From NCBI GenBank assembly GCA_946617595.1, contig CAMOKN010000020.1, forward strand, positions 1 to 34,657: DNA of 34,657 bases. The letters are read 5' to 3'. The notes under the pieces are model-generated. The model made no database searches, was not told the DNA's origin, and was given only the letters and a program-made list of their open reading frames with translations. This document shows, piece after piece, positions 1 to 34,657 of this stretch; the first letter of the stretch is position 1; every line of letters begins with the position of its first letter. The position numbers and the translations under genes are program-made. Source of the stretch: an uncultured Clostridia bacterium. GTDB taxonomy: Bacteria > Bacillota > Clostridia > Oscillospirales > Ruminococcaceae.

Positions 1-1317
1 AAGTGGTTCTCCGATCAGGGTATAAGGGTTTGGAGTACACAAGAGGGCGAACAGCGTTTTGAGAGTCATGTGGACAAGCTGATGAACTATATTAGGTTCT
101 GGCAGGCGTCCGGCGAAAGTGCAAAGACGTCTATAAGAATCAAGACCCGTATGCAGCAGCTTTCCGCCGAAGGAATATATACCGGCGGTTCGGTACCTTT
201 CGGGTATTGTACCGTTAATAATGGGCGGCTCAATAAGAAGGGCAGGGTAGTTCTTGACCTTGCGATTGAGCCTACGGAAGCAGAGTGGGTGCGTAAACTC
301 TATGAGAAAACCGTAACCGACGGCACTGGTTCTTATAAGCTGGCTATGTTCCTCAATGATAATGGGGTAAGGACTCACACCGGCGCGAAGTTCCAGTCGG
401 AATCCGTTATCCGTGTACTTCGTAATAAGATGAACGTTGGGTATGCAAGGAATACCGATGCGGATGTGCCGCACCTTACACACTTACAGATAGTGGATCA
501 GCATACTTTTGACAGGGTTCAGGAGATTCTTGACCAGAGATCAAGGGCTTTTGATGATAAAAGGACGATAGCCCGCCAAACCAAGAGTAAGAATCTGCTG
601 TCCGGGATCATGTTCTGTGCTCACTGTGGGGGTAGGCTGACATCTATCGTATATCGTGAGAAGTACATAAGGAAGAAGGACGGCTCGGTCTATGACCGGT
701 CGCAGCTCAAATACCTTTGCTATCATAAGAGCAGGGGGCTTTGTAAGTGCGATGGGCAGAGTACCTATGTTGCTGAAAGAGTGGACAAGACTGTCTGCGA
801 GGTCATTCATCAGATGTTTGAGAGCATTAAGGGGGCTCCAAGCGAGGAGATCCTGCAGAAACGTCTGAAAAAGGAAATGGCAAGCAATAAAGCGAAGCAG
901 ACAAAGATAAATCTGGAGTTGAAGAAGAACACCAATCAGCTTGAAAGGTTACAGGAGGAGATTGCGGCTACCCTGACCGGGGACAGCATCTATTCGGCTG
1001 AACAGCTTAGTAGTGCTATAAAGACCGTAGAGAGCCGTATTTCAACTATGAACTTACAGCTTGAGCAGCTTCAGAAAGAAGCAAAGGACAAGAAAGCGTC
1101 CATAGAACAGATACGCCCGATGTTCGATCAGTTCGTAAGCTGGGCGCAGGAGTTCGATAACAGCACCCTTGAACAGAAGAAGATGATAATCTCGCAGCTC
1201 GTTACCCGCATAGAGCTTAACAAAGACTATGAGCTTAACATCGAGCTGAACATGGACTACAAGGACTTCTGCAATGATTGGGACACCCTCAACACCAAGA
1301 GTACGGTGGTGGCTTGA
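1..1317 (+). CDS. Large serine recombinase, C-terminal part (truncated by the left window edge)
   Basis: Frame is open from base 1 (KWFSDQGIRVWSTQEGEQRFESHVDKLMNYIRFWQASGESAKTS...). Contains recombinase domain motif IYTGGSVPFGY, zinc ribbon CAHCGG...C..KC and a C-terminal coiled coil. Confidence 0.93.
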   Translation, partial: KWFSDQGIRVWSTQEGEQRFESHVDKLMNYIRFWQASGESAKTSIRIKTRMQQLSAEGIYTGGSVPFGYCTVNNGRLNKKGRVVLDLAIEPTEAEWVRKLYEKTVTDGTGSYKLAMFLNDNGVRTHTGAKFQSESVIRVLRNKMNVGYARNTDADVPHLTHLQIVDQHTFDRVQEILDQRSRAFDDKRTIARQTKSKNLLSGIMFCAHCGGRLTSIVYREKYIRKKDGSVYDRSQLKYLCYHKSRGLCKCDGQSTYVAERVDKTVCEVIHQMFESIKGAPSEEILQKRLKKEMASNKAKQTKINLELKKNTNQLERLQEEIAATLTGDSIYSAEQLSSAIKTVESRISTMNLQLEQLQKEAKDKKASIEQIRPMFDQFVSWAQEFDNSTLEQKKMIISQLVTRIELNKDYELNIELNMDYKDFCNDWDTLNTKSTVVA

Positions 1318-1330
1318 CAGAAATAACAAG

Positions 1331-1376
1331 ATGTGCTATACTATTATGTACGTTTTAATAGTATAGCACATTTGAT
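1331..1376 (+). terminator. Rho-independent terminator-like hairpin after the recombinase
   Basis: Perfect 16-bp stem ATGTGCTATACTATTA/TAATAGTATAGCACAT followed by TTTGATTTT. Confidence 0.75.
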
Positions 1377-1692
1377 TTTGTGAAAATGCCTGTTCGTCAT
1401 ACTGCACAGAAAAATTCAGCGTTTTGACGAAATAGGATTTTTATGAAAACAATCTGCGGAAATCAACATAAACGCTGTTTACCTTGTTGTGAATATATAC
1501 AAAAATATTAGTGCAACATTTACATCAGTCGGTATAGACTGCTTGTTCAAATCTTGATGATTATAAGTTAAACAGTCATACGCTATCAATCGGAAGATTG
1601 ATCATTTTTTTAGCCTCAAACCCGCGTTGTAATGCGGTTAGTGAGCTAGAGCATTCGACATGAGCTGCGCAGAAAATATTGCTAAGTCATGA

Positions 1693-1768
1693 TCCCGCTT
1701 AGCTCAGTCGGTAGAGCGCTTGACTGTTAATCAAGATGTCACTGGTTCAAGTCCAGTAGCGGGAGCCA
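1693..1768 (+). tRNA. tRNA-Asn (anticodon GTT), CCA encoded
   Basis: TCCCGCTTAGCTCAGTCGGTAGAGCGCTTGACTGTTAATCAAGATGTCACTGGTTCAAGTCCAGTAGCGGGAGCCA. Acceptor TCCCGCT/AGCGGGA, T-loop TTCAAGT, anticodon loop CTGTTAA. Confidence 0.97.
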
Positions 1769-1772
1769 AGAG

Positions 1773-1805
1773 AAATCCCTCAACCAAGCGGTTTGAGGGA
1801 TTTTT
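1773..1805 (+). terminator. Terminator downstream of tRNA-Asn
   Basis: AAATCCCTCAA...TTTGAGGGATTTTT inverted repeat with T-run. Confidence 0.85.
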
Positions 1806-1933
1806 CAATTATATAGTATATATAATATCGAATTGTGCAATATGCTGTAAATGCGCGTTAAAATATGTGCTAAATATACAAATATTTTGACGCGAAATCT
1901 AATTAGAGTGCCAAATGTTAACTAAAAAATTTC

Positions 1934-1987
1934 AAAGAGGTTCGAGTCCTGAGAGGGTAACTTCAGTGGACTTGAACCTCTTTTTTT
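1934..1987 (+). terminator. Long terminator-like hairpin
   Basis: AAAGAGGTTCGAGTCC...GGACTTGAACCTCTTTTTTT: near-perfect 16-bp stem plus T7. Confidence 0.6.
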
Positions 1988-2062
1988 ATTATGCCACAAT
2001 GCCTAATAAACAGATATGAAAAATATGCTATACGGTAGTGGGATACTATTATAATATATATA

Positions 2063-2097
2063 AACCTGTCGGTCTTATAAGATCGGCAGGCTTTTTT
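2063..2097 (+). terminator. Terminator-like hairpin
   Basis: CCTGTCGGTCTTATAAGATCGGCAGGCTTTTTT. Confidence 0.6.
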
Positions 2098-2099
2098 GC

Positions 2100-2306
2100 G
2101 TTATTAAGGTGGGTGCTCCCCGGGGGCAAAAAATTTTGAAAAAAAGATGTGTACGAGGATCAATAGATTTTCTTTTCGTGTTCGCTCAATCATACTATTT
2201 GCGAAAGACTTAAATCAGAGCTTCCGGCACCTGAAAAATTTTTAAGAGGTCGGCGCGGAAGAATGGTGGGTCTTGGAGATTAAGCAAGCGACATCTTCTT
2301 GAACCA
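2100..2306 (-). ncRNA. Candidate structured non-coding RNA, divergent from the TnpB-like gene
   Basis: No long ORF. Canonical minus-strand promoter at 2312-2340 points into it. Nested hairpin CTTCCG..ACCT..AGGT..CGGAAG and hairpin TTCGC..GCGAA within. Confidence 0.35.
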
Positions 2307-2311
2307 ATCTG

Positions 2312-2340
2312 ATTATACCAGATCGTCAAGGATTTGTCAA
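2312..2340 (-). promoter_or_regulatory. Sigma70/A-type promoter TTGACA-17-TATAAT
   Basis: Reverse complement TTGACAAATCCTTGACGATCTGGTATAAT; consensus -35 (2335-2340) and -10 (2312-2317) with exactly 17 bp spacing. Confidence 0.7.
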
Positions 2341-2359
2341 GAGATTTAAGGAGGCAAAT

Positions 2360-3025
2360 ATGTTAACTTTACAGAACAACAAGTGGGCAAAGTCCGGCAA
2401 CGAAGCGGACAGACACGAAGGCAAGGTCATCGGGATCGATATGGGTGGCAAAGCATCGAACTTTGCTGTATGCGTCAGCTCATACGGTGAGATCGACAGG
2501 TTCGGCGGTGCGGAGCTTGAGGAGATCTGCCATAACGCGTTGACCGATGAGAGCGTTAAAAGGGGTTTGGACATCTATTTCCTGCATCACGCCGAGAAAA
2601 TGGTATTAAAGTGGAATGCTGCCGGCGTTACGAATATTTTTGTTGGATGCTGCGGCGGTGACTATCTTAAAGTAGTACACGACAACGAGAACAATGAGCT
2701 TTTTAAGGCAGGAGCTCACAGAAGGTTTATATCGTCTCTTCGTGATGTGTGCAAGGAAGTAGGTATAAGGATCGATGCGAAGTTTAATGAATATTATACA
2801 AGTCAGGCTTGCTCGCTTACGAACGATTACATACCTGCTAATAAGGCAGAAGCAGAGGTTTATTCCTTTGGCGGAAATAGGGTCGGGGGACTGTACATCA
2901 CAAAGACGCGCCTTATGCTGGATGCTGATGTAAACGCAGCGGCTAACATCGTAAGACTCGGCGGATATGACGTAGTTATTCCTATTGGCTGCGACTTTCG
3001 CAATGAGATCAGATCTATGGTTTGA
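2360..3025 (+). CDS. Small TnpB/IS1341-like RuvC-domain protein (no N-terminal domain; RuvC-II and zinc finger degenerate)
   Basis: RuvC-I KVIGIDMGGKASNFAV; EYYTSQACS (cf. TSQxCSxCG); RuvC-III GGLYITKTRLMLDADVNAAANIVR. Strong SD AAGGAGG before the ATG. Confidence 0.72.
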   Translation: MLTLQNNKWAKSGNEADRHEGKVIGIDMGGKASNFAVCVSSYGEIDRFGGAELEEICHNALTDESVKRGLDIYFLHHAEKMVLKWNAAGVTNIFVGCCGGDYLKVVHDNENNELFKAGAHRRFISSLRDVCKEVGIRIDAKFNEYYTSQACSLTNDYIPANKAEAEVYSFGGNRVGGLYITKTRLMLDADVNAAANIVRLGGYDVVIPIGCDFRNEIRSMV

Positions 3026-3039
3026 AAGGGGACGGCAAT

Positions 3040-3303
3040 ATGAAAATCACAAACAACAACGGATACATAGGGAACAACACGAAGGTCAGCAAGTCCGCCT
3101 ACAGCGAACTTGAGAGAAAGTACAGAGCGATGCTCGCCCTTGTGGACGAGTTCATCAAGCGGTTTCCTGAGGCGAAGGAGCTTTATGACGAGCTTTCGGA
3201 GCTTCACTCGGATATCGGGGAGCTGGCGGCAACGATACAGTTCCTCAACGGCTACCATGAAGGGGCGAAGTTCGCTTTGAGCATGGTCGGAGAAGAAGGA
3301 TAA
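3040..3303 (+). CDS. Small DUF6809-like protein
   Basis: YSELERKYRAMLALVDEFIKRFPEAKELYDELSEL...GYHEGAKFALSMV, paralogous to 5731-6006. Confidence 0.6.
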   Translation: MKITNNNGYIGNNTKVSKSAYSELERKYRAMLALVDEFIKRFPEAKELYDELSELHSDIGELAATIQFLNGYHEGAKFALSMVGEEG

Positions 3304-3316
3304 GGGGGTGGTTAAT

Positions 3317-3454
3317 ATGTGCAACTGGAAAATGAAGCTTACGGTACTCCGTATCCTCGCGGATAATAAGGAGCTCCGGGAGCTTTGGAGCAAGGAAAGC
3401 GCCGGTACGGACAAGCAGCTTCAGCTGCTTCCTCCGGCAAAGAAAACAGCATAA
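3317..3454 (+). CDS. 45-aa small protein MCNWKMKLTVLRILADNKELRELWSKESAGTDKQLQLLPPAKKTA
   Basis: ATG preceded by GGGGGTGG; fits between neighbouring genes; not in the supplied ORF track because of length. Confidence 0.45.
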   Translation: MCNWKMKLTVLRILADNKELRELWSKESAGTDKQLQLLPPAKKTA

Positions 3455-3471
3455 TTAAAGGAGTTGATTGT

Positions 3472-3825
3472 ATGAGTAAGGTTACAAGATTTTACGGGAT
3501 TGTAGATAATGTCGGCGTAGGCACACTTAAGCACGGAGCTGAGGACTACCCGGAGGTGCCGATACTGGACGGTGTGACCCTCGATGCTCGGCATCGGGCG
3601 CAGAGTGAGTTCTTTTTCGAGACAGGAGCCGATAGCGTTCGTTTCATCGGAACGGCAACACATGTGGGAGTAGAGGTTACATACAGCTTCTACCCACATT
3701 TCAGCAGGGCGCAGCTGATGACGTTTTATCGGCTGCTCGGCAAAGAGGTGCTCACGGTGGAGACCGAGTGCGAGGACGGGATATATACTATCTCTTATGG
3801 ATATGATAGGGGGAATGTGTTATGA
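3472..3825 (+). CDS. Unknown small protein, member of the tandem paralogous set
   Basis: MSKVTRFYGIV...; start at 3472 after AAAGGAG; ATGA overlap with the next gene. Shared fold pattern (see finding). Confidence 0.65.
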   Translation: MSKVTRFYGIVDNVGVGTLKHGAEDYPEVPILDGVTLDARHRAQSEFFFETGADSVRFIGTATHVGVEVTYSFYPHFSRAQLMTFYRLLGKEVLTVETECEDGIYTISYGYDRGNVL

Positions 3826-4097
3826 AAGCGTCGAAAAAGACGGCTCGGGAGGTACAGGCTGATTATCTGCGTTTCCTCGGCGCAAGCAATGTCGAGTTCA
3901 TCGAGTCGGATGACGAGGTTATCGTTATTGCCACTTTCGAGAAACAGTTCGCTCTTCAGCCCTATGACCTTGATGCGCTGGAGCAGCTTGTAGGTATTCG
4001 TCCCGACATCGGGTTTGACAATTCTGGGACGGATAAGGAAACGGTGGATATGGTGTACTCATATCCGGCAGCCAATGAAAGGGGGAATGTAATATGA
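3822..4097 (+). CDS. Unknown small protein, tandem paralogous set
   Basis: ATGA overlaps at both ends; ...YDLDALEQLVGI...VDMVYSYP. Confidence 0.65.
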   Translation: MKASKKTAREVQADYLRFLGASNVEFIESDDEVIVIATFEKQFALQPYDLDALEQLVGIRPDIGFDNSGTDKETVDMVYSYPAANERGNVI

Positions 4098-4378
4098 GGG
4101 TATCCGGAATAATCAGCGAACAGGTCAAGCTTTTGCTGGGGCTGGGTGCGTCGGAGGTCAGACTGCTGAATACCGACAAGGATGATGATAAGATCGGTGT
4201 TGCGGCTGAGTTCACGACGCGGTTCACATTCAGCAAAAGCGACTACGAGGCGCTGAAAGAAATGGTAGGATTACATTCGGTGTTCGCTTTCGTGAACACC
4301 GAATATACGGGCAACGCGGTAGATATGATATATACCTATTCGCTGGAGAAACAGGAGGAACATCATGAAGAAAAATGA
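4094..4378 (+). CDS. Unknown small protein, tandem paralogous set
   Basis: ...SDYEALKEMVGL...VDMIYTYSL; overlaps neighbours. Confidence 0.65.
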   Translation: MRVSGIISEQVKLLLGLGASEVRLLNTDKDDDKIGVAAEFTTRFTFSKSDYEALKEMVGLHSVFAFVNTEYTGNAVDMIYTYSLEKQEEHHEEK

Positions 4379-4715
4379 TTTGATTTACGCGGAAACAAGT
4401 GAGTATCTGGAAGGCGTGGGTGCTGCGCCGGAAGTCGTTTCTGACTACCGTGAGGTGCGTAAGGAAAAGTGGCAGGACGCTATGACCATAATCGGTACGA
4501 TCACCGCAACCTGCAACAACGCATTCTACGGTGCGACGATCACCCCGAGGAATCAGGCTGATGCCACCGTAAGGTGCAGGGTGGGTCATGTTGCGGCGAT
4601 AGACCTTGACGCGATTTTTGAACTCACCACTAAGCTTACGGTTACGCCCATTGACAGCACATTCGTGATAGAAGCCGTTGTTGAAGATTTCTACAGCGAC
4701 TATTGCAACAGTTAA
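4365..4715 (+). CDS. Unknown small protein, tandem paralogous set
   Basis: ...IDLDAIFELTTKL...FVIEAVVEDFY; SD GGAGG upstream. Confidence 0.65.
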   Translation: MKKNDLIYAETSEYLEGVGAAPEVVSDYREVRKEKWQDAMTIIGTITATCNNAFYGATITPRNQADATVRCRVGHVAAIDLDAIFELTTKLTVTPIDSTFVIEAVVEDFYSDYCNS

Positions 4716-4731
4716 AACAGGAGGTATCAAT

Positions 4732-5106
4732 ATGAAAAAGGAAAAATTATATGACGGAATGACAGAGGCTGAGGCATATTCGAAGACTATGGACGGAATG
4801 TATGAACCCGCAGTTCGTGATGAAAGCGATGAATGCGTTTATCACAGTACTGACCGCTGCATTTGGGAGAGCGTGAAGGCTCTCCTCGACAAGTTTGTGC
4901 TTGGCGACCCGGACAACTTTCTTGGGGAAGTGGTTAGACCTGTGGGTGATCACGACGCTGCTGTTGTGATAAGGCTCGCTCAGCTTGATCCCGATGATTT
5001 TGCTGAGATCGTTAAGCTTTCGGGGGATTACGTTATAACTCCGGGCGATGGATATTTCGAGGTAACAGTGAAAATCAAGGATTTCTACCTCGAAGCGGAG
5101 TTTTAA
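4732..5106 (+). CDS. Unknown small protein, tandem paralogous set
   Basis: Start MKKEKLYDG after AGGAGG; ...LDPDDFAEIVKLSG...YFEVTVKIKDFY. Confidence 0.65.
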   Translation: MKKEKLYDGMTEAEAYSKTMDGMYEPAVRDESDECVYHSTDRCIWESVKALLDKFVLGDPDNFLGEVVRPVGDHDAAVVIRLAQLDPDDFAEIVKLSGDYVITPGDGYFEVTVKIKDFYLEAEF

Positions 5107-5119
5107 GGGAGGCATCGCT

Positions 5120-5626
5120 ATGTCAATGCTTGTTGGATATGATGTCTATGGCGGAGTTCTCGACAACGGCGAGCCTTACAGCGTAAAGCTCAATACGCGG
5201 TACAGCTATCCCGATATTTACATAGTCGAGGGCAGTTTGACTCAGAACGAGAAGAAGGTCGGCTATGCAAACACCCTTGTTCTCGATGCACCGTTGGTGC
5301 TTGACGACCAGCCTATGCTCTACGAGGTCTCTCTTGCGGCTGGCAGGGTCGGCGGCTTTGATAAGTTCAAAGAGCTTGCAAGGCTGAAGATGACCGACAG
5401 GGTCGCGCTCGTCTGCGATGTGAAGCTTAGTGAAAGAGCGGTGTTGACAGGCTTTGCAGTTATGTTCTTCAACAAGATCGAAGCGTATCTGAGGGAATCC
5501 GGACAGGACTTCAATCGCATTCTGTACACTAACACTCGTCTTGCGAGACCTCGTTGTAAGAACCCCGAGGTCGAGAAGATCCACACGGAAATTCTTTCCG
5601 CGCATTCGGAGTATACGGTAATTTAG
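5120..5626 (+). CDS. Hypothetical protein
   Basis: SD GGGAGG then MSMLVGYDVYGG...; collinear with the upstream small genes. Confidence 0.6.
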   Translation: MSMLVGYDVYGGVLDNGEPYSVKLNTRYSYPDIYIVEGSLTQNEKKVGYANTLVLDAPLVLDDQPMLYEVSLAAGRVGGFDKFKELARLKMTDRVALVCDVKLSERAVLTGFAVMFFNKIEAYLRESGQDFNRILYTNTRLARPRCKNPEVEKIHTEILSAHSEYTVI

Positions 5627-5657
5627 GCTTTTCTGACAATTACAGGAGGTGAGTCCG

Positions 5658-5702
5658 ATGTGGTTGGTATTATCGAAGAACAGTAAGCAGCCGCCGGCAT
5701 AG
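5658..5702 (+). CDS. 14-codon micro-ORF MWLVLSKNSKQPPA
   Basis: Very strong SD (AGGAGGTGA) upstream of the ATG. Confidence 0.25.
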   Translation: MWLVLSKNSKQPPA

Positions 5703-5730
5703 GCGGCTTGCCGGAGAAAGGAAGGTAGTT

Positions 5731-6006
5731 ATGAAGAGTATAATTGAGCAGTTTTACTATGGCGAACTCAATCCCTGCGAGATGCCGGTGCCAACTACAA
5801 AAAAGTACAAGGAGACATTGGCTTTACTCACGCAGACCGAGGAGGAGTTTGTCAAGCGTTTTCCGGAGACAAAGAATATGCTTACCGAACTGAAAGACCT
5901 TATGCACACTATCTCGGCGCTGGAGAGCCTGAATGACTTTACCAGAGGATTCCGCTTCGGGGCGAAGTTCTTGCTTGACGTTCTCAGTAAGGACGAGAGC
6001 AAATAA
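5731..6006 (+). CDS. Small DUF6809-like protein
   Basis: EEFVKRFPETKNMLTELKDL...FRFGAKFLLDVL; paralogue of 3040-3303. Confidence 0.62.
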   Translation: MKSIIEQFYYGELNPCEMPVPTTKKYKETLALLTQTEEEFVKRFPETKNMLTELKDLMHTISALESLNDFTRGFRFGAKFLLDVLSKDESK

Positions 6007-6013
6007 TGTACTT

Positions 6014-6046
6014 AAGCCTGCGTGTCACACGATACGCAGGCTTTTG
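6014..6046 (+). terminator. Rho-independent terminator
   Basis: AAGCCTGCGT..ACGCAGGCTTTT. Confidence 0.85.
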
Positions 6047-6102
6047 TCTGTTTTGACTGAATTTCAACCGCTATTTTCTTTCGTTGGCAGGTGGCTTGAT
6101 CG

Positions 6103-6131
6103 TTGATTTCACATCTCGCGAGGAGTATAAT
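6103..6131 (+). promoter_or_regulatory. Promoter TTGATT-17-TATAAT with palindrome CTCGCGAG in the spacer
   Basis: -35 6103-6108, -10 6126-6131, palindrome 6115-6122. Confidence 0.55.
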
Positions 6132-6164
6132 AATAGACAGGAAGCGTAAAGTGAGGTATGTCGT

Positions 6165-6353
6165 ATGTCGCTTAACAAGGCAATCAAGTATGGGAAGGAG
6201 CACCGCCGTCAATATGTAGGTGCCAAAAATGTATCTCCGCATTGCCGCAATCACGGCGGCTGCTATCATTGCTTGGAAAATCGTATGTACAAGCTGCGCA
6301 AGACTGTTGATGCGGTGGAAAGTAAAGTCAAAGACGAGATGCTCAATAAATAA
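6165..6353 (+). CDS. Small Cys/His-containing mobile-element protein
   Basis: MSLNKAIKYGKEHRRQYVGAKNVSPHCRNHGGCYHCLENRMYK; resembles small ORFs seen on Firmicutes mobile elements. Confidence 0.6.
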   Translation: MSLNKAIKYGKEHRRQYVGAKNVSPHCRNHGGCYHCLENRMYKLRKTVDAVESKVKDEMLNK

Positions 6354-6377
6354 TCAGGTTTGAAAGGATATGGAAAT

Positions 6378-6605
6378 ATGCTTCAGAACGACAGGGAAAG
6401 AAATTATGCAAGAGGGTACGCTAAGGGTTTTGCCATAGGATTTATTGGAACACTCATAAACGGCGTAGGTGACGGCTTGATCTCGGCGGAACAGGCTATC
6501 AGTGAGCTTAATGGCATTTTGGACGATTATGAAAAAAAGATAATATCTATCGAAAGATTTGGTGCTATCGTCGTTGATCCTGAAGATATTAAGGACGAAG
6601 CGTGA
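6378..6605 (+). CDS. Hypothetical small protein
   Basis: Start 6378 (MLQNDRERNYARGYAKG...) after GAAAGGATAT. Confidence 0.5.
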   Translation: MLQNDRERNYARGYAKGFAIGFIGTLINGVGDGLISAEQAISELNGILDDYEKKIISIERFGAIVVDPEDIKDEA

Positions 6606-6717
6606 CAAGCCTATATATAACTGTCTGAGATTTGTTTAAGACGTTGCAAGAATGCATAAAAATGCATCCTGCCAGCTCTTTGCTTTTGGAGATGATTCAC
6701 AAATTTTCATAAAAGGC

Positions 6718-6746
6718 TTGACTCTTTTTCAAAATGGCCATATAAT
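6718..6746 (+). promoter_or_regulatory. Promoter TTGACT-17-TATAAT
   Basis: -35 6718-6723, -10 6741-6746, 17-bp spacer. Confidence 0.65.
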
Positions 6747-6752
6747 ACACAT

Positions 6753-6948
6753 GTACCCGCCAATGGAATAATGAAGATTAGGAACTGGCAGATCAACTGT
6801 CATCGGAATTAAGAAATAAAAGAAGCAAATTGTAAAAAGGCGGGGTCAAGTTAGACCAATGCGTAAGTATTGGTTAGTTTGATCTTGGTGCGGTTTGCTT
6901 TTTTAGACTATATAAGCCGACTGCACCATAGCAGCCGGCTTTTTTCGT
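6753..6948 (+). ncRNA. Candidate structured leader/small RNA upstream of the SNF2 gene, ending in a terminator
   Basis: About 200 nt without ORF after the promoter. Long-range stem AAGCAAA..TTTGCTTTTTT and a second terminator CCGACTGC..GCAGCCGGCTTTTTT. Confidence 0.45.
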
Positions 6949-6978
6949 CGTCGGTTTAATCGGAAGGAAGTGACTAAA

Positions 6979-8397
6979 ATGGCGAAAAATAAAAACAGCA
7001 TTAGAAGTAAGCTGTATTCATTTCAGCTCCTTTGTTTGGAGTTCGTTCTCAGGGTTCTTGCCGTGGGTTGCGGAGCCGCTCTTTTGCTTGATATGGGGCT
7101 CGGTAAAACAATTATTTCCCTTGCGGTCATCAGTGAATTGTTTAAGAAGTCGCAGATCCGTAAGGTGCTCATTGTATGTCCGAACACTTTGCTCAAATTG
7201 TGGGAGCGCGAAACGGAGAAGTTTGCGGATTTTCCCTATAAGTTTGTCATTGTACACGGAAGCAAGGAAAAAAAGAACAGATTGCTGCGGGAAGCGGCAG
7301 AATATGATGACCCGAATGTTTTGATGATCATGGCAATAAGCTACGACAGTATGCGAAATTATGTCACAGAGCTGATCAAATATGCCCCCGACATGATCAT
7401 CGCAGACGAGGGGCACAAAATGAAAGACAAAAGGACTATGCAAAGTCAATGTATGCATATGCTTGGCGACGCTGCAAGATATAAGCTGCTACTTACCGGC
7501 ACGCCAATATGCAATGACGAAAGGGACATCTGGAGTCAGTATAGGTTCCTTGATAGCTCCGTTTTTGGTGACTATTTTTCGTTCTGGCGCAGATATTTTT
7601 TTAAATCCGGAACGTATGAAATATGTTTTAAATCAGAAATGAAGGAGGATCTCAGGGAAAATATTTTTAGCATCGGAATTCGTCTGGAAAAAAAGGAATG
7701 TCTCGATTTACCGGGAATAACTTATACGGAAATTCCAGTTGTATTAGAACCGTCGGCAATGAAGGAATACAAACGCTTGTGGTATGATAGAATGCTGAAG
7801 TTTACTAACGATTCTATAGTTTCTCCCAAAAATATCTTAACTGAACTGCTTCGGCTTTCTCAGTTCACGGGCGGTTTTGTGACCGATGAAAACGGTCGTT
7901 CGGTATCCGTCAGCAAAGCAAAACTGAACGCATTGAGCGAGTTGCTTGATTCTATCCACGAAGAAAAACATAAAGTGGTTGTAATAGCGCGTTTTGTTCC
8001 CGAACTAATTGCTATAGAGAAGCTTTTGGAGAAAAAAGGCGTTGATTACGCTCGCTATCGAGGGGAAATATCAAATGCTGAAAGAATCAAAGGTTTGAAT
8101 AAATTTGATGATGATCCCGAATGCAAGGTTCTGGTCGCACAGCTTCAGACCGTAGGTCTCGGATTGAATCTTACTGTTGCGAGCAAGATAATATTCTACT
8201 CGCTTAGCTACTCTGCCGCAGATTATAACCAGTGTAGAGACAGGATATATCGTATAGGGCAGACGGAAACGTGTCAGTGCTTTCATCTTGTGGCTCAAGA
8301 TACCATAGATGAGGATATTCTTTATGCAATCGCGAACAAGGAATCGCTGGCTCACCACATTATCGACAAATATGGATTGAAAGTTAAATCTGCCTAA
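6979..8397 (+). CDS. SNF2/SWI2-family DEAD-like helicase (stand-alone)
   Basis: Walker A LDMGLGKT, motif II DEGH, motif III LLTGTP, motif V/VI VGLGLNLTVAS..QCRDRIYRIGQ. Confidence 0.92.
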   Translation: MAKNKNSIRSKLYSFQLLCLEFVLRVLAVGCGAALLLDMGLGKTIISLAVISELFKKSQIRKVLIVCPNTLLKLWERETEKFADFPYKFVIVHGSKEKKNRLLREAAEYDDPNVLMIMAISYDSMRNYVTELIKYAPDMIIADEGHKMKDKRTMQSQCMHMLGDAARYKLLLTGTPICNDERDIWSQYRFLDSSVFGDYFSFWRRYFFKSGTYEICFKSEMKEDLRENIFSIGIRLEKKECLDLPGITYTEIPVVLEPSAMKEYKRLWYDRMLKFTNDSIVSPKNILTELLRLSQFTGGFVTDENGRSVSVSKAKLNALSELLDSIHEEKHKVVVIARFVPELIAIEKLLEKKGVDYARYRGEISNAERIKGLNKFDDDPECKVLVAQLQTVGLGLNLTVASKIIFYSLSYSAADYNQCRDRIYRIGQTETCQCFHLVAQDTIDEDILYAIANKESLAHHIIDKYGLKVKSA

Positions 8398-8435
8398 TAA
8401 ACGCGAATAAGAATAATATCGTTATTGAACGATGA

Positions 8436-8462
8436 AAGGCTGCTTTCGGGCAGCCTTTTTTT
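8436..8462 (+). terminator. Terminator downstream of SNF2
   Basis: AAGGCTGCTTTCGGGCAGCCTTTTTTT. Confidence 0.85.
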
Positions 8463-8497
8463 GTGGGCTGAATAAGGGTTTATCCCATAATGGGTAT

Positions 8498-8818
8498 TTA
8501 TTTATTCAAGTCTTTTATAACTTCCAGAATATGAACAGACTTTTCGTAGCTGAGCTTTTGTATCTCTGCTATGATCTCTGATGAGAGTTTTGGGCTGTCG
8601 ATGCCAAAATCAAAGAATTCTTTGGGCGTGATCCCAAAGTAATCGCATATATAGAAGAATCCGGTCATTGACGGCATTGCCTTATGATTTTCAATTTTAT
8701 TGATATAACTTTCACTCTGACCTAAGGATAAGCTCATATCGCGAGCAGATACACCTTTGATTTGCCTCAGTTGAGTAAGTCTTGCGGCGAATTCGTTATC
8801 TTCCATCATTATGATCAC
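8498..8818 (-). CDS. XRE-family HTH transcriptional regulator
   Basis: FAARLTQLRQIKGVSARDMSLSLGQSESYINKIENHKAMPSMTGFFYICDYFGITPKEFFD. Confidence 0.92.
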   Translation of the reverse strand: MIIMMEDNEFAARLTQLRQIKGVSARDMSLSLGQSESYINKIENHKAMPSMTGFFYICDYFGITPKEFFDFGIDSPKLSSEIIAEIQKLSYEKSVHILEVIKDLNK

Positions 8819-8988
8819 TCATGAATATTATATCATATATTTTTCTGATTATAGGGAAAATAATTCTATAAATATCTTGAAATAAATCATAAAAGGATAT
8901 ATAATATAAAATGTGTGGAATTAAAAGATGTGATTTTGAATGAAAGCCAATTATGCCTGTCATTCTGAGTTGCCTAAAAGCAGATTAG

Positions 8989-9225
8989 GCTAAGATCATC
9001 AAAACCGAGGTAATTCTATGCCCCTGCTGTATGGAAACGCACGAAGTTCAAACTGTTGAGTATATGGACAAGACCGTATATAACGGTGTAGAGTTAGAAA
9101 CGGACACAATAAGCTGCTATTGCAGCTTGGCTGATGCTTATTTCGAGGTCGATGAGATCATCTCGCGTAATTATCGCGTGCTGGGTGAGACATATATACT
9201 TTACGTGATTGTAAACAAGGAATAG
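8989..9225 (+). pseudogene. Remnant of an MqsA-like zinc-finger antitoxin N-terminus, fused in frame to SNF2 3'-end DNA
   Basis: In-frame ...KTEVILCPCCMETHEVQTVEYMDKTVYNGVE...CYC; no ATG/GTG/TTG upstream of the CPCC motif in the open stretch; last codons (VNKE*) lie in the SNF2-tail duplication. Confidence 0.5.
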
Positions 9226-9292
9226 CTGGTCATCATATTATTGGCAAATATAGATTGAAAGTTAAATTTGCCTGATAAACGCAAATAAGAGA
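9213..9292 (+). repeat. Diverged direct duplicate of the SNF2 3' end (other copy about 8334-8413)
   Basis: acaaggaatCgctggctcaccacattat.. vs acaaggaatAgctggtcatcatattat..; shares gattgaaagttaaat.tgcct.ataaacgc.aataag. Confidence 0.85.
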
Positions 9293-9330
9293 ATTATCTT
9301 TCGTTTTTTACTTAACAGTAAATAAATTCA

Positions 9331-9357
9331 AAAGGCGCTGCCGTTCAGACAACGCCT
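9331..9357 (-). terminator. Terminator of the minus-strand PEP/pyruvate-binding gene
   Basis: Minus strand: GAGGCGTTGTCTGAACGGCAGCGCCTTTTGAATTT. Confidence 0.75.
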
Positions 9358-9366
9358 CTCTTGATC

Positions 9367-11937
9367 TCACATCGTTATCAGCAGATGTCCGCTTGTAACG
9401 TCGTTATACACCATGCAGTCCCTGCCGCTGACATCGTACACCTTCACGATACCGGCAAGCTCGTTTTCGCTGTCAAATTCAGATGTTATGTCTGTGCAGC
9501 CCGCCAACCGCTCCGGCGAATAGTGCAGCGTCTTTTCATTGCAGAACACGGCGGTGTAGAGTATTCCGGCTTCCACAAGATCCTGGAAAATATGACTGCC
9601 GTAGGAGAGCTCCGGATTATATCCTGCTTTGGTCTCCTCGACTTCGCAGATAATGCTGAATTCGCTGATATCCGCGAAAGCTGTCGGCACTCCCAGCTCC
9701 GGCGACGACGTACCCACGCGCCCCGGAACTATCAGCATCATGTGCTTATCCTTTCCGCGGAAGTGCCAGTTTATCTTCCCGACAAGGCTTGCGACAGCGG
9801 TCTTTTTATTGTACGGCATATCGTAATATTTCACTGGGTCAACATACACGATGATATCGAGCTTTGCTGTGCGGGATATACCCATTGACGCGCCGACGCT
9901 TTCGAGCAGGATATTCTGCCGAGGGATATTCTCCGGTATCGGCATGCCGCCCGTGCTGTTCATCACCTGCAAGGGGCGGCATTGCAGCAGGTCAATGGAA
10001 TACTCGCCGTTGTCCGAGATGTTAATTGTGAACTCAATATCCACGGGATTCCCGTACTCTTGCTGTATACACTGCATCAGGCGGCGCATACGGTCCATTA
10101 TCTCCTTGTTTTCGACTATGCCCTTGCAGGATATAAACCGCACGTCCTGCCGCCTTCCCATTTCACGAAGCCGGCTTTCTGCGTCAAAGTCGTGTTCAAG
10201 CAGGAGCTTTCCCACATACTTCGGAATGACCGGCTCGATAACACGAAGCGGTAACTGCTCGATATTCCGGGCGATAACATTTACGGCTTCGGTGTTTCCC
10301 TGTGAGAACTTGTGCCGGTCTGCGGAAGAAGTATGTGTCGTGCGTTCGGGCATATCAAGGCTGACGATACGAGGATAGGAGCCTTCCTTGCGGTCAACTG
10401 CCGATGTTCCCAGCCCCATAACGAGCCGCAGCATACCCGCCGACGGGTCGGAGCTTTGCAGTATGCGGTACGGGCTGTAGGAGTAGCCCACACCCGCCGC
10501 GCAGGGCATATAATAATCGCCGTAGTATGACCCGGAGACCCGCTGTACCAACAGCGCCATCTGCTCATCGCGCTTGTCAAGTCCGCGGCGCTTGCGATAG
10601 TCCAGCGCTGACAGGCTCATAGAGCTTGCATAAACTGTCTTTATTGCGGTTTCAAGCTCGGCGAGACGCTCCTCGGGTGTTCCTCTGTTCGGGCAGAACA
10701 CCGACTCGTACTTGCCCGCAAAGGCATTCCCGAATCCGTCCTCAAGAATACTGCTGGAACGGACGATATACGGGTCATTTCCGTAATACTCGATGATGTG
10801 AGTGAACTGCTCACGCATTATGTCGGAGAAGCTGCCGTTCAGCAGTCTGTCAGCGAACTCGTCCGCGAGGGTGAAATACCCCTCGTCGGTGCGCTGCTTT
10901 ACGCGAAGCTCCCAGAAGCCGTTGTCAACGATGTATGTGTAGTACACATCAGAACCGACATAGAACGAATCGTGGGGCTCGATGACCTCCGCAATGTCGG
11001 GCTCGTTGTTCCGGATTATCGCGCGTGCAAGCAGCATACCGCAGGCTTTTCCACCAATCATTCCCGTGCCGATCATGTGGTCGCGGACTGCAAAATAATC
11101 CTCCGGCGTGAAGTTACGCTTTATCATATCGCGCATTTTTTCGTCGCGGCTCATTATGATATTGCACATACGGCTGCACTCTTCGCTCACGTCCTCACCT
11201 CTGCGGTATTCCCGTTTGACGTGGTTGAAGAACCTGTCCCAGGAGTCGATGTAGCGTTCGTCAGTCGCTCTCTGGGCGTTGCCCATTGTGTAGTAGAACC
11301 TGCTCGATCTCACGCCGTCAAGTATCGGTCTGTACTCACCTGTAGCAGGTTCGTAGGTATGCGGAAGGAACATTGTGCCGGAGTTCCTGTCATGCACTTT
11401 TTCGGGTCGGATATAGTAATTCCTTTTGTCGGAATATACATCAAGAAATATCTGTGCTGTACCGAGTATTTTATTTACCGAACCGAGCGAGTGTTTTCCG
11501 CGTTTTATCGGGAAGTACGAAACACAGTCAGGCGAGGACAGAAACGGTGCTGTCACCTTGAAAAAGTTGCCCATCATAAGGTCTGTCGCCCAAGCTGTCT
11601 GTAATTCGGAAAGGCAGTCGAAAATATAGAAGACCTCTCTGCCTTCCTTTTCAATGACATTATGAATGTCCGCGGCGAATGTCTCGAACCTGTGAGAAAG
11701 CGGTATCAGAACCCTTTTTATTTCCGTGAAGTAACCGGTCAGCGGCTCGGTGTCCGCATAACGAAGATAAACGATGCTGCGTTTATCGCGCATCGCCTGT
11801 GCAATGAACGGCGTCACGAATGTCCGGAATTCCGATAACTCCGATATCCTCCACACCACGTTATCGCCCAGCCGTATGCTGTCGAGTGCCGTGTCCATTT
11901 CGGGAATGCCCGAGTTTATCCTGTCAAATGCTGCCAT
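9367..11937 (-). CDS. PEP/pyruvate-binding (PPDK N-terminal-like) domain protein with a KaiC/RecA-like N-terminal region
   Basis: ...GMIGGKACGMLLARAI..., YIVRSSSILEDGFGNAFAGKYESVF, LLQCRPLQ, YGSHIFQDLVEAGILY. Start at 11937 (MAAFDRIN) supported by SD GAGG. Confidence 0.78.
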   Translation of the reverse strand: MAAFDRINSGIPEMDTALDSIRLGDNVVWRISELSEFRTFVTPFIAQAMRDKRSIVYLRYADTEPLTGYFTEIKRVLIPLSHRFETFAADIHNVIEKEGREVFYIFDCLSELQTAWATDLMMGNFFKVTAPFLSSPDCVSYFPIKRGKHSLGSVNKILGTAQIFLDVYSDKRNYYIRPEKVHDRNSGTMFLPHTYEPATGEYRPILDGVRSSRFYYTMGNAQRATDERYIDSWDRFFNHVKREYRRGEDVSEECSRMCNIIMSRDEKMRDMIKRNFTPEDYFAVRDHMIGTGMIGGKACGMLLARAIIRNNEPDIAEVIEPHDSFYVGSDVYYTYIVDNGFWELRVKQRTDEGYFTLADEFADRLLNGSFSDIMREQFTHIIEYYGNDPYIVRSSSILEDGFGNAFAGKYESVFCPNRGTPEERLAELETAIKTVYASSMSLSALDYRKRRGLDKRDEQMALLVQRVSGSYYGDYYMPCAAGVGYSYSPYRILQSSDPSAGMLRLVMGLGTSAVDRKEGSYPRIVSLDMPERTTHTSSADRHKFSQGNTEAVNVIARNIEQLPLRVIEPVIPKYVGKLLLEHDFDAESRLREMGRRQDVRFISCKGIVENKEIMDRMRRLMQCIQQEYGNPVDIEFTINISDNGEYSIDLLQCRPLQVMNSTGGMPIPENIPRQNILLESVGASMGISRTAKLDIIVYVDPVKYYDMPYNKKTAVASLVGKINWHFRGKDKHMMLIVPGRVGTSSPELGVPTAFADISEFSIICEVEETKAGYNPELSYGSHIFQDLVEAGILYTAVFCNEKTLHYSPERLAGCTDITSEFDSENELAGIVKVYDVSGRDCMVYNDVTSGHLLITM

Positions 11938-11959
11938 ATCAAACCTCACAAATAAACAT

Positions 11960-12004
11960 AATGGCACTGAAATAACACTTTTGTTATTTTCAGCGCCATT
12001 GCCT
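11960..12004 (-). promoter_or_regulatory. 5'-leader hairpin with motif AGGCAATGGCGCTG
   Basis: Minus strand AGGCAATGGCGCTGAAAATAAC-AAAAGT-GTTATTTCAGTGCCATT, just downstream of the promoter. Confidence 0.55.
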
Positions 12005-12010
12005 TTTTAT

Positions 12011-12039
12011 ATTGTAGCATACGGAAAAATTTTTGTCAA
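12011..12039 (-). promoter_or_regulatory. Promoter TTGACA-17-TACAAT for the PEP/pyruvate-binding gene
   Basis: -35 12034-12039, -10 12011-12016 (minus strand). Confidence 0.75.
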
Positions 12040-12194
12040 TAAAGAATTGTGCTGCTGCCTTATTCGCCCGACACAAAGACTGTGCCAGAGCCTAATATTT
12101 GCAAGAATAGAATTTAAATTATTCATAAATTGCCCGTTTTTATTTGCTCGGTGTTGATTTGTTTGTACAGAAATCACATAAATTGCCGTTTGCG

Positions 12195-12223
12195 TTGACA
12201 ACCACAAATCGACTTGATATAAT
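12195..12223 (+). promoter_or_regulatory. Promoter TTGACA-17-TATAAT for the ABC/pyrimidine cluster
   Basis: -35 12195-12200, -10 12218-12223. Confidence 0.8.
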
Positions 12224-12238
12224 TGAAACATAGAAAGC

Positions 12239-12274
12239 GAGAGGACAATGGCGTCAATGCTATTGTTCTCTTTT
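12239..12274 (+). promoter_or_regulatory. Leader hairpin resembling a terminator/attenuator
   Basis: GAGAGGACAATGGC-GTCAAT-GCTATTGTTCTCTTTT; 14-bp stem allowing G-U, hexaloop, U-run. Confidence 0.5.
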
Positions 12275-12298
12275 GCATAAGTCAGAAGGTGAACGGAT

Positions 12299-13084
12299 AT
12301 GAATGTTGAAAGAATAAAAAATGCAGAAATTATGCTTGACAATGTCGGAATGACATACGATGCGGCAGACGGCAAGAAAGTACAGGCGCTCACAAGCGTT
12401 ACAATGGATATACAAAAAGGCGAGTTCATCTCTTTGCTCGGACCGTCGGGCTGCGGCAAGACAACGCTTCTGCGCATAATCGCTGACCTTTTGCAGCCTA
12501 CCTCCGGTAAAGTGCTGATAGGCGGTGAAACCCCGAAAGAAGCCCGTCTGAAGCGCAAGTACGGAATGGTATTCCAGAGTGCGGTGCTGTACGACTGGCG
12601 AACTGTGATAAAGAACATCGAGCTTCCGCTTGAGATAATACACGAAGGCAAGGCAGAACGCCGCGAGCGTGCTGTAAAAATGCTTGATCTTGTCGGTCTC
12701 TCGGAGTTTGCGAACCATTACCCGAGACAATTATCGGGCGGTATGCAGCAAAGAGTTGGTATAGCACGGGCGCTGGCATTGCAGCCGGAGATACTGCTTA
12801 TGGACGAACCGTTTTCGGCGCTTGATGAGTTCACGCGAGAAAAGCTGCACATAGATCTGCTTAAAATCTGGCGAAAGACGAACAAGACGATAATCTTCGT
12901 CACACACAACATTTCCGAGTCGGTATTCCTTTCCGACAGGGTGTGCGTACTCTCACCCCACCCGGGCAGGCTCTCCGCGGTGATCGACATTGATCTGCCG
13001 CGACCAAGAACTATGGAGATAAGAGACACACCCGAATTTACCGCGCTTGTGGCAAAGGTTAGGAACAGCTTTGAGGGAGTTTAG
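12299..13084 (+). CDS. ABC transporter ATP-binding protein (nitrate/sulfonate/pyrimidine-type)
   Basis: GPSGCGKTT Walker A, LSGGMQQRVGIARAL signature, LLMDEPFSALDE. Confidence 0.95.
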   Translation: MNVERIKNAEIMLDNVGMTYDAADGKKVQALTSVTMDIQKGEFISLLGPSGCGKTTLLRIIADLLQPTSGKVLIGGETPKEARLKRKYGMVFQSAVLYDWRTVIKNIELPLEIIHEGKAERRERAVKMLDLVGLSEFANHYPRQLSGGMQQRVGIARALALQPEILLMDEPFSALDEFTREKLHIDLLKIWRKTNKTIIFVTHNISESVFLSDRVCVLSPHPGRLSAVIDIDLPRPRTMEIRDTPEFTALVAKVRNSFEGV

Positions 13085-13096
13085 GAGCTGATATGA

Positions 13097-13918
13097 ATGA
13101 AAGCAATCAGAAAAATAGTCAACAGCAAGGCGTTTGTAACGCTTGTATGGATCGCAGTAATTATCATTATATGGGAGATTTGCGCGGCGCGGGTAGCCGA
13201 GGTCAAGCGAACTCCCGAGAATGTTCTTCCGCATCTGAGCGGCGTTATTGATTCACTTACAAGCGACCGTAAGATAAACGGTTCGCAGACTGCACTCGGA
13301 ATGGTGCTTGAAAACGCGGGCGCAACTCTTTCCCGGGCGGCGGTGGGTTATGTCATCGGAATAGCGGCAGGATTCATACTTGCTCTGCTGATGAGTCTTT
13401 CGGGTATCATCGAAAAGATCGCGTTTCCGTATCTTATGCTGATCCAGCTTATACCGATACTCGGAATGGCACCGATAATCAACGCTATAACCGGTGATAT
13501 TGCAGTAAGCCGTATCGTGATAGCAGCGATACTCACGTTCTATCCTGTCGCTGCAAACACCCTTGCCGGGTTCAAAGCGGTACGCCGTGAAGCACACGAG
13601 CTGATGTACTCTTACGCGGCAAACAAACTCCAGCTTTATACGAAAACGATGATACCCGCCTGCATACCGTACTTTTTCACAGGGCTGAAAATATCGGCTC
13701 CTATGGCGATAACGGCGTCTATACTCGTAGATACTCTTCAAGGCGGTATCGGGCTTGGCTGTCTGCTTTCGCAGTCGCTCAAAGGCGCAATGACAAGATA
13801 TGTGTTCTGGGACATCGTATTTTTCAGCGCAGTTATCGGAATATTGAGCTTCTACATAATGGGGCTCATCGAGACGCTGCTCTGTCCGTACAAGAGACTC
13901 GAAAAGAAAGGAAGATGA
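13097..13918 (+). CDS. ABC transporter permease (SsuC/TauC-like)
   Basis: Hydrophobic TM protein; EAH...AANKLQLYTKTMIPACIPYFFTGLKISAPMAITASIL matches the BPD permease loop. Confidence 0.9.
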   Translation: MKAIRKIVNSKAFVTLVWIAVIIIIWEICAARVAEVKRTPENVLPHLSGVIDSLTSDRKINGSQTALGMVLENAGATLSRAAVGYVIGIAAGFILALLMSLSGIIEKIAFPYLMLIQLIPILGMAPIINAITGDIAVSRIVIAAILTFYPVAANTLAGFKAVRREAHELMYSYAANKLQLYTKTMIPACIPYFFTGLKISAPMAITASILVDTLQGGIGLGCLLSQSLKGAMTRYVFWDIVFFSAVIGILSFYIMGLIETLLCPYKRLEKKGR

Positions 13919-13922
13919 GCGT

Positions 13923-14729
13923 ATGGCTGCAAAAGTGAACAAGAAACGGCGAAGCGCTGTGCAGTCGGTCGTATGCCCGCTCATTTTCGGTATAGCTCTT
14001 ATCGCCGCATGGCAGACCGGATTACTGCATATAGTGCTGAACACCGACGAATATGTCCTGCCGTACCCGACGCGCATAATCACGATAATTGGTGAGAACA
14101 GCGACAAGATAATGACGAATGTATGGGCTTCGGTGCAGGTCGCTGTGCTGGGACTTATCTTCGGGTCACTTCTCGGCTACCTTATAGCAATATTTGCCAC
14201 AGTATTCCCGAAATATGGCAGCGGCGGACTTACGATAGTTTCAGCGTTCAACGCAATACCGATAGTCGCGCTCGCACCGGTCATCATCAACTGGACAAAG
14301 GACGTAAGCTCCGAAGCCGAGGTGAGAAGCGCAGTAGCAAAGGTGATAGTCGTAACGGTCGTAAGTATGGCGTCAATGAGTGTAAACGCTTACCGCGGAC
14401 TTACCGAGCTGCCGCCGTTCTCGGACGATCTGATGAAGACTTATGCTGCAGGCAGGCTCACCGAGTTCGTGAAGCTGCGGCTCCCGAACAGCGTTCCGTA
14501 CATCTTCACAGCACTCCGGGTAAGCGTTCCCGGAAGCGTCATCAGCGCACTTGTAAGCGAATACTTTGCCGAGTATATCACCGGTGTCGGGCGGCAGATA
14601 CGGGAGAACATTCTGATAGCGCAGTATTCCACAGCCTGGGCATATATCGTTACAGCTTGTATCATAGGTATCGTGATGTACGCGGTGCTTATGGTAATAG
14701 AAGCAATAGTCCTGAAAAAGCGCAGGTAA
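13923..14729 (+). CDS. ABC transporter permease (SsuC/TauC-like)
   Basis: TYAAGRLTEFVKLRLPNSVPYIFTALRVSVPGSVISALVSEYF. Confidence 0.9.
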   Translation: MAAKVNKKRRSAVQSVVCPLIFGIALIAAWQTGLLHIVLNTDEYVLPYPTRIITIIGENSDKIMTNVWASVQVAVLGLIFGSLLGYLIAIFATVFPKYGSGGLTIVSAFNAIPIVALAPVIINWTKDVSSEAEVRSAVAKVIVVTVVSMASMSVNAYRGLTELPPFSDDLMKTYAAGRLTEFVKLRLPNSVPYIFTALRVSVPGSVISALVSEYFAEYITGVGRQIRENILIAQYSTAWAYIVTACIIGIVMYAVLMVIEAIVLKKRR

Positions 14730-14780
14730 CTGCACTTAAAATAAAAAAGTAGAACAAAGGAAAAAAGGAGGCAGATTTCT

Positions 14781-15947
14781 ATGAAATTTTCCGGAAAAAC
14801 ACTTGCGGCTGTTATTGCCGCAGCAATGATCGTATCGACATTCTCGGCTTGCGGCTCGTCCGGCTCCGGCAGCAGCACAACCACAACAGCAGCACAGGCT
14901 GAAACGACCACAACGACGGCTGCTGCCGCAGAATCGACCGAATTTGTCACAACAGAGGGCGCTGAGACTGCTGCAGCATCTGACGGCGACAGGATAATCG
15001 CAGCTGCACAGGCGGGCAAGGTCGGCAACTGGGGACTCGGCAACGAGTATGAGATACTTGCCCTGCTCACAAAGTACGGACAGGAGAACAGGTTCTTATC
15101 GCAGGCGTTCGATATGGACGGCTTCGATGATGATTCGATAACCCTCGCGTCCGCGATGACCTACAATGAGCTCGGGCTTGTGCAGAACAGCTATGAGGGC
15201 GGTTACGGCTACGGCGACAGCGTCGGCATCATCGACATGAACAACGAGGGTGTCGCGATGCTCGAAGACAATCTGTTCTGTACCAAGGCATTCGCGGAAG
15301 CAAATCCCAACACCGTGAAAGCATTCATTTCCGCTTCTATGAAGGGCTGGAAATATGCCTGCGAAAACCCGGAGGAGGCTGCACAGATAGTATTTGAAGC
15401 AGGTTCTTCCGTTTCCTCCGATCATCAGGCATATATGGCATCGGAGGTAAAGAAGCTCGTTGAGACAGACACAAACGGCAGCACCGTGACCGATTATGGC
15501 AAGATGGACGAAGCGGCAATGCAGCAGACTCTCGACCTTGCAAAGCAGTACATCTCCCTCGATGACAGCACAGCGGCAGAGAAATTACAGGCGCTCACCC
15601 TCGATGATATCCGCAGTACAGCATACTGGACAGACGCTATAGCAGGCAGCTTTGACGCTCCCGAAAAGACAGATGTTTCGATCCAGCTCAAATGGCTCCC
15701 GCAGGCGCAGTTCATGGGTTATTTCGTCGCAAAGGCTAAGGGCTACTATGACGAGGTTGGGCTCAATGTAACGATAGTTTCCGGCGGCGGTGACATCGGT
15801 GAAACAACTGCGGTAAACAACGGTACTGTAGATTTCGGCGTAACGTGGGTATCGAACCTCATATCCGCTAACGCAGGCGGTATGGATCTGCTTGAGATCG
15901 CGCAGGTATATCAGCGTTCCGGTCTGGTGCTTGTTTACAAGAAATGA
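14781..15947 (+). CDS. NMT1/THI5-like ABC substrate-binding lipoprotein, apparently circularly permuted
   Basis: Lipobox FSACGSS, Thr/Ala-rich linker, then the usual C-terminal lobe (KVGNWGLGNEYEILALL...) followed by the usual N-terminal lobe (VSIQLKWLPQAQFMGYFVAKAKGYYDEVGLNVTIV...). Confidence 0.85.
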   Translation: MKFSGKTLAAVIAAAMIVSTFSACGSSGSGSSTTTTAAQAETTTTTAAAAESTEFVTTEGAETAAASDGDRIIAAAQAGKVGNWGLGNEYEILALLTKYGQENRFLSQAFDMDGFDDDSITLASAMTYNELGLVQNSYEGGYGYGDSVGIIDMNNEGVAMLEDNLFCTKAFAEANPNTVKAFISASMKGWKYACENPEEAAQIVFEAGSSVSSDHQAYMASEVKKLVETDTNGSTVTDYGKMDEAAMQQTLDLAKQYISLDDSTAAEKLQALTLDDIRSTAYWTDAIAGSFDAPEKTDVSIQLKWLPQAQFMGYFVAKAKGYYDEVGLNVTIVSGGGDIGETTAVNNGTVDFGVTWVSNLISANAGGMDLLEIAQVYQRSGLVLVYKK

Positions 15948-15956
15948 GGTAATCAT

Positions 15957-17312
15957 ATGGATATGATAATCAAAAACGGAACAGTCGTAAATGCGTCCGG
16001 TACTTTCAAGGCAGATGTCGGCATCGAGAACGGAAAGATCGTCTGTATTGCAGACAGCATAAGCGTTGGCGGCTGCGAAAATGTTGTTGACGCAAGCGGA
16101 AAGCTGGTGCTACCCGGCGCGATAGATGCCCACACCCACCTTGCTATGCCCTTCGGCGGCACGGTATCATCGGACGACTACTTTGCGGGAACAAGAGCGG
16201 CTGCGTGCGGCGGAACTACCACTGTATTTGACTTTGCGCTACAGGATTTTGGCGAAAAGATGACCGATACTGTAAAGCGGCGTGATGCGCTCTGCGCGCC
16301 CGTTGCGGCAGTTGACTACTCGTTCCATGTTGCGGTAAAAGATGTCGAGAACGGACTTATCGACGGCATCGGCGAATGTGTCGATATAGGAGTTCCGTCA
16401 TTCAAGGTGTTTATGGTGTACGATTTCGGAGTTACCGACGGCGTATTCTTTCAGGTACTGCAAAAGGCAAAGGAGGTCGGCGCTCTGATCGAAGTCCACG
16501 CCGAAAACAACGAGCTTGTGAACACACTCACGAAAAAGTATCTTTCCGAGGGCAAGACGAGTGCCTGGTATCATTATTTGTCCCGTCCCGAGTTTGTCGA
16601 AGGTGAAGCAGACGAACGCGCAATACAGTGGGCAAAGGCGACCGGCGCTCCGCTCTACATAGTCCACCTCGCGGATAAGCAGGGCGTAGAGGCTGTCACA
16701 AAGGCAAAAGACGAGGGATATGAGATATATGCGGAGACCTGTCCGCAGTACCTCGAATTTACAAGTGAAGTATATAAGCGCGAGGACGGCAGAAACTTTG
16801 TCTGCTCGCCGCCTATGAAGGGCAAGGAAAGTCAGGATGCGATATGGGAGGCTATAAAACGCGGCGATATCGACACCGTTGCTACCGACCATTGCCCGTT
16901 CCAGTCGTATGAGAAGGACTGGGGTAAGGACGATTTCTCGAAGATACCCAACGGCTGCGCGGGCATCGAGAATATGTACCCGTATATGCTGTCGGCGGCG
17001 AATACCGGGCGGATAACCTTTGAGCAGGCTGTGGCGCTGTGCTCGGCAAATCCCGCAAGGATATTCGGCTGCAAGGACAAGGGTGCGATCTCTGTCGGTA
17101 AGGACGCGGATATCGTGATCTATGACCCTACAATTGATTTTACGATAACGAACGAGAAGATGCACTCCGACTGCGACCATACGATATGGGAGGGCGTGAC
17201 GGTTCACGGATATCCCGTTCAGACCTACTCAAGAGGCAGGCTCGTTTACGACAACGGTGAGTTTGTCGGCGAGAAGGGCTGGGGCAAATTCGTAAAGTGC
17301 AGCTTAAAGTAA
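15957..17312 (+). CDS. hydA: Dihydropyrimidinase / D-hydantoinase
   Basis: MDMIIKNGTVVNASG..., GAIDAHTHLAMPFGG, FKVFMVYDFGV, EVHAENNELV, ETCPQYLEF, TDHCPF. Confidence 0.93.
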   Translation: MDMIIKNGTVVNASGTFKADVGIENGKIVCIADSISVGGCENVVDASGKLVLPGAIDAHTHLAMPFGGTVSSDDYFAGTRAAACGGTTTVFDFALQDFGEKMTDTVKRRDALCAPVAAVDYSFHVAVKDVENGLIDGIGECVDIGVPSFKVFMVYDFGVTDGVFFQVLQKAKEVGALIEVHAENNELVNTLTKKYLSEGKTSAWYHYLSRPEFVEGEADERAIQWAKATGAPLYIVHLADKQGVEAVTKAKDEGYEIYAETCPQYLEFTSEVYKREDGRNFVCSPPMKGKESQDAIWEAIKRGDIDTVATDHCPFQSYEKDWGKDDFSKIPNGCAGIENMYPYMLSAANTGRITFEQAVALCSANPARIFGCKDKGAISVGKDADIVIYDPTIDFTITNEKMHSDCDHTIWEGVTVHGYPVQTYSRGRLVYDNGEFVGEKGWGKFVKCSLK

Positions 17313-17321
17313 GGTGATACG

Positions 17322-18794
17322 ATGCTGAAGATCAGAGAAGAAGCGGCAAGGTGTCTGCTGTGCGCGGACGGCGCCTGCACAAATGCCTGTACGCAGGGCT
17401 TCGACCCTGCAAGAATGGTACGCGCGGTGCGATTCGAGAACGAAGCCTGCGCCGGCAGATTCACAGATGCTGCAAAATGTGCGGAATGTGACGGCAGATG
17501 CGAAAACTCCTGCATACATTATGACACACGCATTCGCATACGGGATATCACAGCGCAGCTTCCGAAACCGGCTGAACACGATTCCGAGCCCGATCTTTCG
17601 ATAGATTTCTGCGGTGTTCGGTGCGAAAATCCGTTCTTCCTTTCCTCCTCTATCGTTGCGGGCGACTATGATATGGTCGCCCGTGCGTTCGAGGCAGGCT
17701 GGGCGGGTGCAGTATTCAAGACGGTAGGTTTTCTGATACCGGAGGAGGTATCTCCGCGTTTCGGCGCTATCGGGAAAGAGGGAACGCCGTTCATCGGCTT
17801 TAAGAACCTTGAACAGATATCAGACCACCCGTTGGAATACAATCTCGGTGTGTTCAGGCGGCTGAAAGCGAACTACCCCGGAAAGGTGCTGGTCGCGTCG
17901 ATAATGGGGCAGAACGATGAGGAATGGGTGCAGCTCTCGAAGCTCGTTACCGAGGCAGGCGCGGATATCATCGAGTGCAATTTCAGCTGTCCTCATATGA
18001 GCGGCAGCGGGCTCGGCTCCGACGTCGGGCAGGACCCCGCTCTCGTGAACCGCTATACCGAGCTTGTAAAGAGTGCAACGCATCTTCCGGTGCTTGCAAA
18101 AATGACCCCGAACATCGGGAATATGGAAGTTCCGGCAATTGCGGCAGTCGAAGCGGGCGCAGACGGTATAGCGGCAATAAACACGATAAAAAGCATACTC
18201 GGGATAGATGCAGAAACGCTTGAAAGCAGCCCGTCGGTAGGCGGGAAATGCTCGGTCTCGGGATATTCCGGAAAGGCAGTCAAGCCGATAGCGCTGCGGT
18301 TCATACACGACCTTGCGAAATGCGGCAGGCTCGCCGGTACGGAGCTCAGCGGAATGGGCGGTATCGAAACGTGGCACGACGCTCTGGAGTTTATCCTGCT
18401 CGGCTGCAAAAACATACAGGTGACGACTGCGGTGATGCAGTACGGCTACCGCATCATAGACGACCTTATCGCGGGAACGAAAGCGTATATGCAGTCTCAC
18501 GGCATCTCAAAAATATCTGAGCTTGTAGGTGCGGCGCTCCCGAATATTGTTCCGGCGGATACGCTCGACCGCAGTACGGTGGTGTTCCCGAAATTCGACA
18601 GGAACGGCTGCATCGGCTGCGGAAGATGTTACATATCCTGCAGCGACGCGGGGCATCAGGCTATAACAGTTGAGGACGGCAAGGCGAGGCTGCACGCGGG
18701 AAAATGTGTCGGCTGCCACCTGTGTATGCTGGTCTGTCCGACTGGAGCGATAACCGATAATAACAAGAGGGTAACGAAGCCCAAAGGCGGGTGA
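17322..18794 (+). CDS. preA: PreA-like dihydropyrimidine dehydrogenase with an extra PreT-like N-terminal Fe-S domain
   Basis: N-term CLLCADGACTNAC..CAECDGRCENSC; DHOD-like NPFFLSSSIVAGDYDMVARAF..., NFSCPHMSGSGLGSDVGQDP; C-term CIGCGRCYISC and CVGCHLCMLVCP. Confidence 0.9.
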   Translation: MLKIREEAARCLLCADGACTNACTQGFDPARMVRAVRFENEACAGRFTDAAKCAECDGRCENSCIHYDTRIRIRDITAQLPKPAEHDSEPDLSIDFCGVRCENPFFLSSSIVAGDYDMVARAFEAGWAGAVFKTVGFLIPEEVSPRFGAIGKEGTPFIGFKNLEQISDHPLEYNLGVFRRLKANYPGKVLVASIMGQNDEEWVQLSKLVTEAGADIIECNFSCPHMSGSGLGSDVGQDPALVNRYTELVKSATHLPVLAKMTPNIGNMEVPAIAAVEAGADGIAAINTIKSILGIDAETLESSPSVGGKCSVSGYSGKAVKPIALRFIHDLAKCGRLAGTELSGMGGIETWHDALEFILLGCKNIQVTTAVMQYGYRIIDDLIAGTKAYMQSHGISKISELVGAALPNIVPADTLDRSTVVFPKFDRNGCIGCGRCYISCSDAGHQAITVEDGKARLHAGKCVGCHLCMLVCPTGAITDNNKRVTKPKGG

Positions 18795-18799
18795 GTGGT

Positions 18800-19978
18800 A
18801 TGGCTATATCATTATCACAGCTGTGCGTGAACGCCGAGAAAAGCTACGCTATGAAGCTGATAGCGGGCTCCGGCGGTCTCGAAAATACCGTGCGATGGGT
18901 GCATATCGTTGAGGACAGCGAGGTGCCGGATTTCCTGCACGGGAACGAGCTCATATTCACCACCGGTATCACCCACAGCGGCACCGATTGGCTCAAAGGT
19001 TTTGCGGAAAGCCTGAAAGCAAAGGGCGTTGTGGGGCTGGTGGTGAACATAGGTCCGTACATTGAGTCTGTGCCGTCGCCGGTGATAGTGTACTGCGAAC
19101 AGAACGATCTGCCGCTTTTCACGATACCGTGGAGCACGAGAATAGTTGATATATCCTATGACTTCTGCCGCAGGATAATCGGCAACGAAAAGCACGAAAG
19201 CACGGTGGGAGAAGCGTTCAGGGCAATAATAAAAGACCCGGACGCACTGAAGAATTACGCCGAGCTGTTAAGCAGGGCGGAATTCGGACAGAAAAGCAGC
19301 TACACCGTGATCTCGGCTTGCGTCATATCGAACGGCGCGAATGTCACCAAGCAGGCGGCGCAGACAATGGATATGAGTATATGGAGAACGATAAGGAGCT
19401 CCGGACAACGCTCGACATTGTTTATGCACGACGGCTCACTCGTCGCGGTGCGGCAGAACAGCAGTGATGCTGACATCTCGCGTCTGTGCGCGGAGCTCGA
19501 AGCTGTGCTGAAGGAGCCTGCAAATGAGGTTTATATCGGAGTATCTCATAAGCTTGACGACTTGCCCTCGGTAAGCGAGGGATATGAGCAGGCATCTGCG
19601 GCGCAGTTTATGTCTATGCTCGGAAACGGAGGCTGCACAAGATACGGTGATATCGGCGTGATGAAGCTGGTGTTCGGCATAAAAAACACGAATATACTGC
19701 GTGAATTTGTGCGGGAGAATCTCGGTACGCTACGCAGATTCGATGTTGAGAGAAACGCCGATTACTGCGACACTCTGAAGCTGTACCTGACATATAACGG
19801 CAGCGTCAGCGAAGCCGCGGAAAAAGCGGGAGTCCACCGCAATACTATAAATCTCAAAATGCGTGCGATAAAGGAAATACTCGGAAAAGAGCTTGACGAC
19901 AACACGAAAAGCTCGCTTATACTTGCATTTCGTATCGAAGAAGTGCTTGAACTGTACGACAAAAGGAGTGATTTTTAA
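18800..19978 (+). CDS. PucR-family transcriptional regulator
   Basis: N-terminal purine-catabolism-regulator-like domain; C-terminal LKLYLTYNGSVSEAAEKAGVHRNTINLKMRAIKEILG HTH. Confidence 0.9.
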   Translation: MAISLSQLCVNAEKSYAMKLIAGSGGLENTVRWVHIVEDSEVPDFLHGNELIFTTGITHSGTDWLKGFAESLKAKGVVGLVVNIGPYIESVPSPVIVYCEQNDLPLFTIPWSTRIVDISYDFCRRIIGNEKHESTVGEAFRAIIKDPDALKNYAELLSRAEFGQKSSYTVISACVISNGANVTKQAAQTMDMSIWRTIRSSGQRSTLFMHDGSLVAVRQNSSDADISRLCAELEAVLKEPANEVYIGVSHKLDDLPSVSEGYEQASAAQFMSMLGNGGCTRYGDIGVMKLVFGIKNTNILREFVRENLGTLRRFDVERNADYCDTLKLYLTYNGSVSEAAEKAGVHRNTINLKMRAIKEILGKELDDNTKSSLILAFRIEEVLELYDKRSDF

Positions 19979-21315
19979 TGGCAACCGAAAATATCGCTGA
20001 AAAGATTAAGCACGACCACTGCACCTATAATTTACAGTCGTGGTCAAAGCAGAAGGGGCTTGATCCTATCCCGATAGAAAAAGCCGAGGGCATCTATATG
20101 TGGGACTACGACGGCAACCGCTATACCGATATGTCCTCCCAGCTCGTCAATCTGAATGTGGGTCACGGTAACCGTGATATCATTGACGCGATAAAGGAGC
20201 AGGCGGAGAAATACTGCTACCTGTCGCCGTCCTACGGCAGCGAGCCGCGAGGTGAGCTTGCAAGAAAGATCATCGAGCTTATGCCCAACAATATGGGCAA
20301 GGTGTTCTTCACGAACGGCGGTGCAGACGCCAACGAGAATGCAGTGAAGATAGCGCGTATGTTCACCGGCAGACCTAAGGTGCTGTCACGCTACCGCAGC
20401 TATCACGGCTCCACCTTCGGCGCGGGAAGCCTTACCGGCGAGCCTCGCAGACAGCCCCTTGAACCGGGAGTACCGGGCTTCGTGAAGTTCTTCGACCCGT
20501 ATATCTACCGTGATGATCTGCCGTTTAAAACGGAAGAAGAAGCCTCCGCTTATTATGTGAAGCGGCTTCGTGAGCAGGTGATATACGAGGGCGCAGACAA
20601 CATCGCCGCCATCGTGATGGAGACCATAACCGGCTCCAACGGCGTTATCATACCGCCGGAGGGCTATCTTCCGGGAGTACGGAAGATATGCGACGAGTTC
20701 GGGATAATGATGATCTGCGACGAGGTAATGGCGGGCTTCGGACGCACGGGAAAGATGTTCGCATTTGAAAATTTCGGTGTGAAGCCCGATATCGTCAGTT
20801 TCGCAAAGGGAGTTACCTGCGGTTATGTGCAGCTCGGCGGCGTAGTTGTAAGCAGGAAGATCGCGGAATACTTTGACGATCATCTGCTGTCCTGCGGGCT
20901 TACATACAGCGGACACCCGCTTGCCTGCGCGGCGGGCGTGGCGTGCCTGAACTTCTACGAAAAGACGGATGTTCTCGCAAATGTCAACAAGTCCGGCGCA
21001 GAGCTCGGCAAGTGCCTGGAAGAAATAAAGTCAAAGCATAAGAGCGTCGGAGATGTGCGGTATATCGGCTTGTTCTCGGCAATAGAGCTTGTTAAGAACA
21101 GAGATACCCGCGAACCGCTGGTGCCGTATGGCAAAGACCCGGAGGGAGTTATGGGAAAGCTCATCGGAGCGCTGAAAAAGAAAGGCTTTATGACTTATTC
21201 CCACGAAAATATGATACTCATTTCCCCGCCCCTCATCATTACTCCCGAGCAAATACGCGAGGAAATGGCAAAGGTCGATGAAGTGCTTGACGAAGCGGAT
21301 AAGCTTGCAGATTAG
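19978..21315 (+). CDS. Class III aminotransferase (predicted beta-alanine transaminase)
   Basis: GGADANENAVKIARMFTGRPKVLSRYRSYHG, IMMICDEVMAGFGRTGKMFAFE, SFAKGVTCGYVQLGGVV. Confidence 0.92.
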   Translation: MATENIAEKIKHDHCTYNLQSWSKQKGLDPIPIEKAEGIYMWDYDGNRYTDMSSQLVNLNVGHGNRDIIDAIKEQAEKYCYLSPSYGSEPRGELARKIIELMPNNMGKVFFTNGGADANENAVKIARMFTGRPKVLSRYRSYHGSTFGAGSLTGEPRRQPLEPGVPGFVKFFDPYIYRDDLPFKTEEEASAYYVKRLREQVIYEGADNIAAIVMETITGSNGVIIPPEGYLPGVRKICDEFGIMMICDEVMAGFGRTGKMFAFENFGVKPDIVSFAKGVTCGYVQLGGVVVSRKIAEYFDDHLLSCGLTYSGHPLACAAGVACLNFYEKTDVLANVNKSGAELGKCLEEIKSKHKSVGDVRYIGLFSAIELVKNRDTREPLVPYGKDPEGVMGKLIGALKKKGFMTYSHENMILISPPLIITPEQIREEMAKVDEVLDEADKLAD

Positions 21316-21332
21316 GAAGGAAGTGGAGCCGT

Positions 21333-21761
21333 ATGGCAGAAATACGCTATAAAGACGCGACGGCGTGCAAGCTGTCCGATTTCGTCACGCCGGATAAATT
21401 CAGAACGGTGACTTATGAGCAGCTTCGTTACCCGGGCGGGATAACCGAGATACCGGTGGAGATACTGCTCAAAAAGGACACGGCAAAGAGGCTCAGCTTC
21501 AAGGTCTCGCGTGACGGTATGCTGTACGGCTTCGCACGGATAAGACCGGCAGTTAAGAAGAAATTCGGAACGGATAATGCGAAGCTCTACATAAACGACT
21601 GGGACGACAAATTTGTGATGATATTCGAGCTTGAGGGTATCGGCGAAAAGGCGTACATAGTCACTGCGGACGAGGTCGTGTACCTGATCGAGAACTGTAC
21701 GAGAGTACCGCAGCAGAGAGTTCCCGCGAAAAAGGGCTTTATTTTCAGAAAGGACAAATAA
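21333..21761 (+). CDS. Conserved-looking hypothetical protein inside the pyrimidine cluster
   Basis: 142-aa ORF with SD GGAAGG; collinear between catabolic genes. Confidence 0.7.
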   Translation: MAEIRYKDATACKLSDFVTPDKFRTVTYEQLRYPGGITEIPVEILLKKDTAKRLSFKVSRDGMLYGFARIRPAVKKKFGTDNAKLYINDWDDKFVMIFELEGIGEKAYIVTADEVVYLIENCTRVPQQRVPAKKGFIFRKDK

Positions 21762-21762
21762 T

Positions 21763-23025
21763 ATGTATAAATGCAGCGAAAAAAGAATGGAAGACAAAAT
21801 CACCACATTTTCAAAATACGGTGACGCGGGTCACGGCGGTATCACAAGATACTCGCTGTCCGATGAAGCGATAATGGCAAGAAAAGAGTTCATCGACCGT
21901 ATGTTGAGTATCGGTGCGAAGATCGAGACAGATGATGTCGCAAACCTCTACGCTACCATTCCCGGCAGCGACCCGAACGCAAAGCGCATCGTAATGGCAT
22001 CACACTGCGATTCCGTAAAGAACGGCGGCAACTATGACGGTATCCTCGGCGTAATGAGCGCAATGGAAGTCCTCGAAACGGTAGTCGAGCAGAACATTCC
22101 CCATAAGCACCCTCTCACCGCCATGATCTGGACGAACGAGGAAGGTTCGCTCTATCCGCCGGCTATGATGTGCTCCGGTATCGTGTGTTATGACTATCTG
22201 CCCGAGGATATCCGCAGCAAGTTCAAATACGAGGATATGATGCAGTCCAAAAGCATTCTTGACCCGACAAAAACCTTCGGTCAGGCGCTTGAAAGATCGG
22301 GTTTCAAGGGCGATAAGAAGTACAGACTTGACCCCGACAGATACCTCTATATGTTTGAGACTCACATCGAGCAGGGTCCTATCCTCGAAGATGCCGGAAA
22401 CGACATCGGTGTAGTTGACTGCGTACTCGGAATGTTCAACTACCGTATCAAATTCTTCGGTCAGACCACCCACGCGGGAACTTTCCCGATGCCGAAGCGC
22501 AGGGACGCATTCTATGCGGCAGCGCAGGCGCTCTGTTACCTGCACACGGAGATAGACAAGCTCGGATATTCCGATCTCGTCTATACGACCGGTGAGGTGG
22601 TTTGTCACCCCTGTGTGCATACCTGCGTGCCGGATTACTTCGACTTTTCCTTCGATGCAAGACACGAGAAGCCCGAGGTGCTCGAAAAAGTCCTTGCTAT
22701 CGTCAAGAGCCTTGCGGACAAGGAATGGTCGGGCTGCACCTGCACCGTCGAAAAGGCTTGGAACCGCGATACCGTTTACTGGGACAAGAAGCTGGTGGGA
22801 TATGTCAAGGCTGCCGCGGAGGAATGCGGAGTTTCACATCAGTACATCCACTCCGGCGCGGGACACGATGCGCAGTTCGCTTCGTATATGCTGCCGACCA
22901 CGATGATATTCGTGCAGTCAAAGGACGGACTCTCTCACTGTGAGCCGGAATTCTCATCGGTAAAGCATTGCACCGAGGGCGCGACCGTTATGCTGAACGC
23001 CGTTCTTAAAGCCGATAATGATTGA
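21763..23025 (+). CDS. M20-family beta-ureidopropionase / N-carbamoyl amino acid hydrolase
   Basis: MASHCDSVKNGGNYDGILGV, WTNEEGS, METHIEQGPILED, HSGAGHDA, HC. Confidence 0.93.
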   Translation: MYKCSEKRMEDKITTFSKYGDAGHGGITRYSLSDEAIMARKEFIDRMLSIGAKIETDDVANLYATIPGSDPNAKRIVMASHCDSVKNGGNYDGILGVMSAMEVLETVVEQNIPHKHPLTAMIWTNEEGSLYPPAMMCSGIVCYDYLPEDIRSKFKYEDMMQSKSILDPTKTFGQALERSGFKGDKKYRLDPDRYLYMFETHIEQGPILEDAGNDIGVVDCVLGMFNYRIKFFGQTTHAGTFPMPKRRDAFYAAAQALCYLHTEIDKLGYSDLVYTTGEVVCHPCVHTCVPDYFDFSFDARHEKPEVLEKVLAIVKSLADKEWSGCTCTVEKAWNRDTVYWDKKLVGYVKAAAEECGVSHQYIHSGAGHDAQFASYMLPTTMIFVQSKDGLSHCEPEFSSVKHCTEGATVMLNAVLKADND

Positions 23026-23037
23026 GGTAAGAACGAT

Positions 23038-24195
23038 ATGAGCAGAGAATTTATTGTTCCCGCGAAGATATATACCGGAGAAGGCAGTCTGGAGCTTGCA
23101 GAAAAAGAACTTTGTACAATGGGTGACAGGGTGCTCATCGTTACCGACCCGGTGGTGATAAAGCTGAACTGCTTTGAGAAGCTGACAGCAATGCTTTCAA
23201 AGAACAGAGTTCCATACACGATCTATTCCGATGTTACGGGCGAGCCTACCGACACGATAGTAAACGCGGGACTTGCAAAATACGAGGTCGAGGACTGCGA
23301 CTGCATGATAGCGGTCGGCGGCGGAAGTCCGATTGATACGATGAAAGCGATAGCGGCACTTTCCGTGAACGGCGGAAAGATATCCGACTATATGGGAAAG
23401 GTGATAAAGGGGAAAATGCCGCCTATGGCAGCGATACCGACAACAGCCGGTACAGGCTCCGAGGCGACAAAGTTCACGGTCATCACCGACAGCAAAACGG
23501 ATATCAAGATGCTGCTGAAAGGCGACTGTCTTATCCCGTCGCTTGCAGTCATCGACCCGGCGTTCTCAATGTCCTCGCCCAAAAGCGTTACTGCCTCGAC
23601 AGGGCTTGACGCGCTCACTCACGCGGTGGAGTCTTATACGTCGCGTCTCGCCCAGCCCCTTACCGATGCCGTTGCAATATCCGCAGTCAAGCGTATTATG
23701 AAGTATCTGCCTGTCGCGTACAGCGACGGGACGAACACCGAAGCAAGAACGCAGATGTCGATAGCGGCACTTGAAGCGGGTATTGCGATAAACAATGCGT
23801 CTGTTACGATAGTTCACGGAATGAGCAGACCGATAGGGGCGCTGTTCCACGTTCCTCACGGGCTGTCGAACGCGATGCTTCTGGAAAAATGCATTGGCTT
23901 TGCGCTTGACGGAGCTTACGGGCGATTTGCAGACCTCGGCAGAGCAGTGAACGCTGCTGACAGCACCGACAGCGATGAAGCGGCGGCGAAGAAATTTCTT
24001 GCGAAACTCGGTGAGATATGCAGAATATGTGAGGTCCCGACACTTGCTGACTACGGCATAGATAAGGTAAAATTCATGCAGAGCGCCGGTAAAATGGCAG
24101 ATGATGCGCTTGCAAGCGGAAGCCCCGCGAACACCGTAAAGCCGGTAACAAAGGAGAATATTCTTGAAATATACAGCTCTCTCTGGGATAGATAA
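23038..24195 (+). CDS. Iron-containing alcohol dehydrogenase (predicted malonate-semialdehyde/3-hydroxypropionate dehydrogenase)
   Basis: AVGGGSPIDTMKAIA, TTAGTGSEATKFTVIT, GLDALTHAVESYTS, HGMSRPIGALFHVPHG. Confidence 0.92.
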   Translation: MSREFIVPAKIYTGEGSLELAEKELCTMGDRVLIVTDPVVIKLNCFEKLTAMLSKNRVPYTIYSDVTGEPTDTIVNAGLAKYEVEDCDCMIAVGGGSPIDTMKAIAALSVNGGKISDYMGKVIKGKMPPMAAIPTTAGTGSEATKFTVITDSKTDIKMLLKGDCLIPSLAVIDPAFSMSSPKSVTASTGLDALTHAVESYTSRLAQPLTDAVAISAVKRIMKYLPVAYSDGTNTEARTQMSIAALEAGIAINNASVTIVHGMSRPIGALFHVPHGLSNAMLLEKCIGFALDGAYGRFADLGRAVNAADSTDSDEAAAKKFLAKLGEICRICEVPTLADYGIDKVKFMQSAGKMADDALASGSPANTVKPVTKENILEIYSSLWDR

Positions 24196-24222
24196 TACTA
24201 TCTTATAGTTTTTCTTCCTCAC

Positions 24223-24258
24223 AATAAGGCGGTGTACCTTGTATGCCGCCTTATTTGA
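24223..24258 (+). terminator. Terminator of the pyrimidine cluster
   Basis: AATAAGGCGG..CCGCCTTATTTG. Confidence 0.8.
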
Positions 24259-24361
24259 ATTATAGAATTAGAAATATTGCATAAAATTTGTTTGGCAATA
24301 GAGGTTCAAGCTGTGATTATCACGATTTTGCAAGTTTAGATTTTCAATTATTCATATTTTA

Positions 24362-24390
24362 TTGACATTTGCGCCGATTTCTGCTATAAT
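24362..24390 (+). promoter_or_regulatory. Promoter TTGACA-17-TATAAT for the RelA/SpoT-peptide-ligase operon
   Basis: -35 24362-24367, -10 24385-24390. Confidence 0.85.
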
Positions 24391-24407
24391 AAAGAAAATT
24401 AAATGCA

Positions 24408-24446
24408 AGGCAAAGGCGCTGTCCATATCGGGCGGCGCCTTTCGCC
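24408..24446 (+). promoter_or_regulatory. 5'-leader hairpin with motif AGGCAAAGGCGCTG
   Basis: AAAGGCGC..GCGCCTTT perfect 8-bp core; can extend to a 12-bp stem with one bulge and an ATATCG loop. Confidence 0.6.
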
Positions 24447-24464
24447 GTTATTACGGAAAGAAGC

Positions 24465-25463
24465 GTGCGTGTCATGATAGCTTTGAATGATTATCTGTAC
24501 TCCGGAGATACTGTTCTGAAAATACTGCACCAGTATTCTGCCGACCTGCGCGAGAACGCGAAAAAAACGCGCAATTCCATTGACACCGCGCACAGCAATT
24601 TCCTTGTGCAGATAACAGAAATGCTCGAACACAACGACTTCCTTACCTCGCAGTCCAACCGCATCAAGGAGCTTTACAAGTATATGACCGTGCAGTACCC
24701 CTACCTCGCGTTCACATTCAAGGGCAGAATAAAGTCTCTGATACGCGCGGAGGAAAAGTTCAACGGCTACATCGTGGAATACATATATGACTACTTCCGC
24801 GAAAACAGGAAGCTTCCCAGCGAGACCGAGATCAAGAGCAAGCTGCAGTGTTTCCGTGATCTTGTGGCATACAGAATAGTTATATCACTTCCGAAATGCC
24901 ACCTTAAAGACGGCGAGAACAGAGAAGAAACCGAGCTGAAGCTGCTGTACGAGGTCGCGGACATACTCCCGGATTTCCTCGAAGAACGTGGATTTACCGC
25001 CGAGCTTTCGGGGCTACCGGAGAGCGAACATTCCGGTCGGTTGGCAGAAAAGGTGCGTCCATACTACCGGGACTATATTGCAAACAGCCGTCCTTTTGGC
25101 TATCAGTCACTGCATATAACGCTGTATGATAACTTTGCCCGCTGCTACACAGAGGTGCAACTCCGCACGAAGGATATGGATGACAATGCCGAGATCGGTG
25201 AAGCCAACCATTTTGGCTACGAAAAGCGGCAGGAATCCTCGCGGACCCGCCGCGAAGCGATACCGGAGGGCAAGTGCGTATGGTTCGACGAGGCGTATGA
25301 GCGTGTGCGGAGATTGCAGGAGATAGAACTGTCAAAAGTCGATGTGAATATGTTCCGCGCGGCAGACAATTTTCTTATCAATGACGGGTGCGGACTGTTC
25401 CGCGGGCGGCAGATATTGCCGTTCGAGCACCTGTCGAGATTTCAGAATGACCTTATAGATTAG
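24465..25463 (+). CDS. RelA/SpoT nucleotidyltransferase-domain protein (putative small alarmone synthetase)
   Basis: FKGRIKSLIRAEEKF, FRDLVAYRIVISLP, FGYQSLHITLYDN, TEVQLRTKDMDDNAEIGEANHFGYEK. Confidence 0.82.
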   Translation: MRVMIALNDYLYSGDTVLKILHQYSADLRENAKKTRNSIDTAHSNFLVQITEMLEHNDFLTSQSNRIKELYKYMTVQYPYLAFTFKGRIKSLIRAEEKFNGYIVEYIYDYFRENRKLPSETEIKSKLQCFRDLVAYRIVISLPKCHLKDGENREETELKLLYEVADILPDFLEERGFTAELSGLPESEHSGRLAEKVRPYYRDYIANSRPFGYQSLHITLYDNFARCYTEVQLRTKDMDDNAEIGEANHFGYEKRQESSRTRREAIPEGKCVWFDEAYERVRRLQEIELSKVDVNMFRAADNFLINDGCGLFRGRQILPFEHLSRFQNDLID

Positions 25464-25481
25464 ACAAAGGAGTGACCTCTT

Positions 25482-26258
25482 ATGTACAAAGGAGACATGC
25501 TGTACAGGTGCAGCGAAGAAAGAATAAAAGAAACGCTGTCCGGACTGAAAAAGCATAAGGACAGCAGAAAATACATAATAACACGGCTTGAAACGTTGTG
25601 TTTCAAGCCGGAGACGGACGACCTCGGAAATGTGTATGTCACCCTGTCCGGCAGTTCACCGGACAGCAAGAAAATAGTCCTGTCCTGCTCCGACAGCAGC
25701 GACAATGCGGGTGTCTGTACTGCGCTCGAAATAATCGAAACGCTGGAAGCCGAGGAAATAACGCTTACTCACGCGCTGACAGTCCTGCTGTGGAATGACG
25801 AACCCGCAGTAGATGAATGGGAGCTTCTCCCCGCAATGGGTGCGCTTTGTCTGGAATATCTGCCGGAAGAGATACGCGGTGACTACAAGGACTTAAAGCC
25901 GAAAAAGTCCGCTAAGGGCAGCAAGCAAAACCGGCTGAACACTCACGATCACCGATTTATGTTTGAAGTGCATACGGCAGTGGTGCCTGATAGGATAGCC
26001 GTTGCTGACATTGTTACAGCATCGGTGGGACGTCCGGATTTCCGCTTCAACGAGAAGCTGACAAAGCTCACCGAGGACAGCGCGGCGTTATGTGGTATAA
26101 ACACTGAAAAGCTGCACTACTCGCCTGACCGTGACACATGGATAGCGGCAAATATGCTGCCGACAGCGGTGATACTTGTGAGCTCTGATGATACAAGAAA
26201 ATACGCGGACGCAGCGACTGTGCTGCTGAACGCGGTATTGCAGGCGGACAAGAGTTAA
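25482..26258 (+). CDS. Degenerate M20-like protein (paralogue of 21763-23025, lid domain absent)
   Basis: LYRCSEERIKE..ETDDLGNVYVTLSGSSPDSKKIVLSCSDSS...LLWNDEPAV...FMFEVHTAVVP...NMLPTAVILVSSDD; metal-ligand motifs altered. Confidence 0.75.
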   Translation: MYKGDMLYRCSEERIKETLSGLKKHKDSRKYIITRLETLCFKPETDDLGNVYVTLSGSSPDSKKIVLSCSDSSDNAGVCTALEIIETLEAEEITLTHALTVLLWNDEPAVDEWELLPAMGALCLEYLPEEIRGDYKDLKPKKSAKGSKQNRLNTHDHRFMFEVHTAVVPDRIAVADIVTASVGRPDFRFNEKLTKLTEDSAALCGINTEKLHYSPDRDTWIAANMLPTAVILVSSDDTRKYADAATVLLNAVLQADKS

Positions 26259-27607
26259 TGGAGGAATACATGAAAGAAATAACCACCCCGGATTTTACCG
26301 AAGCTATCGGCAACGCAAACGAGATAAACGAGCTGCTGCGGCGATACGGCGTGAAATTCGGAATATACAAAAACGGCGAATTCAGGGAGCAGTTCTTCCC
26401 CTTCGACCCGATACCGAGAGTTATTGACGCGGAGCAGTTTGCGGATATCGAGAAAGGCCTGATACAGCGTGTTGACGCGCTCAACAGCTTTCTGTACGAC
26501 ATCTACCATGACAAGAAGATAGTGCGTGACGGCATTATCCCGGAGGATTTCATCTATATTTCATCGGGCTACCTTGCGCAATGCGAGGGCATAACTCCCA
26601 AAAACAAGATATACAGCCACATTTCCGGAATTGATCTCGTGCAGGGCAAGGACGGCGAGTGGTACATTCTCGAAGACAATCTGCGTATCCCGTCCGGTGC
26701 ATCTTACCCGCTGATAGCAAGAGAGCTGACGAGAATTGCAAGCCCCGATGCGTTCCGCAAGAACAACATCGTCGATAACCGCAACTACGCCGACCTGCTC
26801 CGGGAGACAATGGAGTATGTGAACTGCGGCGGTGTGAGGGCGATACTCACCCCCGGAAGATACAACGCGGCATATTTCGAGCACTCATATCTCGCGGAGC
26901 ATACCGGCTCCATACTTGTCAGAAGCGACGAGCTGTTTGTTGAAAATAATATCTTATGGCACAAGACCTACTCCGGCGAAAAGACCCGGATAGGCGTGCT
27001 GTACAGGAGGATTTCCGACGAATATCTCGACCCGCTCACATTCCTGCCAGAATCGCTTATCGGCATACCGAACCTAATGGAAGCTTACCGCTCCGGAAAT
27101 GTAGGCATCATTAACGCTCCTGGCAACGGTGTCGCGGACGACAAGGGCATTTACTATTTCGTGCCGAAGATGATAAAATACTATCTCGGCGAGGAACCGA
27201 TACTGAAAAACGCGCCGACCTACCTGCCCTTCTACGAGGACGACAGGAAATACGTCATCGACAATCTGAGCAGGCTGGTGATAAAAGATGTCGCGGAAGC
27301 GGGCGGTTACGGCGTGGTGTTCGGCAGTGACCTGACCGCCGAAAAGCTGGGCGACCTTAAAGATATGATACTGTCGCAGCCGAGAAGATTTATCGCGCAG
27401 GAGGTCATCGACTTCCTCGATCTGCCGATACTCGACGAGGGTGAAACAGTAATGCGTAAGGCAGACCTGAGAGCGTTCGTGCTTTCGGGTGAAACAACAA
27501 GGGTTTGGGCATCGGGACTTACGCGCTTTTCTCGCAACCCCGATTCCTTCGTAGTAAACTCATCACAAGGAGGAGGCTTTAAAGATACATGGGTACGATC
27601 TCTTTAG
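26258..27607 (+). CDS. Circularly permuted ATP-grasp (DUF404/DUF407-type) ligase
   Basis: DLVQGKDGEWYILEDNLRIPSGASYPLIARELT, VIKDVAEAGGYGVVFG, KADLRAFVLSG..VWASGLTRFSRNPDSFVVNSSQGGGFKDTWV. Confidence 0.92.
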   Translation: MEEYMKEITTPDFTEAIGNANEINELLRRYGVKFGIYKNGEFREQFFPFDPIPRVIDAEQFADIEKGLIQRVDALNSFLYDIYHDKKIVRDGIIPEDFIYISSGYLAQCEGITPKNKIYSHISGIDLVQGKDGEWYILEDNLRIPSGASYPLIARELTRIASPDAFRKNNIVDNRNYADLLRETMEYVNCGGVRAILTPGRYNAAYFEHSYLAEHTGSILVRSDELFVENNILWHKTYSGEKTRIGVLYRRISDEYLDPLTFLPESLIGIPNLMEAYRSGNVGIINAPGNGVADDKGIYYFVPKMIKYYLGEEPILKNAPTYLPFYEDDRKYVIDNLSRLVIKDVAEAGGYGVVFGSDLTAEKLGDLKDMILSQPRRFIAQEVIDFLDLPILDEGETVMRKADLRAFVLSGETTRVWASGLTRFSRNPDSFVVNSSQGGGFKDTWVRSL

Positions 27608-28278
27608 AACACAGCGATTGTCTTTACTGGCTCGGAAGATACACCGAGAGGGTGTTCACGACATTGAAGGCGTTGCAGGAAACCTACGACAATATGCTCG
27701 ACAAAAACATAGGTTACGAGGAATATCTCGGGTACTTCGACTTGCCCGATAATTACGATAACAGCGGTGAATTTCTGCGCAGCTTCTTATTCGACAAGGG
27801 GAATTTCAGCTCCGTTGCATACAGCCTTGAACGCGCTTACGACAACGGCATAGTTCTGCGGGAGGACATCTCCACCGAAGCATTTTCGTTTTTGCAGGTG
27901 GCGAAGGACACGCTGAAAAACGCGGAGAACGCAAAGAACACACGGTTCGCGCTGCTGCCGCTGGAGGACGTTCTGTACGGCTTCTGGGGCTGCATTGCCG
28001 ACAACATCTACGACGAGGAAATAAAGAACATCATCTACTGCGGCAAGTCAACGGAACGGCTCGACCTGTACCTACGCATGAAATATCCCTATGACGAGGT
28101 GAACAAGGAGTTTGAGCGGCTGTGCATACGTCTGCACCGGGTACCGAAGAATACGCCCTACCGCTACAACACGAAATTCCTGTCCGATCTCGTTGAGATA
28201 ATCGGAGAAGAAAACGAGTACGATCTCAATTCCGGCAAGGCTGTATCGAGCCTTGAAAGACTGTTTGAAAGCGCTTGA
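27589..28278 (+). CDS. Alpha-E domain protein
   Basis: LEHSDCLYWLGRYTERVFTTLKALQETYDNML; directly follows the ATP-grasp gene with overlap. Confidence 0.88.
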   Translation: MGTISLEHSDCLYWLGRYTERVFTTLKALQETYDNMLDKNIGYEEYLGYFDLPDNYDNSGEFLRSFLFDKGNFSSVAYSLERAYDNGIVLREDISTEAFSFLQVAKDTLKNAENAKNTRFALLPLEDVLYGFWGCIADNIYDEEIKNIIYCGKSTERLDLYLRMKYPYDEVNKEFERLCIRLHRVPKNTPYRYNTKFLSDLVEIIGEENEYDLNSGKAVSSLERLFESA

Positions 28279-28288
28279 CGGGGGTAAT

Positions 28289-29068
28289 ATGAAAAGGATA
28301 GATTTCTATTTTTCAACGAAGCTGACATTTGACGATTATGTTCACGAGCATTCCTTCGCGCTGCGGGTGATACCGCCCGAAACGAGAACGCAGCATATCG
28401 TGAATTGCGAACTCAGCATCTCCCCGATAACTGCGGTCAACCAGACTGTTGATGCCTTCGGGAACAATGTCACCGCAGGCTACATAAAAGGCGACCACAG
28501 GTTTCTCGATTTTGAGATACGAGGAACTGCCGAAACGTACTGCTCACGGCATAACACCGACTATATGCCGTGCTATCTCTATCAGTCGCATTTTACAAAG
28601 CCGTCGGACGAACTGAAAGCGCTTTATGAGCAGGCTGCAGCGGTACTGCAAACAGAGAATGTTTCCGACAAAGTAGCGCATTTTTCGGAGGTGCTTTCCA
28701 ACAATTTCACCTATCAAAAAAACGTGACAACTGCACACACCACGGCTGCGGAAGCATTCGCGGCAGGAGCGGGTGTGTGTCAGGATTTCTCGCACATAAT
28801 GCTGTCGCTGCTGCGAATGGACGGCATACCCTGCCGGTATATCGCGGGGCTTGCGTTCTGCGACGGTGAGACCCACGCATGGGTAGAGTATTTCGAGGAC
28901 GGCTGCTGGAAAGGCTTTGACCCGGCGAACAACTGTCCGGTGAACGAGGACTATCTTGTGCTGTCGCAGGGTCGTGATTTCGACGACTGCGCAATAGACC
29001 GCGGCGTTATGTTCGGAAGTTATACCAGACAGCTCCAACTCGTGCGCTCGGTGATGAAAGCAGGTTGA
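28289..29068 (+). CDS. Transglutaminase-like cysteine protease/ligase
   Basis: GVCQDFSHIMLSLLRMDGIPCRYIAGL...THAWVEYFEDGCWKGFDPANN; C-H-D triad intact. Start at 28289 after GGGGG. Confidence 0.9.
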   Translation: MKRIDFYFSTKLTFDDYVHEHSFALRVIPPETRTQHIVNCELSISPITAVNQTVDAFGNNVTAGYIKGDHRFLDFEIRGTAETYCSRHNTDYMPCYLYQSHFTKPSDELKALYEQAAAVLQTENVSDKVAHFSEVLSNNFTYQKNVTTAHTTAAEAFAAGAGVCQDFSHIMLSLLRMDGIPCRYIAGLAFCDGETHAWVEYFEDGCWKGFDPANNCPVNEDYLVLSQGRDFDDCAIDRGVMFGSYTRQLQLVRSVMKAG

Positions 29069-30024
29069 AAGAGGTGAATGAAATGGTCAGCACAGTCGCA
29101 AAGGCGGCACTTGGGGTAAACGAAAATCTGATAATACAGAAAAGGCGGCTAAGAAACGGGGTAACGCCGAAGCGCATCAGCATTGTCACCGGCACTCACG
29201 GCGACGAGCTTGAAGGGCAGTATCTCGCCTATCTTATCGGCAGCTTTCTTGACAAAAATCTCGACAGGCTGAACGGTATCGTTGACATTTACCCGGCGCT
29301 CAACCCACTGGGGATAGACTCCATAAGTCGCGGGATACCGATGTTCGACCTCGATATGAACCGTGTCTTTCCGGGCTCGAAGGACGGCACAATGGCAGAG
29401 GTGATATGCTCGTCGATAGTGGAGGATCTGCTGGGCTCTGATGTCTGCATAGATGTACATTCCAGCAACATCTTCCTGCGCGAGATACCGCAGATAAGAA
29501 TAAGTGTTCCGACTGCCGGAACGCTCGTTCCTTACGCGAAGATGATGAACGTGGACTTTATATGGGTGCATGAATCGGCGACCGTGCTCGAATCCACCCT
29601 TGCTCATACTCTCAACACCCGCGGCGTAAAAACACTTGTCGTGGAAATGGGTGTCGGTATGCGGATAACAAAGGAGTACGGCGAACAGCTGCTTGACGGA
29701 GTGCTCAATCTTATGAAGCAGCTCGGAATGTGGCTCGCCAATGCGCCGGAAGTGCGTGAGCCGATACTCTCTGTTGGCAGAGATGTGGGATTTGTAAATT
29801 CTGACGCGGCGGGAGGTTTCGTGCCATGTGCGCAGTTCGGAGATACCGTCCGGAAGGGCAACCATATCGGAGATGTGCTTGACCCGCTCACCGGAACAGT
29901 CACCGAGAAAGTCGAAGCGATATGTGACGGACTTATTTTCACGCTGCGGGAATATCCGATAGTTTACGGCGGTTCGCTGCTTGCGAGAATACTTATGCCG
30001 GAGAAGGGAGAGAATGCGGAATGA
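29065..30024 (+). CDS. Succinylglutamate desuccinylase/aspartoacylase-family M14-like deacylase (ligands intact)
   Basis: TGTHGDELEGQ (HxxE), CIDVHSSN (H), VVEMGVG (E). Confidence 0.88.
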   Translation: MKEVNEMVSTVAKAALGVNENLIIQKRRLRNGVTPKRISIVTGTHGDELEGQYLAYLIGSFLDKNLDRLNGIVDIYPALNPLGIDSISRGIPMFDLDMNRVFPGSKDGTMAEVICSSIVEDLLGSDVCIDVHSSNIFLREIPQIRISVPTAGTLVPYAKMMNVDFIWVHESATVLESTLAHTLNTRGVKTLVVEMGVGMRITKEYGEQLLDGVLNLMKQLGMWLANAPEVREPILSVGRDVGFVNSDAAGGFVPCAQFGDTVRKGNHIGDVLDPLTGTVTEKVEAICDGLIFTLREYPIVYGGSLLARILMPEKGENAE

Positions 30025-30944
30025 GAAAAGAAATACTGTATTCGCTCCGTTCGCCTTACCGCGAGCAGCTTGACATTGTAGGCTACAAATTCGGCAGCGG
30101 ACGGAAATGCGCCGCGATAGTCGGTGCCTTGCGCGGCAACGAGATACAGCAGATGTATGTGTGCAGCCGAATGATCGCGGAGCTGAGAGCCCTCGAAGAA
30201 AAAGGCTGCATTACCGAGGGAATTGAAATAATGGTCGTACCGTGCGTGAACTTTTACTCAATGAACATCGGAAAGCGCTTCTGGGCAATGGACAACACCG
30301 ATATAAACCGGATGTTCCCCGGCTATGAGCTGGGCGAGACCACACAGCGCATAGCGGACGGGCTTTTCAAGAACCTGCAGGGCTATGAGTACGGTATGCA
30401 GCTTGCAAGCTTCTATCAGCAGGGCAACTTTCTGCCCCACGTCAAGATGATGAACACGGGCTTTACCGATCCCGATATAATGAGGAATTTCGGCTTGCAG
30501 TTCGGTATTATCCGCAAGCCTCGTCCCTACGACACCACTACGCTCAACTACAACTGGCAGGTGTGGGAAACAAAGGCATTCTCTGTTTATACCAACGCCA
30601 CCGATACGATAGACGAGATTTCCGCGGACGAGGCAGTGTGCGCGATACTGCGCTTTCTCGGCAACATAGGCGCGGTGATCGTGAATGTACGTCCCGGCTA
30701 CAATACCGCTATCGTGAACGAGATCAACACCCGAAATGTGCAGTCGAAAGCGGCAGGCATCTACATCGGGCTTGCAAAGGTCGGAAAGACTGTCGCAGCA
30801 GGAGATGTTCTCGGCAAGGTCACAGACCCCTTCGAGGGGACTGTCAAAGCCGAGGTCACTTCGCCCGTGCCCGGCATAGTTTATTTCGAGTACAAAAGCC
30901 CGCTGATAAACGAAAATACAGTGTGCTGCAAGATAATACAGTAA
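30021..30944 (+). CDS. AstE/AspA-like M14 homologue with altered metal-ligand positions
   Basis: VGALRGNEIQQ in place of GTHGDELEG; YGMQLASFY in place of CIDVHSSNIF; C-terminal GKVTDPFEGTVKAEVTSPVPGIVYFEYKSPLI beta domain. Confidence 0.85.
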   Translation: MRKEILYSLRSPYREQLDIVGYKFGSGRKCAAIVGALRGNEIQQMYVCSRMIAELRALEEKGCITEGIEIMVVPCVNFYSMNIGKRFWAMDNTDINRMFPGYELGETTQRIADGLFKNLQGYEYGMQLASFYQQGNFLPHVKMMNTGFTDPDIMRNFGLQFGIIRKPRPYDTTTLNYNWQVWETKAFSVYTNATDTIDEISADEAVCAILRFLGNIGAVIVNVRPGYNTAIVNEINTRNVQSKAAGIYIGLAKVGKTVAAGDVLGKVTDPFEGTVKAEVTSPVPGIVYFEYKSPLINENTVCCKIIQ

Positions 30945-30946
30945 AC

Positions 30947-32230
30947 GTGAAAATATATTTAAGATCACTGCCCCCTGTCGGGGCAAGAATAATAAAATCA
31001 GCTGCTGCGGTCGCACTTTGTATGGCAGTGTATTTTACCCGAACGCTGCTGCCCATAGGTAACGGAATATCGTTTTACAGCGCGCTTGCCGCATTATGGT
31101 GTATGCAGCCATACGCGGACACGACAAAAAACAATGCTTATCAGCGCACCGCCGGAACATTCATTGGTGCAGCTTACGGGCTCGTATTTCTGCTTGCGAT
31201 GCGCTCGGCAAGCGTCACAGAACCGATATGGGTATTTTTATCCGCAAGCGTAATGATAATCCCCGTCATATACACTACCGTTGTGGCAGACAAACGGAAT
31301 GCGTCCTTTTTCTCATGTGTCGTGTTTCTGAGCATTGCGCTTACACATTCGTTTGACGATGACCCGTATATGTTTGTGCTGAACAGGGTAATAGACACAC
31401 TTATAGGCATCATAGTCGGCGTAGGCATAAACGACTTTCATCTTCCCGTGAAGCACGACAACGAAACGCTGTATATAAGCGGGATAGATGATGTCCTCAT
31501 ATCCTCCGACAGGCACAATATCCGCTACAGCAAGGTCGAGCTCAACAGGCTTATAAAGAGTGGTGTCAGGTTTACCGTTTCCACCGTGAGAACGCCGGCG
31601 GAACTTATGTCTTTAATGGACGGCGTAGAGCTTGAACTGCCCGTGATAGTAATGGACGGAGCTGCGGTCTATGACATCAGGGAAAAGCAGTACAAGGATA
31701 TGGTGTTCCTTCCTTCCGAAATATGTGCGGAAGCGGAAAAGATAATATCAGAAAGCGGTCTGCATTGCTTTGTGAACTCAATGCTTGACACGACTTTGCT
31801 GATATATTATGGCGAGCTTACGAACAGCGCCGAGATTGACCTGTATGAGACTCACAGGCACTCGCCTTTCAGGAATTACGTTCGCTCCGATCTCAGGCGA
31901 TATGATGAAAAGGTGCTGTATCTTACCGTGCTTGCGGAGAATGACGCTATTCTGAGCCTTGAAAATAAACTGCGGGCTGAACTCGGTGACAGAGCCAAAA
32001 TAACCGTGTCCGGCTCGGAATACGACGGCTTTCTTTATCTCAAGGTGTTCTCGGTGAATGCGGCAAAAAAAGAAATGATAAAGAAGCTGAAAGAATACAC
32101 CGGAGCTGACAGGACAGTTACCTTCGGCAGCATCAAGGGCGAATATGATGTATATATCGGTGACGGCGGCGGGAACGCGACTGTAAAGAAGCTGAAAAAG
32201 CTGTGGCGAAGCGGTTCGCCGCACTTATAA
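30947..32230 (+). CDS. Membrane (FUSC/aromatic acid exporter-like) N-terminus fused to a HAD/Cof-like C-terminus
   Basis: GTG start NVKIYLRSLPPVGARIIKSAAAVALCMAVYFTRTLLP... hydrophobic helices to about residue 160; then HAD-like VELPVIVMDGAAVYDIREKQY. Confidence 0.75.
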   Translation: MKIYLRSLPPVGARIIKSAAAVALCMAVYFTRTLLPIGNGISFYSALAALWCMQPYADTTKNNAYQRTAGTFIGAAYGLVFLLAMRSASVTEPIWVFLSASVMIIPVIYTTVVADKRNASFFSCVVFLSIALTHSFDDDPYMFVLNRVIDTLIGIIVGVGINDFHLPVKHDNETLYISGIDDVLISSDRHNIRYSKVELNRLIKSGVRFTVSTVRTPAELMSLMDGVELELPVIVMDGAAVYDIREKQYKDMVFLPSEICAEAEKIISESGLHCFVNSMLDTTLLIYYGELTNSAEIDLYETHRHSPFRNYVRSDLRRYDEKVLYLTVLAENDAILSLENKLRAELGDRAKITVSGSEYDGFLYLKVFSVNAAKKEMIKKLKEYTGADRTVTFGSIKGEYDVYIGDGGGNATVKKLKKLWRSGSPHL

Positions 32231-32246
32231 ACAAGGAGAAAGTTAA

Positions 32247-33587
32247 ATGAATGCAGTAAAAGAGATAATGTATTCGGCATTTGCCGAGAACAGCAATATT
32301 CCCTCTGAATACTTCAATAAATACGGCGTAAAAAGAGGATTGAGAAATTCGGACGGAACCGGCGTTATGGCGGGCGTCACCAATATATGCAATGTTCACG
32401 GCTATGTTGTTGACGACGGCGAGAAGAAGCCCTCCAAAGGTCGTCTGATATTCAGAGGCTATGACCTCAGCGAAATGATCGATAAGGTCATCTCCGAGGA
32501 CAGGTTCGGATTTGAAGAGATAGTGTTTCTGCTGCTTACCGGAAAGCTGCCGGATAAGGACGAGCTTGATGAGTTCAATATGACCTTGTCGGACAGTCGG
32601 GAGCTGCCGGATAATTTTTTTGAGGATATGATACTTAAAGCGCCCTCGCCGGATATTATGAATAAAATGGCAAGGTCGATACTTGCGCTATATTCATACG
32701 ATCCGGAACCGGACGCTCCTACCCCGGAACACGAAGTCGATACTGCAGTATCGCTTATTGCAAAAATGCCCGTCATTATGGTATGTGCTTATGAGACCAA
32801 AAGGCGGTTTTATACAGGTGAGTCTATGATAATGCACCCGCTTATAAAGGGGCAGTCGACCGCCGAAAATATCCTTTCGACAATAAGGATAGACCGGAAT
32901 TTTACACACGATGAAGCCAAGCTGCTTGACCTGATGCTGATGCTCCACGCAGAACACGGCGGCGGAAACAATTCAACATTTGCGTGCCGTGTACTTACTT
33001 CTTCGGGAACTGACCCGTATTCCGCCTATGCAGCGGCAGTCGGCTCACTGAAAGGTCCTCGTCACGGCGGAGCTAACCGCAAGGTGATCGAGATGCAGGA
33101 GCTTATAAAATCAAGCGTCAAGGATTGGGACAATGATGATGAGCTTGCGGACTTTCTGAAAAGAATAATGAAAAAGGAAGCCGGAGACGGAAGCGGGCTC
33201 ATATACGGAATGGGACACGCTGTCTATACACTCTCCGACCCGCGCGCCGTTATTCTGAAAAAATACGCAGGGAAAATGGCTGAAGGTACAGAATTTGAAA
33301 AGGAATTTCATCTGCTGGAATCCATAGAACGCTTAACTCCCACTGTGTTTGCCGAAGTGAAACATTCCGACAAGGTGATGTGTGCAAACATTGATATGTA
33401 CAGCGGTTTTGTGTATAAAATGCTCGGGATCCCGCAGGATCTGTTTACTCCTCTGTTTGCAGTATCGAGAATGGCGGGCTGGTGCGCTCACCGGTTTGAG
33501 GAAATAAACAGCGGTAAGAGGATAATCCGTCCTGCATATAAATCCATTTCCAAAGAAAAGCAGTATATCGAATTGGAAAAGCGATAA
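32247..33587 (+). CDS. gltA: Citrate synthase
   Basis: GRLIFRGYDLSEMI, HAEHGGGNNSTFACRVLTSSGTDPYSAYAAAVGSLKGPRHGGAN, YGMGHAVYTLSDPRA, NIDMYSGFVYKMLGIP. Confidence 0.96.
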   Translation: MNAVKEIMYSAFAENSNIPSEYFNKYGVKRGLRNSDGTGVMAGVTNICNVHGYVVDDGEKKPSKGRLIFRGYDLSEMIDKVISEDRFGFEEIVFLLLTGKLPDKDELDEFNMTLSDSRELPDNFFEDMILKAPSPDIMNKMARSILALYSYDPEPDAPTPEHEVDTAVSLIAKMPVIMVCAYETKRRFYTGESMIMHPLIKGQSTAENILSTIRIDRNFTHDEAKLLDLMLMLHAEHGGGNNSTFACRVLTSSGTDPYSAYAAAVGSLKGPRHGGANRKVIEMQELIKSSVKDWDNDDELADFLKRIMKKEAGDGSGLIYGMGHAVYTLSDPRAVILKKYAGKMAEGTEFEKEFHLLESIERLTPTVFAEVKHSDKVMCANIDMYSGFVYKMLGIPQDLFTPLFAVSRMAGWCAHRFEEINSGKRIIRPAYKSISKEKQYIELEKR

Positions 33588-33611
33588 TACAATGAATATT
33601 ATCTCATGCAA

Positions 33612-33646
33612 AAAGCGCACGACCGTGTATTCCGATCGTGCGTCTG
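33612..33646 (-). terminator. Terminator of the minus-strand hydrolase gene (possibly bidirectional)
   Basis: Minus: GCACGATCGGAATACACGGTCGTGCGCTTTTTGC. Confidence 0.75.
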
Positions 33647-33648
33647 TT

Positions 33649-34356
33649 TCATGTCCGACAGGCTCTGACAAACTCTGCGAATATCGCTTTGCTGTCCTCG
33701 TTTATCTTGTATGAAAATTCGGGGTGCCACTGCACCGCCCACAAAAAGGTCTGCCCCGGAGCCCATACCGCTTCGATCAGTCCGTCCGGCGACGATGCCA
33801 TACATTTTAATCCCGGCGCAAGCTCACAGATGCCGGAATGGTGGTAACTGTTCACGGGGATCTTATCTTTTTGCAGTATGCGGAACAGCGGTGATTCCTT
33901 GTTTATTGCAACCTCGTGAACAGGTCTGTCATACGGAGGCTTCTGATGATGCTCGACGGCAGACGGGAGCTGTGTCGGAATATCCTGATAGAGCGTACCT
34001 CCGAGAGCAGCATTTATGAACTGGATGCCGCGGCATATACCAAGAAGCGGCTTGTCCTTTTCAAGACTAATGTTTAATAATAAGGACTCCATTTTATCCC
34101 GTTCCGGGCAGCACTCGCCGCAGAATTTCAGTTTTACAGCGTTGTAAAACTCAGGGGAAACGTCCTGTCCGCCGGTAAACAGTAAGCCGTCACATTGCTC
34201 CGCAAGCTGATATATGGTTTCCTTGTCACTCGTAAGAGGAAGCATGACAGATATAGCTCCGGCTTCTGTAAGAGCGTCCATATATCCGGGAAGCATCCAT
34301 AAACTGCTTCGCTGAATGTCAACAAGAGGTGTAACGCCAATAATTGCTTTTTTCAT
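33649..34356 (-). CDS. Gamma-glutamyl-gamma-aminobutyrate hydrolase-like class-I GATase (peptidase C26)
   Basis: LLFTGGQDVSPEFY, LLGICRGIQFINAALGGTLYQDI, SYHHSG, VQWHPEF. Confidence 0.93.
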   Translation of the reverse strand: MKKAIIGVTPLVDIQRSSLWMLPGYMDALTEAGAISVMLPLTSDKETIYQLAEQCDGLLFTGGQDVSPEFYNAVKLKFCGECCPERDKMESLLLNISLEKDKPLLGICRGIQFINAALGGTLYQDIPTQLPSAVEHHQKPPYDRPVHEVAINKESPLFRILQKDKIPVNSYHHSGICELAPGLKCMASSPDGLIEAVWAPGQTFLWAVQWHPEFSYKINEDSKAIFAEFVRACRT

Positions 34357-34375
34357 AGCGATCTCCTTATCAAGT

Positions 34376-34420
34376 AAGGAAAGGCACGGCAGCTATTGCC
34401 GCCGTGTCTTTCCTTTTATT
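34376..34420 (-). terminator. Terminator-like hairpin downstream of the PII gene
   Basis: AAGGAAAG.CACGGC..GCCGTG.CTTTCCTT inverted repeat. Confidence 0.6.
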
Positions 34421-34440
34421 CAGCCAACAATATTGGGGAG

Positions 34441-34657
34441 TTAAGCATTGTCCTGCAATGCGTCGTAACCGCTTTCGCCGGTACGTATCTTCATAACGTC
34501 CTCAACGTCATAAACGAATATCTTGCCGTCTCCGACATTTCCGGTGTAGAGCGCGTTCTTAGCGGCACTTACAACATCGTCAACCGGTACTTTGCACACG
34601 ACCACTTCCACCTTGACTTTCGGGAGCAGCTGCGGCGTTACGGGAACTCCACGGTAG
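34441..34657 (-). CDS. glnB: Nitrogen regulatory protein P-II (C-terminal part; runs off the right edge)
   Basis: Reverse-complement translation ...YRGVPVTPQLLPKVKVEVVVCKVPVDDVVSAAKNALYTGNVGDGKIFVYDVEDVMKIRTGESGYDALQDNA*. Confidence 0.9.
   Translation of the reverse strand, partial: YRGVPVTPQLLPKVKVEVVVCKVPVDDVVSAAKNALYTGNVGDGKIFVYDVEDVMKIRTGESGYDALQDNA

What the first reader, a model, noticed from the sequence alone, without database searches (positions are those of the whole stretch)
2360..3025. Stand-alone mini-RuvC derived from TnpB, probably domesticated and nuclease-impaired
221 aa with its own strong SD and start, holding RuvC-I (GIDMG) and RuvC-III (DADVNAAANI) but lacking the N-terminal RNA-binding/REC part of TnpB. 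The RuvC-II Glu appears lost (NIFVGCCGGDY where IxxExL is expected), and only one Cys of the zinc finger remains (TSQACS). It heads an accessory gene run rather than sitting next to TnpA or transposon ends. This pattern is compatible with exaptation, in the spirit of TnpB-derived repressors (TldR), but far smaller.
Basis: partly seen in the sequence, partly recalled or inferred. Interest (0 to 1): 0.72.

Follow-up and report, generated by a model that had tools for sequence, protein, structure and literature searches.

The report
Stand-alone RuvC half of TnpB
A small gene in a gut-type bacterium's mobile DNA encodes only the cutting half of an RNA-guided transposon nuclease (TnpB), and comparison with a sister copy shows it is a maintained, working-looking gene rather than a decayed fragment; what it does is not yet known.

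Summary
The gene is real. Window 2360-3025 encodes 221 aa: the RuvC plus TNB half of TnpB with its own start and Shine-Dalgarno, and no WED/REC/HTH half. TnpB homology is significant (Pfam Cas12f1-like_TNB, E 2e-8; best solved folds Cas12f, TnpB and Fanzor2). It is not decay: a same-genus genome (G043) has an intact homologue (225 aa, 38% identity) at the same locus. Around it DNA is about 90% identical, but inside the ORF synonymous sites are saturated, so two anciently diverged mini-RuvC alleles have been exchanged almost exactly at the ORF edges.

Its TnpB relatives are the known 'E-alt' clade, where the catalytic Glu sits just before the YTS motif; E144 is there, with D27 and D190. Losing the IxxE Glu and the zinc finger is a clade trait. 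The G043 copy does carry Asp to Asn at the third position. The real changes are loss of the guide-RNA half, a ~25-residue internal deletion and loss of basic charge. This is the reverse of TldR, which keeps the guide and loses the nuclease.

A divergent, conserved ~160-nt predicted ncRNA with a perfect promoter abuts the gene; its role is open. Only three members were found.

The parts
2360..3025 (+). mini-RuvC: stand-alone RuvC + TNB protein, 221 aa; D27 (RuvC-I), G96 (at the canonical Glu site), E144 (alternative Glu), D190 (RuvC-III)
2346..2356 (+). Shine-Dalgarno region (TTAAGGAGGCA) before the ATG at 2360
   Evidence: sequence
2312..2340 (-). perfect TTGACA-17-TATAAT promoter with TG before the -10, reading away from the mini-RuvC gene; also perfect in G043
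   Evidence: 0.02 such sites expected in the window
2140..2305 (-). predicted ~160-nt ncRNA: closing helix AAGAAGAUGU/ACAUCUUUUUUU ending in a U-run; 149/166 identical to G043 with one 20-nt block (window 2166-2185) of 8/20 identity
   Evidence: transcription not shown
3040..3303 (+). DUF6809-like small protein directly downstream, 97% nucleotide identity with its G043 copy
   Evidence: (Pfam, below cut-off)
3472..5106 (+). run of five small acidic ORFs (117, 91, 94, 116, 124 aa; pI 4.3-5.1), at least partly paralogous, no known family
1693..1768 (+). tRNA-Asn (GTT), intact here; its 5' part is replaced in G043 next to the recombinase
70..1317 (+). large serine recombinase, 5' part lost off the contig start

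Best explanation
The gene encodes a guide-independent RuvC-fold protein derived from the C-terminal half of a 'D-Phi-G / E-alt' TnpB. Shown by sequence: it kept the RuvC core, the three acidic site residues (D27, E144, D190) and the TNB subdomain; it lost the N-terminal WED/REC half, a basic segment between RuvC-I and RuvC-II, and the net positive charge; it is maintained as a protein. Inferred: without the guide-binding half it no longer performs TnpB-style RNA-guided targeting. It works as a small accessory protein of a mobile element, transcribed with small acidic proteins, and reaches its substrate through a nucleic-acid structure or a protein partner. In this allele the metal site is probably still able to cut; in the G043 allele (third Asp to Asn) cutting is doubtful, so binding may be the shared function. 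A counter-defence or element-maintenance role is the most likely use, but that step is inference only.
For: Pfam TNB above its gathering score (34.6 vs 26.3 bits). Predicted RuvC/RNase H fold (pTM 0.76) with Cas12f, ISFba1 TnpB and Fanzor2 among the best solved matches and RuvC resolvase further down. E144 and D190 invariant across 11 E-alt TnpBs; Gly at the canonical Glu site in every row that covers it. An intact homologue of the same short architecture, including a similar 22-aa N-terminus, at the same locus in G043; codon positions 1/2/3 are 51/63/29% identical and dS is saturated, while the gene just downstream has dS 0.06: long-term purifying selection plus allele exchange. Net charge about -5 and -1 for the two complete RuvC parts versus +7 to +27 for the TnpB rows. 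No other PF07282 gene in the host assembly. Homologues of several distal ORFs of the run lie in G043 on a contig that also holds a MobL-type relaxase ORF and a serine recombinase.
Against: Only two complete members and one partial (G004, at a contig end and joined to a sigma-factor gene) were found although over 1,000 genomes of the class were searched, so conservation rests on few sequences. The N-terminal 18 residues and the loop at 100-112 are poorly modelled. The adjacent ncRNA leaves room for an RNA-dependent role. No direct evidence of activity, substrate or partner. The host assembly is 87.7% complete, so a partner could be missing. The counter-defence role has no positive evidence beyond location, small acidic neighbours and allele exchange.
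Confidence: 0.5

Rival explanations
1. Non-catalytic decoy or binder: the RuvC shell is used to occupy or inhibit another RuvC nuclease (TnpB or Cas12-type) or to bind a DNA structure, without cutting.
For: D to N at the third catalytic position in the G043 allele; acidic surface; run of small acidic neighbours; allele exchange at an otherwise near-identical locus.
Against: The window copy and the G004 fragment keep Asp at that site, and all three sequences keep E144; no target system identified.
Confidence: 0.25
2. RNA-partnered system: the mini-RuvC uses the divergent ~160-nt ncRNA next to it, with the 20-nt variable block as its specificity segment.
For: Perfect conserved promoter, conserved RNA with one sharply bounded variable block (17 differences, 12 of them inside 20 nt; none of 20,000 random placements did so); among the 71 genus genomes searched the region occurs only in the two with a complete mini-RuvC.
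Against: Only two sequences; the variable block is internal, not 3'-terminal as in omega/reRNAs; the WED/REC half and basic surface are gone; no perfect target of the window block elsewhere in the three assemblies, only hits with 2-3 mismatches, and none in IMG/VR; fold z-scores are modest (-1.4 and -2.6).
Confidence: 0.1
3. Neutral relic of a TnpB that happens to remain open.
For: Lacks half of TnpB; rare; the G004 copy is joined to another gene at its 3' end.
Against: Two anciently diverged copies of the same short form, both open, with third positions randomised but second positions 63% identical; shared GCCxxDYL motif not seen in the TnpB relatives.
Confidence: 0.08
4. Split TnpB: the N-terminal half is encoded elsewhere and the two reassemble.
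For: The RuvC half is complete.
Against: None of the neighbouring small ORFs tested matches a TnpB, WED or HTH family; the basic face and internal segment are also lost. An N-terminal half elsewhere in the genome was not searched for directly.
Confidence: 0.04

Closest known systems
E-alt TnpB, D-Phi-G clade (PMC10711439)
   Same: RuvC-I D-Phi-G, Glu six residues before the first zinc-finger Cys position, RuvC-III xADxNAA, TNB subdomain; 24-35% identity in alignment A3
   Different: The complete ones seen here are about 400-500 aa with the N-terminal half and strongly basic; this is 221 aa, acidic, with a shortened RuvC-I to RuvC-II stretch (~70 vs 91-100 residues) and a GCCxxDYL motif
TldR (TnpB-like nuclease-dead repressor; PMC13418256)
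   Same: TnpB-derived protein associated with non-transposon genes
   Different: TldR keeps guide RNA and DNA binding and loses the nuclease; here the guide half is lost and the RuvC residues are kept
Cas12f
   Same: Best solved-structure match (8j3r, 7c7l, 8dzj); same RuvC + TNB fold
   Different: Cas12f has WED/REC and the canonical RuvC-II Glu (the latter aligned)
Fanzor
   Same: E-alt site; Fanzor2 (9b0l) among fold matches
   Different: Fanzor has D-P-G at RuvC-I and a full-length guide-binding architecture
RuvC Holliday junction resolvase
   Same: Stand-alone RuvC fold of similar size (7w8d, TMt 0.49)
   Different: No TNB insert; sequence evidence places this protein with TnpB

Membership tests
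Cas12f1-like TNB domain (PF07282) | score above the Pfam gathering cut-off | tested here: met
   34.6 vs 26.3 bits, residues 120-197
RNA-guided TnpB (NCBIfam NF040570) | full-length match above the curated cut-off | tested here: not met
   25.3 vs 100 bits, only profile positions 309-388 of 389
RNA-guided TnpB | N-terminal WED/REC guide-binding half | tested here: not met
   RuvC-I begins at residue 25; alignments A2 and A3
RNA-guided TnpB | omega/reRNA at the 3' end of the gene | tested here: inconclusive
   the next gene starts 14 bp after the stop, leaving no non-coding 3' space, and no Rfam match lies there; a guide RNA overlapping coding sequence cannot be excluded by sequence alone
E-alt TnpB clade | Glu six residues before the first zinc-finger Cys position, with Asp at RuvC-I and RuvC-III | tested here: met
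   D27, E144 with C151, D190 (rule from PMC10711439)
Fanzor / pro-Fanzor | D-P-G at RuvC-I | tested here: not met
   D-M-G
TldR | inactivated RuvC triad | tested here: not met
   triad complete in the window copy at E-alt positions
TldR | guide RNA binding retained | not testable with these tools
   needs RIP-seq; absence of the guide-binding half argues against
IS200/IS605 or IS607 cargo | adjacent TnpA or transposon ends | tested here: inconclusive
   no tnpA recognised among the ORFs around 2360-3025; transposon ends were not searched for systematically; the nearest recombinase is a large serine recombinase about 1 kb away

The most novel reading that the evidence does not exclude
A two-part system: a guide-half-less TnpB RuvC that works with a separate, divergently transcribed ncRNA carrying an internal 20-nt variable specificity segment, protein and RNA segment being exchanged as alleles between mobile elements.
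Probability: 0.07. Interest if true: 0.9.

Novelty: new variant of a known kind. Interest (0 to 1): 0.5.

Why it matters
TnpB exaptation is known in the direction of losing the nuclease and keeping the guide (TldR). A maintained protein that kept the nuclease core and dropped the guide half would show the opposite route and could be one of the smallest TnpB-derived RuvC proteins. It also warns against calling TnpB-family proteins 'dead' from the missing IxxE Glu alone, since a whole clade carries the Glu elsewhere.

Tried and rejected
Recent decay: rejected by the G043 comparison. Loss of catalytic Glu: rejected for this copy. Known RNA family upstream: none above its threshold except the tRNA. 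Close phage, plasmid, IMG/VR and GTDB relatives of the short form: none found; the hits whose ORFs I inspected were TnpBs with the upstream half present or cut off by a contig end, or too cut off to tell (plasmid hits were judged by coverage and annotation only, the two class-level hits by open-frame length only). G004 as a mobile unit with an end at its stop codon: the junction with the sigma gene lies inside the ORF end, so it is read as a rearranged or truncated copy. phmmer of the protein against PDB sequences gave nothing; a profile search gave repeats of a designed protein plus weak Cas12-2/Cas12X matches, which align Asp with the third catalytic position. The fold model of the neighbouring small acidic family was too poor to use (pTM 0.46).

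Full report
What is there. Window 2360-3025 is an ATG ORF of 221 aa with AAGGAGG before it. Residues 120-197 match the Cas12f1-like TNB domain at E 2.2e-8, above Pfam's cut-off; NCBIfam TnpB and PHROG transposase profiles match only through their C-terminal end. The protein begins 24 residues before the RuvC-I motif, so the WED/REC half of TnpB is absent.

The active site. In an alignment with 11 TnpBs fetched from GTDB genomes the canonical RuvC-II Glu position is Gly in this protein and in every relative that covers it, while E144, just before YTS, and D190 of the xADxNAA motif are invariant (its printed 'D1' column is one residue before the RuvC-I Asp, which is D27). This is the alternative-Glu ('E-alt') arrangement described by PMC10711439 as a group separate from E-can TnpBs; the paper's rule (Glu six residues before the first zinc-finger Cys) is met by E144 and C151. 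Most of these relatives have no zinc finger, so its absence here is probably ancestral. Hence the window copy has a complete D27/E144/D190 set. The AlphaFold model (pTM 0.76, mean pLDDT 74) puts D27 in the first strand, E144 just after the 137-142 strand and D190 at the start of the 189-200 helix; no coordinates were available to measure distances. Foldseek's best solved matches are Cas12f, then ISFba1 TnpB and mimivirus Fanzor2, with bacterial RuvC further down.

What changed relative to TnpB. Besides the missing N-terminal half, the stretch from RuvC-I to RuvC-II is about 25 residues shorter, removing the basic segment present in the relatives, and the RuvC part has net charge about -5 where the TnpB rows have +7 to +27. 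The three mini-RuvC sequences share GCCxxDYL at the RuvC-II strand end, which the TnpBs lack.

Not decay. Two of 198 other relatives have a match. G043 has a 225-aa homologue, 38% identical over the whole length, at the same locus: upstream 1706-2341 is 89% and downstream 3027-3545 91% identical in DNA, and no DNA match remains between them. Within the ORF codon positions 1, 2 and 3 are 51, 63 and 29% identical and dS is saturated, while the gene directly downstream has dS 0.06. So two anciently diverged short-form alleles occupy one locus, exchanged almost exactly at the ORF edges, both kept open under selection on protein sequence. The G043 allele has DANVN in place of DADVN, a change of the third catalytic Asp to Asn, so catalysis may not be needed in every allele; a sequencing error in that assembly cannot be excluded. 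The third copy (G004) is cut by a contig end and joined to a sigma-factor gene at its 3' end and carries little weight. Searches of about 400 genomes each of the family, order and class gave otherwise only TnpB-type hits (ORFs inspected).

Setting. Upstream lie a large serine recombinase and tRNA-Asn; in G043 the 5' part of that tRNA is replaced next to the recombinase, which suggests that the recombinase element uses this tRNA (inference). Downstream is a run of small acidic ORFs, DUF6809 proteins and an SNF2 helicase. In G043 homologues of several distal ORFs lie at the end of another contig, which also holds a relaxase-like ORF and a second serine recombinase; that this contig continues the mini-RuvC contig is likely but not shown. 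The host assembly has no other PF07282 gene.

The divergent RNA. On the minus strand, a 12/12 promoter with extended -10 begins where the homology to G043 ends (2340-2312; 0.02 such sites expected in the window, 3 found) and is perfect in G043 too. It would transcribe about 160 nt leftward, with a closing helix and U-run predicted in both sequences and no Rfam family. The two RNAs are 115/120 identical, then 8/20, then 26/26. No perfect target of the window's variable block was found; of the G043 block, four IMG/VR contigs hold an exact 19-mer, which I did not follow and which may be chance for such an AT-rich word. This is a lead, not a finding.

Verdict. A new, rare, stand-alone variant of a known kind: an E-alt TnpB RuvC that dropped its guide half. 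By its anatomy it cannot work like TnpB in guide binding, and it is not a TldR. Function is inferred only.

Noticed in passing
window 2140-2340 (-): Perfect conserved promoter and predicted ~160-nt ncRNA with a sharply bounded 20-nt variable block, divergent from the mini-RuvC gene; no Rfam family.
   Followed up: partly
window 3472-5106: Five small acidic ORFs, at least partly a tandem paralogous family (91/94 aa pair E 2e-11; 116/124 aa pair E 2e-8), without any supported Pfam, PHROG or PADLOC match.
   Followed up: partly
L004 16730-16800 (G043): Large serine recombinase next to a tRNA-Asn whose 5' part is replaced; suggests tRNA-Asn as its attachment site.
   Followed up: no
window 1934-1987: Strong inverted repeat AAAGAGGTTCGAGTCC...GGACTTGAACCTCTTT (fold z -4.5) containing a tRNA T-arm-like GGTTCGAGTCC, between tRNA-Asn and the ncRNA.
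   Followed up: no
window 6970-8397: Phage-type SNF2 helicase (phrog_62, E 7e-113) at the end of the accessory run; only the helicase part of ZorD/DpdE-like defence proteins matches.
   Followed up: no
L005 13212-13288 (G004): mini-RuvC fragment joined to a sigma-factor gene that is uninterrupted in G022; either a rearrangement or an assembly join.
   Followed up: partly

Follow-up and report, generated by a model that had tools for sequence, protein, structure and literature searches.

A PreA-type dehydrogenase is encoded in a 34,657-nucleotide stretch of DNA from an uncultured Clostridia bacterium (here called the window). It carries an additional iron-sulfur domain and lacks an FAD/NADPH module, which raises the question of the donor from which it receives its electrons. 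By analogy to a homologous enzyme of the same architecture we consider it very probably to be a clostridial ferredoxin-dependent dihydropyrimidine dehydrogenase (PydAc).

Domain composition and conserved residues of PydAc

The PydAc gene (17322..18794, + strand) starts with ATG and encodes 490 aa according to ORF reading, profile matches and fold. The protein is composed of an N-terminal Fe-S domain (aa 1-85), an FMN domain of the PreA/DPD type (aa ~91-405) and a C-terminal 2x[4Fe-4S] domain (aa ~422-480). Residues 91-481 matched the NCBIfam profile PreA (NF006183) with 561 bits at a cut-off of 335, and Pfam assigned DHO_dh as well as a C-terminal 4Fe-4S dicluster, both motifs of which were found (C430-C440 and C462-C472).

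The N-terminal domain contains the motifs C11-X2-C14-X4-C19-X3-C23 and C53-X2-C56-X3-C60-X3-C64 (17352..17513, + strand). No Fer4_20 match was obtained in residues 1-85 by the Pfam search of the window protein; in four other fused proteins (G023, G393, G090 and G066) the N-domain passed the Fer4_20 cut-off directly. A profile of 85 fused-type N-domains matched the PreT N-domain profile with a probability of 100 and an E-value of 8e-42, which is optimistic because the PreT profile came from an alignment that also contained some fused rows. The motif pair CX2CX4CX3C ... CX2CX3CX3C was present in 82 of 92 fused relatives, far above chance. In an alignment of 93 fused proteins each of the eight N-domain cysteines was kept in 91-93 sequences and the eight C-domain cysteines in 92-93; the window protein has all eight in either Fe-S domain. 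The profile matches and the cysteine conservation bear out the earlier note, which had described a PreT-like N-terminal Fe-S domain on a PreA with two C-terminal 4Fe-4S motifs.

Residues N162, E164, N220, S222, C223, N287 and T288 were invariant across the 93 fused proteins. We take them to be the equivalents of the uracil-site residues N609, E611, N668, S670, C671, N736 and T737 of pig DPD, judging from the alignment and from the DPD structures. The PreA FMN domain of the window protein carries all of them.

Among solved structures mammalian DPD (PDB 1gte, 1h7w) was the top match by sequence and by fold. The AlphaFold2 model of PydAc had a pTM of 0.81 and matched pig DPD with an E-value of 7e-27. 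The superposition on DPD was partial (TM 0.53-0.56 relative to query length), which the missing middle domains and the low confidence of the loops would lead one to expect.

Composition of the Pyd gene cluster

PydAc is surrounded by a complete Pyd cluster on the + strand. Genes for an ABC transporter, a lipoprotein and the dihydropyrimidinase PydB (15957..17312; TIGR02033, 497 bits, above cut-off) are located upstream. Downstream follow a PucR-type transcriptional regulator (18791..19978; PF07905, PF13556), the PydD candidate (19978..21315), an ORF of 142 aa (21333..21761), the PydC candidate (21763..23025) and the PydE candidate (23038..24195). PydD is a class III aminotransferase and likely a beta-alanine aminotransferase, based on its profile match and cluster position. 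Profile matches point to a ureidopropionase/carbamoylase of the M20 family for PydC, and to an iron-type alcohol dehydrogenase, likely a malonic semialdehyde reductase, for PydE. The 142-aa ORF had no Pfam match; in related clusters it recurs at the same place, between PydD and PydC, with 31-74% identity. Clusters with the same core were found at 17 loci of varying completeness, seven from the genome_contigs set and ten from genome searches. PydA-B-C-D-E corresponds to the published Pyd set (PMC7332683).

This gene content bears on the substrate. UacX of C. difficile has the same FAD-less, PydA-like architecture, with ferredoxin use proposed, and works in uric acid degradation (PMC12507026); the window protein might likewise act on another substrate. 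However, UacX has other gene neighbours, whereas the Pyd cluster is complete here and every equivalent of the DPD uracil site that was checked is conserved. We regard another substrate as very unlikely, the least probable of the alternatives weighed in this study.

Search for a PreT in the genome

Profile searches of the cluster found no FAD/NADPH gene in it or next to PydAc, and at this locus no PreT adjoins or is fused to the PreA as in PreTA. The earlier note's statement that the cluster lacks both an FAD/NAD(P)H module and a PreT gene was thus confirmed. Elsewhere in the genome, contigs C57 and C296 each encode one FAD/NADPH protein that contains a Fer4_20 domain. The C296 protein was rejected as PreT, since it is an NfnB adjoining NfnA. 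The C57 protein is an orphan of 410 aa (G000 C57:12381-13610, L003).

An unlinked flavoprotein, either the C57 protein or NfnB, could dock to PydAc and feed its N-domain, which would render the enzyme NAD(P)H-dependent in the cell. The C57 protein resembles PreT in its layout of Fer4_20 and FAD/NADPH domains and shares 32% identity with E. coli PreT. However, it is as near to NfnB (34%); for clostridial PreTs that adjoin PreA the identity to E. coli PreT is 40-46%. In the tree it grouped together with its homologues in the NfnB branch and apart from 14 PreTs (SH-aLRT 100), and it has Glu at the position of PreT's Gln. Of 101 family genomes 13 have a C57-like gene, namely this genome and 12 others. 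None of these 12 carries a PydAc, which is not significant alone (Fisher p 1.0), and G343, from outside the family, is the single one of 12 other PydAc genomes that has a C57-like gene. As this co-occurrence is weak, the case against C57 depends on the tree and on the Gln/Glu position, and on both grounds it was rejected as the missing PreT. Moreover, a PreT partner would duplicate the N-domain, because PydAc already has the one that PreT would bring. NAD(P)H dependence by way of such a partner is therefore very unlikely in our view. No true preT was found in the genome assembly, which is 87.7% complete, and one could lie in the missing part.

Fused and PreT-associated PreA proteins in Clostridia

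A PreA-type protein was present in 23 of 392 Clostridia genomes. Next to complete PreAs without N-domain a full PreT was found in 13 of 14 cases, compared with none of 13 fused proteins (Fisher p 7e-7). Of the latter, seven come from the 392-genome sample, five from the family genomes and one is the paralogue from the genome studied here, with the window protein excluded; a fifteenth short match (L154) was truncated and omitted from the PreA count. The fourteenth PreA without N-domain (L140) has beside it just a PreT stub of 135 aa that holds the Fe-S domain.

In the 12 other genomes with fused PydAc no classifiable stand-alone PreT was found. Outside the classified loci, PF14691 matched four frames in G343, whose 496 and 705-710 aa exceed the 410-450 aa of a PreT, and, in one further case, the PydAc of G090 itself. 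The best 80 relatives in genome_contigs were all fused, with no PreT-like gene within 4 kb; 57 of them have at least 2 kb on each side. Across whole genomes, these data support the view that the fused enzyme replaces PreT rather than being a PreTA that lacks a part. They also agree with the idea, raised beforehand, that such fusions systematically occur without preT.

Comparison with known systems and the electron donor

The architecture described above is already known. PydAc of Clostridium chromiireducens (A0A399ILH0) has been purified, and either reduced ferredoxin or methyl viologen served it as electron donor for the reduction of uracil (Wang et al. 2020, PMC7332683). Its activity with ferredoxin was documented by detecting the product at 1 mM ferredoxin, with no kinetics (PMC7332683). 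By architecture and context both proteins are alike: an FMN domain and two Fe-S domains are combined in one ORF without FAD/NADPH domain, and the gene belongs to the Pyd cluster of a strictly anaerobic bacterium. The window differs in its organism and in a cluster that adds the PucR regulator, the 142-aa ORF and an ABC transporter whose binding protein is permuted. The window protein is a further member of an enzyme class described in 2020 rather than a new type of enzyme, because architecture and assay were published then as PydAc (PMC7332683). The novelty implied by the earlier note is consequently not upheld; its proposal of a ferredoxin-coupled anaerobic enzyme gains support by analogy with C. 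chromiireducens. What interest remains lies in side results, above all an orphan subfamily and a probable change of cluster ligand, both treated below.

The window protein shares 58% identity with E. coli PreA over 389 aa, and its N-domain is homologous to that of PreT. In contrast to the NAD-dependent PreTA of E. coli, it has no PreT FAD/NADH module and its N-domain is fused to PreA; in fused proteins the Gln ligand position is not kept. The genome survey also supports that the label 'NAD-dependent PreA' is misleading for the fused enzyme.

Genes for pyruvate:ferredoxin oxidoreductase (PFOR) and NfnAB are present in the genome. Reduced ferredoxin, e.g. from PFOR, would give single electrons to the N-terminal clusters. 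As in DPD, the electrons would then reach the FMN through C-terminal clusters that the other subunit of a presumed dimer contributes. There uracil or thymine would be reduced to the dihydro form, with Cys223 as putative proton donor. PydB, PydC, PydD and PydE would convert dihydrouracil via N-carbamoyl-beta-alanine, beta-alanine and malonic semialdehyde to 3-hydroxypropionate as the predicted end product.

The architecture as such requires just a one-electron donor, and as the published enzyme also takes methyl viologen (PMC7332683), flavodoxin or another low-potential carrier could replace ferredoxin. However, ferredoxin works with the homologous enzyme, and it fits the PFOR/NfnAB metabolism of this genome. 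Such a carrier appears to us even less probable than the docking flavoprotein, and ferredoxin is retained as the putative donor.

Proposed origin of the fused form and a probable change of a cluster ligand

In a quick tree without bootstrap the fused forms grouped together as a single clade (SH-aLRT 99); the split L140 form was its sister, and both lay inside the PreT-associated clostridial PreAs. L140 has a long branch in this tree. It is a split FAD-less form (G488:C2) whose PreT stub lies beside PreA in a Pyd cluster. This stub-plus-PreA arrangement corresponds to the layout of C. pasteurianum (PMC7332683). L140 is likely an intermediate between PreTA and fused PydAc.

In the pig DPD structure of Dobritzsch and colleagues from 2001, Gln156 is reportedly a ligand of an entry cluster. 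In a combined alignment E. coli PreT, 13 clostridial PreTs and the L140 stub all carry Gln at this position, and none of the 13 fused proteins compared does. The second N-domain motif of the fused proteins has an extra, fourth cysteine, so that from the sequences a change of an N-domain cluster from Cys3-Gln to Cys4 ligation is likely.

An orphan subfamily of fused proteins

A second fused FeS-PreA gene, coding for a paralogue of about 500 aa that is 52% identical to the window PydAc, was found in the same genome (G000 C219:8473-9663; L006, L160). No Pyd genes were present around this locus. The orphan kind represented 73 of the best 80 matches in genome_contigs; it is widespread in gut and rumen anaerobes outside Pyd clusters and is commoner than the Pyd-cluster enzyme. 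It was missed by the 2020 survey because a PydB neighbour was required there (PMC7332683).

The sampled orphan members were a well supported clade with the exception of the long-branch L020. Near-fixed changes separate them from the Pyd-cluster clade, among them I166L, H225N and G136C; active-site differences are included. Dihydropyrimidinase was absent at E 1e-60 from two genomes that have the orphan type alone. No neighbour was common to more than 13 of the 73 orphan loci, and the most frequent ones were discounted as members of large generic families or as frames read on the opposite strand of the orphan gene.

Taken jointly, FAD-less DPDs may have arisen once in Clostridia by loss of the FAD/NADPH module of PreT via a split intermediate. 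The fusion would have switched an N-domain cluster from Cys3-Gln to Cys4 and re-tuned it for ferredoxin. The orphan subfamily would then have left the Pyd pathway, spread in gut and rumen anaerobes and come to serve another purpose, e.g. electron disposal, by reducing pyrimidines or some related ring. It would be missed by preT-requiring screens for bacteria that inactivate 5-fluorouracil. We hold this combined reading tentatively, as plausible while leaning slightly against it as a whole. Screens of gut bacteria for pyrimidine or 5-fluorouracil reduction via preT plus preA would miss PydAc itself as well.

The transporter genes of the cluster

The ABC transporter upstream of PydB is encoded on the + strand by an ATPase gene (12299..13084), two permease genes (13097..13918 and 13923..14729) and a substrate-binding lipoprotein gene (14781..15947). 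The lipoprotein belongs to the NMT1/THI5 family and is likely the binding protein of a pyrimidine importer. It is circularly permuted, since the beginning of the family is matched by aa 298-388 and a later part by aa 168-224. Its best fold match was OpuAC (E 5e-4), based on a model of modest confidence. The permuted form was found in ten other Pyd-cluster loci as well, and six of seven Clostridia genomes with it have a Pyd-cluster PydAc. A permuted binding protein of a different class is TpMglB-2 (PMC4990184). Upstream of the transporter genes, the - strand (9367-11967) encodes a protein of 866 aa that contains the ATP-binding domain of pyruvate phosphate dikinase (PPDK_N).
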